This document shows positions 1 to 64,000 of a DNA stretch of 64,000 bases, one piece after another. The stretch spans positions 186,001 to 250,000 of the forward strand of contig MEFP01000001.1 in the NCBI GenBank assembly GCA_001725155.1, in the 5' to 3' direction. A model generated the notes under the pieces. The model searched no databases. It was given only the letters and a program-made list of their open reading frames with translations, and was not told where the DNA came from. The first letter of the stretch is position 1, and the number at the start of each line of letters is the position of its first letter. Position numbers and translations under genes: made by a program. The DNA comes from Lysobacteraceae bacterium SCN 69-320. GTDB taxonomy: Bacteria; Pseudomonadota; Gammaproteobacteria; Xanthomonadales; Rhodanobacteraceae.

Positions 1-288
1 AACTGGATTCCGTGCGTGCTCGCCTTGCCCGATGCGCTGTTCCGTCTCGTCGCGGCCGGCATGCTCGCCATCGACCCGCTCGCGCGCTCGTCGATGTGGG
101 AAGACCTGCAGGCGCGGCGCGCGACCGAAGTCGACTGGATCAACGGCGAGATCGTGCGTCTGGCCGAGCGCCTGGGTCGCGCGGCGCCGGTCAATGCGCG
201 GCTGGTCGCGCTGGTGCATGCGGCCGAGCAAGGCGGACGGCGTCGCTGGAGCGGCGCCGAGCTGCTCGCGGCGCTGCGTCCGGGCTGA
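1..288 (+). CDS. 2-dehydropantoate 2-reductase family protein, C-terminal part (partial)
   Basis: The frame is open from base 1 to a TGA at 286-288, so only the last 95 residues are present. They resemble the helical C-terminal domain of the ApbA/PanE ketopantoate reductase family: an ARSSMWEDL stretch, then TEVDWINGEIVRLAER and a VNARLVALVHAAE segment, the family's substrate-pocket helices. PanE reduces 2-dehydropantoate to pantoate with NADPH in pantothenate synthesis, in the cytoplasm. Several paralogues of unknown substrate share this domain, so the exact reaction is not settled. The N-terminal Rossmann domain lies outside the window. Confidence 0.75.
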   Translation, partial: NWIPCVLALPDALFRLVAAGMLAIDPLARSSMWEDLQARRATEVDWINGEIVRLAERLGRAAPVNARLVALVHAAEQGGRRRWSGAELLAALRPG

Positions 289-397
289 AGTTCGCAACGG
301 CCGCTCTGCGCAGGGTCGTGACGGCGGCCGCGCCGCGTCGACTGCGGCCGGGCACGCGCTGGCTTATGATGCGCGCCCCGTATCAGGATCCGTCACC

Positions 398-646
398 ATG
401 AGCGACACGCCTCCCGACCGCCTCGACGCCGACCCGCGCAGCAAATTCCACGACGCCGGCGCATTCGAGCGCGGCATCGGCATCCGCTTCAACGGCAACG
501 AGCGCTACGACGTCGAGGAATACTGCGTCAGCGAAGGCTGGATCCGCGTTCCCGCCGGCAAGGCCCGCGATCGCCGCGGCAATCCGATGACGATCAAGCT
601 CAAGGGCGAAGTCGTCGCGTATTACCGGCCGGCGCAGTCCGAATGA
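398..646 (+). CDS. DUF3297 family small protein
   Basis: An 82-residue cytoplasmic protein with no signal peptide or membrane segment. It matches the small conserved DUF3297 family along its whole length: a PDRLDADPRS start, the GIGIRFNG motif, VEEYCVSEGWIRV, and the NPMTIKLKGEV ending. Members are common in proteobacteria and are sometimes named glutathione peroxidase by annotation transfer, but no catalytic Cys or Sec context supports that. The ATG at 398 gives the family's usual length. Function is unknown. It lies about 110 bases after the reductase gene on the same strand. Confidence 0.8.
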   Translation: MSDTPPDRLDADPRSKFHDAGAFERGIGIRFNGNERYDVEEYCVSEGWIRVPAGKARDRRGNPMTIKLKGEVVAYYRPAQSE

Positions 647-776
647 GCGCCCTTTCCGGGGGCTGAGGCGGCGTCAGGCGCTCTCTTCCCGCGGCCTCTT
701 TCCCTGCATGTCTCCGGGCTATGCATCCGCGGGGAACTCGCTGAGTGCGATCGTGGATTTCCACAGAACGGATCGG

Positions 777-857
777 GTTGAATTCCAGGCAGGAAATTCA
801 ACGCTTTGGCCGCGATTGAGAGCCCCTCGCCCCGGGCCCCTCCCGCGGGGCGGGGGA
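777..857. repeat. Composite intergenic repeat, copy 1
   Basis: An imperfect inverted repeat (777-802, arms GTTGAATTCC and GGAAATTCAAC) is followed by CGCT, a GATTGAGAGCC block and a C-rich/G-rich hairpin. The same order recurs at 987-1075, with clear but imperfect similarity. The layout looks like a REP-type palindromic element of the kind scattered between genes in xanthomonads. Genome-wide copy number cannot be judged from this window. Confidence 0.6.
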
Positions 858-900
858 GCGCTTCAGGTGCTTGCTCGGATGCGAAAGACGGACGCCCGTC

Positions 901-931
901 AAGCCCCTCTCCCTTTGTGGGAGAGGGGCTT
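901..931. repeat. Long perfect hairpin (CCCCTCTCCC / GGGAGAGGGG type)
   Basis: Arms AAGCCCCTCTCCC (901-913) and GGGAGAGGGGCTT (919-931) pair perfectly over 13 bases around the loop TTTGT. The same CTCTCCC/GGGAGAG theme recurs in copy 2 of the nearby composite repeat at 1048-1074. It has no T-run, so it is more likely a repeat element or bidirectional stop than a classical terminator. Confidence 0.6.
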
Positions 932-986
932 GGGGAAAGGAAATGCTTCGGCAAACGCGGCTGCAGATTCTCGCCGGTAAGCTTGT

Positions 987-1075
987 GTTGAATTTCGTGA
1001 AGGAAATTCAACGCTGCGGTCACGGTTGAGAGCCTCCTCTCCTGCGGCCCCCTCTCCCGCGAAGGGAGAGGGGGG
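987..1075. repeat. Composite intergenic repeat, copy 2
   Basis: It starts with a perfect 10-base inverted repeat (GTTGAATTTC / GAAATTCAAC, 987-1012). A GGTTGAGAGCC block follows, then an 11-base-pair hairpin (1048-1058 with 1064-1074, loop GCGAA). It ends six bases from the stop codon of the leftward cytochrome-like gene and could act as that gene's transcript end. Confidence 0.6.
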
Positions 1076-1081
1076 ATTGCA

Positions 1082-2449
1082 TTACTTTTTCTTTTCCACC
1101 TGTTTCTTGACCGCCTCCTTGGCCGACTCGGTCGCTTTCTTGACCGCGCTGGTGCTGGTCTTGACCGGGCAGGCGGCCGGCAGCGGACCTTTGCCGTTGC
1201 CGCAGCCGCCGGTCTGCTGGGCGAAACCCCAGAGGTGGCTGAAGTTGGCCGGGGCGCCGGTCGGGAAGCCCATAGGGCCTTTCGTGCTGCTGACGAACTG
1301 CGTCTGCGTATGACAGGTGAAGCAGTTGTGGTTGCCGCCCTGGATGAAGGTCTCCAACGTGGTGTTGGCGTTTTCGACCGAGCCGGCGATGTTGCCGCTG
1401 TTCGGCGGCAGCGCGCCGTCGCGGGTCCAGACGTTGCCGGTCATCTGGTAGTTCAGCCAGATCGCCATGTTGTCGTACTTGCCCGGCGAACTCTTGATCA
1501 GGCCCTGCAAGGTGGACTGCACCGAAGCGTTCAGCGCGACGATCGCACTCGTGTTGTCGGTGCTGCCGCCGCCCTGGGGCGCGACGCGGCAGACCTGGGT
1601 CGGGTTGACCTTGTTCTGGTTCGGCGGGCAGTTCGTCGTGTTGCAGCTCGGGTTGTTGAACGACCAGCCCGCGGCCGGCGGCGTCTGCGGATTGGTGCAG
1701 TCCGGCGCGTTGCGGTTGTGCTCGAACGTGGCCCAGATGAATTCCGGATGATCCGGCGTGTTGGCCACGAGATGGAAGCCGACCAGGCCCATGGTCACCG
1801 GCTGGCAGGTGTCGCCGACCACGCCCTGGATCGTATACATGTCGGTCGGCGGCGCGCCGGTGAACACGCGCCAGGCGGCCTTGAGCTCGACCGAACCGGC
1901 CGGCAGCGCCGTCGTCGCCGGCGCGGAGGTGATGCAGGTCGTGTTGTTGAAATCGCACTCGGTGATGAAGGTGTATTCGGTCTTGTTGACCCAGATGCTG
2001 TAGTAGACGACCTGCTTCTGCTGGTCGTACAGCGGATCGCCGGTGGCCTGATCGTCCGACGGGGCGCCGGGTCCCTTGGGCACGCGCGGCCGCAGGAACA
2101 ACTTCTTCGCGTTCTTCGCATCGGCCAGCGCATTGGTCGAACACGGTGCATTGGGCTGCTGGCCCCAGGGCGTCACGGGTGTGCCGGCCGGCACGAAGAT
2201 GCCGTAGTCGGGCATCCAGCTTTCAAATTCGCGCAGGCCGCTGGGTCTGGCCTGTACGACGTCGATGAAGGCCTGCCAGGCGAACTGGTGGAACACGCAG
2301 TCGGTCTGGCCGTTGTCGGCGATTTCGGTCGGAAAACTCGGATTCGTGAACCAGCTCGCGCTGGCGTTGCAGGGCGTCTGGGCGAAGGCGCTGTGACCCA
2401 GAAGCAGCAGGACGGTACCGAACAACCATTGCGGCAAGCGAGCACTCAT
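1082..2449 (-). CDS. Secreted cysteine-rich protein with one CxxCH heme c site
   Basis: A 455-residue protein starting at the ATG at 2449, chosen because it opens directly into a signal peptide (MSARLPQWLFG, hydrophobic core, cleavage near AFA-QT). The mature part has a W/F-rich N-terminal region (FAWQAFIDVV, then SWMPDYGIFVPAG) and a single CFTCH heme-binding motif near the C-terminus. It contains about 14 cysteines; the twelve outside the heme site suggest several disulfides and a periplasmic or exported location. The C-terminus is an unusual Lys/Glu/Ala-rich tail (AVKKATESAKEAVKKQVEKKK region). I recognise it only as a probable monoheme cytochrome-like protein; partner and substrate are unknown. 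It is convergent with the DUF3297 gene and divergent from mraZ. Confidence 0.65.
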   Translation of the reverse strand: MSARLPQWLFGTVLLLLGHSAFAQTPCNASASWFTNPSFPTEIADNGQTDCVFHQFAWQAFIDVVQARPSGLREFESWMPDYGIFVPAGTPVTPWGQQPNAPCSTNALADAKNAKKLFLRPRVPKGPGAPSDDQATGDPLYDQQKQVVYYSIWVNKTEYTFITECDFNNTTCITSAPATTALPAGSVELKAAWRVFTGAPPTDMYTIQGVVGDTCQPVTMGLVGFHLVANTPDHPEFIWATFEHNRNAPDCTNPQTPPAAGWSFNNPSCNTTNCPPNQNKVNPTQVCRVAPQGGGSTDNTSAIVALNASVQSTLQGLIKSSPGKYDNMAIWLNYQMTGNVWTRDGALPPNSGNIAGSVENANTTLETFIQGGNHNCFTCHTQTQFVSSTKGPMGFPTGAPANFSHLWGFAQQTGGCGNGKGPLPAACPVKTSTSAVKKATESAKEAVKKQVEKKK

Positions 2450-2492
2450 GGCTTTTCTCCCCAAGGGGTTGGCTGGAGTCGGACGCGGCGTA

Positions 2493-2511
2493 TCACAGTG
2501 AGCAACTGTGA
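2493..2511. promoter_or_regulatory. Perfect dyad upstream of the cytochrome-like gene
   Basis: TCACAGT and ACTGTGA are perfect 7-base arms around GAGCA. The dyad lies 44-62 bases upstream of the ATG at 2449, in the leader or promoter of the cytochrome-like gene. It may be an operator or a leader hairpin. The half-sites are in the reverse order of a CRP/Clp site (TGTGA-N6-TCACA), so that assignment is not made. Confidence 0.35.
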
Positions 2512-2915
2512 TTTGGATACATTGATTCAATTTCCGGATTACGACAAGCGCGAAACAGTGCGGCCGGCTGTCATGGCTCCGGTGTCGTCGTGAGCTGGCG
2601 CCGGCCCGGGCAGGGGCGCTGTCCGGCGGCCGCCGGACCGGAGTTGATCGCGGCCCGGCGCTGGGGCTGGAGCCGATCGGGCGGCAGCAGAAACGCTGCA
2701 TGGCGGCCTCGCGGCAGCGCGTCGGGCGGGGGCGGGTGGGGTCTGCAGCCCTGTTTCCGGCGACTGGCGGGCCCAGCTGTGCCGCTGGGTGAGGTAAGCG
2801 AAGTATGGACGTGCGAAATTCTTTGTAATTCAAGGTGCTGAACTAATTAGCTTAGAAACAGCCTGAATTCGTCACGAATTGCTACAACCCCATTGATCTG
2901 TAACGGAAATTCTCC

Positions 2916-2944
2916 TTGACAGTCTCAGGGGCTGAGACTAGTGT
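2916..2944 (+). promoter_or_regulatory. Probable sigma-70 promoter of the dcw cluster (PmraZ)
   Basis: A consensus -35 TTGACA (2916-2921) is followed after 17 bases by TAGTGT (2939-2944), a weaker -10. Transcription would start near 2951, inside the MraZ repeat array, giving a leader of about 40 bases before the mraZ ATG at 2992. The overlap of -10 and start site with the repeats fits autorepression. Confidence 0.6.
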
Positions 2945-2977
2945 GGGCGCTGGTGTGATTTGGTGGGAAATGGTGGG
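2943..2977 (+). promoter_or_regulatory. MraZ operator: GTGGG boxes every 10 bases
   Basis: GTGGG occurs at 2943, 2963 and 2973, with a degenerate GTGTG at 2953. The four boxes therefore sit at exactly 10-base intervals with 5-base spacers, just before mraZ. MraZ of E. coli is known to repress its own dcw promoter by binding direct GTGGG-type repeats with this spacing. The array overlaps the predicted -10 element and start site. Confidence 0.85.
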
Positions 2978-2991
2978 AAGGACACTTGGGC

Positions 2992-3438
2992 ATGTTGACG
3001 GGCGAGACCGCCATCACGATCGACGACAAGGGTCGGCTAGCCGTGCCGACCGCTTATCGCGAGCTGATTGCGCAGCTGTCCGGCGGACGCCTGGTGTTCA
3101 CCTACAACCCTTTCGAGACCGGCTGCCTCTGGCTGTTCCCGCTCAATGAGTGGGAAACCGTACGCGATCAGGTCAACGAGCTGCCCAATGTCAAGGCCGT
3201 GCACCGGGCGCTGCAGATGAAGCTCGTCGGCGCCGCGGCGCACGTCGAGCCTGACGGAGCGGGTCGCATCCTCGTGCCGGCGAGCCAACGCATGGCGGCC
3301 GGCATAGAGAAGAAGGCGGTTCTGCTCGGCATGGGGACCAAATTCGAGTTGTGGAGCGAGCAGGCGCACCTCGCCAAGATCCGCCAGACCATAGGCGAGG
3401 ACGAGATCAGCGACGCGATGATGAACTTGAGGTTGTAG
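2992..3438 (+). CDS. mraZ: Transcriptional regulator MraZ
   Basis: A 148-residue member of the MraZ/SpoVT-AbrB-like DNA-binding family with the usual two tandem domains. Each carries the family signature: [13 protein letters not shown] near residues 12-24 and [13 protein letters not shown] near 84-96. Members form ring-shaped oligomers that bind repeated GTGGG boxes and repress the dcw operon. The ATG at 2992 opens with [15 protein letters not shown], normal for the family; a TTG six bases upstream is in frame but less likely. It is the first gene of the division cluster, with its own operator immediately upstream. Confidence 0.95.
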
Positions 3439-3466
3439 CGGTACTTACGGATCGGGGTGGAGCAGG

Positions 3467-4402
3467 GTGAAGCACGACACGCTCAAGCACGTCCCGGTCA
3501 TGTTGGCGGAAGCGGTAGACGCGCTTGCCGTGAAGCCCGACGGCGTCTACCTCGACGGCACTTTCGGCCGCGGCGGGCATGCGCGCGAGGTGTTGAAACG
3601 GCTGGGTGCCGGGGGGCGCCTGTTGCTGCTGGATCGCGATCCGCAGGCGATTGCCATGGCGCGCGCCGAATTCGGCCAGGACCCGCGCGTACAGGTACGC
3701 CACGGCAGTTTCGCCGATCTGGCCGAGTGGGACGCGACGGAGGGTGGTTTGGACGGTGTGTTGCTCGATATCGGCGTGTCGTCGCCGCAGCTGGACGATC
3801 CGCAGCGCGGGTTCAGCTTCCAGGCCGACGCGCCGCTCGACATGCGCATGGATACGAGCCAGGGCGAAAGCGCCGCCGAGTTCCTGGCCCGCGCCAGCGA
3901 GGAAACCATCGCCGACGTGCTCTACAACTACGGTGAAGAGCGCATGAGCCGGCGGATCGCGCGCTGGATCGTCGAGCGCCGCGCCGACCAGCCCATCCGC
4001 ACGACGGCCGAGCTCGCCGAGCTCTGTGCGCGCGCCAATCCCAAGCGGGAGCCCGGCAAGCACCCGGCCACGCGCACGTTCCAGGCCCTGCGCATCGCGG
4101 TCAACGGCGAGCTGGACGCGCTGCAGCGCGGCCTGGCCGGCGCCGAACGCCGGCTGAAGCCGGGCGGCCGCCTCGTCGTCATCAGCTTCCATTCGCTGGA
4201 AGACCGCATCGTCAAGCAATTCATCCGCGGCCGCTCGCAGCCGCCGCCGGCCCGCCGCGGCCTGCCGCCGCCGGCGCATGCGCCGCTGACCCTGCGTGCG
4301 CTCGGCAATGCGCGGCTGCCGAGCGACGAGGAAGTCGAGCGCAACCCGCGTGCGCGCAGCGCCGTGCTGCGCGTGGCCGAACGCCTGGAGGCGGCCGTAT
4401 GA
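3467..4402 (+). CDS. rsmH: 16S rRNA (cytosine1402-N4)-methyltransferase RsmH
   Basis: A 311-residue protein that methylates N4 of C1402 in 16S rRNA using S-adenosylmethionine, in the cytoplasm. The [13 protein letters not shown] opening, SAM motif [10 protein letters not shown] (about residues 30-39), [20 protein letters not shown] and the C-terminal [14 protein letters not shown] are all present. Translation starts at GTG 3467, preceded by GGAG at 3459-3462; the first ATG downstream would remove the conserved HxPV motif. It lies 28 bases after mraZ and overlaps ftsL by four bases, the standard dcw position. Confidence 0.95.
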
Positions 4403-4671
4403 AGCGCGTCGGATTCGTGCTGTTCGCCCTGCTGCTGCTGGCCGACATCGCCAGCGCGATCGGCGTGGTCTACCAGCGCCACGAGGGGCGAGTGCTGTTC
4501 ATCGAGATGACCAGGCTCAACAAGGAACGTGACGAGATGAATTTCGAGTACGGCCGGCTGCAGCTGGAGCAGTCGACCTGGGCCGAGCCCAACCGCATCG
4601 AGCAGGTTGCCCGCGGCCAGCTCGGCATGGGCTCCGTCGATCCGGCCGACGTGGTGATCGTGCGCCGCTGA
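4399..4671 (+). CDS. ftsL: Cell division protein FtsL
   Basis: A 90-residue bitopic membrane protein: a short cytoplasmic start, one hydrophobic segment ([20 protein letters not shown], about residues 6-25), then a periplasmic coiled-coil-like part ending [16 protein letters not shown]. FtsL forms the FtsQLB complex that activates FtsWI at the septum. Sequence conservation in the family is weak. The call rests on size, topology and position between rsmH and ftsI, with 4-base overlap upstream and 1-base overlap downstream. Confidence 0.92.
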
Positions 4672-6515
4672 TGAACATGCCGCCGCGCCCGCGCGAATTC
4701 GCCGAAGCCGCCCCGCGGGCCAATACCGCGGCTGGGCTGCGTGCGGCCACGCGCGGCCGGCCGGTCAATCTGAAGGCGCGCCTGTCGGCCGTGCTGATGC
4801 TGCTGACCCTGGCCGGCACCGGCCTGGTCGTGCGCGCCGTCGACCTGCAGGTGCTGCGCAAGGACTTCTATCAGGAGCAGGGTGACGCGCGCTATCTGCG
4901 CGAAGTGCCTATCCCGGTGTCGCGCGGCACCATCCTCGACCGCAACGGCGAGCCGCTGGCCGTGTCCACGCCGGTCGAGTCGATCTGGGCCAATCCGCAG
5001 GAGCTGCTGCAGCACGCCGACCGCATTCCCGAGCTGGCCGAGGCGCTGGCCGTCGACGAGGGCGTGCTGCGGCAGAAGCTCGAGCAGCGTGCGGACAAGG
5101 AATTCCTCTATCTCAAGCGTCATCTGAACCCCGACGACGCCAAGCTCATCCTGGACCGCAAGATTCCCGGGATCAACGCGCAGCGCGAGTTCCGCCGCTA
5201 CTACCCGAGCGGCGAAGTCATGGCGCACGTGCTCGGCTTCACCAACATCGACGACCGCGGCCAGGAAGGCCTGGAACTGGCCTACGACGAATGGCTGGCC
5301 GGCAAGCCCGGCGCCAAGCGCGTGATCCGCGACCGTCTCGGCCATGTCGTCGAGGATGTGGAACTGCTGCACGAACCGCAGCAGGGCCGCGACCTGACCT
5401 TGTCCATCGACCGCCGCATCCAGTCGCTGGCCTACCGCGAGCTCAAGCGCGCGCTGCTCGAGCACGGCGCGACCTCGGGCTCCATCGTCGTGCTCGACGC
5501 CCACGACGGGCAGATCCTCGCGACGGTCAACCAGCCATCGTTCAATCCGAACGCGATCAACAACGGCGATACCTCGATTCGGCGCAACCGCGCGCTGACC
5601 GACGTGGTCGAGCCGGGTTCGACGATGAAGGCGTTCACGATCGCCGCGGCGCTGGAAAGCGGCAAGTGGAAGCCGAACACGCCGATCGACACCTCGCCGG
5701 GTTCGATGCCGCTGGCCGGCCACATCATCCGCGACACCAGTAACAAGGGCCTGATCGACGTGACCGGCGTGCTGACGCGCTCGAGCAATATTGGCGCGGC
5801 CAAGATCGCCCTGTCGCTATCCAACGACCATCTCTACGACATGTACAAGCGTGTCGGCTTCGGCGAGAGCACCGGCAGCGGCTTCCCCGGCGAGGCGCCC
5901 GGCGTACTGCCGGCAGCCAAGAGCTGGGGCGTGGTCGAGAAGGCGACCCTGTCCTACGGCTACGGCCTGAACGTGACGCCGCTGCAGCTGGCCCAGGCGT
6001 ATGCCGTGCTCGCCAACGGCGGCCGCCTGCGCTCGCCGACCTTCGTGAAGGGCGGCATCGACAACCCCGAGCGCGCGGTGATCGACCCCGCGCTCGCCCA
6101 GACCCTGATCGGCATGCTCGAAACCGTCATCACGCCGCGCGGCACCGGCCTGCGCGCGGCGGTGCGCAACTACCGCGTCGCCGGCAAGACCGGCACCTCG
6201 CGCCGCGCCGTCGCCGGCGGCTACGACAGCCGTTACATCTCGACGTTTGCCGGCATCGCGCCGGCCAGCGGTCCGCGCCTGGTCTGCGTGGTCGTTATCC
6301 ATGATCCCAAGGGCGCCTATACCGGCGGCATGGTCGCCGCGCCGGCGTTCAGCCGCGTCATGGACGGCGCGCTGCGTCTGCTCGACATACCGCCGGACAA
6401 CGTCGAGAAGTGGTATGCCGACGGCGCCGGCAACTGGGCGCCGGTACAGGCCGGCGACGCCGCGCCCGAGTACGCACCCGGCGCGACCAGCTATGAAGAA
6501 GGGGTGCCGGAATGA
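4671..6515 (+). CDS. ftsI: Septal peptidoglycan transpeptidase FtsI (PBP3)
   Basis: A 614-residue monofunctional class B penicillin-binding protein that cross-links septal peptidoglycan. It has a cytoplasmic N-terminus of about 45 residues, one membrane anchor (LSAVLMLLTLAGTGLVVRAV), a dimerisation domain (VPVSRGTILDRNG region) and a transpeptidase domain. The active-site motifs are STMK (nucleophile Ser317), SSN (RSSNIGAAKIA) and KTGTS. Length matches xanthomonad FtsI. The start overlaps the ftsL stop by one base. In most relatives murE follows directly; here a 51-codon reading frame and then murF follow. Confidence 0.97.
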   Translation: MNMPPRPREFAEAAPRANTAAGLRAATRGRPVNLKARLSAVLMLLTLAGTGLVVRAVDLQVLRKDFYQEQGDARYLREVPIPVSRGTILDRNGEPLAVSTPVESIWANPQELLQHADRIPELAEALAVDEGVLRQKLEQRADKEFLYLKRHLNPDDAKLILDRKIPGINAQREFRRYYPSGEVMAHVLGFTNIDDRGQEGLELAYDEWLAGKPGAKRVIRDRLGHVVEDVELLHEPQQGRDLTLSIDRRIQSLAYRELKRALLEHGATSGSIVVLDAHDGQILATVNQPSFNPNAINNGDTSIRRNRALTDVVEPGSTMKAFTIAAALESGKWKPNTPIDTSPGSMPLAGHIIRDTSNKGLIDVTGVLTRSSNIGAAKIALSLSNDHLYDMYKRVGFGESTGSGFPGEAPGVLPAAKSWGVVEKATLSYGYGLNVTPLQLAQAYAVLANGGRLRSPTFVKGGIDNPERAVIDPALAQTLIGMLETVITPRGTGLRAAVRNYRVAGKTGTSRRAVAGGYDSRYISTFAGIAPASGPRLVCVVVIHDPKGAYTGGMVAAPAFSRVMDGALRLLDIPPDNVEKWYADGAGNWAPVQAGDAAPEYAPGATSYEEGVPE

Positions 6516-6667
6516 CGGCCGCCCTGCCGCTCCGTGTTTCGCGTGCCGCCGCTGCCGGCGGCGGTGCGCTTTCGCTTGCCCCGGCGGCGCCGTCGCGGGC
6601 AGTTCCGGTCGAGGTCGGCCGGACTCCCGCGCGGCCCGCTCCTATGACGGGACGGCCGCGATGCTGA
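6512..6667 (+). CDS. 51-codon reading frame in the place of murE (doubtful gene, possible remnant)
   Basis: An ATG overlaps the ftsI stop (ATGA at 6512-6515) and the frame runs 51 codons to a TGA at 6665-6667, overlapping the murF start at 6661. This is the coupled spacing expected of a real dcw gene. The product is Ala/Pro/Arg-rich with no recognisable domain and no MurE motif. It may be the leftover of a murE deletion, a coupling leader that carries ribosomes to murF, or chance. Translation is unproven. Confidence 0.3.
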   Translation: MTAALPLRVSRAAAAGGGALSLAPAAPSRAVPVEVGRTPARPAPMTGRPRC

Positions 6668-8022
6668 ATCTGCGCCTGTCCGAAATCGCGGTCTGGACCC
6701 GCGGCCATCTGGCCGGCGCCGACGTGGCCGTACACGGCGTCGCCACCGACACGCGCACCCTGCGTGGCGGTGAATTGTTCGTCGCGCTCAAGGGCGAACG
6801 CGTCGATGCGCACGATTTCCTCGGTGCGGCCGCCGCCGCCGGCGCCGCCGCCGCGCTGGTCGCGCGCAAGGTCGATGCATCGCTGCCGCAGGTCGTCGTC
6901 GCCGACACCGGGCGGGCGCTCGGCGATCTGGCCGCCGCCGTGCGCACACGACGCGACGCGCGCGTGATCGGCATCACCGGCTCCAACGGCAAGACCACGG
7001 TCAAGACGCTGACCGCGTCCATCCTCGCGCGCCGCGGCGCGACGCACTGGACCCAGGGCAATCTCAACAACGAGATCGGCCTGCCGCTGACCCTGCTCGC
7101 GCTGCCCGAGGACACGCGCTATGCGGTGCTCGAAATGGGCGCCGGCAAACCCGGCGACATCGCCTATCTCGCGGCGATCGCGCGGCCCGAGGTCGCGCTG
7201 GTCAACAACGTCGCACCGGCGCATCTGGAGCGCATGCGCTCGCTGGCCGGCGTGGCGCAGACCAAGGGCGCGCTGTACGAGGCACTGCCCGACGACGGCA
7301 TCGCCGTGATCAATGGCGAAGACGCTTTCGCCGCACTGTTTACAGGGCTTGCCGGAGCGCGGCGCATGCTGCGCTTCGGCTTTTCTTCCTCGTTCGACGT
7401 CTGGGCCGACGAACTGCGCCTGGGCACGCGTTCGCAGTTCCGCCTGCATACGCCGCAGGGCGAAACCGCAGTGGACCTGCCGCTGGCCGGACGACACAAC
7501 GTGTCCAATGCGCTGGCTGCCGCGGCGATCGCGGTCGCTCTGGACGTGCCGCTGGACGACATCCGGCAGGGGCTGGAAAACGCCGAAGCCGTGGCCGGCC
7601 GCCTCGCGCGCCGCGAGACCGCGGCCGGCTGGACGCTGATCGACGACAGCTACAACGCCAACCCGGGCTCGGCTGCCGCGGCCATAGACACTCTGGTGTT
7701 GCTGCCCGGCGAGCCTTGGCTCGTGCTCGGCGACATGAAGGAACTCGGCGCCGATGCGGCCGTGCTGCACGCGGACATCGGCGCGCGCGCGCGCGCGGCC
7801 GGCGTGCGTCGGCTGTACGCGACCGGCGACCTGAGCCGTGCCGCCGTGCAGGCATTCGGCGACGGCGGCCGCCATTTCGCCGCGCAGGCCGAACTGATCG
7901 AAGCGTTGCGTGCCGACCTGCATGCCGGCGTCTGTTGTCTGGTCAAGGGGTCGCGCTCGTCCGCGATGGATCGCGTGGTCAAGGCGCTGCTCGGAGCGCA
8001 GGGGGATTCGCATGCTGCTTGA
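6661..8022 (+). CDS. murF: UDP-MurNAc-tripeptide:D-Ala-D-Ala ligase MurF
   Basis: A 453-residue ATP-dependent Mur ligase that adds D-alanyl-D-alanine to the UDP-MurNAc-tripeptide in the cytoplasm. The N-terminal domain has [24 protein letters not shown], the central domain GSNGKTTVK (P-loop) and [16 protein letters not shown], and the C-terminal domain [18 protein letters not shown]. The ATG at 6661 is chosen because [10 protein letters not shown] is the normal family start; the frame is open further upstream, but only as overlap with ftsI. It overlaps mraY by 11 bases. MurE, which makes its substrate, is not encoded in this window. Confidence 0.96.
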
Positions 8023-9097
8023 ACTGGCTCGCTGGCTGACGCCTTACGTCAGCGCATTCCACGTCGTCCAGTACCTGACGTTCCGCGCGATCATGGCGAC
8101 GTTGACCGCGCTGGCCGTGTCGCTGCTGCTCGGCCCCGGCATGATCCGCCGCCTCGCCGCGCTGAAGGCCGGCCAGGTCATACGCCAGGACGGTCCGCAG
8201 TCGCATCTGTCCAAGGCCGGCACGCCGACCATGGGCGGCGCGCTGATCCTCGCCTCGATCGCGATCTCGACTCTGCTCTGGGCCGACCTCGCCAATCGCT
8301 ACGTCTGGCTCGTGCTGGCCGTGACCGTCGTGTTCGGCGCGATCGGCTTCTATGACGACTACAAGAAGCTCGTGCTCAAGGACAGCCGCGGCCTGGCCGC
8401 GCGCTGGAAATATTTCTGGCAGTCGGTCGGCGGCCTCGGCGCCGCGCTGTTCCTCTACTACTCGGCCGACGTGCCGGCGGCGACCGCGCTGTACCTGCCG
8501 CTGTTCAAGCAGGTCGCGCTGCCGCTCGGCGCGTTCCTGTTCGTGCTGCTGGGCTATCTGATGATCGTCGGCTTCTCCAATGCGGTGAACCTGACCGACG
8601 GCCTCGACGGCCTGGCCATCATGCCCAGCGTGCTCGTGGCCTGCGCGCTCGGCGTGTTCGCCTACCTCGGCGGCAATGCGGTGTTTTCCAACTACCTGCA
8701 GATCCCGGCCGTGCCGGGTGCCGGCGAGCTGACGATCTACTGCGGCGCCCTGGCCGGCGCCGGGCTGGGATTCCTGTGGTTCAACACCTATCCGGCGCAG
8801 GTGTTCATGGGCGACATCGGCGCGCTGGCGATCGGCGCGGCGCTGGGTCTGATCGCGGTGATCGTGCGCCAGGAAGTCGCCCTGCTGATCATGGGCGGCG
8901 TATTCGTCATGGAGACGGCCTCGGTCATGCTGCAGGTGGCCAGCTTCAAGCTGACCGGCAAGCGCCTGTTCCGCATGGCGCCGATCCACCATCACTTCGA
9001 GCTCAAGGGCTGGCCGGAACCGCGCGTGATCGTGCGCTTCTGGATCATCAGCGTCGTGCTCGTGCTGATCGGCCTGGCCACGTTGAAGGTCCGTTGA
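8012..9097 (+). CDS. mraY: Phospho-N-acetylmuramoyl-pentapeptide-transferase MraY
   Basis: A 361-residue polytopic membrane enzyme that transfers phospho-MurNAc-pentapeptide from UDP to undecaprenyl phosphate, giving lipid I. Conserved cytoplasmic motifs are present: [48 protein letters not shown] and the [11 protein letters not shown] His-rich loop. Length equals the family norm. Start overlaps the end of murF; the stop shares one base with the ftsW ATG. murD, which lies between mraY and ftsW in E. coli, is absent. Confidence 0.97.
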
Positions 9098-10287
9098 TGA
9101 GCGACGCCCAGGCCACCCGCCGCAGCGAACTGCCCGGTCGTTACGACCGCGGCCTGCTGCTGGCCGCGCTCGGCCTGGCCGGCCTCGGGCTGGTCATGGT
9201 GGCCTCCAGTTCGATTCCGGTGGCCGACAATCAGCACATCGGGCCGTTCTACTACGTCACGCGCCACCTGGTCTTCCTCGCGCTCGGGCTAGGCCTCGCG
9301 ATCACGGCGATGCGCATCGAACTGGAGAAGGTCGAGCAGCACAGCGGCGTCGTGCTGCTCGCCGGTTTCGCCCTGCTGCTGGCGGTGTTCGTGCCGGGCA
9401 TCGGCATGCGCATCAACGGCGCGCTGCGCTGGATCCATCTGGGCATCTCCGGCTTCCAGCCGGTCGAGGCGTTCAAGCTGCTGCTGATCCTCTATCTGTC
9501 CAGCTATCTCGTGCGTCACCGCGAAAGCGTGCAGCGCAATTTCTTCGGCGTGATCAAGCCGATCGGCGTGGCCGGCATCGGCGTGGCGCTGCTGCTCGTG
9601 CAGCCGGACTTCGGTTCGGCCGCGCTGATCGGCGCGACCACGGTCGGCCTGATCTGGCTGGGCGGTGCAAGGCTGCGCAACCTCGTCTTCCTCGGCCTGC
9701 CGATCATGCCGGTCATGGCCTATGCGGCGATGTTTGCGGAATACCGCCTCAAGCGTCTGACCTCGTTCCGCGATCCGTTCCTCGATCCGTTCGGCGACGG
9801 CTACCAGCTGGCCCAGGCGCTGATCGCGGTCGGCCGCGGCGAATGGCTCGGCGTCGGCCTCGGCGGCTCGGTGCAGAAGCTGTTCTACCTGCCCGAGGCG
9901 CATACCGACTTCATTCTCGCCGTGATCGCCGAAGAGCTCGGCCTGGCCGGTATCGTGTTCGTGCTCGCGCTGTTCGCCTGGCTCTGCGGCCGCGGACTGC
10001 TGATCGGCGCGCGCGCGATCCAGCGCGGCCTGTATTTCCAGGGCTATGTCGCATTCGGCATTTCCCTGTGCATCGCGCTGCAGGCGCTCGTGTCGATCGG
10101 CGTGAATCTCGGCGTGCTGCCGACCAAGGGACTGACCTTGCCGCTGATCAGCTCCGGCGGTTCGTCGGTGATGATGACCTGCGCGATGATCGGCGTGCTG
10201 CTGCGCGTGAGCTACGAACTGGCGCGCGAGGAAGCGCAGAGCGCCGAAACCACGCAGGCCCGCCTGCAGGCCGGAGTCTGGGCATGA
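9097..10287 (+). CDS. ftsW: Septal peptidoglycan polymerase FtsW
   Basis: A 396-residue SEDS-family protein with about ten membrane segments. FtsW polymerises lipid II glycan strands at the septum together with FtsI. Family hallmarks are seen: GLVMVASSS in the first segment, [68 protein letters not shown] and the C-terminal [24 protein letters not shown] 9097 shares a base with the mraY stop; the C-terminus overlaps murG by four bases. Confidence 0.97.
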
Positions 10288-11372
10288 ACGCGACGGCGCA
10301 GGCACCCGTGCTGATCATGGCCGGCGGCACCGGCGGGCACATCTTTCCGGGCATCGCCGTGGCCGACGAACTGCGCGCGCGCGGCGTGCCGGTGCTGTGG
10401 ATGGGCGCGGCCGGCGGACTGGAGACCGAACTCGTGCCGAAGGCCGGCATCGCGATCGAAACGCTCGACATCGGCGGCGTGCGTGGCAAGGGGCTCGCGA
10501 CCAAGCTCAAGGCGCCGCTGCGCCTGGCCCGCGCCGTGCTCGCCGCACGCCGCGTGCTGCGCCGCGCGCGGCCGCGCAGCGTGCTGTCGCTCGGCGGATT
10601 TGCGGCCGGCCCCGGCGGCATCGCCGCATGGCTGGGCGGGACGCCGTTGATCGTGCACGAACAGAATCGCGTACCCGGCACGACGAATCGCGCGCTCGCG
10701 CGCGTCGCGCGTCGCGTGCTGGCCGGTTTCGCCGATGCCTTTCCGCCGGCGCGCAAGGCCATTTGGGTCGGCAACCCGGTGCGCGCGTCCATCGCCGCGA
10801 TCGCGGCACCGGCCCAGCGTCTGGCCGGCCGCAGCGGACCGCTGCAGCTGCTCGTGCTCGGCGGCAGCCTGGGCGCGCAGGCGCTGAACACGCGCGTGCC
10901 CGCGGCGCTCGCCCCGCTGCCGGCCGCGCAGCGGCCGCGCGTGCGGCATCAGTGCGGCGCCAGGCATGCGGAAGCCGCGCGCGCGGCCTATGCCGCGGCC
11001 GGCGTCGAGGCCACGGTCGAACCATTCATCGACGACATGGCGCAGGCGTATGCCTGGGCCGATCTCATCGTCTGCCGCGCCGGCGCGCTGACCCTGGCCG
11101 AGATCGCCGCGGCCGGCTGCGGCGCCGTGCTCGTGCCGTATCCGCATGCGGTCGACGATCACCAGACGCGCAACGCCGAGGCGTTCGTGTCGGCGGGCGC
11201 CGCCCTGTGTCTGGCCGAAACCGAGGCGACGCCGCCGCGGCTGCAGCAGGAACTGGCAGCCTTGCTCGGCGACCGTGCGCGCCTGCTCGCGATGGCCGAG
11301 GCGGCGCGCGGACTCGCGCGGCCGCAGGCCGCCGCGAGCATTGCCGATCACTGCCTGGAGGCCAGCGCATGA
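10284..11372 (+). CDS. murG: Lipid II synthase MurG
   Basis: A 362-residue GT28-family glycosyltransferase. It adds GlcNAc from UDP-GlcNAc to lipid I on the inner face of the cytoplasmic membrane. The glycine-rich [17 protein letters not shown] loop (about residues 12-28), a [13 protein letters not shown] motif, [22 protein letters not shown] and the donor-binding [15 protein letters not shown] are present. The start at 10284 overlaps ftsW by four bases and gives the normal N-terminus. Confidence 0.97.
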
Positions 11373-12811
11373 CGCCGCGCCGTCTCGCTCCGCAGGACGA
11401 CATCACCCAGGCGCTGCGCCGTGTGCACTTCGTCGGCATCGGCGGCGTCGGCATGAGCGGCATCGCCGAAGTGCTGCACAATCTCGGCTACGACGTGTCC
11501 GGTTCGGACAAGGCCGATTCGGCCACCACGCGCCGCCTGGCCGGATTAGGGATACGCGTGGACCGCGGCCATGCCGCCGAACATGTGGCCAACGCCGACG
11601 CTATCGTCGTGTCCAGCGCGATCAGGCCCGACAACCCCGAACTGCTGGCCGCGCGCGAGCGGCGCATCCCGGTCGTGCCGCGCGCCGAAATGCTCGGCGA
11701 ACTCATGCGCTTCCGCCGCGGCATCGCGGTGGCCGGCACGCACGGCAAGACCACGACGACGAGCCTCGTCGCCAGCGTGCTGGCCGAAGCCGGCCTGGAT
11801 CCGACCTTCGTGATCGGCGGCCAGCTGACCGCGGCCGGCGCGAACGCGCGCCTGGGCACCGGCGAATACCTGGTTGCCGAAGCGGACGAATCCGACGGCT
11901 CGTTCCTGATGCTCTCGCCGATGGTCGCCATCGTGACGAACATCGACGCCGATCATCTGGAGAACTACGAAGGCGATTTCGCCAAGGTCAAGAAGGCGTT
12001 CGCCGACTTCCTGCACCGGCTGCCGTTCTACGGCCTGGCCGTGCTGTGCATAGACGACGCCGAGGTTGCCGCGCTCGCGCGCGAAACCACGCGTACGAGT
12101 CTGACCTACGGCATCGCCAGCAGCGACGCCGACGTGCGCGCGCTGAACGTGCGCCAGCAGGGCGCGCAGATGCTGTTCGATCTCGTGCTGCCGGGCGCCG
12201 ATGCGATCGTGCCGGTGACCTTGAACCTGCCGGGCCGCCACAATGTGCTCAACGCGCTGGCCGCGTCGGCGGTGGCCTGGCAGCTCGGCGTCGACGCCGC
12301 GGCGATTCAGCGCGCGCTGGCCCAGTTCCAGGGCGTGGGCCGGCGCTTCCAGGCGCGCGGCGAATTGCAGCTGGACGAGGGCCGCGTGGCCCTGGTCGAC
12401 GACTACGGACACCACCCGAGCGAGCTGGCCGCGGTGTTCGCCGCGGCGCGCGGCGGCTGGGGCGACCGGCGTCTCGTCGTCGCGTTCCAGCCGCACCGCT
12501 ACTCGCGTACGCGCGATCTGCTCGACGATTTCGCGCGCGTGCTCAGCGAGGTCGACGTGCTCGTGCTGACCGAGGTCTATCCGGCCGGCGAAGCGCCGAT
12601 CGCGAATGCCGACGCACGCGCGCTCGCGCGCGCCGTGCGTGCGCGCGGCAAGGTCGATCCGGTGCTGATCGAACATCCGCGTGATCTCAGGAACGCATTG
12701 CCCGCGCTGCTGCGCGACCGCGATCTGCTGCTGCTCATGGGCGCCGGCGACATCGGCGCGGCAGCCGTGGAGCTGGCGGCGCTGGGCGAACTCAGGACCA
12801 AGGCAAGCTGA
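11369..12811 (+). CDS. murC: UDP-N-acetylmuramate-L-alanine ligase MurC
   Basis: A 480-residue Mur ligase that attaches L-alanine to UDP-MurNAc. The N-terminal Rossmann motif [16 protein letters not shown]-loop [46 protein letters not shown] and [10 protein letters not shown] are all visible. It overlaps murG by four bases and shares one base with ddlB. murB, often next to murC elsewhere, is not present in this window. Confidence 0.97.
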
Positions 12812-13743
12812 TGCGAATCACCGATCCCCAACTGTTCGGACGCGTGGCCGTGGCCCTCGGCGGCAATTCCGCCGAGCGCGAGGTGTCGCTGGACTCCGGC
12901 CGCAACGTGCTCGAAGCGCTGCGTTCGCGCGGCGTCGATGCGCATCCGGTCGACGGCATTCCGGCGCTGCTCGACGCGCTGCGCGCAGGTCATTTCGCGC
13001 GCGTGTTCAACATTCTGCACGGCCGCGGCGGCGAGGACGGCATGCTGCAGGGCGCGCTGCAGGCGCTCGGCGTGCCGTTCACCGGCTCGGGCGTGCTCGG
13101 TTCGGCGCTGACCATGGACAAGGTGCGCACCAAGGAAGTCTGGATCGCCAAGGGGCTGCCGACGCCGCGTTTCCGCGCCTACCGCAAAGGCGAAGACATC
13201 GCCGCAATCATCACCGAGCTCGGCTATCCGGTCATCGTGAAGCCGTCGCACGAAGGTTCCAGCGTCGGCATCACGCGCGTGTACGGGGCATCCGATCTGC
13301 CGGCGGCGCTGGAGCTCGCATCGCGCTACGACGGCGAACTCGTGATCGAGCAACTGATCGTCGGCGACGAATTCACCGTCGGCATTCTCGACGGCGAGGC
13401 GTTGCCGAGCATCCACATCGTGCCCAAGGGCGAGTTCTACGACTATCACGCCAAGTACGTGGCCGAGGACACGCAGTATCTGTGTCCCGGTCTGGAAGGT
13501 GAAGCCGAACAGGCCATGCGCACGCTCGCCCTGGCCGCGTTCGATGCGGCCGGCGCCTCGGGCTGGGGGCGCGTGGACGTCATGCGCGACGGCGCCGGCC
13601 GCAACTGGCTGCTTGAAGTGAACACCACGCCGGGCATGACCAGTCATTCGCTGGTACCCAAGGCCGCACGTGCGGTCGGCATCGACTTCGCCGAACTGTG
13701 CTGGCGCATTCTCGAAACCAGCTTCGGAGACGCCGCCCCGTGA
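12811..13743 (+). CDS. ddlB: D-alanine-D-alanine ligase
   Basis: A 310-residue ATP-grasp ligase that joins two D-alanines for the pentapeptide terminus. The opening [19 protein letters not shown], the [14 protein letters not shown] motif, [14 protein letters not shown], the [14 protein letters not shown] segment and the [24 protein letters not shown] ending are characteristic. The size suits the short DdlB type of dcw clusters. It shares one base with murC and overlaps ftsQ by four bases. Confidence 0.96.
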
Positions 13744-14513
13744 GTGCGACGGCGATCCAACGCCTGCTGGCCTGGGCCATTGCACTGACCCTGGTCGCGC
13801 TGCCCGTGGTCGGCCTGCTCAACGGCTGGTACGCGGCTGATCGCTGGCCGGTGCGCCAGCTCGAGCTGCAGGCGGAGTTCGCCAACGTCAGCGCCGAGCA
13901 GATCCGCGCGGCTGCCGCCCCGGCCATCGGCATCGGCTTCTTCGCCGTGGATCTGGCCGGGGTGCAGAAGAGCGTGGCCCAGCTGCCCTGGGTCGAGAAA
14001 GTGGAAGCGCGCAAGCGCTGGCCCGATACGCTGGTGCTGCGCGTGTACGAGCAGCGGCCGTATGCGCACTGGGGCCGCGAGCGGCTGATCAATCGCGAAG
14101 GCCAGCTGTTCCAGGTGCCCGGCGCCTCGGAAATCCAGAGCCTGCCGCGGCTGGACGGCCCCGACGAGCGCATCAATGAGGTGGTCGCGTTCTACAACGA
14201 GGTGCTGGCCGAGGCCAACGGCAGCGGCCTGAACGTGGCTGGCGTCAGCCTCAGCGCACGCGGCAGCTGGACCGTGCATCTGGACAGCGGTGCCGACATC
14301 GTCGTGGGCAACGAGCATGCGCAGGAGCGGCTGCGCCGCTTCCTGCAGATGTATCCGCGCGTGGCCGGCAGCGGCCGCGGCGCATTCGAATACGTGGACC
14401 TTCGCTACAGCAACGGCTTCGCCATGAAGTGGCCCGGCGCCAAGGCCGCCATGCCCGCGTCGGCGCCGCCTCCGCCCGCCAGCCCCGTTCCTCCGCCGGT
14501 GGAAGACGCATGA
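13740..14513 (+). CDS. ftsQ: Cell division protein FtsQ
   Basis: A 257-residue bitopic division protein. It has a short cytoplasmic part, one membrane segment ([22 protein letters not shown]), a POTRA domain ([21 protein letters not shown] region) and the FtsQ/DivIB beta domain ([30 protein letters not shown]). It recruits FtsL and FtsB. The GTG at 13740 is chosen: it makes the 4-base GTGA overlap with ddlB used throughout this cluster. An upstream frame start at 13698 lies inside ddlB. The C-terminal tail is Pro/Ala-rich. Confidence 0.93.
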
Positions 14514-15745
14514 ACCGCAAGACGGAAAAATCCCTGATCGTCGGCCTGGACATCGGCACGTCCAAGACCGTGGCCATCGTCGGCGAATTCCAGCCCGGCG
14601 AGCCGGTCGAGATCATCGGCGTGGGTTCGCACGCTTCGCGCGGGCTCAAGCGCGGCGTCGTCGTCGACATCGAGTCGACGGTGCAGTCGATCCAGCGCGC
14701 AATCGAGGAAGCCGAGCTCATGGCCGGTTGCGAGATCCGCTCGGTCTACGCCTCGATTTCCGGCAGCCACATCAAGGACGACAACTCGCACGGCACGGCG
14801 CCGATCCGCGACAAGGAAGTGACCCAGGCCGATCTCGATGCGGTGCTCAACGCGGCCAGCGCGCTCGCGATTCCGGGCGACCGCTGGGTGCTTTACAAGG
14901 AGCCGCAGGAGTACCTGATCGACGGCCAGGAAGGCATACGCCATCCGGTCGGCATGTCGGGCGTGCGCCTGGAAGCCAACGTACACCTGGTCACCGGCGC
15001 GGCCAGCGCGGCGCAGAACATCAGCAAGTGCATACAGCGCTGCGGCCTGTCGGTGGATGAACTCGTGCCGTCGGCCGTGGCCTCGGCGCGCGCGGTGCTG
15101 ACCCAGGACGAGCGCGAGCTCGGCGTCTGCCTCGTCGACATCGGCGCGGGCACGACGGATCTGGCGATCTACGCCCAGGGCGCGATACGCCATACCGCGG
15201 CGCTGCCGATCGGCGGCGATCAGGTCACCAACGACATCGCCCAGTTCGTGCGCACGCCGACGGCCAATGCCGAGGAGATCAAGATCCGCTACGCCTGCGC
15301 GCTGGCCCAGCTGGCGACGGCCGAGGAAACCATACAGGTGCCCAGCGTCGGGGACCGGCCGCCGCGACGTCTCGCGCGGCAGACCCTGGCCGAGGCGGTG
15401 CAGCCGCGCTACGAGGAAATCTTCGAGATGGTGCAGGCCGAGCTGCGTCGCTCGGGCCTGGAAGAACTGACCCGCGCAGGCATCGTGCTGACCGGCGGCG
15501 GCGCCAAGATGGAAGGCGTGGTCGAGCTGGCCGAAGAACTGTTCCACATGCCGGTGCGACTGGGCGTGCCGCAGCACGTCAGCGGCCTGTCCGACGTGGT
15601 GTCCAACCAGATCCATGCCAGCGGCGTGGGCCTGCTGCTCTACGGCGCGGGCCGCGAAGCCGTGCGCCGGCCCGCCGGCGCCGGCGTCGCGAGGGTCGGC
15701 GGTCTCTGGGACAAGGTCATGCACTGGTTCAAGGGCAATTTCTGA
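14510..15745 (+). CDS. ftsA: Cell division protein FtsA
   Basis: A 411-residue actin-fold ATPase that anchors FtsZ to the inner membrane and recruits later division proteins. Nucleotide-binding motifs are GLDIGTSKTVAIVGE, VDIGAGTTDLAIY and GIVLTGGGAKMEGV. The C-terminal amphipathic membrane-targeting helix is present (LWDKVMHWFKGNF). Start overlaps the ftsQ stop by four bases. It is followed by a 176-base gap before ftsZ, the longest gap inside the cluster. Confidence 0.97.
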   Translation: MNRKTEKSLIVGLDIGTSKTVAIVGEFQPGEPVEIIGVGSHASRGLKRGVVVDIESTVQSIQRAIEEAELMAGCEIRSVYASISGSHIKDDNSHGTAPIRDKEVTQADLDAVLNAASALAIPGDRWVLYKEPQEYLIDGQEGIRHPVGMSGVRLEANVHLVTGAASAAQNISKCIQRCGLSVDELVPSAVASARAVLTQDERELGVCLVDIGAGTTDLAIYAQGAIRHTAALPIGGDQVTNDIAQFVRTPTANAEEIKIRYACALAQLATAEETIQVPSVGDRPPRRLARQTLAEAVQPRYEEIFEMVQAELRRSGLEELTRAGIVLTGGGAKMEGVVELAEELFHMPVRLGVPQHVSGLSDVVSNQIHASGVGLLLYGAGREAVRRPAGAGVARVGGLWDKVMHWFKGNF

Positions 15746-15829
15746 CAAGCGATTTCGCGGCGCCGCAGGGGCGGCGCCGGCAACACCCGCGGCAGGAGCT
15801 GCGGTGCACGGTGAAACGCCGTGCGAACC

Positions 15830-15849
15830 GGAGAACGCGCCTGTTCTCC
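15830..15849 (+). other. Hairpin in the ftsA-ftsZ gap
   Basis: GGAGAAC (15830-15836) and GTTCTCC (15843-15849) pair around GCGCCT in the leader upstream of ftsZ. There is no T-run, so it is not a classical terminator. It may affect ftsZ transcript stability or mark a leader of an extra ftsZ promoter. No clear promoter was recognised in the gap. Confidence 0.3.
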
Positions 15850-15921
15850 GTCCGGTCGGCGGGTCAGGACGACGCGCGCGGCACACAACACAGCAACTCA
15901 TAAAACCGGAGGATGGGAGTC

Positions 15922-17097
15922 ATGTTTGAATTCGTCGAAAAGATCGCGCCGAACGCGGTCATCAAGGTCATCGGCGTCGGCGGCGGCGGCGGCAACGCGG
16001 TCGCCCACATGGTCCAGCAGCATGTCGAGGGCGTGGATTTCGTCTGCGCCAACACCGACGCGCAGGCGATCAAGAACTCGGGTGCCAAGTTCAGCCTGCA
16101 GCTCGGCAGCAATGTGACCAAGGGACTCGGCGCCGGCGCGAATCCGGAAGTCGGCCGTCAGGCCGCGCTGGAAGACCGCGAGCGCATCGTCGAGATGCTG
16201 CAGGGCGCCGACATGGTGTTCATCACCGCCGGCATGGGCGGCGGCACCGGCACCGGCGCGGCGCCGGTCGTGGCGCAGCTGGCCAAGGAGCTCGGCATCC
16301 TGACCGTCGCCGTGGTCACCAAGCCGTTCCCGTTCGAGGGCCGCCGGCGCATGCAGGTCGCGCTCAAGGGCATCGAGGATCTGAGCCAGCACGTCGACTC
16401 GCTGATCACCGTGCCGAACGAGAAGCTGCTGACCGTGCTCGGCCGCGACGTGACCCTGCTCAGCGCGTTCAAGCAGGCCAACGACGTGCTGCTCGGCGCG
16501 GTGCAGGGCATTGCCGATCTGATCACGCGTCCGGGTCTGATCAACGTCGACTTCGCCGACGTGCGCACCGTCATGTCGGAAATGGGCATGGCGATGATGG
16601 GCACGGGTTCGGCCAAGGGCGACGACCGCGCGGTCGCCGCCGCGGAAGCGGCCATCAACAACCCGCTGCTCGAAGACGTCAACCTCGCCGGCGCCTGCGG
16701 CATCCTCGTCAACGTCACCGCCGGTCCGAACCTGACCATGCGCGAGTTCGACGAGATCGGCCAGGTCATCCACGGCTTCGCCAGCGAGGATGCGACGGTC
16801 GTGATCGGCACGGCGCTGGATACGGAGCTGCAGGACGAGGTGCGCGTGACCGTGGTCGCTACCGGACTGAACCGGGCTGCCGTACGTCAGCCGGTATCGA
16901 CGCGCCGCGAAGATCCGCGTCCGCGTCTGGTGCTGCGTACCGGCACCGGCAACGAAGTCGTCGACTACGCCCAGCCGGCCGTGCGCGTCGCCGGTCCGGC
17001 CGCGCGCCAGGTCAGCGTCAGCGAAGCTGCGGTCGCGGCGGAACCGGCCATGGACTACCTCGACATTCCGGCTTTCCTGCGCCGCCAGGCCGACTGA
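15922..17097 (+). CDS. ftsZ: Cell division GTPase FtsZ
   Basis: A 391-residue tubulin homologue that forms the division ring. It has the nucleotide-binding [17 protein letters not shown], the tubulin signature [11 protein letters not shown], the T7 synergy loop [11 protein letters not shown], a variable linker from about residue 320, and the C-terminal peptide [14 protein letters not shown] that binds FtsA and ZipA. The ATG at 15922 (MFEFVEK) is preferred over the one at 15913, because GGAGG at 15908-15912 is correctly spaced only for the former. Confidence 0.97.
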
Positions 17098-17242
17098 ACC
17101 GCGCGGCTCCGCCGTGCGCCGGCGCAACGCCCCGCAGCTGCGGCTGCGGCGTTGCCGTGCCGGCCGCGTGAAGGGTTTGCGCAGAAAAGTGTCAAAGACA
17201 GGTGACGACAGGCGCCGTCATCCGTCATGCTACGTCCTCCTG

Positions 17243-17277
17243 AAGGCGGCTTGCCGACGGCAAGCCGCCTTTTTTTC
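17243..17277 (+). terminator. Rho-independent terminator after ftsZ
   Basis: AAGGCGGCTTGCC and GGCAAGCCGCCTT form a perfect 13-base-pair stem (17243-17255 with 17259-17271) around GAC. The stem runs directly into a run of T to 17276. It marks the end of the dcw transcript and separates ftsZ from lpxC. Confidence 0.92.
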
Positions 17278-17509
17278 GCCCTGTCGCATGCACGAGTGGA
17301 CTCCGAAAAGGCCTGATCAGCCTTTAGCTTCATCGGTGCCGCTCAGCCAAAGGGGCGGCCAGACGCCAAGGTATCGGCGCTGGCGGGGTTGTGAGGATGC
17401 CGGGCCGGTCACGTGAATCCGATGTGGATTTGCAACAGCCGGGTTGTTGTATCCGCACAACAGATTGTGGGCCGGGCGCGTCGTTTTGCTTTTCTGTCAT
17501 AAAGCCCTG

Positions 17510-17518
17510 TGCTAGCAT
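17510..17518 (+). promoter_or_regulatory. Probable extended -10 promoter of lpxC
   Basis: TG-C-TAGCAT (17510-17518) has the extended -10 form 43 bases upstream of the lpxC ATG. A TTGCTT at 17486-17491 is 21 bases upstream of the hexamer, too far for a standard spacer, so the -35 is uncertain. lpxC needs its own promoter because a strong terminator precedes it. Confidence 0.4.
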
Positions 17519-17561
17519 CCAGCCCGTTTTGTTGGCTCCTGCCCCAGGGGACAAAAAAAGA

Positions 17562-18473
17562 ATGATTAGACAGCGCACGCTCAAAAACGTGATTCGGGCG
17601 ACAGGCGTCGGCATCCACACCGGCGAAAAGGTCTACATGACCCTGCGTCCGGCGGCCGTGGACACGGGTATCGTGTTCCGTCGCGTGGATCTGAATCCGC
17701 CGGTCGAGATCCATGCCCGAGCGGAAAACGTCGGCGATACCAGCCTCTCCAGCACCCTGACCAAGGGAACGATCCGCGTATCGACGGTCGAACACCTGCT
17801 GTCGGCGATGGCCGGCCTGGGTATCGACAACGCTTACGTCGACCTATCGGCCTCCGAAGTGCCGATCATGGACGGCAGCGCCGGACCGTTCGTATTCCTG
17901 CTGCAGTCGGCCGGTATCGAAGAGCAGTCCAAGGCCAAGCGTTTCATCCGGATCAAAAAGCCGCTGACCGTCCAGGACGGCGACAAGATGGCCCGTTTCG
18001 AGCCTTTCGACGGCTTCAAGGTCGGTTTTTCGATCGACTTCAACCATCCGATCTTCACGGCGCAGACGTCCCGCGCCGAAATCGACTTCTCGACGACCTC
18101 GTTCGTCAAGGAAGTCTCGCGCGCCCGTACCTTCGGCTTCATGCGCGACATCGAAATGCTGCGTGAGCGCAATCTCGTGCTCGGCGGGTCGATGGACAAC
18201 GCGATCGTCCTCGACGACTATCGCGTCCTCAACGAAGATGGTCTGCGCTACGAGGACGAATTCGTCAAACACAAGATCCTCGATGCGATCGGCGACCTGT
18301 ACCTGCTCGGACACAGCCTCATCGGCGCGTTCTACGGGCACAAGTCGGGCCATCAGTTGAACAACCAGCTGTTGCGCAATCTGCTGGCGGACACCAGCGC
18401 CTGGGAAGAGGTCTGCTTCGACGACCCGGCCACGGCGCCCATTTCCTACGCCCACCCTGCCCAGGCGATGTAG
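17562..18473 (+). CDS. lpxC: UDP-3-O-acyl-N-acetylglucosamine deacetylase LpxC
   Basis: A 303-residue zinc hydrolase that catalyses the committed step of lipid A synthesis in the cytoplasm. Zinc ligands His78 (VEHLLSA), His237 and Asp241 ([10 protein letters not shown]) and catalytic His264 (GHQLNN) fall at the same numbers as in E. coli. Start ATG 17562 follows AGGGG at a suitable distance and gives the canonical MIRQRTLKN opening. It is the last gene of the cluster but transcribed separately. Confidence 0.97.
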
Positions 18474-18517
18474 GAAAGCAATACCTCGCGGCTTCAGCCA
18501 GCCGCAATGCGGCGCGG

Positions 18518-19009
18518 TCAGTCTTCCGCGTCCTTGGAATCAGCGGGTTCGGCGAGGGACGCCATTTGCAAGAAGAGGACCCTGAGTTCGGGGTCTGCCA
18601 GTGTGGCCGCGGCCTTGCTCAGATGCAGGGCGGCGGTGTGTGAAAGCGGCTTCCGCCTTGCAGGCTCCGGGGGAACGGACGGCAAGGGTGCCACTTTGAC
18701 GGCGAACGACTTGAAAGGCTGACCCAGCGCCCTGTGCGCTTCGGTCAGGATCGGGGTCTGGTGAAGCCTGAGCTTCGCCGCCCAGGTCGAGGAGTCCGCC
18801 AGAAAAACAACGCGACCCTGTCGCGCATCGGCCAGGCAGCAATGCGGCCGCAGCGCGGGGGGAAGCGTCAGGCGTAAACGAAGATCCAGTGCTTCCAGCG
18901 CTCGCGCCCGCTCTATGAGCGACGCGACGGGGGAGGTCTCGCTGACCGGTTTGGGGCCGGACATCGGGCGTCGCGATGTTTTCGCGGTTGTCGGGGGCTT
19001 GGTTTGCAT
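18518..19009 (-). CDS. dciA: DciA-like (DUF721) protein
   Basis: A 163-residue protein with a DUF721/DciA-type domain. The PHCCLADARQGRVVFLADSSTWAAKLRL stretch, a short conserved strand with Ser-Trp, is the family's best-kept part. DciA is the loader/partner of the replicative helicase DnaB in bacteria without DnaC. The flanks are basic and low-complexity. ATG 19009 is chosen over an in-frame GTG three bases upstream. It is convergent with lpxC and divergent from the M23 peptidase gene, with only 35 bases between their starts. The symbol rests on family resemblance and should be taken as probable. Confidence 0.75.
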   Translation of the reverse strand: MQTKPPTTAKTSRRPMSGPKPVSETSPVASLIERARALEALDLRLRLTLPPALRPHCCLADARQGRVVFLADSSTWAAKLRLHQTPILTEAHRALGQPFKSFAVKVAPLPSVPPEPARRKPLSHTAALHLSKAAATLADPELRVLFLQMASLAEPADSKDAED

Positions 19010-19044
19010 CACGGAAACCCAGGCAGAATCAGAACGAATCGGGC

Positions 19045-19986
19045 ATGAACATCATTATCGTCGCAAAGCCGCATGCGGTGCCGCAGACCATCGACCTCGG
19101 CTGCTGGCGTACCCGTCTCAAATGCGGCGCGATACTCGGTTGTGCCGCCCTGGCCTGCGCCCTGCTGGGCGTCAGCGTGGCCTACAGCGTGGCCGGTCCG
19201 AAGACGCGCACCCTGGCGGAAGTCCGCGAGTTGCGCGAACAGAGCGAAGCGCGCCTGCGCGAGCTCGAACAGGTCAAGGCGAGTACGCAGCGCGATCTCG
19301 ACGCGCTGGCCGTCAAGCTCGGTGCGCTGCAGGCGCACGCCACCCGCCTCAATGCCCTCGGCGAGCGCCTGACCCGCGCCGGCAAGCTCGACGACGGCGA
19401 ATTCAGTTTCTCCGAAGCGCCCGCCGTCGGCGGTCCCGAAGAACCGGCGGCCCAGATCGTGCACACGGCGGCGCCGCAGCTGACCGACTCCATCGACGAA
19501 CTGCACCAGCGCTTCGTGCGCCAGCAGGCCCAGCTCGAAGTGCTCGAAAACCTGCTGCTCGACCGCAAGATCGACTCCGACCTGCTGCCCAGCGGCATGC
19601 CGGTGAACACCGGCTACATCTCCTCGTATTTCGGCGGCCGTCCCGACCCGTTCAACGGCGCCAGCGCTTTTCACTCCGGCATCGACTTCGACGCCAACAC
19701 GGGTGCGGATATCCATTCGGTCGCCGAAGGCGTCGTGACCTGGTCCGGTACCCGCCCCGGTTACGGCAACGTGGTCGAAGTCGACCACGGCAACGGCTAC
19801 ATGACCCGCTATGCACACAATTCCCAGAACCTGGCCGAGGTCGGCCAGCGCGTCCGCGTCGGCGAAGTCATCGCCAAGGTCGGCTCCACCGGCCGCTCCA
19901 CCGGATCGCACGTGCATTTCGAGGTCTGGCTCAACGGCAAGGCCGTCAACCCGATCGCCTACGTGCGCAGCCAGCGCAAGGCCTGA
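19045..19986 (+). CDS. Membrane-anchored M23 (LytM-type) peptidoglycan peptidase
   Basis: A 313-residue protein. It has an N-terminal membrane segment (ILGCAALACALLGVSVAYSVA), a coiled-coil region (RELREQSEARLRELEQVKAST onward), then an M23 zinc endopeptidase domain from about residue 190. Zinc-site motifs are intact: HSGIDFDA (H-x3-D) and HVHFEVW (H-x-H), so it should be active against peptide cross-links in the periplasm. The ATG at 19045 (MNIIIVAKPHA) begins shortly before the hydrophobic segment. The position before secA is conserved in xanthomonads. Substrate specificity is not known. Confidence 0.9.
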   Translation: MNIIIVAKPHAVPQTIDLGCWRTRLKCGAILGCAALACALLGVSVAYSVAGPKTRTLAEVRELREQSEARLRELEQVKASTQRDLDALAVKLGALQAHATRLNALGERLTRAGKLDDGEFSFSEAPAVGGPEEPAAQIVHTAAPQLTDSIDELHQRFVRQQAQLEVLENLLLDRKIDSDLLPSGMPVNTGYISSYFGGRPDPFNGASAFHSGIDFDANTGADIHSVAEGVVTWSGTRPGYGNVVEVDHGNGYMTRYAHNSQNLAEVGQRVRVGEVIAKVGSTGRSTGSHVHFEVWLNGKAVNPIAYVRSQRKA

Positions 19987-20143
19987 CGGCGGGCTCTGCG
20001 GCCCGCGGCCCTTGAATCCCGGGGCCGCCAACCCACCATTCTTTCCCCGACGCGGCCGCCGGCTTATCATCGGCGGTCCGCTCGCGCCTGCGCACCGCGC
20101 GGGCTTTGCGCGTTTCCCCCTTTCCTGCTGAGCGAACCATTCC

Positions 20144-22873
20144 ATGTTCAACCGTCTGATGACGAGCCTTTTCGGCAGCCGCAACGATCGCGTGCTGCGC
20201 CAGCTCAACAAGGTCGTGGCGCAGATCGCCGCGCTGGAGCCGGCGATGCAGGCCCTGTCCGACGCGGAATTGCGCGCTCGCACCGATATGTTCAAGCAGC
20301 GCCTGGCCGAGGGGCAGACCCTGGACCAGATCCTGCCCGAAGCGTTCGCGACGGTGCGCGAAGCCTCGTCCCGCGTGCTCGGTCTGCGCCATTACGACGT
20401 GCAGATGATCGGCGGCATGGTCCTGAACATGGGCCGCATCGCCGAAATGCGCACCGGTGAAGGCAAGACCCTGGTCGCGACCCTCGCCGTGTATCTGAAT
20501 GCGCTCGAAGGCAAGGGCGTGCATGTGGTCACGGTGAACGACTACCTGGCCAAGCGCGATGCGGCGCAGATGGGCCGGCTGTACAACTTCCTCGGCCTGA
20601 CCGTCGGCGTCGTTTATCCCGGCATGAACCACGCCGACAAGGCCGAAGCCTACGCCGCCGACATCACCTATGGCACCAACAACGAATTCGGCTTCGACTA
20701 CCTGCGCGACAACATGGCTCTGTCCAAGGAGCAGCGCTACCAGCGCGGCCTGCACTACGCCATCGTCGACGAGGTCGACTCCATCCTGATCGACGAGGCG
20801 CGCACCCCGCTGATCATCTCCGGTCCGTCGGAGGAATCGCCGCAGCTCTACGTCAAGATCAACCGCATCGTTCCCAAGCTCACGCGCCAGGAAAAGGAAG
20901 ATTCCACGGTCGGCGACTACTGGGTCGACGAGAAGCAGAAGCAGGTACACCTGTCCGAAGAGGGCATGGAGCACGCCGAGCAGCTGCTGCGCAAGGAAGA
21001 CGTGATCGGCGCTGACGAAGGCCTCTACGACGCCAAGCATCTCGTCGTCGTGCATCACCTGAATGCCGCGCTGCGCGCCAACGCGCTGTACCAGCGCGAC
21101 GTCGACTACATCGTGCGCGACGGCGAAGTCATCATCGTCGACGAGTTCACCGGCCGTACTCTGGCCGGCCGGCGCTGGTCCGACGGCCTGCACCAGGCGG
21201 TCGAGGCCAAGGAGGGCGTGCCGATCCAGCGCGAGAACCAGACGCTCGCGACGATCACGTTCCAGAACTACTTCCGTATGTACAAGAAGCTGTCCGGCAT
21301 GACCGGCACGGCCGACACGGAAGCCTACGAATTCCAGCAGGTCTACGGGCTGGAAGTCGTCGTGATCCCGACCCATCGGCCGATGGTGCGCAAGGATTCG
21401 CCGGACCTGGTGTTCCTCAAGCACGCGCCGAAGTGGAACGCGATCGTCGAGGACATCCGCGACTGCCAGAAGCGCCGCCAGCCGGTGCTGGTCGGCACGG
21501 CCTCGATCGACGCGTCGGAATTCCTGTCCAAGATGCTGCAGAAGCAGGGTGTCGCGCACGAAGTGCTGAACGCCAAGCAGCATGAGCGCGAAGCGCACAT
21601 CGTCGCCCAGGCCGGACGTCCGGGTTCGGTCACGATCGCGACGAACATGGCCGGCCGCGGTACCGACATCGTGCTCGGCGGCAGCCTCGACGCCGAACTG
21701 GCCGAACTGCCCGAAGACGCCAGCGACGCCGAGCGCGCGCGCATCAAGGCCGAGTGGAAGAAGCGCCACGACGAAGTCATCGCTGCCGGCGGCCTGCACA
21801 TCGTCGGCACCGAACGCCACGAGTCGCGCCGCATCGACAACCAGCTGCGCGGCCGTTCGGGTCGCCAGGGCGACCCGGGTTCGAGCCGCTTCTACCTGTC
21901 GCTCGAAGACAATCTCATGCGCATCTTCTCGCCCGACTGGGTCACGAAGTGGATGCAGATCTTCGGCATGAAGGAAGACGACGCGCTGGAGGACCGCATG
22001 GTCAGCCGGCAGATCGAGAAGGTGCAGCGCAAGGTCGAGCAGCACAACTTCGACATCCGCAAGAACCTGCTCGAATTCGACGACGTCGCCAACGACCAGC
22101 GCAAGGTCATCTACGAGCAGCGCAATGAACTGCTGGAGCAGGACGACTTCGCCGAGACCGCCGCGGCGATCCGCAGCGACGTGTTCACCGATCTCGTGCG
22201 CACCCATGTGCCGCAGCACTCGATCGACGAGCAGTGGGACGTGCCGGCCCTGCAGAAGAAGCTGACGGACGATTTCGGCATCGAGATCGACCTCAAGCGC
22301 TGGCTGGAAACCCAGGCCGAGGCCGATTCGGAACACGTGCTCGAATATGTGCAGGCCGCGGTCGACCGCTATTTCCGCGAACGCGAAGCGATGCTCGGCT
22401 CCGAAGTCATGCGTGCGCTGGAGCGCCATGTCATGCTCAGCACGCTCGACAACTGCTGGAAAGAACACCTGGCCAGCATGGACTACCTGCGCCAGGGCAT
22501 CTATCTGCGTTCCTACGCGCAGAAGCAGCCCAAGCAGGAGTTCAAGCGCGAGTCCTTCGAGCTGTTCCAGTCGATGCTCGAACGCATCAAGCTCGAGACC
22601 ACGACCCTGCTGGCGCGCGTGCGCATCCGCAGCGAAGAGGAAGTGCAGCAGATCGAGGAAGCGCAGCGCCGCCAGCAGCAGCAATCGCCGCTGAATTTCG
22701 CCCACGCCGAAGCCAGCGGCTTCGCGAGCGAAGGCGAGGTGCTGGCCGCGACGGTAGCCGCGACCGCGCCGGCCGTGGCGCAGTTCAACCAGGGCCCCAA
22801 GGTCGGCCGCAACGATCCCTGTCCCTGCGGTTCGGGCAAGAAGTACAAGCAATGCCACGGACGTCTGGCCTGA
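20144..22873 (+). CDS. secA: Preprotein translocase ATPase SecA
   Basis: A 909-residue motor ATPase that drives proteins through SecYEG. Visible are the Walker [14 protein letters not shown] (about residues 101-113), [19 protein letters not shown] (Walker B and the start of the preprotein cross-linking region), the second nucleotide fold with [12 protein letters not shown] and [32 protein letters not shown], and the C-terminal SEC-C zinc motif [13 protein letters not shown] for SecB and lipid contact. Length is normal. No secM-like leader gene is seen in the 157-base upstream gap. Confidence 0.98.
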
Positions 22874-22899
22874 GTGCGAAGGCCTGAGGTCACGAGCGT

Positions 22900-23880
22900 A
22901 TGAATACCGCTGCGGCGGAAGCCGTGGCGGCGCCCGCCAGCGAGGCGGCGCCGGTCCATGTCGTCGCCGCGGCGCTGATCGACGCCGACGGCCGCGTGCT
23001 GCTGGCGCAGCGCCCCGAAGGCAAGCACCTGGCCGGCTACTGGGAGTTCCCGGGCGGCAAGGTCGAGCCCGGCGAGACGCCGCTGCAGGCGCTGCAGCGC
23101 GAAGTGATCGAGGAGATCGGCGTGCGTATCGGCGCGGCCGAGCCGCTGATCCGCATTCCCTGGCGCTATGCGAGCAAGCACATCCTGCTCGACGTCTACC
23201 GCGTGCTCGCTTTCGACGGCGAGCCGCATTCCTGCGAAGGCCAGGCCCTGAAATGGGTGCCGGCCGCGGCGCTGGATCCCGCGGAAATGCCGCCGGCCGA
23301 CCATCCCGTGATTCACGCGCTGGCGCTGCCGGCGCAGTATCTGATCACGCCGGAGCCCGATGCCGACGAGACGGCCTTCCTGGCCCGGCTCGATGCCGCG
23401 CTCGAACGCGGCGTGCGGCTGGTGCAGCTGCGTGCCAAGCACCGGGACGACGCGACCCTGCGCCGGCTCGCGGCTGCCTGCCTCGCGCGCGTGCGCACGG
23501 CCGGTGGTCAATTGTTGATCAATGCGCGCTGGGATCTGGTCGAGGAGCTCGATCTGGACGGCGTGCACCTGACCGCCGCGCAACTGGCCGAGTTCACCGA
23601 ACGGCCTGTGTCCGCGCGGCGCTGGCTCGCGGCGTCCTGCCACGACGCATGCGAGCTGACCCTGGCGCAGGCGCTCGGTGCCGACTTCGCGGTGCTCGGG
23701 CCGGTCGCCGCGACGGCGAGTCACGCGCAGTGCGAGCCGCTGGGCTGGGACCGGTTCGCGACGCTGTGCGCGGCGGCGACCTTGCCGGTCTATGCGCTGG
23801 GCGGCATGCGTCGCGAGGATCTCGCCGCGGCGCTCGCCGCCGGCGCACAGGGCATCGCCGGCATTTCCGGTCTGGGCTGA
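22900..23880 (+). CDS. mutT: Nudix hydrolase (MutT) fused to a thiamine-phosphate-synthase-like domain
   Basis: A 326-residue two-domain protein. Residues about 20-145 are MutT, with the full Nudix box GGKVEPGETPLQALQREVIEEIG, expected to hydrolyse 8-oxo-dGTP. Residues about 150-326 resemble ThiE/TenI TIM-barrels (RLVQLRAKHRDD, LLINARWDL, GADFAVLGPVAATASH, YALGGMRREDL). This fusion is known downstream of secA in many gammaproteobacteria; the role of the second half is not settled. The secA-mutT-coaE neighbourhood is conserved. Confidence 0.9.
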   Translation: MNTAAAEAVAAPASEAAPVHVVAAALIDADGRVLLAQRPEGKHLAGYWEFPGGKVEPGETPLQALQREVIEEIGVRIGAAEPLIRIPWRYASKHILLDVYRVLAFDGEPHSCEGQALKWVPAAALDPAEMPPADHPVIHALALPAQYLITPEPDADETAFLARLDAALERGVRLVQLRAKHRDDATLRRLAAACLARVRTAGGQLLINARWDLVEELDLDGVHLTAAQLAEFTERPVSARRWLAASCHDACELTLAQALGADFAVLGPVAATASHAQCEPLGWDRFATLCAAATLPVYALGGMRREDLAAALAAGAQGIAGISGLG

Positions 23881-23886
23881 TTCGCC

Positions 23887-24510
23887 TCAGGCCGTGGCCA
23901 GCGCGAGAAAGCGCTGGTGCAGCGCCGCGACCGCCGCATCGAGCTGTTCCAGATTGCCGCTGTTGTCGACGACGTCGGTCGCGATCGCGAGGCGCTGTTC
24001 GCGTGTGGCCTGGGCGGCGATCATCTTCAGCGCGAGTTCGCGCCCGATCGCGTCGCGCCGCTGCAGTCGCTCGAGCTGCACGGCCGGCGCCACGTCGACG
24101 ATGAGCACGCGATCCGCCCAGGCATAGGCCGGCCAGGTCTCGGCGAGCAACGGAATCGCCAGCAGGCAATAGGCGTTGCGGTCGGCCGCGACCTGCTCGC
24201 GCAGTCGTGCGCGGATGCGCGGATGCAGGATCGCCTCGAGCCGCCGGCGCGCCTCGGGATCGCCGAATACGAGCCGGCGCATCGCCGCGCGGTCCAGCGT
24301 GCCGTCGGCCTGCAGCAGGTCGGCGCCGAACGCGGCGGCGATCTCGGTCAATGCCGGCTGGCCCGGTGCGACCACGTCGCGGGCCGCCACGTCGGCGTCG
24401 TAGCAGGCGATGCCGCGTCGCGCGAATGCAGCCGTCACGGCGGATTTGCCGGAGGCCACGCCGCCGCTGACGGCGACGACGAAATGCGCGTCCACATCGC
24501 CGGCGCTCAT
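23887..24510 (-). CDS. coaE: Dephospho-CoA kinase
   Basis: A 207-residue P-loop kinase that phosphorylates dephospho-CoA in the last step of CoA synthesis. GGVASGKSAVTAAFA is the Walker A loop. DADVAARDVVAPG, HPRIRARL and a VPLL-type lid (AIPLLAETW) follow. The ATG at 24510 overlaps the pilD stop by four bases, so it is coupled to the pilus operon, an arrangement long known in pseudomonads and xanthomonads. It converges on mutT with only six bases between stops. Confidence 0.95.
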   Translation of the reverse strand: MSAGDVDAHFVVAVSGGVASGKSAVTAAFARRGIACYDADVAARDVVAPGQPALTEIAAAFGADLLQADGTLDRAAMRRLVFGDPEARRRLEAILHPRIRARLREQVAADRNAYCLLAIPLLAETWPAYAWADRVLIVDVAPAVQLERLQRRDAIGRELALKMIAAQATREQRLAIATDVVDNSGNLEQLDAAVAALHQRFLALATA

Positions 24511-25382
24511 TGCGCCAGCAGCACGCTCGCGTACAGCCGCAGCAGCTCCTCGCCCCAGATGAACTGCACCCAGCCGGCGACCGCGATGAACGGGCCGAAC
24601 GGAATCGGCGTGGAACGGTCCTTGCCGCGCGTGGCGAGAATGATGCTGCCGAGAATCGCGCCGACCAGGGACGACAGCAGAATGATCGGCAGCAGGCTCT
24701 TGGGACCCATCCAGGCGCCGAGGGCGCCGAGCAGCTTGAAGTCGCCGTGGCCCATGCCTTCCTTGCCGGTGGTCAGCTTGAATGCCCAGTACACGGTCCA
24801 CAGGCTCAGGTAGCCGATCGCCGCTCCGAGTATCGCGTCGACCGGCCCGACGAACAGCGGCTGCAGCGACAGCAGCAATCCGAGCCAGAGCAGCGGCAAG
24901 GTCAGGTTGTCGGGCAGCAGCTGCGTGCGGAAGTCGATGCCCGACAGCGCGATCAGCAGACAGCTCAGGGCGATGCCCGCGGCGGCGTGCCAGGTCGGGC
25001 CGAACTTCCACACGACGACCAGGCAGGCCACGGCGGTCAGCAGCTCGACCAGCGGATACTGCGTCGAGATCGGCGCGCGGCAATAGCGGCAGCGCCCGCG
25101 CAGGACCAGCCAGCTCAGCAGAGGAACGTTGTCCAGCGGCGACAGCGCGTGCTTGCACTGCGGGCAATGCGAGCCCTTGAACACCAGGTCCGGCGGCGCC
25201 GGCTCGGCCGCCGCGGTGATGTCGACGTCCAGGCCGAGCAGTTCGCGGCTCTGCGCGCGCCAGTCGTGCATGAGGCGCGCCGGCAGGCGCAGGATGACGA
25301 CGTTGAGGAAACTGCCGACCAGTAGGCCGAAGAGGCCGGCCGCGACATACAGCGGCCAGCCTTCGCTGAGGTATTCGATCAT
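24507..25382 (-). CDS. pilD: Prepilin leader peptidase/N-methyltransferase PilD
   Basis: A 291-residue polytopic inner-membrane enzyme that cleaves the prepilin leader and methylates the new N-terminal Phe. The methylase-side zinc motif has four cysteines (C73, C76, C98, C101). The two aspartates of the aspartyl protease are present, Asp150 (SGIDFRTQLLPD) and Asp214 (GHGDFKLLGALGAW). It follows pilC by ten bases and overlaps coaE by four. It should process both pilins encoded upstream and any type II secretion pseudopilins. Confidence 0.96.
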   Translation of the reverse strand: MIEYLSEGWPLYVAAGLFGLLVGSFLNVVILRLPARLMHDWRAQSRELLGLDVDITAAAEPAPPDLVFKGSHCPQCKHALSPLDNVPLLSWLVLRGRCRYCRAPISTQYPLVELLTAVACLVVVWKFGPTWHAAAGIALSCLLIALSGIDFRTQLLPDNLTLPLLWLGLLLSLQPLFVGPVDAILGAAIGYLSLWTVYWAFKLTTGKEGMGHGDFKLLGALGAWMGPKSLLPIILLSSLVGAILGSIILATRGKDRSTPIPFGPFIAVAGWVQFIWGEELLRLYASVLLAQ

Positions 25383-25392
25383 CGCGACCCGG

Positions 25393-26673
25393 TCAGCCGA
25401 CGACTGCGGCGAGTTTGAAGATGGGCAGGTACATGCCGATCACCATGCCGCCGACGAGCACGCCGATGATGACCATGATGAAGGGTTCGAGCAGGCTGGA
25501 CAGCGCGTCGACCGCGTTGTTGACTTCTTCCTCGTAGAACTCGGCGACCTTGAACAGCATCTTGTCCAGCGCGCCGGATTCCTCGCCGATCGCGACCATC
25601 TGCACGACCATGTTCGGGAACAGGCCGACCTGACGCATCGACAGCTGCAGCTGATGGCCGATCGCGACGTCCTCGCGGATGCGCTTGACCGCATTGTTGT
25701 AGACCGGGCTGCCGGTCGCGCCCGAGACCGAGTCCAGCGCCTCGACCAGCGGCACGCCGGCGCGGAACGTCACGCCGAGCGTGCGCGCGAAGCGCGCGAT
25801 CGCCGACTGGTGCAGGATCTGGCCGATGACGGGCAGCTTGAGCACCGCGCGCGCGCAGAAATGGGCGAAGGCCGGCGAACGTTTGTAGAGGAAGACCAGG
25901 CCGCCGATTATGCCGGCCGCGATGAGCAGCACCATCCACCAGTAGCCGACGAGGAAGCGTGACGCGGTCACGATCATCTGCGTGAAGGCGGGCAGGTCTG
26001 CGCCGAAGCCCTTGAACACGTTCTCGAACTGCGGCACGACGAAGATCAGCAGGATCGCCGACACGAGCAGGGCCACTGCCATCACGATGGCCGGGTAGAA
26101 CATCGCCTTCTTGATCTTGCCCTTCAGGGATTCGATGTTTTCCTTGTAGGTCGCGACGGTGTCGAGCACGGTATCGAGCACACCGGCCGACTCGCCGGCC
26201 TTGACGAGGTTGCAGAACAGTTCGTCGAACTGCACCGGGAACTTGCCCAGTGCTTCATACAGCGTCGAGCCGCCCTCGATGTCGTTCTTGATCGAGACGA
26301 GCATGTTCTTCATGCGAATGTTGTTCTGGCCGCTCGCGATGATGTCCAGGCCCTGCACCAGCGGCACGCCGGCCTGCATCATCACGGCGATCTGGCGGCT
26401 GAACACGGCGATGTCGCGCGCCTTGATCGTCTTGCCGGCGGCGCCGAACAGCGGCTTGCCCTTGGGCTTGACCGTGGTCGGGTTGATGCCCTGGCGGCGC
26501 AGCTCGGCCTTGACCAGGCTGACGTTCTTGGCCGAGTACTCGCCCTTCATGGCTTGGCCGCGCTTGTCCTTGCCGGCCCAGACGAAGGTCTGCAGCTGGC
26601 TGACTTCGGCACGCGCCCGGCCGCGCTGTGCGGAGTCGGCGGCGGGTTTGCGGGAAACCGTTGCGGTAGCCAT
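25393..26673 (-). CDS. pilC: Type IV pilus inner-membrane platform protein PilC
   Basis: A 426-residue GspF-family protein with two repeated cytoplasmic helical domains and three membrane segments. Typical motifs are IAVFSRQIAVMMQAGVPLVQGL and FARTLGVTFRAGVPLVEALD. It couples the PilB/PilT motors to pilin insertion and removal. The ATG at 26673, two bases after the pilB stop, gives the normal N-terminus; the long open frame upstream of it overlaps pilB. No pilT or pilU gene is present in this window. Confidence 0.96.
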   Translation of the reverse strand: MATATVSRKPAADSAQRGRARAEVSQLQTFVWAGKDKRGQAMKGEYSAKNVSLVKAELRRQGINPTTVKPKGKPLFGAAGKTIKARDIAVFSRQIAVMMQAGVPLVQGLDIIASGQNNIRMKNMLVSIKNDIEGGSTLYEALGKFPVQFDELFCNLVKAGESAGVLDTVLDTVATYKENIESLKGKIKKAMFYPAIVMAVALLVSAILLIFVVPQFENVFKGFGADLPAFTQMIVTASRFLVGYWWMVLLIAAGIIGGLVFLYKRSPAFAHFCARAVLKLPVIGQILHQSAIARFARTLGVTFRAGVPLVEALDSVSGATGSPVYNNAVKRIREDVAIGHQLQLSMRQVGLFPNMVVQMVAIGEESGALDKMLFKVAEFYEEEVNNAVDALSSLLEPFIMVIIGVLVGGMVIGMYLPIFKLAAVVG

Positions 26674-26675
26674 AG

Positions 26676-28403
<1,728 letters not shown>

Positions 28404-28761
28404 AAGAATTCCACGTAAACCCCCGAAACTACGGCGGAATGTACTCCAGTTCCGGGCTGTTTTGAATCGGTCGGCGCAAAACTGTGACCGCCCTCAAGAA
28501 CCGTTCCGGGCTGGCCCCGGCAGGAGTCGCCGCCCGCGCGGCAGGATCCGGGGCCGGCCGCCCCCCTCGGTCAGGCGCGCAAGGGGAAAAAGCCACTTCG
28601 GGACAAGGGCATCACCTGTCCCGCGGCGCAGGCGCTTGGCGCGCCGGAGTCCAGGTTCCGGAGTGCCGCCGCAGGCCGGTCAGGCCGGCCAGAACGGGCC
28701 CCGGGTATCCCGGTCGGAGCGCTTCGTTGCGGACGGGCGCCGCCCGGCGGCGGCGTGGCGT
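28404..28761 (-). other. Gap between the sulfatase-fold gene and pilB
   Basis: No gene is supported here. The right part is very GC-rich with no clear terminator; the left part, close to pilB, holds the possible sigma-54 site at 28474-28491. Confidence 0.4.
28474..28491 (-). promoter_or_regulatory. Weak sigma-54-like site upstream of pilB
   Basis: Read leftward, the sequence GG-TCACAGTTTT-GC keeps the invariant GG and GC with 10 bases between them, and a TTGC at -12. The -24 block matches TGGCAC poorly. Transcription would start about 60 bases before the pilB ATG. Confidence 0.3.
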
Positions 28762-30612
28762 TTACCGGTCGTCGCTGCGGCGCATGACCGAGCCGACTGC
28801 CGGCGCGAGTTCGACCATCCATGCCGCCTGCGTCGCCGGCGGAATCCGCGCGGTCAGGTCGACCGATTCGCTGTCGTCGCCGGTCACGTCGAACGTGTAG
28901 TCGCGTTCAGTCTTCACGTCGCGCCAGAATTTCGTGATGCGCAGCGCGTCCCCGAGATCATAGAGCCCGACCTGGGCACCCTGCTGGAAATGGATGTAGC
29001 GGCGGGGCCTGGGGTCCTGCAGCGCCATGCCGACCCAGGTCGGCGGCGGCGCTATGCCGAGTTCGGCGAGGATGGTCGGTGCGATGTCGACCTGCGAGGC
29101 CTGGCGGATCGGCGCGAGAGGGCGTTCCGGTTCATAGCCGAAGGAGAACATCAGGAACGGAATGCGCAGCACGTTCTCGTAGACCGACTTCGCGTGCATG
29201 AACTCGTTGTGTTCGCCGATCAGGTCCGCGTGGTCGGCGGCGAGGATTACCACGGCGTCGCCGAGATAGCCCTTGTCGCGCAGCAGGCCGATCAACTCGG
29301 TGAAGGTGGCGTCCATCTGCAGCACGCCGTTGTCGTAGTAGTTCGTCGTTGCCGCCGTCGGCGGTCCGGTACGGCCTATCGGCTTGGCATAGGACTCCGA
29401 CGGCAGCCAGCGCTGGTTCGCCTCGTTGCGCCGGGACAGTGCGTGCGAGGACATCAGGTGGAACCAGATCATCGTCGGCTGGCCGTCCCAGGCCGGCAGT
29501 CGCGATACGCGATCGACGACAAGCCTGTCGTCGTTCATGTAGTAGCCCTTGGCCATCGAGCCGTCGAAGTAGTCGTCCAGCGCTCCGTAGGCTTCGCGCA
29601 CGCCGTAGAAGTTGGTGTGATCGCCGCCAAGCAGCATCTGCGTGCGGTAGCCGTTGCGCTTGAGCACGTCGGCCAGGGTGAACGGCCGGTTGGAAAACTG
29701 GTGCGTGTACTTGGACAGCAGACTGGCCAGGACGCCGCAGGTGGACTCGGCGCAGGCGGCGGTGACGCGATCGAGCTTCTGCGTGCGGGTGGTCTGCATC
29801 AGCGCCGCGATCCGCGGCGTCGTGTCCCGCGCATAGCCGTAGACGCCCATGTGGTCCGGACGCAGGGCGTCGGCGAGGAACACGAACACGTTGCGCTTCT
29901 TCGCCCCCGGCGTGGGCTGGTAGTTGCGGCGTTCCTCGTCCTCGATGCGGTCCAGCGCCCGCGCGCCGTCGGTGGTATGCGCCTGCAGGCTGCGCGCCGC
30001 CTGTTCCGGGAACAGGGTCAGGCTCAACGGCTCGCCTTCGGTCGCATAGGAGACATCGAGAAAGGTGGTCGTGCGTATCGCCACGTAGGCCAGGCCGCAG
30101 ATCAGCAGCGCGCCGACCATGCGCGGGGACAGTCGTCGCGACAGCATCGCGATGCCGTCGATGCGCGGCTGCACCAGCCAGAACAGCGCAATGAGACCGC
30201 CGATGGCGGCGGCGGCGGCGCCGAAGGCCAGCGCCGGCGAGATGCCCAGCGCGTCCATCAGCTGGATCGCCTGGCGGGAATAGGTCCAGATCAGCTGCCA
30301 GGACGTGACGCGGCCCCAGGACAGCAGTCCGGTGGCGACGGTCGCGTAGTAGGCGCAGAGCACGAGCAGCGCGAGCGCGAGCAGCGACGCGGAGGCCAGC
30401 CGCGACGACTTGCCGAGACGCGCGACGACCAGCCGCACCGCGGCCAGGCCGACCCAGAATGCCGACAGCACGATGAAGTGCGGCATCACCGCCGCGCGCG
30501 GCTGGGCGACGCGGAACACGTAGAAGTAAAGAAACACCGCGGCGATCGCCGCGAAGCAGAACAACTCCAATGCGACGCGGCCGGCAATCCCGCGCCAGTT
30601 GCGCTCAGACAT
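28762..30612 (-). CDS. Membrane sulfatase-fold hydrolase/transferase in the pilus block
   Basis: A 616-residue protein with about five N-terminal membrane segments (within residues 14-190), then a periplasmic alkaline-phosphatase-superfamily domain. Metal-site motifs are FLADALRPDHMGVYGY (Asp248) and AADHADLIGEH (Asp460-His461). The nucleophile position reads CAESTCGV with Thr291, not the CxPxR formylglycine site of true sulfatases. This resembles phosphoethanolamine/phosphoglycerol transferases (EptA, LtaS, Neisseria PptA). It may hydrolyse or transfer a phospholipid head group in the periplasm. It overlaps the methyltransferase gene by eight bases and lies between the pilin genes and pilB, which suggests, without proof, that it modifies pilin. 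Confidence 0.7.
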   Translation of the reverse strand: MSERNWRGIAGRVALELFCFAAIAAVFLYFYVFRVAQPRAAVMPHFIVLSAFWVGLAAVRLVVARLGKSSRLASASLLALALLVLCAYYATVATGLLSWGRVTSWQLIWTYSRQAIQLMDALGISPALAFGAAAAAIGGLIALFWLVQPRIDGIAMLSRRLSPRMVGALLICGLAYVAIRTTTFLDVSYATEGEPLSLTLFPEQAARSLQAHTTDGARALDRIEDEERRNYQPTPGAKKRNVFVFLADALRPDHMGVYGYARDTTPRIAALMQTTRTQKLDRVTAACAESTCGVLASLLSKYTHQFSNRPFTLADVLKRNGYRTQMLLGGDHTNFYGVREAYGALDDYFDGSMAKGYYMNDDRLVVDRVSRLPAWDGQPTMIWFHLMSSHALSRRNEANQRWLPSESYAKPIGRTGPPTAATTNYYDNGVLQMDATFTELIGLLRDKGYLGDAVVILAADHADLIGEHNEFMHAKSVYENVLRIPFLMFSFGYEPERPLAPIRQASQVDIAPTILAELGIAPPPTWVGMALQDPRPRRYIHFQQGAQVGLYDLGDALRITKFWRDVKTERDYTFDVTGDDSESVDLTARIPPATQAAWMVELAPAVGSVMRRSDDR

Positions 30613-31318
30613 TCTTGATCACGACGAGACGCGAAAGACCGAACAGGTTGACCGGCTCGACCGACTGGATTTCCCAGTCGTAGCGGGCGACGTGCTCTTC
30701 GAAGTGGAAATCGGAACGGAACCCGACCTTGCTCGACAGCGGCTGCGCCGCTTTCTCGAGCAACCACCAGAAGCGGCTGCCGCTGAAGTGGTTGAGGATC
30801 ACGATGGTTCCGCCCGGCCGGCAGAGCCGGCGCAGCTCGCGCACGAGACGGACCGGATCCGGCGTCGCCGACAACACGTACGGCACGGTGATGCAGTCGA
30901 AGCTCGCGTCGGCGAACGGCGTGGCTTCGCCGTTCATGATGTGCAGCTCGACGTCGCGCAGGCCCAATGCCGCCGCGCGCCGCTGCGCCCGGGCGAGCAT
31001 TTCCACGGACAGGTCGATGCCGACGATGCGGCTCGAGGCGGGATAGCAGTCCAGGGTCAGTCCCGTGCCGACGCCGACTTCGAGCACGCGCTGCGCGGTC
31101 AGCGAACGCAATGTCGCCGCCATGCGGCGGCGGCCATGGGCATAGATGGCACCGAACAACTGATCGTAGAACGGCGCATAGCGGCCGTAGGTGCGCTTGA
31201 TCTGTTCCTGCGTCAGCGAGCCGGCGTCGGGCCGCGCCTCGATGCGTCGCGGCGGCGACAGTGCCGCGGTTTCGCCGCCGTCAGCTGACGGCGGCGTCTC
31301 GAAGGGGGGGCGAGACAT
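30605..31318 (-). CDS. SAM-dependent methyltransferase, phosphatidylethanolamine N-methyltransferase-like
   Basis: A 237-residue cytoplasmic class I methyltransferase. YGRYAPFYDQLFGAIYAHGRRRMAA, RVLEVGVGTGLTLDCYP (SAM loop, near residue 78) and VGIDLSVEMLARAQRR closely recall the soluble PmtA-type phosphatidylethanolamine N-methyltransferases. The C-terminus VNLFGLSRLVVIKN also fits. If so, it would convert PE towards phosphatidylcholine; a UbiE-like quinone or other small-molecule role cannot be excluded. ATG 31318 is chosen, as the frame upstream has no family-like sequence. It lies 81 bases after a pilin gene and overlaps the sulfatase-fold gene. Confidence 0.7.
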   Translation of the reverse strand: MSRPPFETPPSADGGETAALSPPRRIEARPDAGSLTQEQIKRTYGRYAPFYDQLFGAIYAHGRRRMAATLRSLTAQRVLEVGVGTGLTLDCYPASSRIVGIDLSVEMLARAQRRAAALGLRDVELHIMNGEATPFADASFDCITVPYVLSATPDPVRLVRELRRLCRPGGTIVILNHFSGSRFWWLLEKAAQPLSSKVGFRSDFHFEEHVARYDWEIQSVEPVNLFGLSRLVVIKNV

Positions 31319-31360
31319 AGGCGAGGGATTCTGCCGGCGATGGGGCATCCTGCCGAACTC

Positions 31361-31383
31361 GCCGAAGCAAGACAAGCTTCGGC
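31361..31383 (-). terminator. Hairpin just after the first pilin gene (attenuator or processing site)
   Basis: GCCGAAGC (31361-31368) and GCTTCGGC (31376-31383) pair perfectly around seven bases, 17 bases past the pilin stop. No T-run follows, so it probably reduces rather than ends transcription. It would let the pilin be made in excess over the downstream enzyme genes. Confidence 0.4.
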
Positions 31384-31399
31384 ATCGCCGTTTCCCGCA

Positions 31400-31870
31400 T
31401 CAGTTCTGGCCGGTGCGGCAGATCGTCGGGAGGAACTTCTGCGGCACGGTGGCCGAACACGTCCATGCCACGCTGCCGCCCGTCGTCGAATACGTCGGGT
31501 GCAGGGTCATGGTGAGATTGTTGATCAGGGCGTTCGCGCGCCGTGGAGCCGTGCTGGAATACGTGCAGACGATGTCGCCGTTGACGACGGTCACCGCGCT
31601 GATGTATTTGCCGACGATGTCGGCCGCCGCCGGCAGTCCCGCGACGGTATTGCTGGCCGGCAGCACGCCGGTATTGGACAGGGTCTCGGCGACCGCGGTC
31701 TTTGCGCCGCTGGCCAGGATGCCGCATTCCTCGACTTGGGTGCGCACGACGTAGTCGTGGTAGGAAGGCAGTGCGATGGCCGCGAGTATCGCGATGATCG
31801 CCACGACGATCATCAGCTCGATCAGCGTGAATCCGGTGTGGCGGCGCGGAGACGGGAGCATGCTGTTCAT
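31400..31870 (-). CDS. pilA: Type IV major-pilin-like protein, copy 1
   Basis: A 156-residue type IVa prepilin. A short basic leader ending in Gly precedes [24 protein letters not shown], with Glu at +5 and the PilD cleavage site G-F. The globular part has cysteines at ECGIL, VCTYS and a C-terminal pair (WTCSATVPQKFLPTIC) that probably makes the D-region loop; it ends CRTGQN. ATG 31870 is used; an in-frame ATG nine bases later would only shorten the leader. A sigma-54 promoter lies about 30 bases upstream. It is clearly similar to the second pilin at 32809-33270. Confidence 0.93.
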   Translation of the reverse strand: MNSMLPSPRRHTGFTLIELMIVVAIIAILAAIALPSYHDYVVRTQVEECGILASGAKTAVAETLSNTGVLPASNTVAGLPAAADIVGKYISAVTVVNGDIVCTYSSTAPRRANALINNLTMTLHPTYSTTGGSVAWTCSATVPQKFLPTICRTGQN

Positions 31871-31901
31871 CGTCGGGTTTCCAGAGATGGCGCGAGGCGG
31901 C

Positions 31902-31917
31902 TGCATAGGGCATGCCA
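31902..31917 (-). promoter_or_regulatory. Sigma-54 (-24/-12) promoter of pilin copy 1
   Basis: Read leftward: T-GG-CATGCCCTAT-GC-A, with GG and GC exactly 10 bases apart and TGGCAT matching the -24 block well. Start would be near 31891, giving a leader of about 20 bases. PilR, an RpoN-dependent activator, is encoded just upstream in the block. Confidence 0.75.
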
Positions 31918-32752
31918 AGGGTCTGTGCCGTTCGCGGCCGGGAAACCACCGTTCGTCGACTCGGGTGTGACGCGGGCGGGCCGCTGCAGCGCGGCGCGGC
32001 ACAGATTGCCGCAATGCGCCGGATTGCCGCCGCGGCAGGCGATCGCGGACTTTGCGAAGCCGTCGCGCCGGTGCTCGATGCCGATGACAGCGATCATCCT
32101 TGCCGGGGTGCGGACGCGAGCCGGTGCCGGATGCGGTAAGCGGAAATTCGTCCACTATGGCCAGGTCGGTGGTGTGGGCGCGACATCGCGGCTGTCGTGG
32201 AGCCGTCGTGGCGACCGATCGTCATGCCCGGGTGCGGTAGCGCGGTTGCCCAGGGTCCGGCGGCGAGTCTGCCGGCCTGTTTGCGGATCCGCCTGCAAAA
32301 TCGCTGGATCCGCGTCCGCGGAAATCTCGGCTGGGGGACTCGGCTGTCCATTTCCGCAATCTGCCGGGCGCGTGTCCAGGCGTGCGCCGATCAGGACCTC
32401 GAGTCGGTCGCTGTCGTCGGGTCGAGTCGCGCTGCCCACGTTGTCGATTGGCGGGCACGCTTCCAGTGGTTGGGCTGAATGGACGCGGTCGGTGCCGCTG
32501 CGTCTGCGTGCCGCCTTGCGACGAACGCTCGCCGATGCCCGGTCCGGATCTTTCCCTGACGCTGCTGTCCGCGTCGATGCAATGCAGCGCACCGTTCTTC
32601 ACGATGCAGTCCGTGGTCTGCTATGCGCCGACAGCCGCGCAAAACGGCTGGCAAGCCCGGGGATTCCCGGCCGCCGTCGAAGTGTTCTAATCCTGTTGCG
32701 ATATGGCCCGCGCTCCGGAGTGGCGCATGTCGTCCGCCAAGTTTTGCGGCGG
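31918..32752. other. Long gap between the two pilin genes
   Basis: About 835 bases lie between the copy-1 promoter and the copy-2 terminator. Open frames exist on both strands, but none shows a known domain, signal peptide or convincing ribosome site, and their compositions look like GC-driven chance frames. A small dyad GATGA-CAGCGA-TCATC at 32083-32098 contains a TGTCA-like half-site on the minus strand and could serve activation of copy 1. Otherwise nothing is recognised; a decayed third pilin or modifier gene was looked for and not found. Confidence 0.4.
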
Positions 32753-32784
32753 ACAAAAAAAACGACCGCCTTGCGGCGGTCGTT
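32753..32784 (-). terminator. Terminator of pilin copy 2
   Basis: AACGACCGCC (32761-32770) and GGCGGTCGTT (32775-32784) form a perfect 10-base-pair stem around TTGC. On the leftward strand it is followed by a run of eight T (the A-run at 32755-32762). It lies 25 bases past the pilin stop, so this pilin gene is monocistronic. Confidence 0.92.
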
Positions 32785-32808
32785 CTGGGTATCGCGCAGC
32801 AGAATTGC

Positions 32809-33270
32809 TTAGTTCGTGCCGGTACGGCAGATCGTCGGCAGGTACTTCTGGTCGATGTCGGCGCTGCTGCAGGTCCAGGTGACGCTGCCCAGCGAGGTCG
32901 ACAGGACCGGCGTCAGCAGCAGGTGCTGGCCGTTGATCTTGGCGTTGGCGCGGAACGTGCCGGTGTTGGAGTAGGTGCAGGTGACCGCACCGCCGGCGCC
33001 GACGGCAACTTCGCTGACATACTTGCCGAAGATGTCGGCGGCAGCGGCGAGACCGGCGGCCGCGTTGGTGGTCGGAGCCGTGCCGGTGTTCATGAAGGTC
33101 TCGGCGATGGCCGTCTTGGCGCCCGAGGCCAGCACGTCGCATTCGCTGACCTGCGAACGGATCGTGTAGTCCTGATAGGCCGGCAGCGCGATGGCGGCGA
33201 GGATGGCGATGATCGCGACGACGATCATCAGTTCGATCAGGGTAAAGCCCTTGGCGTTGTTCATCTTCAT
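32809..33270 (-). CDS. pilA: Type IV major-pilin-like protein, copy 2
   Basis: A 153-residue type IVa prepilin with leader MKMNNAKG, then [24 protein letters not shown]. The PilD site, Glu5 and the conserved hydrophobic helix are intact. The C-terminal cysteine pair ([17 protein letters not shown]) and the CRTGTN ending match copy 1, so the two are recent paralogues or a conserved pair. The ATG at 33270 follows AAAGGA at good spacing, a stronger ribosome site than that of copy 1. With its own sigma-54 promoter and strong terminator, it looks like the main structural pilin. Confidence 0.95.
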
Positions 33271-33391
33271 GAGTGTTTTCCTTTGCAACCGAGTCATTTG
33301 AATTCGAAGGTTTCGCCCCCGAGCCCTACGCTGGCAAGACGGTGGTCGTGTGGACCGTCTCGGGACTGCGTCGATGCCCGAAGCGGATTCG

Positions 33392-33407
33392 AGCATGTTT
33401 CATGCCA
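33392..33407 (-). promoter_or_regulatory. Sigma-54 (-24/-12) promoter of pilin copy 2
   Basis: Read leftward: T-GG-CATGAAACAT-GC-T, with GG-N10-GC spacing and close matches to TGGCAC and TTGCT. Start would be near 33381, leaving a leader of about 110 bases before the ATG. Very similar to the site before copy 1. Confidence 0.8.
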
Positions 33408-33488
33408 CCGCGCCTAGCGGCCGGATGTGGAACAACGTCACAAAACGATGGCTCATAACGCGACGCTATCAGCTTATGCGCCGCTTTG

Positions 33489-33503
33489 CGTCAGAAACTG
33501 ACG
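33489..33503 (-). promoter_or_regulatory. Candidate PilR enhancer site
   Basis: CGTCAG-AAA-CTGACG is a perfect 6-base dyad about 110-120 bases upstream of the predicted pilin start site, a normal position for an RpoN activator. PilR sites in other species contain TGTCR-type elements; CGTCAG is close but not identical. The assignment is inference from position and symmetry. Confidence 0.35.
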
Positions 33504-33607
33504 GAGTGCGCCAGTTTTGGCGTGGTCGAGCGGGGCGCGGGCGAAATCTGTACCGTGCAAGACCTCGCACGGCGCCGGCGCAGGAACGGCCCGGCAGCAC
33601 TCTCAGG

Positions 33608-33621
33608 CATGAACGTTCATG
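33608..33621. promoter_or_regulatory. 14-base perfect palindrome CATGAACGTTCATG
   Basis: A gapless palindrome in the pilR-pilin gap, about 230 bases upstream of the predicted pilin start. It may be a regulator site or the arm of a weak pilR transcript end. No family is assigned. Confidence 0.25.
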
Positions 33622-33688
33622 GCTGGTGCGGCAGCCGGAAGCATTCCCGGCGGCCTCGGCCCGCAGCGCTGGTGCGCGCGGCGCCGAC

Positions 33689-35089
33689 TCAGTCGATGGC
33701 CAGCTTCTTGAGCTTGTAGCGCAGCGCGCGGAACGTGATGCCGAGCTTCTTGGCGGCAGCGGTCTTGTTGTAGCGCGTCTCGACCAGCGCCTTCATGATC
33801 GTCTCGCGCTCGATGTTGCTGATGAAGTCGTCCAGTCCCTGCGGCTGGCCGTCGTCGTCCATGTCGTCGACGGCGAGATTGCCGGCGGGTATCGGCGCAG
33901 CCGGCGGCACCGGCACGCCCTCGGGTGCGGCGCGCGTATGCAGTTGCTGCACCAGCTGCAGGTCGTCGACCTCGATGATGTTGTGCTCGCAGAGCGCGAC
34001 GGCGCGTTCGAGCACGTTCTCGAGTTCGCGCACGTTGCCCGGGAAGTTGTAGGACAGCAACGCCGCGAGCGCCTCGGGCTTCAGCCGCGCCGGGCTGGTG
34101 CCGTGATCACGGGCGAGCCGTTCCAGTACGCGGCCGGCGAGCTTCGGAATGTCTTCCTTGCGCTCGCGCAGCGGCGGCACGCGCAGCTCGATCACGTTGA
34201 TGCGGTAGAACAGATCCTGGCGGAACTGGCCCAGTTCGACGAGCCGCGCGAGGTTCTTGTGGGTTGCGGAGAGGATGCGCACGTCGATCGCGACTTCGCT
34301 GCGGCCGCCGATCGGGCGCACCGACTTTTCCTGGATCACGCGCAGCAGCTTGACCTGCATGTGCAGCGGCAGCTCGGCCACTTCGTCGAGGAACAGGGTG
34401 CCGCCGTGGGCCGCCTGGAACAGGCCGTCCTTGTCCGCGTGCGCGCCGGTGAAGCTGCCCTTCTTGTGGCCGAAGAACTCGCTTTCCATGAGTTCGGACG
34501 GGATCGCGCCGCAGTTGACCGGCACGAAGGCGCCGCCGGCGCGCGGCCCCAGCTCGTGGATCTGGCGCGCGACCAGCTCCTTGCCGACGCCCGACTCGCC
34601 GCTGATGTAGACCGGAGCCTGGCTGCGCGCGAGCTTGCCGATCGTCGCGCGAACATGTTCCATGGCCGGCGAGTCGCCGATCAGCTTGCTTTCGGTCGCG
34701 CTGGCGCCGGCACGGCGTTCCTCGCCGAGCTTGAGCGCGGTCTGCACGAGGCGGCGCAGCATGGCCAGGTCGACCGGCTTGGACACGAAATCGAAAGCGC
34801 CGGCCTTGAGCGCGACGACGGCCGCGTCGACGTTGCCGTAAGCCGTGATCATCGCGATCGGCATTTCCGGGTACTGGCGCGTGACTAGCTCGATGATTTC
34901 CTGCCCCGAGCCGTCCGGCAGGCGCATGTCGGTGAAGCACAGATCGTATTTGCGTTCGGTCAGCCGGTTGCGCGCTTCCCCGACGCTGCCGGCCGTCGTC
35001 ACGTCGAGATTCATGCGGCCCAGCGTGATCGTCAGCAGTTCGCGAATGTCGCGCTCGTCGTCGATCACCAGCGCGGTTTGTCTACTCAT
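33689..35089 (-). CDS. pilR: Sigma-54-dependent response regulator PilR
   Basis: A 466-residue NtrC-family activator. The receiver domain (1-120) has phospho-acceptor Asp54 (FTDMRLPDG). The AAA+ domain has GESGVGKE (Walker A), the sigma-54 contact loop GSFTGAH and LFLDEVAELP (Walker B). An Ala/Pro linker leads to a Fis-type helix-turn-helix (NKTAAAKKLGITFRALRYKLKKL). The contact loop is GSFTGA rather than GAFTGA, a variant also found in other PilR proteins. It lies 79 bases after pilS and should drive the two pilin promoters. Confidence 0.96.
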   Translation of the reverse strand: MSRQTALVIDDERDIRELLTITLGRMNLDVTTAGSVGEARNRLTERKYDLCFTDMRLPDGSGQEIIELVTRQYPEMPIAMITAYGNVDAAVVALKAGAFDFVSKPVDLAMLRRLVQTALKLGEERRAGASATESKLIGDSPAMEHVRATIGKLARSQAPVYISGESGVGKELVARQIHELGPRAGGAFVPVNCGAIPSELMESEFFGHKKGSFTGAHADKDGLFQAAHGGTLFLDEVAELPLHMQVKLLRVIQEKSVRPIGGRSEVAIDVRILSATHKNLARLVELGQFRQDLFYRINVIELRVPPLRERKEDIPKLAGRVLERLARDHGTSPARLKPEALAALLSYNFPGNVRELENVLERAVALCEHNIIEVDDLQLVQQLHTRAAPEGVPVPPAAPIPAGNLAVDDMDDDGQPQGLDDFISNIERETIMKALVETRYNKTAAAKKLGITFRALRYKLKKLAID

Positions 35090-35168
35090 CGCCTATGCAG
35101 TCCTGCCAGCCCGTCCGCCCCTGGCCCGGCAGGGTAATGCGGGCGACCGTACGGGTAAAGACGCGGCC

Positions 35169-36809
35169 TCACCGGCGTGGCGCCGTGGCCGCCATCTGCG
35201 TGACCAGGGTAATGCGGAAACAGCTGCCGCCGCCGGCCACCGGCACGTATTCCAGCGCCGCCTGATTGGCCTCGCAGAGCTGGCGCGCCAGATAAAGGCC
35301 CAGGCCGGTACCGTACTCATGCGTCGTGAAGAACGGCTCGAAGATCTGCGCGGCGACCTTGGGGGGGATGCCCGGTCCGCGGTCGACGACCTCGACCACG
35401 GGCGGCCCCTTGTCGCCGAGCATGCGCGCGACCACGGCCACGCGCGCCGGTTCGCCCGGCAGGCGGCCGTAGCGGATCGCGTTCTGCACGAGGTTCCAGA
35501 CCACCTGCTGCAGCTGCTGCGGATCGAACAGGCCGTCGATCAGCCGCGGCTGGGTCACCGCGCGCAGCTGGTCCATGCCCAGATCGTTGCTGGCCTTGTA
35601 TTCCTCGATGAAATTGGTGACCCAGGCGTTGACGTCGACGAGCTCGGGCCGCGAGCGCTCGCGCCGCGACAGTTGCAGGATGTTCTCGACGACGTCGTTG
35701 GCGCGCGCGCAATGGTTGTTGATGATCTCGACCATGCGCTGGTCGGCGTCGACGAGGTCTTCGGATTCGGCCAGCAGCTGGGCCGAATAGCTGATCGCGG
35801 CGAGCGGGTTGCGGATCTCGTGCGCGATCGAGGCCGACAGGCGGCCCAGTGAACTCAAGGTCAGTTCCTCGGCGCGGCGCGACACCAATGAGGTGTCGTC
35901 GAGGAAGATCAGCACGTTGGTCGCCTCGTTGGGCGACAGGCGCGTGAAGCGCGGCAGCACTTCCGGCACGTCCTCGGCCAGCGCGACTGCACGCGTGTCG
36001 GTCTTGCCGGTCGTGCGCCAGTGATACAGCCGGCGCGACAGCTCCGGCGCGACGGCGCCGAGATCGCGCAACTCCGGCTTGGGGCTGCCGATCAGCAGCC
36101 AGGCCGATTCGTTGAGCTGGTGGATGCGGTTGGCGTCGTCGACGACGAGCACGCCGGTCTTCATGCGCCGGATGATCATGTCGTTGACCTGGGACAGGTT
36201 GGCCAGGTCGGTACCCCGCTGCTCGGCCAGCGCCTCGGTTGCACGCATCTGCTTGCCGAGCACATTGAACATGCCGTAGGACGCGAGATAGGCCGTGCCG
36301 AACAGCATGGCCTCGAGCGGGCCTATTTCGTAGCGCGCGTCGTAGAGCCGTACCAGCGCCACGCCGAATACGAGCACGCCGGCGCCGAACAGTGCAAGCA
36401 GGCCGGCGCGGCGCGGCGGCAGCAACAGGGCTCCGGCACCGATATTGAACATCAGCAGGATCGCGATGCCCGACTGGGGTTCGCGGATGCTGGCGATCAT
36501 GATGACGGCGGCGACCATGTCGTAGACCACGGCCAGGGTCACCGTGGACACGACGCGCTTGAGCTGGTGCTCGGTGCGCAGGAACAGCGCCGTCGCGAAC
36601 AGCAGATAGAGCAGGGCGTTGACCCGGCCCAGCAGCGGGAAGCGCAGCTCCAGCCAGTTGATCGCCAACGGGCTGAACGCCAGTCCCGCGTAGATGCAGG
36701 CCTGCAGCACGCGAAACAGGTTGAAGAAATAGAGTTCGCGCCGGGTGGTTTCCCCGGTCGTTGCCGAGCCGACGGAAAAGATGCTGCGCGGCCTTGCGAC
36801 AGTGCCCAT
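35169..36809 (-). CDS. pilS: Sensor histidine kinase PilS
   Basis: A 546-residue membrane kinase. It has about six N-terminal membrane segments (residues 25-190), a PAS-like domain (MKTGVLVVDDANRIHQLNESA), then HisKA with His330 (SASIAHEIRNPLAAISYSAQLL) and HATPase motifs N (VVWNLVQNAIRYG), G1 (VVDRGPGIP) and G2 (GTGLGLYLARQLC). PilS phosphorylates PilR and is thought to sense pilin in the membrane. ATG 36809 is used; the upstream in-frame start is TTG. It is divergent from sucC. Confidence 0.95.
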   Translation of the reverse strand: MGTVARPRSIFSVGSATTGETTRRELYFFNLFRVLQACIYAGLAFSPLAINWLELRFPLLGRVNALLYLLFATALFLRTEHQLKRVVSTVTLAVVYDMVAAVIMIASIREPQSGIAILLMFNIGAGALLLPPRRAGLLALFGAGVLVFGVALVRLYDARYEIGPLEAMLFGTAYLASYGMFNVLGKQMRATEALAEQRGTDLANLSQVNDMIIRRMKTGVLVVDDANRIHQLNESAWLLIGSPKPELRDLGAVAPELSRRLYHWRTTGKTDTRAVALAEDVPEVLPRFTRLSPNEATNVLIFLDDTSLVSRRAEELTLSSLGRLSASIAHEIRNPLAAISYSAQLLAESEDLVDADQRMVEIINNHCARANDVVENILQLSRRERSRPELVDVNAWVTNFIEEYKASNDLGMDQLRAVTQPRLIDGLFDPQQLQQVVWNLVQNAIRYGRLPGEPARVAVVARMLGDKGPPVVEVVDRGPGIPPKVAAQIFEPFFTTHEYGTGLGLYLARQLCEANQAALEYVPVAGGGSCFRITLVTQMAATAPRR

Positions 36810-37063
36810 GCGGCCCAGCGTCGCCAGTTTTGCGCGACTTGGCAAGGTCTGCGCCGCCGCGCCCCGGGCCGGGCTTAGCCCAATGTCGGGGGCGCCAGAC
36901 TTTCCTTTGACCCGACCTTTGCTCAGAATACGCGCCCATTCTGCCCGGGGTGCGCTATGCCGCCCCGCCGCGCAGTCACCGGGAAGCCCGCAGGCGTCGG
37001 CGCAATATGCCGGCGGCCGCTTTCTCGCCCAGCAATCCGTTTCATTTCCCGCAAGGTGTTCGC

Positions 37064-38224
<1,161 letters not shown>

Positions 38225-38235
38225 GGAATCCAGCC

Positions 38236-39111
38236 ATGAGCGTTTTGATCAACAAGAACACCAAGGTCATCTGCCAGGGCTTCACCGGCCAGCAGGGCAC
38301 CTTCCATTCCGAACAGGCCGTCGACTACGGCACGAAGCTGGTCGGCGGCGTGACGCCGGGCAAGGGCGGCACGCAGCACATCGGCCTGCCGGTGTTCAAC
38401 ACCGTGCAGGACGCGGTCGACGAGACCGGCGCCGACGCCTCGATGATCTTCGTGCCGCCGCCGTTCGCGGCCGACGCGATCCTTGAAGCCGCCGACGCGG
38501 GCATCAAGGTCATCGTCGCGATCACCGAAGGCATTCCGGTCCTGGACATGCTGCGCGTCAAGAACGCGCTGAAGGGCTATCCGGACGCCGTGCTGATCGG
38601 CCCGAACTGCCCCGGCGTGATCACCCCGGGCGAATGCAAGATCGGCATCATGCCGGGCCACATCCACAAGCCGGGCAAGGTCGGCATCGTGTCGCGCTCC
38701 GGCACCCTGACCTATGAAGCCGTGTTCCAGACCACGAACGCGGGCCTGGGCCAGTCCACCTGCATCGGCATCGGCGGCGACCCGATCAACGGCCTGAACT
38801 TCATAGACTGTCTCAAGCTGTTCCAGGACGATGCGCAGACCGAAGGCATCATCATGGTCGGCGAGATCGGCGGCAGCGCCGAGGAAGAAGCGGCCGAGTT
38901 CATCGCCGAATACGTGACCAAGCCCGTCGTCGCATTCATCGCCGGCGCCTCGGCCCCGGCCGGCAAGCGCATGGGCCACGCCGGCGCGATCATCTCCGGC
39001 GGCAAGGGCACCGCGGCCGCGAAGTTCGCCGCGCTCGAAAAGGCCGGCGTGACGACGGTCAAGTCGCCGGCCGATCTCGGCAAGGCGATCACGGCGCGTC
39101 TGGGCGGCTGA
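38236..39111 (+). CDS. sucD: Succinyl-CoA synthetase alpha subunit
   Basis: A 291-residue subunit that binds CoA and carries the phospho-histidine. Motifs are [69 protein letters not shown] and the catalytic-His segment [21 protein letters not shown]. It follows sucC by 11 bases and is closed by a strong terminator. Confidence 0.97.
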
Positions 39112-39479
39112 TCCGCTCTGCCGTCAAAGTAGGTTGAATCAAGAAGGCCGCGGAGCGATCCGCGGCCTTTTCGTTTTCCGGCTGCGGAGAAGAACGGAGT
39201 CATCGGTCGTGCGTCGATACCGATCTCGCCGGAGTTTTCTGGCGAACAGCGGCGAGCTCGATCCGCCGGAGGCATTCCGGGATGTCAGCGATGCGCGTGC
39301 CGCAGAAGAGGGCCAACGCCGTTCCGAATCCGTTGCAACGTGTGGCCAGGCCGACGGCACTGCGCTGCGGAGTGTGGCCGGCATCGGGAGTGCTGCTGTT
39401 TACCTGCGCCATGCCTTTGCAGGCCCGAACCGCCGGCCTGGGCTATGATTCGGCGCCTCTGCGCATCCATCGACAGGTC
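39112..39479 (+). other. sucD-nadE gap
   Basis: Apart from the terminator at 39144-39175, this stretch shows no gene, repeat or clear promoter. The nadE frame is open upstream to about 39282, but that part has no family similarity and is not included in the gene. Confidence 0.4.
39144..39175 (+). terminator. Terminator after sucD
   Basis: AAGGCCGCGGA (39144-39154) and TCCGCGGCCTT (39159-39169) form an 11-base-pair stem around GCGA. It is followed by a T-rich tail (TTTTCGTTTT). Confidence 0.9.
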
Positions 39480-41111
39480 ATGGCCGCTCTACGCATCGCT
39501 CTCGCCCAGTTCGATTTCCCGGTCGGCGCCGTCGTGCGCAACGAGCAGCGCATCGTCGAGCTGCTCAATGAAGCGCGCGATCTGCATGGCGCCGACGTCG
39601 TACTGTTTCCCGAACTCGCGCTCAGCGGCTATCCGCCCGAGGATCTGCTGTACCGCCCGGGTTTTCTCGCCGAATGCCAGGCCGCGATCCAGCGCATCGC
39701 CGCGCAGGTGCGCGGCATCGTCGCCGTCGTCGGCTGGCCCGAGTCGGCCGGTGCGGTGGTCTACAACGCGGCCAGCGTGCTGCGCGACGGCGCGATCGAG
39801 CGCACCTACCGCAAGCGCGAACTGCCCAACTACGCGGTGTTCGACGAGCGCCGCTATTTCGAGGTCGATCCTGACGGCGAGCCCTGCGTGGTCGAGGTCA
39901 ACGGGGTGAATGTCGGCCTCGTGATCTGCGAGGATCTGTGGTTCTCCGAACCGCTGGCCGCCACGGTGCGTGCCGGCGCCGAGCTCGTGCTCGTGCCGAA
40001 TGCCTCGCCGTTCGAGCGCGACAAGCATGCCCAGCGCGATGCCCTGCTGGCGGCGCGCGTGGCCGAGTCGCGCGTCGCGCTGGCCTATCTCAACGTCGTC
40101 GGCGGCCAGGATGCGTTGGTGTTCGACGGCGCCTCGGTGCTGGCCGATGCCGATGGCCATGTGCATCCGGCCGCGCGCGCGTTCGAGGAGCACTGGCTCG
40201 TGGCCGGTTACGATGCCGGCACGCGCCGCTTCACGCCGCAGACCTGGCCGGTCGACGGGGACGAAGGCCGCGATTCGCTGGCCTGGCGCGCGATCGTGCG
40301 CGGTACGCGCGACTACTGCCGCAAGAATGGTTTCGACAAGGTCTGGCTCGGTCTGTCCGGCGGCATCGACTCGGCCCTGGTGCTGTGCATCGCCGTCGAC
40401 GCGCTCGGCGCGGAAAACGTCACCGGCGTGCGCCTGCCGTCGCGCTATACCTCGGGGCTCAGCAACGACCTCGCCGACGAGCAGGCGCGCGCGCTCGGCG
40501 TGAAGATCCTCGAAGTACCCATCGAGGCGCCGTTCCGCGGTTTCCTCGACGCGCTCGCGCCGCTGTTCGCCGGCAGCGCGGTCGATACCACCGAGGAAAA
40601 TCTGCAGTCGCGCTGTCGCGGCAGCATCCTGATGGCGCTGGCCAACAAGTTCGGCGGCCTGGTGCTGACCACCGGCAACAAGAGCGAGTACGCGGTCGGC
40701 TACGCGACGATCTACGGCGACATGTGCGGCGGCTATGCGCCGATCAAGGATCTCTACAAGACCGAGGTGTTCGCGCTCGCGCGCTGGCGCAACACCGTCG
40801 CCGGTGCGCCGGTGATTCCCGAGGCCGTGATCACACGGCCGCCGTCGGCCGAACTGCGCGAGAACCAGACCGATCAGGATTCGCTGCCGCCGTACGACGT
40901 GCTCGACGCGATCCTGCTGCGCCACGTCGACCAGGAACAGTCGCGCGACGACATCGTGCGCGCCGGCTTCGACGCGGCGACCGTGGACCGCGTGCTGCGC
41001 CTGGTGCGCATCAGCGAATGGAAGCGGCACCAGGCCGCGCCGGGGCCGAAGGTGTCGCGGCGCGCGTTCGGCCGCGAGCGGCGCTATCCGATCACCTCGG
41101 GCTGGCGCTGA
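39480..41111 (+). CDS. nadE: Glutamine-dependent NAD+ synthetase
   Basis: A 543-residue two-domain enzyme making NAD+ from nicotinate adenine dinucleotide. The N-terminal nitrilase-type glutaminase has its triad: Glu45 (FPELALSGYPPEDLL), Lys112 (YRKRELPNY) and Cys150 (VICEDLWFSEP). The C-terminal synthetase has LSGGIDSALVLCIAVDALG, TTGNKSEYAVGYATIYGDMCGG and VITRPPSAELRENQTDQDSLPPYDVLD. It is the long, glutamine-using type rather than the short E. coli form. ATG 39480 gives the normal MAALRIALAQ start. Confidence 0.96.
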   Translation: MAALRIALAQFDFPVGAVVRNEQRIVELLNEARDLHGADVVLFPELALSGYPPEDLLYRPGFLAECQAAIQRIAAQVRGIVAVVGWPESAGAVVYNAASVLRDGAIERTYRKRELPNYAVFDERRYFEVDPDGEPCVVEVNGVNVGLVICEDLWFSEPLAATVRAGAELVLVPNASPFERDKHAQRDALLAARVAESRVALAYLNVVGGQDALVFDGASVLADADGHVHPAARAFEEHWLVAGYDAGTRRFTPQTWPVDGDEGRDSLAWRAIVRGTRDYCRKNGFDKVWLGLSGGIDSALVLCIAVDALGAENVTGVRLPSRYTSGLSNDLADEQARALGVKILEVPIEAPFRGFLDALAPLFAGSAVDTTEENLQSRCRGSILMALANKFGGLVLTTGNKSEYAVGYATIYGDMCGGYAPIKDLYKTEVFALARWRNTVAGAPVIPEAVITRPPSAELRENQTDQDSLPPYDVLDAILLRHVDQEQSRDDIVRAGFDAATVDRVLRLVRISEWKRHQAAPGPKVSRRAFGRERRYPITSGWR

Positions 41112-41120
41112 GACGCGGGC

Positions 41121-42113
41121 TCAGCGGTCCGCGTCGCGCAGGTCCAGGGCGATGCCGGCGGCGCCGAGCAGGCCCGGATTCGGGTGGCGTACGGCGATGG
41201 TCGGAATCTGTTTCATGGCCGCTGTAAAGCGGCCTTTGGCATCGAAGCGCCTGCGGAAGCCGCCGCGGCGCAAGGTGGGCAGCAGCGGATCGAGCAGGCC
41301 GCCGGCCAGGAATACGCCGTCCCAGGCGCCGTAGGCCAGCACGAGATCGCCGGCGATGGCGCCGAGGATTTCGCCGAACAGTTCCACCGCGCGCACGGCC
41401 TGGAGATCGCTCGCGTCCGTAGCGGCCTGGTTCACCTGCTCGGGCGTGCCGGCGCGCCGCGGCGCGCCGGCGAGCCCGCAGATCGCGCCGTAGAGATTGA
41501 CCAGGCCGCTGCCGCAGATCACGCGCTCGTTGGAGACGCGGCCGTACTCGCGCCGCAGCTGGTTGAATATCGCGACCTCCTCGTCCGTGCCCGGGGCGAA
41601 GCTCAGATGGCCCCCTTCGGTTTCCAGCACGATGGCGCGGCCCGCGCGCAGCAGCAGGGCGCCCACCCCCAGGCCGGTACCGGGCCCGACCACCGCGACA
41701 CAGCGGTCGCGACTGCCGTCGAGTTCGGGCGCGGGCGGTGTGCCGAGGATTTCCAGATCGTCGCTGCGCAACAGCGGCAGGCTGCGGCTCTGCGCGGCGA
41801 AATCGTTCACCACGCGCACCGAGTCCAGGCTCAGCTGTGAAGCCACGGTCGCTGCCGACACGCTCCAGGGCAGGTTGGTCAGTTTCACTTCGCCCGCATC
41901 GACCCGGCCGGCGACGGCGAACACCGCCTGCCGCGGACGCGTGCCGACTTCCTCCAGATACCTCGCCGCCGCCTCGCCGAGCGACGAATGCTCCGCCGCG
42001 CGGTAGCGGCGGATGCTGCCGGCCCGCAGCGGCACCTCGGCCGATTCGCACAGGGCGAAGCGCAGGTTGGTGCCGCCTATGTCGGCGAGCAGGATGAGGT
42101 TGGCATCGGACAT
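41121..42113 (-). CDS. glk: Glucokinase
   Basis: A 330-residue ASKHA-fold kinase that phosphorylates glucose at C6. Motifs are LLADIGGTNLRFALCE (phosphate loop 1), LTNLPWSV, VRVVNDFAAQSRSLPLL (catalytic Asp in NDF), VVGPGTGLGVGALL, ETEGGHLSFAPGTDEEVAIF (substrate loop) and FLAGGLLDPLLP. It belongs to the proteobacterial Glk family. It is convergent with nadE with nine bases between stops. Confidence 0.93.
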   Translation of the reverse strand: MSDANLILLADIGGTNLRFALCESAEVPLRAGSIRRYRAAEHSSLGEAAARYLEEVGTRPRQAVFAVAGRVDAGEVKLTNLPWSVSAATVASQLSLDSVRVVNDFAAQSRSLPLLRSDDLEILGTPPAPELDGSRDRCVAVVGPGTGLGVGALLLRAGRAIVLETEGGHLSFAPGTDEEVAIFNQLRREYGRVSNERVICGSGLVNLYGAICGLAGAPRRAGTPEQVNQAATDASDLQAVRAVELFGEILGAIAGDLVLAYGAWDGVFLAGGLLDPLLPTLRRGGFRRRFDAKGRFTAAMKQIPTIAVRHPNPGLLGAAGIALDLRDADR

Positions 42114-42366
42114 TGCCGGTTTCCTACAGGCGGACCCGCAAGCATAGCCGCGGCTGCGGCACTGCGCAGCCGCCTCATGCCGGCGATCGCCGCCGCCGGC
42201 CCGGCCGGATCAGCGGCCGCGCTTCCTGGCGGGATCCACGGCCAAACCGTGTATTGGATCGACGGGGAATGCCATCCGCGGGGGCGGGGCGTCCACAGCG
42301 TGCGGCGGCTGCCGGCCATCGGCCGGCAGCCTGCCGCCTTCATCCAGTGCAACGTTAGGAGTGGAC

Positions 42367-43053
42367 ATGAAGACGAGGTATCTGATTCCGGCGGGATTGG
42401 CCCTGCTGGCCGGCATGGCCTGCGCCGCGCAGGCGGGCCCGCCGGTGGGTGAGACGGATTTCGCCGCGCCGGCGGCGCGCGTGGAAACTCCGGCGCGCAG
42501 CAGCGCCGACGCTGCCCTGCGCCAGTTCGCGGCGCAGTTCCGCAGCGAGGCCGGCAGCCTGCCGGCGGGTTTTCCGCTGCAGGTCGGGGACGTGGCCGAA
42601 CTGGCCGACGCGAGCCTGGGCTACGGTTTCCAGGTCTATGACGTGGATGCGAACAGCCTGGCCGCCGGCAGCAGTCTCAGCGCTGCTGCGCGGGCTACCG
42701 GCAGCTGGCGTTTCGCCGTGATGCGCGAAGGCCGTCCGATCGGCCTGGTCACCCTCGTGCAGGAGGGCGGCCAGTGGCAGGCGGTGTCCTTCGGCGGAGC
42801 CGGGCTGGTGCAGGAAATGGACGCGGTCGTGCAGGCCCAGGCCACCGGCGCCCAGCTGCGCTACCTGCGCGTGCCCCAGGCGACGGCGGATTTCGTCGAA
42901 GTGCGCAGCGGTGCCAAGGCCGCGCGCTTCGCTCCGCTGCGTGCGGCGCGCGAAGCCCTGCTGCTCAAGGCGCGCGGCGGCGACGGCCTGTTGTCCGAGG
43001 CCGAGCTGCTGCCCGAACTGCGCGACGCCGTCGCGCGCAACCTCGACCGCTGA
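42367..43053 (+). CDS. Secreted protein of unknown function, partner of downstream protease gene
   Basis: A 228-residue protein with a signal peptide (MKTRYLIPAGLALLAGMACAAQA) and no cysteine in the mature part. A central region (GYGFQVYDVDANSLAAGSS to QWQAVSFGGAGL) looks like a compact beta domain; the rest is Ala-rich helix. The second ATG (42367) is used, preceded by AGGAG at 42357-42361, rather than an in-frame GTG at 42361. I recognise no family. It is 14 bases upstream of a secreted papain-like protease, so it may be that enzyme's inhibitor, folding helper or co-effector; this is inference from position. Confidence 0.65.
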   Translation: MKTRYLIPAGLALLAGMACAAQAGPPVGETDFAAPAARVETPARSSADAALRQFAAQFRSEAGSLPAGFPLQVGDVAELADASLGYGFQVYDVDANSLAAGSSLSAAARATGSWRFAVMREGRPIGLVTLVQEGGQWQAVSFGGAGLVQEMDAVVQAQATGAQLRYLRVPQATADFVEVRSGAKAARFAPLRAAREALLLKARGGDGLLSEAELLPELRDAVARNLDR

Positions 43054-43067
43054 AGCCGGGAGCCTCC

Positions 43068-43649
43068 ATGAAAGCCTTTGTCCGTCATACCGTACTCGCC
43101 GCCCTGCTCGCCGCCAGCGCCAGCAGTTCCGCCGGGTATCGTTATCTCAATGTGAATCTTGTTACGCAGGAACACAGCAACTGGTGCTGGGCCGCGTCCG
43201 CGGTCGACGTGCTGCGCTGGTACGGTTCCACGCCCAGCCAGTGCGGCGTGGTCAATTGGGCCTACGGCCGCAGCGACGCCTGCGGCAGCAGCGTGTTCAA
43301 CTGGAACTCCGGCGCGAATACGCCCAATGGAATGTACGGCCAGAACGGCAGCATCCAGGCGATTTTGTCGAACTGGGGGCTGTCCAGTTCCGGCTATGCC
43401 TACGCGCTGAGCTGGAACGCGGTGGTCAGCGACGTCAATGCCAACCGTCCCTTCGTGATGCGCTTCGGCTGGTACGGCGGCGGCGGTCATTTCATCGTCG
43501 GCTATGGCTATGACGACCGCAGCGGCACCCAGCGCGTGGCCTACATGAACCCCTGGCCCGGCGAGGGCTATACCTGGTCCAACTACAACTGGACCGTGTC
43601 GGCCGCCTACGACCACAGCTGGACCCATACCTTGCGCATGAACCGCTGA
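43068..43649 (+). CDS. Secreted papain-like cysteine protease (C39-like/C70-like fold)
   Basis: A 193-residue protein with a signal peptide ending near SSAG. The catalytic motif EHSNWCWAASAVDVLRWYG gives Cys40. A GGGGHFIVGYGYDD segment gives His141, and NPWPGEGY gives Asn161 as the third residue. QxxSNWCWAAS plus GGHxVVGY is typical of the papain-like families grouped with C39 and AvrRpt2-type C70 peptidases. Three further Cys may form disulfides. Start ATG 43068 follows GGGAG. The mature domain is small with little propeptide. Target unknown; an export or effector role is possible. Confidence 0.8.
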   Translation: MKAFVRHTVLAALLAASASSSAGYRYLNVNLVTQEHSNWCWAASAVDVLRWYGSTPSQCGVVNWAYGRSDACGSSVFNWNSGANTPNGMYGQNGSIQAILSNWGLSSSGYAYALSWNAVVSDVNANRPFVMRFGWYGGGGHFIVGYGYDDRSGTQRVAYMNPWPGEGYTWSNYNWTVSAAYDHSWTHTLRMNR

Positions 43650-43659
43650 GCCCCGATCA

Positions 43660-43701
43660 CGGGAGGCGCCGGCCGCAGAGGGATGCGCCCGGCGCCTCCC
43701 G
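43660..43701. terminator. Hairpin between the convergent protease and kinase genes
   Basis: CGGGAGGCGCCGG (43660-43672) and CCGGCGCCTCCCG (43689-43701) pair perfectly over 13 bases around a 16-base loop. It lies between two converging genes. Only AT-rich sequence, not a T-run, follows to the right, so it may stop transcription weakly in both directions. Confidence 0.6.
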
Positions 43702-43742
43702 TTCGTGTTCATCAATTCATTATTACCCAAATAAAAATTGGA

Positions 43743-46052
43743 TCATGGATTTTCTGCCAGCAGCAGCCGTGCCTGCGCGATCTGGTTGGCACGGCAGTCC
43801 GGGCTGTCGCCGAGGCGGTCCAGCGCGGCGGCGAGCAGGGCGCGGCCCTGCCGGTCGTAGCCGGCCTGGCTCAACGCCAGGCCGCGGCCCAGCTGCAGCA
43901 CGGTCAGGCGCTGGTGCTGCGGCGCGTACAGCGGCCCGGCTGCGGTGATGGCGCGGTCGAACAGACCGATCGCGGCGGCGTAGCGCTGCTGGGCCAGGGC
44001 CAGGTCGGCGCGGTTTTCCAGGACGATGGCCTGCACGAACGGGGTCGCTGCGCCGGGCGCCTGCAGGATGGCCTCGGCATGGTCCAGCGCCTGTGCGGCG
44101 CCGGCGGTGTCGCCCTGGCGCAGCAGGGCCATGCCGAGCACGGCCAGGCTCATGGCATGCCAGGGATGCCGTTCGCCCAGCATCTGCGCCCGGCTGGTTG
44201 CGGCCAGACGCAGCCATTCCACGCCTTCGGCGCGACCGGCGCAGCTGAGCGCGAAGCCCAGGTCGTGGGTCACCGTCAGGGTGGTCGGATGATTGGCGCC
44301 GTAGCGCTGGCTGAGCTGCTGCTGCAGTTCGCGCAGCAGGGCCACGGCTTGGTCGTAGCGGCCCAGGCCGACCAGGGCGGTCTCGATCGCGATGTGCGTT
44401 TCGAGCGTGAACGGATGATCCGCGCCGCGGCCGGAAAGATAGATGTCGCGCGCCCGCTGCGCATGTTCCAGCGCCGGTGCGAAATGGCCCAGGCGCGACT
44501 CGCACAGACTCAGGCCCATGTAGGTATCGGCGCGCGAATCCGGCGGCATCTGCGCCGTGCGCGGCAGCAGGGCGAGGAAGCGCTGCTCGCACAGGGAGAA
44601 TTCCTCGCGCAGGAAGGCGGCGCGGGCGATCTGGTTGTCGATGTCGGCGACGAGGTCGGCGGTCTCGCCCAGCGCGGCGACGGCATCGGCGCGCAAGGTG
44701 CGCAGATCCGCCTCGTTGTGCGCCAGGTTCTGGGCGCCGATGCGCACCTGGCTGCGCGTCAGGCGCGCGTGCAGCACGCTCGCGTGGCCGGCGCCGCGTA
44801 TCTCGCCGAGGCGCGCGATGGCGCGGCCCAGGGCGATGTCGGCCAGTTCGAAGCGGCCCAGGCCGGCCAGCGAGCGCCCCAGGCTCAGGTCGATTTCGCC
44901 GGCCACCTCGGGCATGCCGGACAGGCGCTGCTCGACCTTGTCGAGCGCGCCGGCCATCAGCTCGGCGACGCGGAGGTCGCCGGCGCCGTGCTGCAACGGG
45001 TCGGCGCCGGGCAGGAAATCCTCGTTGATGAAGCGGTTCACGGCCTGGGCCACTTCGCGGGCCTGTTCGGCCGCGTCGCGCTGGCGCGCCAGCTTGAGCA
45101 TGAAGCCGGCGATCACGGCGAAGAACGCGGTCAGCACCAGCCCGGCGGTGAGCGAGCCCAGCGGGTAGGCCTGCAGCAGCAGATGCAGGCGGTGCAGCAG
45201 GCTGGGCGGCCGCGCGCCGACCGGCTGATAGGCCAGCACCCGGCGCAGGTCGGCCTGCAGCGCCGAAGCCGTCGCATAGCGCCGGGCCGGGTCGGCGGCC
45301 ATGGCCTTGGCCACGATCGCGCCGAGGTCGCGCGGCAGAGCCGGCGCCGGTCCCGCCGCGAGCACCGCATCCAGCAGCCGGCCCAACTGCCAGATGTCGG
45401 AGGCGACCTGGGGTGCCGCGCCGGCCAACTGTTCAGGGCTGGCATAGCCGGGCGTGAAGGCGCGCTGCGCATCGCTGTCGGAGACCAGCGCGGCGATGCC
45501 GAAATCCAGCAGCTTGGCGTGGCCGTCGGCATCGACGCGGACGTTGTCCGGCTTGATGTCGCGGTGCAGCAGCAGGCGGCCGTGGGCGAACTGCACCGCG
45601 TCGATCACCGGCAGCAGCAGTTGCACGCGCTCGCGCCAGCCCAGGCCTTGCGCCGCCGCGTGCCGGTCCACGGCCTCGCCTTCCACATGTTCCATGGCGA
45701 ACCAGAGATGGCCGTCCTCGCCGTGGCCGCCGTCGAGCAGGCGCGCGATATGCGGATGGCGCAGGCTGGCCAGGATCTGGCGCTCGTGCCGGAACAGCTG
45801 CAGTGCGGCTGCGTCCAGCCGACCCTGCGGCAGCCATTTGATCGCGACATCCTGCTCGTATTCGCCGTCGGCGCGGGAGGCCAGGTAGACGATGCCCATG
45901 CCGCCGCGCGCGATCTCGCGCACGATGCGGAACGGTCCCAGGCTCGCGCCGGGTTCCAGCTCGGTCATTCCGGCCGAAAGCAGCAGGCTGCGCACCAGCG
46001 CGCCCTGCAGCAGCCGGCCTGGTTCGAACATGCGCTCGATCAGGCCGGTCAT
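43743..46052 (-). CDS. Membrane Ser/Thr protein kinase with C-terminal TPR-like repeats
   Basis: A 769-residue Hanks-type kinase. The catalytic domain (40-290) has a glycine loop ARGGMGIVY, Lys72 (VAIKW), HRDIKPDN (Asp165), DFG (Asp183) and SPEQ in place of APE, so it should be active. One membrane segment near 300-322 separates it from a periplasmic domain of TPR-like helical repeats (DLSLGRSLAGLGRFELADIALGRAI and later units) that could bind a ligand. It starts seven bases after an ECF sigma factor gene. Kinase-sigma pairs of this kind are known, where phosphorylation of the sigma factor replaces an anti-sigma factor. Confidence 0.9.
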   Translation of the reverse strand: MTGLIERMFEPGRLLQGALVRSLLLSAGMTELEPGASLGPFRIVREIARGGMGIVYLASRADGEYEQDVAIKWLPQGRLDAAALQLFRHERQILASLRHPHIARLLDGGHGEDGHLWFAMEHVEGEAVDRHAAAQGLGWRERVQLLLPVIDAVQFAHGRLLLHRDIKPDNVRVDADGHAKLLDFGIAALVSDSDAQRAFTPGYASPEQLAGAAPQVASDIWQLGRLLDAVLAAGPAPALPRDLGAIVAKAMAADPARRYATASALQADLRRVLAYQPVGARPPSLLHRLHLLLQAYPLGSLTAGLVLTAFFAVIAGFMLKLARQRDAAEQAREVAQAVNRFINEDFLPGADPLQHGAGDLRVAELMAGALDKVEQRLSGMPEVAGEIDLSLGRSLAGLGRFELADIALGRAIARLGEIRGAGHASVLHARLTRSQVRIGAQNLAHNEADLRTLRADAVAALGETADLVADIDNQIARAAFLREEFSLCEQRFLALLPRTAQMPPDSRADTYMGLSLCESRLGHFAPALEHAQRARDIYLSGRGADHPFTLETHIAIETALVGLGRYDQAVALLRELQQQLSQRYGANHPTTLTVTHDLGFALSCAGRAEGVEWLRLAATSRAQMLGERHPWHAMSLAVLGMALLRQGDTAGAAQALDHAEAILQAPGAATPFVQAIVLENRADLALAQQRYAAAIGLFDRAITAAGPLYAPQHQRLTVLQLGRGLALSQAGYDRQGRALLAAALDRLGDSPDCRANQIAQARLLLAENP

Positions 46053-46059
46053 GGCAGCG

Positions 46060-46611
46060 TCACGCCGCCAGCAGGTTCTGCAGGCGATGCCGTGCCTGGG
46101 CCCAGAGGCGTTGCACCGAGCGCAGCGGCATGCGCAGCGCTTCGGCGGTTTCCACTTCGGTCAGGCCGCCGAAGATGCGGCAGTCGACCACGCGCACCAG
46201 GCGCTCGTCCTCCTTGCCCAGTTGTTCCAGCACGGATTCCACGCCCAGCAGTTCCTCGGCCTCGCGGTCCGCGGCGAGGTCGTTCGGGTCCAGCGTGGTG
46301 TGTTCGGCGCCGCCGCCGCGCTTGGCGGCCATGCGGTCGCGGGCGTGGTTGACCAGGATCTGGCGCATGGCGCGCCCGGCCAGGGCGAGGAAATGCGAGC
46401 GGTTGCCGATGCCGGCCTCGCCGCCGCCGGCGGCGATGCGCAGGTAGCACTCATGCACGAGCGCGGTCGCGTTGAGGGTGTTGGGCCGGCCCGAGGTATT
46501 GGCGCAGCGCGCCAGGCGCAGCAGATCGTCGTAGAGCAGGGCGACGACCTGTTGCCAGGCGGCCTCGTCGCCGCCGTGAGCCTGTTCCAGCAAGAGCGTG
46601 ATCTGACTCAT
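46060..46611 (-). CDS. ECF-type RNA polymerase sigma factor, kinase-linked group
   Basis: A 183-residue ECF sigma factor with region 2 (LRLARCANTSG to LVHECYLRI) and region 4 (LTEVETAEALRMPLRSVQRLWAQARHRLQ). In region 2.2 the usual acidic residues that hold core polymerase are missing: the stretch reads NTLNATALVHECYLRI, with Thr45 and Thr49. In the kinase-activated ECFs of Vibrio and Xanthomonas a phosphorylated Thr in this region supplies the charge. ATG 46611 is chosen as it opens MSQITLLLEQ. No anti-sigma gene is near. Target promoters are unknown. Confidence 0.9.
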   Translation of the reverse strand: MSQITLLLEQAHGGDEAAWQQVVALLYDDLLRLARCANTSGRPNTLNATALVHECYLRIAAGGGEAGIGNRSHFLALAGRAMRQILVNHARDRMAAKRGGGAEHTTLDPNDLAADREAEELLGVESVLEQLGKEDERLVRVVDCRIFGGLTEVETAEALRMPLRSVQRLWAQARHRLQNLLAA

Positions 46612-46720
46612 GCCTATTCCCCGTAAGCGGCAAGCCGGCGGGGAACGCTTGCGTCCCCGGAACACTACGCCGGCGGAGTCTATCGCCTGCGCCGGGTTTC
46701 CGGGGCGGTTGCTGCGTGGA

Positions 46721-47539
46721 TCAGTTACGGTCGGTGAACGGGATCAGACGCTTCCAGGCATGGCGCTTGGGCGGGTACTGGCCCTTGAGATACGGGTGGT
46801 CCGGGTAGTTCAGTTCGAGCACGCGGCGCGCGTCGGTGCTGAGCTTTTCCTGGCCGAGCCGTGCATAGGATTCGCTCATGACCGCGAGCGCGTCGCCGGC
46901 CTGCGGCGTGCGCTGGTAGGTCTCGACGACCTTTTCGGCGCGGTTGGCCGCGGCCACGTAGGCCTTCTGGCGCAGATAGAACAGGGCCACGCCGACTTCC
47001 GCCTGGGCCATGTTGTTGCGCAGGTGGATCATGCGCTGGCGCGCCTCGCCGGCGTAGCGGCTGTCGGGATAGCGCTTGACGAGTTCGCTGAAGTCCTCGA
47101 ACGACTGCAGCGCGTAGGCCTGGTCGCGCTTGGTCTCGTCACGGCTGATGTAGCGTTCGAGCAGGCCGTCGGAGCGGCCGAAGTTGATCAGGCCGCGCAG
47201 ATAGAAGGCGTAGTCGACGTGCTTGTGGGTGGGGTAGGTCTTGATGAAGCGGTTGATCGAGGAGTACGCCTCTTCCTCTTTGTGGTCCTTGTACTGGGCG
47301 TAGGCCAGTTCCAGTTGCGCCTGCTCGGTATAGGCGCCGAACGGGAAGCGCGCTACAAGGCGTTCGTAGGTGCGCGCGGCGCGGTCGAGGTTGCCGTTCT
47401 GCAGGGCTTCCTTGGCCAGGGCGTAGACCTGATCGACCGGCAGGGTTTCGACCGGATCGGCCTTCTTGCCGCGCGAGCAAGCGCCCAGGGCCAGGAGCGC
47501 GGCAAGAAAAACCAGTCGGATCAGCAAGGAAACTCGCAT
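46721..47539 (-). CDS. bamD: Outer-membrane assembly lipoprotein BamD
   Basis: A 272-residue lipoprotein of the BAM complex, which inserts beta-barrel proteins into the outer membrane. Signal peptide with lipobox LALGAC (Cys21), then five TPR-like units (ALAKEALQNGNLDRAARTYERLVARFPFG, AYAQYKDHKEEEAYSSINRFIKTYPTH and following). FYLRGLINFGRSDGLLERY is typical. ATG 47539 gives the lipoprotein signal; upstream frame extension is not supported. It is divergent from rluD, as in E. coli. Confidence 0.95.
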   Translation of the reverse strand: MRVSLLIRLVFLAALLALGACSRGKKADPVETLPVDQVYALAKEALQNGNLDRAARTYERLVARFPFGAYTEQAQLELAYAQYKDHKEEEAYSSINRFIKTYPTHKHVDYAFYLRGLINFGRSDGLLERYISRDETKRDQAYALQSFEDFSELVKRYPDSRYAGEARQRMIHLRNNMAQAEVGVALFYLRQKAYVAAANRAEKVVETYQRTPQAGDALAVMSESYARLGQEKLSTDARRVLELNYPDHPYLKGQYPPKRHAWKRLIPFTDRN

Positions 47540-47622
47540 GGGACGGCCACGCTCTGCGAAAATGCGGGCCGCGATCATAGCCCAAAGAACAGAGCCCGCG
47601 CCCCGGCCAGGCCAAATCCCGC

Positions 47623-48618
47623 ATGAATGACTCCCTATCCCCGCAGACCCTGCAGATCCCGCTGGCACAGGCCGGCCGCCGTTTCGACCAGGTCCTGGCG
47701 GAGCTGTTTCCCGACTATTCCCGCTCGCGCCTGACCGCCTGGATCAAGTCCGGCGACGCCCTGCTCGACGGCGCGACCGCCGCGCCGCGGCAGATCGTCA
47801 AGGGTGGCGAGACGGTCAGCGTCCGCGCCGTGGCCTCGCAGGAAGTGCCGCTGGCGCCCGAGGCCATCAGCCTGGACATCCGCTACGAGGATGCCGACGT
47901 CCTCGTCATCAACAAGCCGGTCGGCCTGGTCGTCCATCCGGGCGCCGGCAATCCGGACGGCACCTTGCAGAATGCCCTGCTGCACTACGATCCCCGGCTC
48001 GTCGAGATCCCCCGCGCCGGCATCGTCCATCGCCTGGACAAGGACACCTCGGGCCTGATGGTCGTCGCGCGCAGCCTGCGCGCGCATACGACGCTGGTCG
48101 AGCAGCTGTCGGAGCGGGCCATGCACCGGCAGTACGAGGCCCTGGTCATGGGGCCGATGATCTCCGGCGGCTCGGTCGATGCGCCGATAGGCCGCCATCC
48201 GAAGGACCGGGTCAAGCAGGCCGTCGTCGACGAGCCGTCCGGTCGCCCGGCCGTGACCCGCTACCGTGTGCGCGAGCGCTTTCGCGCCCACACACTGGTC
48301 CAGTGCAACCTGGAGACCGGCCGCACCCACCAGATCCGCGTACACATGGCGCATATCCGCCATCCGCTGGTCGGCGACACCTTGTACGGCGGCGGCCTGC
48401 GCCTGCCCAAGGGCGCGACGCCGGAACTCACCGAGGTGCTGCGCGCCTTCAAGCGCCAGGCCCTGCACGCGGAGCGGCTGGAATTCGCCCATCCGGTCGG
48501 TGGCCGCATGGTCACGGTCGAGGCCGAGCGTCCGGCCGACCTGGCCGCGCTGGTCCTCGCGCTGCGCGCCGACACCCGGGCGAACAGCGGCGGCGAGGGC
48601 GACGTGCGCCTGCGCTGA
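47623..48618 (+). CDS. rluD: 23S rRNA pseudouridine synthase RluD
   Basis: A 331-residue enzyme with an N-terminal S4 domain ([32 protein letters not shown]) and an RluA-type catalytic domain. [16 protein letters not shown] contains the catalytic Asp, and [27 protein letters not shown] is conserved. RluD makes pseudouridines 1911, 1915 and 1917 in helix 69. The bamD / rluD / pgeF / clpB order is conserved from E. coli, with extra genes inserted here before clpB. Confidence 0.95.
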
Positions 48619-48620
48619 CC

Positions 48621-50093
48621 ATGGCCGAGCCGCTGCCTGCCGCGCTGCCCGATCGCGGAGCGCTGATTCCGGATTTCGCCTGGCCGCCCGGCGTGCGCGC
48701 GGCGGTCACGACGAGCGGCATGCCCGGCGTCTCGCCGTCGCCGTTCGAGCGCTGCAATCTCGGCACGCGCTGCGGCGATGCGCCGGCCAATGTCGCCGCC
48801 AACCGCCTGGTCCTGCGTGCGGCCCTGCGCCTGCCGTCGGAACCGGTCTGGCTGCGCCAGGTGCATGGGACGGCGGTACAGGTGCTGGACCTGCCCGGCG
48901 ATCCGAACCGCGATGCGCATGACGATCCGGTCGCCGATGCGGCCTATGCCGACCGGCCTGGCCTGGTCTGTGCGGTGCAGACCGCCGACTGCCTGCCGCT
49001 GCTGATCGCCAGCGAGGACGGCAGCGAGGTCGCCGCCGTGCATGCGGGCTGGCGCGGGCTTGCCGCCGGTGTGATCGAGGCGACGCTCGCGCGTTTCCGC
49101 GCGCCGCCGCAGCGGCTGCGCGTCTGGCTCGGCCCGGCCATCGCAGCGGCGAGCTACGAGGTCGGCGAGGAAGTCCGCGCGGCCTTCCTCGACCACGACG
49201 CCGGCGCGGCCGAGGCGTTCACGCCGACGCGGCCGGGCCACTGGCTCTGCGATCTGTATGCGCTCGCGCGCCGGCGCCTGCGGGCGGCCGGCGTGGCCAC
49301 GATCGGCGGCGGCGGGCTCGATACCTATAGCGATCCGCGCTTCTATTCGCACCGGCGCGCCCGGCCTACGGGCCGTTTCGCGAGCCTGATCTGGATAGAG
49401 CCGGCCGTGTCCCCCCAGCGCCGCTCGCGCCTGGTGTTTCCGAGCCTGCTCGGCATGGCGTTCGCGCGGCTGCCGCAGACCGTGCAGACGCTGCACCTCG
49501 CGCGCGGGCTGCGCCGCTACGGCGGTCGGGTCACGATACGCCGCGGAGGCAACTGGCTCGCGCGTCTCTGCGCATTCGTGACCGGCATGCCGCCGGCCAT
49601 GACCGATGCGCCGCTGAGCGTGGACATCGTCGCGGCTTCCGGCGGCGAGCAGTGGACGCGCAATTTCGACGGCCACCGCATGCGTTCGCGACTCTGGCGC
49701 CGCAACGGCCGCCTCTGCGAGCGGCTGGGACTGGTCACGTTCGGCTTCGTGCTGCAGGTCCGCAGCGGTGCGCTGCATTGGCGCGTCGACGCCGTGCGTG
49801 CGCTCGGCATTCCCCTACCGGCGCGCTGGTTCCGGCGCGTGCGGGCGCGCGAATGGGAATCCGAGGGGCGCTATTGCTTCGAGGTCACCGCAGCCCTGCC
49901 GCTGGCCGGCGATCTCGTGCATTACACCGGCTGGCTCGACGTCGACGCCGCGCGGAATTTCGCGCCGCCGGCCGACGACGAGGACGCGGATGTCGACGGT
50001 CCGGACGACCTCGGCGACAGCGACGCATCCGACCCCGCCCATCACGACGCCGGCGATCACGGCAGCGACGGCGGTTTCGGCGCCGATGACTGA
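48621..50093 (+). CDS. pgeF: PgeF (laccase-domain peptidoglycan editing factor) fused to a DUF4166 domain
   Basis: A 490-residue fusion. Residues 1-260 are PgeF/YfiH: WLRQVHGTAV, QTADCLPLL, AAVHAGWRGLAAG and the terminal GRFASLIWIE hold the Cys/His metal site. PgeF proteins are purine nucleoside phosphorylase-like and in E. coli prevent wrong amino acids in Mur precursors. About 13 residues later a DUF4166 domain begins (FPSLLGMAFARLPQTVQTLH, GGRVTIRRGG, WTRNFDGHRMRSRL, LVHYTGWLD, to about 440). An acidic Asp-rich tail follows (450-490). The frame is continuous with no stop at the junction. The stop overlaps the DCC gene. DUF4166 has no known function. Confidence 0.85.
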   Translation: MAEPLPAALPDRGALIPDFAWPPGVRAAVTTSGMPGVSPSPFERCNLGTRCGDAPANVAANRLVLRAALRLPSEPVWLRQVHGTAVQVLDLPGDPNRDAHDDPVADAAYADRPGLVCAVQTADCLPLLIASEDGSEVAAVHAGWRGLAAGVIEATLARFRAPPQRLRVWLGPAIAAASYEVGEEVRAAFLDHDAGAAEAFTPTRPGHWLCDLYALARRRLRAAGVATIGGGGLDTYSDPRFYSHRRARPTGRFASLIWIEPAVSPQRRSRLVFPSLLGMAFARLPQTVQTLHLARGLRRYGGRVTIRRGGNWLARLCAFVTGMPPAMTDAPLSVDIVAASGGEQWTRNFDGHRMRSRLWRRNGRLCERLGLVTFGFVLQVRSGALHWRVDAVRALGIPLPARWFRRVRAREWESEGRYCFEVTAALPLAGDLVHYTGWLDVDAARNFAPPADDEDADVDGPDDLGDSDASDPAHHDAGDHGSDGGFGADD

Positions 50094-50493
50094 GGCCGGT
50101 GCGCCCATCGTCGTCTTCGACGGTGTCTGCCGCCTGTGCAGCCGCTGGGTCGCTTTCCTGCTCGACCACGACCGCGGCGGGCGCCTGCGTTTCGCCGCGA
50201 TGCAGGGCGCGACCGGGCGCGCACTGCTGCAGCGGCACGGCCTCGATCCGGACGACCCAACCTCCTTCCTCTGGGTCGAGGGCGAGCGCGGCTATCGCAA
50301 CAGCGACGCCATCCTGCGCATCGTCACGGGTTTCGGCGGCGCCTGGCGGCTGCTTGCGCTGCTGCGGCTGATCCCGCGTCCGCTGCGCGATGCGGCCTAT
50401 CGCCTGATCGCGCGCAATCGCTACCGCTGGTTCGGCCGCACGACCCAATGCCGGGTGCCGGATGCGGCGACCGCGCGGCGCTTCCTCGACTAG
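50086..50493 (+). CDS. DCC-family (DUF393) thiol-disulfide-like protein
   Basis: A 135-residue protein of the DCC/DUF393 family. The family signature, FDGVCRLCSRWVAFLLDHD, holds a CxxC near residues 14-17. A segment SFLWVEGERGYRNSDAILRI and the C-terminal DAAYRLIARNRYRWFGR also match. The family is predicted to be thioredoxin-like oxidoreductases but the substrate is unknown. It starts inside the last eight bases of the PgeF-DUF4166 gene and is presumably translated with it. Confidence 0.88.
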   Translation: MTEAGAPIVVFDGVCRLCSRWVAFLLDHDRGGRLRFAAMQGATGRALLQRHGLDPDDPTSFLWVEGERGYRNSDAILRIVTGFGGAWRLLALLRLIPRPLRDAAYRLIARNRYRWFGRTTQCRVPDAATARRFLD

Positions 50494-50564
50494 CGGCCAC
50501 CGGCACCGGCACCGCGCCGTCGCACGCCGATCGGGTCGGCTGATTTGGCGGACACCGGCCGGCG

Positions 50565-51689
50565 TCAGTCGACGCGCACGCGCATCGCGTAGTCGGCCAG
50601 GGAATCCAGGCATTCGTCCAGGGTGAACAGGTCGAGGCAGGCGTGCGCGCCGCGGGCGGCCAGCGTGCCGCGAGCCAGCTTGCGCGCGATCACGACCGCC
50701 GCAGTGGCCGGAATTTCCGGACCGTCGCCGTCGCAGGCGACGATTTCCCAGCGCCGGCGCCGCGAATGGCCGTCGGTGCCGAGGCCGCTCAGCTCCACAT
50801 GCATCGCGCCGGCGTCGCTGCCGGCCCTGGCGAACCATTCGCTCATGCGCTTGAGCCGCGCGGCATGGTGCGCGAGGTCCGTGACCAGCCCCGCACGCAC
50901 GAGCCAGGACAGCAGCCACAGGCCGAAATGCAGCCGGCGCAGTTCCAGTCCGGCGCGGAAGCTCAAGTTCTGCAGCGGGCCGTAACGCGTCGCGAACAGA
51001 TCCAGGTCCGGCACGTCGCAGGCGGCGAGCCAGCGCACGCCGACCGGTGCGGAATAGCGCTGCCGCTGCAGCCGCTGCCAGCCGCGCACGGCGACGGGAA
51101 GGCCGTCGCGGCGCCACGGCAACGCGCGTCCGACATACGACAGGATCGCCGCGACGGTGGCCAGGCCGCGCTCGGTGCGGTTGCCGGGGCTGATGCCGAT
51201 GGCGATGCCGTCCAGCCGCGCGAACTCGCCGCGGTAGCGGTCCACGACCGCGGCGGAAATGCCCGGCACCGTGCTGGCGCCGGCGACTGCGAGCAGGCCG
51301 CGTTCGCGGGCCAGTCCGTCGACGGCTGCGGCAAAGCCGTCGACGTAGCCGCGCGCGTCGGCCAGGTCGACATAGTGCGCGCCGGCCTCCAGGCATTGCC
51401 GCGCGACCGCGTAGTCGCGGCCCTGGAACGGCCCCGCGCAGTGGATCACCAGATCGGGCCGGCGCCGCGCGAGCAGTTCGGCCAGCGCCGGCGTCTGCGC
51501 ATCGACGGCGACGGCATCGAGCGTGGCGCGGCAGCGCGGGTCGGCCGCCAGCCGTTCGCGACGGCGCCGCGCCTGGGCGAGGTCGCGGCCGGCCAGCAGC
51601 AGGGTCCAGTCCGCCTCGCGCCCGAGTCGCGCGGCAATGCGCGAACCGAACAGGCCGTAAGCACCCAGCAGCATTACCGTCCAGCCCAT
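50565..51689 (-). CDS. Saccharopine dehydrogenase-like NAD(P)-binding protein
   Basis: A 374-residue protein with an N-terminal Rossmann motif (VMLLGAYGLFGSRIAARLG, about 4-22), RPDLVIHCAGPFQGRDYAVARQCLEAGAHYVDLADARGYV and AVAGASTVPGISAAVVDRY, all typical of the saccharopine dehydrogenase-like superfamily. The real substrate is unknown; it is not expected to be lysine-related. ATG 51689 follows GGGAGG closely and is preferred to ATG 51704. It converges on the DCC gene and is divergent from clpB. In other genomes this domain is often fused to DUF4166, which here sits on PgeF 500 bases away. Confidence 0.85.
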   Translation of the reverse strand: MGWTVMLLGAYGLFGSRIAARLGREADWTLLLAGRDLAQARRRRERLAADPRCRATLDAVAVDAQTPALAELLARRRPDLVIHCAGPFQGRDYAVARQCLEAGAHYVDLADARGYVDGFAAAVDGLARERGLLAVAGASTVPGISAAVVDRYRGEFARLDGIAIGISPGNRTERGLATVAAILSYVGRALPWRRDGLPVAVRGWQRLQRQRYSAPVGVRWLAACDVPDLDLFATRYGPLQNLSFRAGLELRRLHFGLWLLSWLVRAGLVTDLAHHAARLKRMSEWFARAGSDAGAMHVELSGLGTDGHSRRRRWEIVACDGDGPEIPATAAVVIARKLARGTLAARGAHACLDLFTLDECLDSLADYAMRVRVD

Positions 51690-51818
51690 GCGACCTCCCG
51701 ACATCGGCCGATGGTAGCCTGCACCGCGCTGTTCCGGCCGCGCTTGAATCGGTCCTTCACGACCACATAACCCCGGCATCGCCGGCCGCGCCGGCTCTCT
51801 CTTTTTCCCGGGTGATCC

Positions 51819-54422
51819 ATGCGACTGGACAAGTTCACGTCACGCCTGCAGCAGGCCCTGGCCGATGCGCAAAGCCTGGCCGTCGGCCGCGACCACAACA
51901 TGCTCGAACCGCTGCATCTGATGGCGGCGCTGCTCGACCAGCAGGGCGGTTCGACCGTGCCGCTGCTGAGCCAGGCCCAGATCAACGTGCCGCTGCTGCG
52001 CCAGCGCGTGTCCGAGGCGCTCGCGCGCCTGCCGCAGATCAAGGGCCAGGAAGGTCAGGTCAACGTCTCCGGTGATCTGAACCGCCTGCTCAACCTCAGC
52101 GACAAGCTGGCCCAGCAGCGCGGCGACCAGTTCATTGCCAGCGAGCTGTTCGTGCTCGCGGCGCTGGAGGACCGCGGCGAACTCGGCGGTGCGCTGAAGG
52201 CAGCCGGCGCGACCAAGGCCAATCTCGAAGCGGCCATCGAGAAGATGCGCGGCGGCGAGAAGGTGCAGTCCGAAAGCGCCGAGGATCAGCGTCAGGCGCT
52301 GGAGAAATACTGCGTCGATCTGACCGCGCGCGCCGAGTCCGGCAAGCTCGATCCGGTGGTCGGCCGCGACGAGGAAATCCGCCGCACGATCCAGGTGCTG
52401 CAGCGTCGCACCAAGAACAATCCGGTACTGATCGGCGAGCCCGGGGTCGGCAAGACCGCCATCGTCGAGGGATTGGCCCAGCGCATCGTCAATCACGAAG
52501 TGCCGGAAAACCTGCGTGACCGCCGCGTGCTCAGCCTCGACATGGGCGCGCTGATCGCCGGTGCGAAATTCCGCGGCGAATTCGAAGAGCGCCTCAAGGC
52601 CGTGCTCAACGACCTGGCCAAGCAGGAAGGCCGCGTCATCCTGTTCATCGACGAGCTGCACACGATGGTCGGCGCCGGCAAGGCCGAAGGCGCGATGGAT
52701 GCGGGCAACATGCTCAAGCCGGCGCTCGCGCGCGGCGAGCTGCACTGCATAGGCGCGACGACGCTCGACGAATATCGCAAGTACGTCGAGAAGGATGCCG
52801 CACTGGAACGCCGCTTCCAGAAGGTGTTCGTCGGCGAACCCAGCGTCGAGGACACGATCGCGATCCTGCGCGGCCTCAAGGAGCGCTATGCCGTGCATCA
52901 CGGCGTGGAGATCACCGATCCGGCCGTCGTCGCCGCGGCGACCCTGTCGCACCGCTACATCGCCGATCGTCAGCTGCCGGACAAGGCCATCGACCTCATG
53001 GACGAGGCGGCCTCGCGCATCCGCATGGAAATCGACTCCAAGCCCGAGGAAATGGACCGTCGCGAGCGCCGTCTCATCCAGCTCAAGATCCAGCGCGAGG
53101 CGCTGAAGAAGGAGAAGGACAGCGAATCGCGCCAGCGTCTGGCCGATCTGGAAAAAGAGATCGCCGTGCTCGAGCGCGAGTACTCCGATCTGGAAGAGGT
53201 GTGGAAGTCCGAAAAGGCCACGTTGCAGGGCGCGACCAAGATCAAGGAGCAGATCGAGCAGGCCCGCCTGGAACTCGAAGGCGCGCAGCGGCGCCAGGAT
53301 TTCGCGCGCATGAGCGAGATCCAGTACGGCCGCCTGCCGGAGCTCGAAAAACAGCTCAAGGCTGCGCAGGAGGCCGAAAAGGTCGGTTTCACCCTGCTGC
53401 AGGACAAGGTCACGGCCGAGGAGATCGCCGAGGTCGTGGCGCGCTGGACCGGTATTCCGGTCAGCAAGATGCTCGAAGGCGAACGTGACAAGCTGCTGCG
53501 CATGGAAGATGAACTGCACAAGCGCGTGATCGGCCAGGACGAGGCGGTGCGCGCGGTCAGCGACGCGATCCGCCGCGCGCGGGCCGGCCTGTCGGATCCG
53601 AACCGGCCGTCGGGCTCGTTCCTGTTCCTCGGGCCGACCGGCGTCGGCAAGACCGAGCTGTGCAAGGCGCTGGCCGACTTCCTGTTCGACTCCACCGACG
53701 CGCTCGTGCGCATCGACATGTCCGAGTTCATGGAAAAGCACTCGGTCGCGCGCCTGATCGGTGCGCCGCCGGGCTACGTGGGCTACGAGGAAGGCGGCTA
53801 TCTGACCGAAGCCGTGCGTCGCCGGCCCTACAGCGTGATCCTGCTCGACGAAGTGGAAAAAGCGCACCCGGACGTGTTCAACGTGCTGCTGCAGGTGCTC
53901 GACGACGGCCGTCTGACCGACGGCCAGGGACGCACGGTCGACTTCCGCAATTGCGTGGTCGTGCTGACCTCCAACCTCGGCTCGCAGCTGATCCAGGAAG
54001 CGTCGAGCATCGGCGGCGAGGAAGGCTATACGCAGATCAAGGCCGCGGTCATGGGCGTGGTGCAGGCGCAGTTCCGGCCCGAGTTCATCAACCGGCTCGA
54101 CGAGATCGTCGTATTCCGGCCGCTGGAGCAGGCGCAGATCCGCCAGATCGCGCGCATCCAGACCGAAAGCCTGGCGCGGCGCCTCGGTGAGCGTCAGATC
54201 CGGCTCGTCATCAGCGATGCGGCGCTGGATCTGCTCGGCCAGGCCGGTTTCGACCCGGTCTACGGCGCACGGCCGCTGAAGCGCGCGATCCAGCAGCAGC
54301 TGGAAAATCCGCTGGCCCGGCAGATTCTCGAAGGCCGTTTCAGCGCCGGCGACACCGTCGCCGTCGACGTGCAGACCGGCCAACTGGTCTTCGATCGCCG
54401 GCCTGCCGCTGCGGCCGCCTGA
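51819..54422 (+). CDS. clpB: ClpB disaggregase
   Basis: An 867-residue Hsp100 chaperone that works with DnaK to dissolve protein aggregates. It has an N-terminal Clp-N repeat domain and AAA1 with [13 protein letters not shown] (from residue 206). The long coiled-coil M domain (about 400-530) is rich in Lys/Glu/Arg. AAA2 carries [14 protein letters not shown] (from 605), and [23 protein letters not shown] and a D2 C-terminal domain follow. No clear sigma-32 promoter was recognised upstream. Confidence 0.97.
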
Positions 54423-54503
54423 GCGAATCTGCTTGAAAACCTGGCGCCGGTCCGCACAATGCGGGCCGGTTCCGGGCCCCGCCCTTCGCTATCCGACAAA
54501 GCC

Positions 54504-54815
54504 ATGCCGATCTACGAATTCGAATGCGGCGAGTGCGGCCAACGCTTCGACCGCCTGCAGAAACTGTCCGACCCCGATCCGACCGACTGTCCGGCCTGCA
54601 ACCGGCCGGCCGTGCGCCGGCGCGTGACCGCGCCGTCGTTCCGCCTGGCGGGTTCGGGCTGGTACGAAACCGACTTCAAGAAAGACGGCGACAAGAAGCG
54701 CAATCTCGCCGGCGACGGCGGCACGACGGCCAAGCCCGCCGAAAGCAGCGTGAGTGCTGCGCCGGCCGCAGCGGCGAGCACGTCGACGTCGGGCAGCGGC
54801 GGCAGCTCTTCCTGA
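54504..54815 (+). CDS. FmdB-family zinc-ribbon protein
   Basis: A 103-residue protein. MPIYEFECGECGQRFDRLQ and CPACNRPAVRRRV supply two CxxC pairs for one zinc, the FmdB/CxxC_CXXC_SSSS family signature. LAGSGWYETDFKK follows, then a Ser/Ala/Gly-rich disordered tail. Such proteins are widespread and predicted to be regulatory or ribosome-associated, without proof. In xanthomonads the gene is typically found just upstream of aspS, as here apart from one inserted gene. Confidence 0.88.
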   Translation: MPIYEFECGECGQRFDRLQKLSDPDPTDCPACNRPAVRRRVTAPSFRLAGSGWYETDFKKDGDKKRNLAGDGGTTAKPAESSVSAAPAAAASTSTSGSGGSSS

Positions 54816-54925
54816 ATCGCGCAGGCAGCGTCCTGAACCCGGACTGGCCCTGCACGCGGGCATCACGGACCCGCTTGGCTTCACGGCTTACACTAGCTCC
54901 GCGTTTGGCCAAAGGAGAAGGTGTG

Positions 54926-55477
54926 ATGATGACGCGTGTACTGGGAACAGCCGCTTTGACGCTCGTGGCTCTGGCGGCCGGTGCCGGCCCGAATGTCGCG
55001 AAGGCTCAGGGGCCCGGCTACGGCCGCGACTCGATCGAATGCCGCAGCAACGACTACCGCTACAACCGTTGCAATACCAACTGGCGCGATGCCCGTCTCG
55101 TGCGTCAGCTGTCGGGCAGCCGCTGCATCCGCGGCCAGACCTGGGGTGTGGATCGTGGCGGCAACGTCTGGGTCGATCGTGGCTGTGCGGCGGTCTTCGC
55201 CGAAGCCGGCGGCGGGCCCGGGGGCGGTCATGGCGGCGGCGGCTGGCGTCCGGGCCCGGGTTGGGACACCGACATCAGCTTCGTCTGCGAGAGCCGCGAT
55301 TTCCGCTACAACATGTGCCAGGTCGACGTAGGCCGCGGCGGCGGCGTGCGCATCGTGCGACAGATCTCCGGCACGCGCTGCATAGAAGGCCGCACCTGGG
55401 GCTACAACCGCGCAGGCGTCTGGGTCGACCAGGGCTGCGCTGCCCAGTTCGTGGTCGAGCGCCGCTGGCGCGACTGA
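54926..55477 (+). CDS. Secreted DUF3011 protein with two repeats
   Basis: A 183-residue exported protein: signal peptide cleaved near AKA-QG, then two DUF3011 repeats separated by a Gly/His/Trp-rich linker. Repeat 1 is IECRSNDYRYNRC to WVDRGCAAVF; repeat 2 is FVCESRDFRYNMCQ to WVDQGCAAQF. Each has four cysteines in the same spacing and a RQ(L/I)SG-RCI-G-TWG core, so two disulfides per repeat are likely. DUF3011 has no known function. ATG 54926 follows AAGGAG; two ATG codons in a row make the exact start uncertain by one residue. It sits between the FmdB gene and aspS. Confidence 0.82.
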   Translation: MMTRVLGTAALTLVALAAGAGPNVAKAQGPGYGRDSIECRSNDYRYNRCNTNWRDARLVRQLSGSRCIRGQTWGVDRGGNVWVDRGCAAVFAEAGGGPGGGHGGGGWRPGPGWDTDISFVCESRDFRYNMCQVDVGRGGGVRIVRQISGTRCIEGRTWGYNRAGVWVDQGCAAQFVVERRWRD

Positions 55478-55497
55478 CCGGCGCGGGTTGCATCAGG

Positions 55498-55526
55498 CCG
55501 CCGCTCCAGCCCGTCGGGAGCGGCGG
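55498..55526 (+). terminator. Hairpin after the DUF3011 gene
   Basis: CCGCCGCTCC (55498-55507) and GGAGCGGCGG (55517-55526) form a perfect 10-base-pair stem with a 9-base loop, followed by TTTC. It lies 21 bases past the stop. The short T-run makes it a moderate terminator. A second small stem (CGCCCG-ATT-CGGGCG) lies near 55595-55609, just before aspS. Confidence 0.55.
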
Positions 55527-55637
55527 TTTCCCGTCGCTTAGGTCCGCTTCTTGTTTGCAGCGCAACAAGATCCTCCGTAGGATTCCGGCCTTTCCGCCCG
55601 ATTCGGGCGGGCCCCCTTTTCCCGGAGCCTTGAGCGT

Positions 55638-57410
<1,773 letters not shown>

Positions 57411-57615
57411 TCGCCCGTTGCGCCGGTAATCAGCCGATTGGCGAATCAGGCCGGGGCCCGTGCCCCGGCATGTCGCCGCCGCGCACGCTGCTGCGGCAAT
57501 GGCTCGCCGGGTCGGACCGCGACGCGGGATTTCCCCGCCAGTGCTTCGCATCGCCGCAAGGCCGGCAGCCGCCGGCGCCTTGCCGCGGCTGCCGCCGTTC
57601 GCGCAGGATGCGGAC

Positions 57616-58281
57616 ATGCGCGATGAGACCGTCATACTGATCCACGGCGTCTGGATGCGGGCGTTCAGTCTGCTGCTGTTGCGCCGGCGTCTGCGTGAGG
57701 CCGGTTTCCGCACCGAGCTGTTCGACTATGCCAGCGTGTTCGGCCGTGACGAGCGCAGCCTGGAGCGCCTGGGGCGGCGCATACAGGCGCAGCAGGCCTC
57801 ACGTGTGCATCTGGTCGGTCACAGCCTCGGCGGTCTGGTCGCCCTGCGCGCGCTGGAGCGGCTGCCGACGGCGCTGAATGGCCGCATCGTCTGCCTGGGC
57901 TCGCCGTTGAACGGCAGTGCCGTCGCCCAGCGCCTGAACCGTCGCGACGGTCGCGCCCAGCTGCTGGGCTGCAGTGCCGGAATACTCTGTCGCGGCCTGC
58001 CGGAGCGGGTGTCGTCGGCCGAGGTCGGGGTGATCGCCGGCACGCGCGCGGTCGGGGTAGGGCAGCTGCTCGGGGCTTTCGACGGCCCCAACGACGGCAC
58101 GGTCAGCGTTGCCGAAACCCGTTGGCCCGGAGCCGTGGAACACTGCGAAGTATATGTTTCGCATACGGGTTTGACGTTTTCGGCGACGACTGCGGCGCTC
58201 GCGGCGCGCTTCCTGCGGTCGGGGTCGTTCAGGGGGCCGGACGCGGAACCGCCGATAAAGCTTGCTGCCCGCGCTCAGTGA
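57616..58281 (+). CDS. Alpha/beta hydrolase, lipase-like
   Basis: A 221-residue alpha/beta hydrolase without a clear signal peptide. VILIHGVWM forms the oxyanion strand and loop; GHSLGGLVALRAL gives nucleophile Ser70. FDGPNDGTVSVAETRWPGA supplies an Asp and VSHTGLTFS the His of the triad. It resembles small lipase/PGAP1-like esterases. ATG 57616 is chosen, because the frame upstream (to 57460) reads as Ala/Arg-rich, non-family sequence. Substrate unknown. It lies between aspS and ruvC. Confidence 0.8.
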   Translation: MRDETVILIHGVWMRAFSLLLLRRRLREAGFRTELFDYASVFGRDERSLERLGRRIQAQQASRVHLVGHSLGGLVALRALERLPTALNGRIVCLGSPLNGSAVAQRLNRRDGRAQLLGCSAGILCRGLPERVSSAEVGVIAGTRAVGVGQLLGAFDGPNDGTVSVAETRWPGAVEHCEVYVSHTGLTFSATTAALAARFLRSGSFRGPDAEPPIKLAARAQ

Positions 58282-58546
58282 AGTATCCTGGGCGGCGGTT
58301 CGCTGCTGGGAGGCTGCGACCGTTCAGTTCGGCGTCTATGCCCCTGCTCGTCGTCTCACGGGTCAGCTTGGCAGTACGAAACGCGCGCGACCTTCTTCGG
58401 TGCCCCTCTTCAGGCGGCGCCCGGCCGACAATGGATTGCAAGGTCATGCGCTACAGGGTCCGTGCTCCCTGGCCGAATCGTCGATCTGAATTTGTGCAAC
58501 TTTTGCAGAATGAATTTTTTTCTTATTTCAGCTGGGGAATGAAACA

Positions 58547-59149
58547 ATGAAGCGCTCTGCAGTTCTCGCAAATTCCATACGCCGTATCGTCGGCCTCTCC
58601 GCCGGCGCGCTCGTCCTCACCGTCGCATCGACGTCCAGCATGGCGGCCATCGTCTGCAGCTCGCCCGCTCTGTCGGTTCCCGCCAATATCGACGGCGTCT
58701 ATCTGAACCTCGTCACCGGCGCGACCGGTACGGCAGGTTCGGGTGTCGCGGGCTGGGACATCAACCTGTACCAGACCGGTGCCTCGGCGCTGTACTTCTT
58801 CTGGCCGACTTCGCCGGCCAACAGCTTCGGCGGCGCTTCCACGGCGACCGTCTATGACGCGCTGTCCTCGGGCGCGACCATCGGTCCGGCGCAAACCTAC
58901 ATCGTCAACTCCGGCGGTGGCGGCGCGGCTCCGTACGTCAACTGGCAGACGGCGCAGACCGGCAAGTATCTCGGCGTGCGCTTCTATAACGAGAGCACGT
59001 CCGCGATCAATTACGCCTGGCTGCAGATGAACACGGGTGCCAGCGGCGGCTTCCCGGCGACGATCAACCAGATCTGCTACGAGAACACGGGTGTGGCGAT
59101 CACCGCCGGCACCACGCCAGTCTCGCTGCAGACCTTCTCGGTCGACTGA
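58547..59149 (+). CDS. Secreted protein of unknown function
   Basis: A 200-residue protein with a signal peptide cleaved near SMA-AI, then a Gly/Ser/Ala/Thr-rich, probably all-beta domain. Two cysteines, near the start (IVCSS) and near the end (QICYEN) of the mature chain, could form one disulfide. Segments such as VAGWDINLYQTGASALYFFWP look like strands of a jelly-roll or pilus-like fold, but I recognise no family. The upstream 60 bases are markedly AT-rich compared with the surroundings and include a GGGGA ribosome site. It is a single-gene unit with its own strong terminator. Confidence 0.75.
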   Translation: MKRSAVLANSIRRIVGLSAGALVLTVASTSSMAAIVCSSPALSVPANIDGVYLNLVTGATGTAGSGVAGWDINLYQTGASALYFFWPTSPANSFGGASTATVYDALSSGATIGPAQTYIVNSGGGGAAPYVNWQTAQTGKYLGVRFYNESTSAINYAWLQMNTGASGGFPATINQICYENTGVAITAGTTPVSLQTFSVD

Positions 59150-59515
59150 GCCGCCGTCGCCGTGCCTGCGCGCACGGTCTGACCTGACCAGAAAAGCGCG
59201 ATCGCGAGGTCGCGCTTTTTTTGTGGGCGATCCGCTGCGACGAAGCCGGCGCGACTGTCCGGCTTGCGTTCCGCGGCCCGGCCCGGGTTCGCGGACAGGC
59301 TGCGGCGTCTGCCGACCTATGACCGCGACCATTGCCGCAACGGGCCTCGCTGCACTGCAGCGAAGCTCTTGCTAGACTGCCCGGCTCAGGGTGGTTCCCG
59401 GACGCGAGGCGATGGGCGGCGATTTCACGAATGGACTGGGCGGAGCCGCGGCCGCCGCTGCGATCCCGCCTGCCGTTGCCGCCGCCGCGTCCTGCCGCTG
59501 CGGCCGGGGCTGCTG
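59150..59515 (+). other. Gap upstream of ruvC
   Basis: After the terminator at 59192-59222, no gene or repeat is recognised before ruvC. The ruvC frame is open upstream to 59264 but without RuvC similarity. No clear promoter was found. Confidence 0.4.
59192..59222 (+). terminator. Terminator after the orphan secreted gene
   Basis: AAAAGCGCGA (59192-59201) and TCGCGCTTTT (59210-59219) form a 10-base-pair stem around TCGCGAGG, running into seven T in all. Confidence 0.92.
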
Positions 59516-60037
59516 ATGACGCGCATACTCGGCGTCGACCCAGGCTCCCAGCGCACCGGTGTCGGCATCATCGACACCGACGCCGCGGGGCGGACGGTCC
59601 ACGTCTTCCACGCAACCGTGAAGCTGCTCGACAACGACAGTTTCATGCTGCGCCTCAAGCAACTGTTCGAGGAACTCGGCGCGATCATCGAGACCTATCG
59701 TCCCGACGAGGTCGCGATCGAGCGCGTGTTCATGGCCAAGAATCCCGATTCGGCGCTGAAGCTGGGCCAGGCCCGCGGCGCGGCGCTCTGCGCCGTCGTC
59801 ACGCGCAACCTCGCCGTGGCTGAGTACGCGCCCAAGGAAATCAAGCAGGCCGTGGTCGGCGGCGGCGGCGCCGACAAGACCCAGATCCAGCACATGGTCG
59901 GCGTGCTGCTGCAATTGCCGGGTAAACTCCAGGCCGACGCGGCCGACGCACTGGCGATTGCGCTGACTCACGCGCATACGCGGGCGACGACGCAGCGCAT
60001 CGGCATACCGCGCACCGCATGGAGGCGCAGGCGATGA
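59516..60037 (+). CDS. ruvC: Holliday junction resolvase RuvC
   Basis: A 173-residue RNase H-fold endonuclease that cuts Holliday junctions. [16 protein letters not shown] carries the first catalytic Asp, [22 protein letters not shown] a Glu, and [14 protein letters not shown] the last two acidic residues. ATG 59516 gives [10 protein letters not shown], the family start. It overlaps ruvA by four bases. Confidence 0.97.
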
Positions 60038-60627
60038 TAGGGCGATTGAAAGGTGTGCTCGTATCCAAGCAGCCGCCGTGGCTGCTCGTCGACGTCAACG
60101 GTGTCGGCTACGAGCTCGAGGCGCCGATGTCGACGTTCTACGATCTGCCGGAGGTCGGCCGCGAGGTCACGCTCTGCACGCATTACGCGGTCAAGGAGGA
60201 CTCGGTCGCGCTGTACGGCTTCCTGCGCGAAGTCGAGCGCAGCCTGTTCCGCCATGTGCAGAAGGTCAGCGGCATCGGCGCCAAGATCGCGCTGGCCATA
60301 CTGTCGGGCGCGTCGGTCGAGGAATTCTCGCGTCTGGTGCAGAGCGGCGACGTCGCCGCGCTGACGCGAATTCCGGGCATCGGCAAGAAGACCGCCGAGC
60401 GCATCATCGTCGAGTTGCGCGACCGCGTCGATGCGATCGGTCCCGGCGTGCCCGGTCTCGGGCCGTCCGGCGCCGTGCCGGCCGATCCGGTGGCCGAGGC
60501 CAGCGTCGCGCTGCAGCAGCTCGGCTACAAGCCGGCCGAAGTCAGCCGCCTCGTCAAGGACGCCGCGGTGCCCGGCGACAGCGCCGAAACCATCATCCGC
60601 AAGGCGCTGCGCGCTGCGCTGCGCTGA
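60034..60627 (+). CDS. ruvA: Holliday junction helicase subunit RuvA
   Basis: A 197-residue junction-binding tetramer subunit: an N-terminal OB-fold ([28 protein letters not shown]), then two helix-hairpin-helix motifs ([15 protein letters not shown] and [18 protein letters not shown]). A flexible linker leads to the C-terminal domain that contacts RuvB ([19 protein letters not shown]). ATG 60034 is preceded by GGAGG at 60021-60025, preferred over an in-frame ATG at 60019. Confidence 0.97.
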
Positions 60628-60658
60628 TCGCGCTACCTTCCCTTTCGACGCGACGACA

Positions 60659-62532
60659 ATGAGCAGTCACGATCACGGCAACAAGAACCTGTACGCCCTG
60701 GCCCTGGGCGCGATCGGCGTGGTCTACGGCGACATCGGCACCAGTCCGCTGTACACGCTCAAGGAAGCGTTCGGCCCGCACGGCGTGGCGATCAGCCACG
60801 ACAACGTGCTCGGCGTGCTGTCGCTGATCTTCTGGTCGCTGATCGTCGTCGTCTCGATCAAGTATGCGACCTTCATCATGTCGGCCGACAACAAGGGCGA
60901 GGGCGGCATCATGGCGCTGACCACACTGGCCCACCGCGGCGTGCGCTCGAGCGCGCGCGCGCGCTGGTTCATCATGGTGCTCGGCCTGTTCGGCGCGTCG
61001 CTGTTCTTCGGCGACAGCGTGATCACGCCGGCGATATCGGTACTCAGCGCGGTTGAAGGACTCGGGGTAGCCACGCCGGCGCTGAACCGTTACGTCGTGC
61101 CGATCGCCGTGCTCGTGCTGATGGCGCTGTTCGCGCTCCAGCGCAGTGGCACGGCGCGCGTCGCGCGCGTGTTCGCACCGATCATGGTGCTGTGGTTCCT
61201 TGCGCTCGCGGTGCTCGGCACCATCAAGATCGTCCAGGCTCCGCAGGTGCTCGCCGCGTTGAATCCGTATTACGCGGTGAACTTCTTCGTGGAGAACGGC
61301 CGCGCGGGCTTTTTCGTGCTTGCGGCCGTGGTCCTCTCCGTGACCGGCGCCGAGGCGCTTTATGCAGACATGGGGCATTTCGGCAAGCGCCCGATCCGTC
61401 GCGCCTGGTTCGCTTTCGTGCTGCCGGCGCTGATGCTGAACTACCTCGGCCAGGGCGCGCTGTTGCTCGAGGATCCGCAAGCCGCGGTGAATCCGTTCTA
61501 TCTGCTCGCGCCGCCGATGCTGCTCTATCCGATGATCGTGCTGGCGACCCTGGCCGCAGTCATCGCCTCGCAGGCGGTGATTTCCGGCGCGTTCTCGGTC
61601 ACCCGCCAGGCGATACAGCTGGGCTACCTGCCGCGCATGGAAGTCGTGCATACCTCGCGCGAAACCATGGGCCAGATCTATCTGCCCTGGCTCAACCGGG
61701 CGCTGCTCGTGCTGACCGTTGCGGTCGTCGTCGGCTTCCACAGCTCGACCAACCTGGCCGCGGCCTACGGTATTGCGGTGGTCGGCACGATGGCCATCGA
61801 CTCGGTGCTCGTCATCATCGTCGCGCGGCGGATCTGGAACTGGAAACGCTGGCACATCGCCGCGCTCGGCGGCCTGTTCCTGATCGTCGACGCCGCATTC
61901 CTCGGCGCCAATCTCGAGAAGGTCGAGCACGGCGGCTGGTTCCCGCTGGTGCTCGGCCTCGTCGTGTTCACCGTCATGACGACCTGGCGCCGCGGCCGCG
62001 AACTCGTGATCCGCGAGCTCAAGCAGGGCGGCCTCGCGCTCAAGCCCTTCATCGAGTCGATCGCCGAACATCCGCCGCTGCGCGTGCCGGGCCAGGCCGT
62101 GTTCCTGACCGCCCAGCCCGACGCGGTGCCGCATGCGCTGCTCCACAACCTCAAGCACAACAAGGTGCTGCATGAGCAGAACGTCGTGCTCACAGTGGAA
62201 TGGCTGGAAACGCCGACGGCCGAGCCCGAGGAGCGCATCGAACTCGTCTCGCTCGGCCACGACTTCCATCAGCTGACCCTGCGCTACGGTTTCGCCGAGG
62301 ATCCGGACGTGCCCGACATGCTCGCCAAGTGCGAAAAGGTCGGCCTGGTCTTCGACATGATGGACACGACCTTCTTCCTGAGCCGCGAGAGCATCGTCGC
62401 GACCGACCGCCCGGGCATGCCGCTGTGGCGCGACCGCCTGTTCGCGTTCATGCAGCGCAACGCGCTGTCGGCGACGGCCTTCTTCCAGATTCCGGGCAAT
62501 CGCCTGATCGAGCTCGGCACGCAGGTGGAGAT

Positions 62533-62536
<4 letters not shown>
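60659..62536 (+). CDS. kup: Kup-type potassium uptake protein
   Basis: A 625-residue KUP/HAK/KT transporter with about twelve membrane segments and a C-terminal cytoplasmic domain. [20 protein letters not shown] is the family signature; [32 protein letters not shown] and [17 protein letters not shown] follow. It imports K+ with protons. ATG 60659 opens [17 protein letters not shown]. It is inserted between ruvA and ruvB and overlaps ruvB by four bases, so it is translated as part of the recombination operon. The insertion is known in xanthomonads. Confidence 0.95.
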
Positions 62537-63567
<1,031 letters not shown>

Positions 63568-63654
63568 GCCCGGGTGCGACCGCGTTCAGGCGCGGCCGGC
63601 TATCCTCCCCGGCTGTTCTGCGCGCAGAAACTTCGCCTTCGCCAAGGAAGATCC

Positions 63655-64000
63655 ATGCACGCTGCTTCGTTCCGCTGGTCGCTGCGGGTCTACTGGGAAG
63701 ACACCGATGCCGGCGGCGTGGTCTACCACGCGAGCTATCTGCGCTTCCTCGAACGCGCGCGCAGCGAATATCTGCGTCATCTCGGTATTGAGCAGGAGCG
63801 GCTGCGCAAGGACAATAACGTCGTTTTCGTCGTGCGCGACATCGCGATAGGCTTCGCCAAGCCGGCGCGGCTCGACGATCTGCTGGACATCACCGTGGCC
63901 CTGGTCGAGCGGCGTCCGGCGAGTCTCGTGTTCCAGCAGCAGATCCTGCGCGCGGCCGACGGCGTGTTGTTGTCCGAGGCGCGCGTGCGAGCGGCCTGTG
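63655..64000 (+). CDS. ybgC: Tol-Pal-linked acyl-CoA thioesterase YbgC (partial)
   Basis: The first 115 residues of a hotdog-fold thioesterase; the rest is beyond the window. RVYWEDTDAGGVVYHASYLRFLERARSEYLRHLG holds the catalytic Asp of the 4-hydroxybenzoyl-CoA thioesterase type. ATG 63655 gives the usual short N-terminus. ybgC normally heads the tolQRAB-pal operon, which probably follows. Confidence 0.95.
   Translation, partial: MHAASFRWSLRVYWEDTDAGGVVYHASYLRFLERARSEYLRHLGIEQERLRKDNNVVFVVRDIAIGFAKPARLDDLLDITVALVERRPASLVFQQQILRAADGVLLSEARVRAAC

Follow-up and report, generated by a model that had tools for sequence, protein, structure and literature searches.

Why a predicted phospholipid methyltransferase and a membrane protein of the alkaline-phosphatase superfamily should be encoded between the type IV pilin genes and pilB is the question raised by this locus. 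The window, by which we mean the whole 64,000-nucleotide stretch of DNA analysed here (positions 186001-250000 of contig C1 in the 5.7 Mb source genome), carries on its minus strand the gene order pilA2, pilA1, methyltransferase, transferase, pilB, pilC, pilD. Accessory genes residing beside pilin genes are a known theme as described in PMC11841053, and the accessory cassettes of Pseudomonas (TfpO, TfpW, TfpX/Y/Z) place an accessory gene next to a pilin as the window does. However, that paper describes TfpO and TfpW as glycosyltransferases and reports that TfpY assists assembly (PMC11841053), whereas the cassette in the window appears to combine a head-group transferase with a lipid methylase.

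The closest precedent for such chemistry comes from Neisseria. Gonococcal pilin carries mono- and dimethyl phosphoethanolamine, and a methyltransferase pathway has been implicated, with the enzyme and donor for this methylation described as not known and both the lipid-donor and the on-protein models described as problematic (PMC4010543). Neisseria PptA, a member of the alkaline-phosphatase superfamily and a relative of PE transferases, is required for pilin to carry phosphoethanolamine and phosphocholine (PMC4010543, PMC10434233), and it matches the window transferase in how the latter would work. When gonococcal PptA and PilE were placed in a PC-making species, PE rather than PC was put on pilin, and the same account says that as of 2014 no protein modification by the head group of a methylated phospholipid had been established (PMC4010543). 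PptA homologues have been found in species with phosphocholine-modified proteins, some of which have PmtA-like genes, and the donor pathway for PptA was called unidentified by that 2023 survey (PMC10434233). No description of a methyltransferase/transferase pilin cassette was found in our literature search, which had most subscription journals outside its reach.

Gene order and the predicted methyltransferase

Two overlapping genes between the pilins and pilB had been proposed by an earlier sequence-only reading of this DNA, and this arrangement was confirmed, with both genes on the minus strand and products of 616 and 237 amino acids (Table 1). The 8-base overlap suggests that the two genes may be translationally coupled. 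The nearer pilin gene, pilA1, which was called a pilin from its sequence and from BLAST matches to other pilins, is located 81 bases upstream of the methyltransferase gene, and the products of pilA1 and pilA2 are candidate acceptors of a head group. On the other side of the pair, pilB has a match at 1e-150 in 58 of 61 relatives. Scanning of positions 28300-33800 yielded 6 terminator-like sites against a mean of 3.0 in shuffled sequences, which gives no evidence of function, and 0 promoter sites.

Table 1. Features of the pilin locus, in window positions.
Feature	Position	Strand	Basis or remark
pilB, downstream of the gene pair	26676..28403	-	ORF; pilC and pilD come next
Transferase gene	28762..30612	-	616 aa; translation, Pfam Sulfatase, predicted model, Foldseek, family invariants
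Thr291 codon, residue named in the sequence-only reading	29740-29742	-	next codon after Ser290
Ser290 codon, proposed nucleophile (C287-x-E-S290-x-C292-G293)	29743..29745	-	alignments and model helix start
Methyltransferase gene	30605..31318	-	237 aa; translation, NCBIfam NF045882, PDB 8ys9
Overlap of methyltransferase stop and transferase start	30605..30612	-	8 bases
pilA1, type IV pilin gene (GFTLIELM)	31400..31870	-	start chosen inside ORF 31400-32155
Terminator-like hairpin between pilA2 and pilA1	32759..32786	-	12 pairs, T tail; consensus scan
pilA2, second type IV pilin gene	32809..33270	-	Pfam Pilin 1.1e-22, N_methyl 1.4e-10

The 237-residue protein is a predicted PmtA-type phospholipid N-methyltransferase. 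Its best NCBIfam model is that of phospholipid N-methyltransferase PmtA (NF045882, 6.5e-36, the next model reaching 7.2e-17) and its closest solved structure is the PE N-methyltransferase 8ys9 (5.6e-33, the next structure reaching 2.1e-11), in agreement with what the sequence-only reading had suggested for this gene. The score of 124.1 bits falls under the curated NF045882 cut-off of 390, as does that of the standalone homologue L199 (144.9 bits). The enzyme of 8ys9 and NF045882 is presumably the one that goes by the type name Rhodobacter-type PmtA; it is the best structural and family match of the window methyltransferase by a wide margin, but the window gene differs from it in residing in a pilin cassette, in overlapping a transferase gene and in scoring under the family cut-off. 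Among the matches listed for the source genome, 12 in number, no second close copy was found, the next best being weak (8.8e-10). A sample of 147 genomes of the source family has one other close homologue (G079, 51%), which lies on a different contig from the pilB of its genome and has no pilin within 5 kb.

Fold and likely nucleophile of the proposed transferase

The 616-residue protein matches Pfam Sulfatase PF00884 (1.1e-31, 110.7 bits against a cut-off of 25) and has five N-terminal hydrophobic segments, which appear as five long helices in its AlphaFold model, followed by a catalytic domain at residues ~238-600. This layout, with five membrane helices ahead of a catalytic domain, is a feature of the EptA and MCR phosphoethanolamine transferases. 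Foldseek searches with the model returned full-length MCR-1 at rank 1 and EptA at rank 3, and HHalign against the EptA profile gave a probability of 99.2 with 20% identity over 246 aligned columns. The EptA-type NCBIfam models scored far under their cut-offs, the best being P_eth_NH2_trans with 50.9 bits against 500. Comparison of the predicted structure with EptA, which the sequence-only reading had offered as a check, thus bore out the full-length resemblance and left a true sulfatase unseparated: the catalytic domain resembles true sulfatases as well as transferases, so that fold was discarded as a means of telling the two apart. The formylglycine sulfatase motif CxPxR (or SxPxR) is absent at the nucleophile from all 16 members of the transferase family, and this absence, along with the five membrane helices, favours a transferase over a sulfatase. 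We propose that the protein is a pilin head-group (phospho-form) transferase.

EptA-type enzymes use as nucleophile the Thr of a CGTxT motif. This motif was seen in 5 EptA-like proteins, and its Thr nucleophile is absent from the window transferase, which has CAESTCG. Fifteen of the 16 family members contain C-x-[ED]-[ST]-x-C-G and one contains SASTICG; residue 287 is Cys in 15/16, residue 290 is Ser in 14/16 and Thr in 2/16, and residue 291 is Thr in 3/16. Ser290 fell at the nucleophile position in a MAFFT alignment with 27 generic members and 5 EptA proteins, and again in the HHalign alignment against EptA, which was read by eye. In the AlphaFold model a strand at 276-284 is followed by a helix at 290-299, of which Ser290 is the start. 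The same tool applied to the reference sulfatase L164 gave a strand at 37-43 and a helix at 49-58 with the motif Cys49 as its first residue, 6 after the strand end and in the same place as Ser290 in the transferase. Two other approaches placed different residues there, with HMMER alignments to sulfatases and MCR-1, likewise read by eye, pointing to Cys287 and MAFFT with EptA alone pointing to residue 286. Cys287 was set second to Ser290 because the L164 motif Cys49 occupies the structural place of Ser290.

From these alignments and the model, the nucleophile is likely Ser290. The sequence-only reading had described a membrane protein of the alkaline-phosphatase superfamily with Thr (CAEST) in place of CxPxR; the superfamily, the membrane segments and the missing CxPxR held, and the Thr did not, being off by one. 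Thr291 was rejected since it is Thr in 3/16 members and stood at the nucleophile position in none of the MAFFT, HHalign or HMMER alignments, whereas residue 290 is Ser or Thr in 16/16. The putative metal ligands Asp248, Asp460 and His461 are invariant in the family, and this invariance, with Ser or Thr at residue 290 throughout, points to catalysis. In comparison with EptA and MCR, the window transferase thus has Ser, not Thr, at the likely nucleophile, and it has a pilin context. PptA we take to be of the EptA type with a CGTxT motif; set against PptA so described, the window family has C-x-E-S-x-C-G and lies far under the EptA-type cut-offs, and differs also in residing in a pilin locus, with a methyltransferase beside the transferase in some genomes.

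Association with pilin genes and with each other

The transferase is rare. At 1e-20 or better it was found in 6 of 299 genomes of the source order and in 1 of 369 genomes of the source class (its own only). At 1e-25, the family to which the Variovorax genome G742 belongs gave matches in 3 of 299 genomes, and the genus containing the Pseudomonas guguanensis genome in 1 of 199. Each of these samples is part of a larger group. Among 147 genomes of the source family its own transferase is the only full-length match, the best other reaching 58 bits. A contig scan gave at least 80 loci, among the matches listed nine (L093-L101) at E <=2e-40. The set studied comprises 16 genomes (G000, G334, G180, G197, G223, G230, G740-G747, G967 and G1010), and nine of the loci behind it come from among the matches listed. 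G230 (L092, a weak homologue without the motif) and a Rhodocyclaceae record (L101, a fragment) are counted among the 16 genomes as misses and were left out of the 16 aligned proteins. Marinicella marina (G197, L098) belongs to the same order as the source, Lysobacterales at NCBI. In the transferase tree the window protein pairs with the G967 protein as its sister (96/95), a placement suggesting that the gene may have passed between groups.

A pilin gene lies within 5 kb of the transferase in 10 of the 16 genomes: the window (counted through pilA2, pilA1 being nearer), G334, Marinicella, G223, P. guguanensis, two Variovorax, SAR86, G967 and G1010. In Marinicella two transferase copies flank one pilin gene, in P. 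guguanensis pilA is followed by the transferase ~70 bases on, and in G1010 (L183) two pilin genes lie in the transferase block along with one for an accessory protein of TfpX/TfpZ type (193 bits, cut-off 200). G180 has a pilin 5.4 kb from the transferase, in a pilA-pilA-pilB-pilC-pilD cluster. As a control, none of 71 generic sulfatase-type loci from the same scan (among the matches listed; largely from other phyla and with many flanks cut, 585 kb of flank in all) has a pilin within 5 kb (Fisher 2e-9), and P = 6e-10 was obtained under a null model with 20 pilin genes per 4 Mb. Of the genomes with no pilin within 5 kb, G743 and G744 have contigs that end inside a transferase gene and N_methyl matches elsewhere in the genome, G747 has a transferase fragment on a 4-kb contig, G746 has no N_methyl match in the genome, and G230 has the weak homologue noted above. 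Locus L100 belongs to a genome without any N_methyl match, and its neighbours look like polysaccharide export genes. The link between transferase and pilin is beyond chance, and recurrent adjacency to pilin genes, as expected of a pilin accessory cassette, was found for the transferase, which is mostly pilin-bound with or without the methyltransferase.

The methyltransferase adjoins the transferase in 6 of the 16 genomes: the window, two Variovorax loci (L094 and L095), G967 (L182) and two Betaproteobacteria bins, G743 and G744 (L096 and L097). Taking mechanical ORF starts, the frames overlap in four of the six pairs, with overlaps beyond the window of 1 base in L094 (GTG start), 8 in L095 and 4 in L096. 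Locus L097 has a transferase gene on either side of the methyltransferase, one of them truncated where the contig stops. The pair is beside pilins in four genomes (the window, the two Variovorax and G967), and the whole contigs of L096 and L097, both of which end inside a transferase gene, contain no N_methyl match. The pilin link, which the sequence-only reading had given as by position only, accordingly gains comparative support from the transferase counts and from these four genomes; its own counter-case, that the pair would often be met away from pilins, had a mixed outcome.

G1010 has both genes, unlinked, and in G180 the methyltransferase match is weak only (1.4e-20). No methyltransferase match was found in 8 of the 16 transferase genomes at thresholds of 1e-20 and 1e-15, of which G334 (65% complete) and G747 are incomplete or small, and this counts against an obligatory pair. 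In the family sample the transferase was present in 3/299 genomes and the methyltransferase in 14/298, and the methyltransferase occurs in all three transferase genomes (P = 0.002 when the genome used as centre is left out). Two of the 14 methyltransferase loci in that sample, those of G742 and G967, are pairs, and no pilin was found within 5 kb of the other 12, that of G1010 included, three of which (L201, L204 and L210) have one flank cut short. The methyltransferase as a usual pilin neighbour was rejected on the basis of these 12 loci and the G079 copy. Being mostly away from pilins, the methyltransferase appears to be an ordinary enzyme of lipid metabolism that was recruited to a pilin cassette in some lineages. 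In the methyltransferase tree, where many forks are weak, the pair-linked proteins form no single clade.

Proposed pathway and alternatives

The reading we prefer, to which we give an even balance of probability, is a pilin cassette that methylates PE and moves the head group to pilin or to a pilus glycan, with donor, moiety and acceptor inferred. We place higher confidence in the pilus link of the transferase alone. Judging from its family, the cytoplasmic methyltransferase would use S-adenosylmethionine to convert phosphatidylethanolamine to mono-, di- or trimethyl PE, and methylation would occur at the lipid stage, before transfer, on the cytoplasmic side that also has the methyl donor. The transferase would be held in the inner membrane by its five helices with the catalytic domain in the periplasm. 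As in EptA-type enzymes, the phospho-head-group of the lipid would pass to Ser290, beside the metal site of Asp248, Asp460 and His461, and then to pilin still held in the membrane, ahead of assembly, or to a glycan attached to it. In genomes without the methyltransferase, the transferase would use unmethylated lipid. The product may be the methylated phosphoethanolamine on pilin that the sequence-only reading had put forward. Counting against this reading are the 8 transferase genomes without a methyltransferase match, the two pairs on contigs lacking N_methyl matches, locus L100, the placing of PE and not PC on pilin by gonococcal PptA, the absence of a single clade for the pair-linked methyltransferases and a fold that fits a sulfatase as well.

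The strongest alternative, possible at perhaps half the weight of the preferred reading, is that the transferase adds an unmethylated head group (phosphoethanolamine or phosphoglycerol) and that the methyltransferase, making phosphatidylcholine or methylated PE for other uses, is only co-expressed. This is consistent with pilin linkage where no methyltransferase match was found (G334, Marinicella, G223, P. guguanensis and SAR86) and with methyltransferase homologues mostly away from pilins (in one family sample, 12 of the 14 loci). It is opposed by the adjacency of the pair in six genomes from widely separated groups, four of which have overlapping frames, and by the presence of both genes, unlinked, in G1010.

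We consider it unlikely that the pair aids pilus assembly or the membrane near the machine in a lipid-remodelling or chaperone-like role that leaves no covalent mark on pilin. TfpY offers a precedent as an accessory reported to aid assembly and not to modify pilin (PMC11841053), but the invariant putative metal ligands and the Ser or Thr at residue 290 in all 16 members argue for an enzyme. Slightly less probable again is a hydrolytic activity, that of a sulfatase or a phosphodiesterase, for trimming a pilus or surface glycan at its sulfated or phosphorylated sugars. The match of the catalytic domain to true sulfatases would suit such an activity, as would the apparent sugar genes in the pilA-pilB interval of same-genus relatives in the stretches inspected, where family scans of G036 identified an AsnB-type amidotransferase and a family-4 glycosyltransferase. 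Opposing it are the missing CxPxR, the five membrane helices shared with EptA and a single acidic residue (DALR) at the place where sulfatases have DD. The last alternative is that unrelated genes ended up side by side by chance in an interval whose content varies: over the 10-12 kb upstream of pilB, 0/7 same-genus genomes have the transferase or a close methyltransferase homologue, and the methyltransferase has only two weak matches there, both in G091. It is highly improbable and already disfavoured because the genes recur with pilins and with each other.

A more specific form of the preferred reading, held tentatively and a little below even, is a one-cassette pathway in which a PmtA enzyme and a new family of transferases with a Ser nucleophile use methylated PE or phosphatidylcholine as the head-group donor for pilin. 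If true, it would establish that the head group of a methylated phospholipid can modify a protein and would place methylation before transfer. The cassette offers a clean test case for where the methylated phosphoethanolamine of Neisseria pilin comes from, and the overlap of methyltransferase and transferase genes beside pilins, in bacteria other than Neisseria that are amenable to ordinary gene deletion, makes the Neisseria donor question directly testable. If true, a non-sugar class of enzymes would also join the pilin accessory genes.

Cysteines flanking the proposed nucleophile

In an alignment of 16 transferase family members, Ser290, the proposed nucleophile of the transferase, is flanked on both sides by the conserved residues Cys287 and Cys292. 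These might form a disulfide adjoining the active site or, alternatively, Cys287 might itself be catalytic.

Coordinates of the two cysteine codons and of transferase homologues at two further loci
Feature	Position	Strand	Remarks
Cys287 codon	window 29752-29754	(-)	Cys in 15/16 family members (alignment)
Cys292 codon	window 29737-29739	(-)	Cys in 16/16 family members (alignment)
Transferase copy 1, Marinicella	L090:7932-9758	(-)	
Transferase copy 2, Marinicella	L090:11144-12967	(+)	
Transferase homologue, Chitinophagales record	L100:9380-11146		motif changed to SASTICG

Homologues and additional copies at other loci

The homologue with the altered motif adjoins apparent polysaccharide export genes, and a genome-wide search of the Chitinophagales record found no match to the pilin domain N_methyl; a related role on glycans is possible for this protein. 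At L091, a further PF00884 (Sulfatase) protein (11109-13220; 2.9e-8) immediately follows the pilin-linked transferase, and some loci may therefore carry two different enzymes of the alkaline-phosphatase/sulfatase fold.

In Marinicella, a single pilin gene lies between two transferase copies that have diverged from each other, and the second copy is followed by a small methyltransferase of a different kind (L090:13041-13646; best family-scan model, BioC). The adjacent methyltransferase and transferase genes are adjoined in a Betaproteobacteria bin by a transferase-like gene split in two pieces (L184:2918-4354), and a Variovorax genome, G741, contains a degenerate second methyltransferase copy with one TGA within the match (L185:9015-9645).

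Gene content of pilin blocks and upstream of pilB

The pilin block of genome G1010 encodes a fused MFS/spermidine-synthase-like protein (L183:6022-9084), as assigned by a family scan of this protein only; a pilin-adjoining protein in G036, a genome of the window's genus, closely resembles it at its start (L067:1-2621). Across loci L062-L068, from genomes of the window's genus, the gene sets upstream of pilB are long and unlike one another and include several apparent sugar genes, so throughout the genus this region has the appearance of a slot for pilin accessory genes with variable content.
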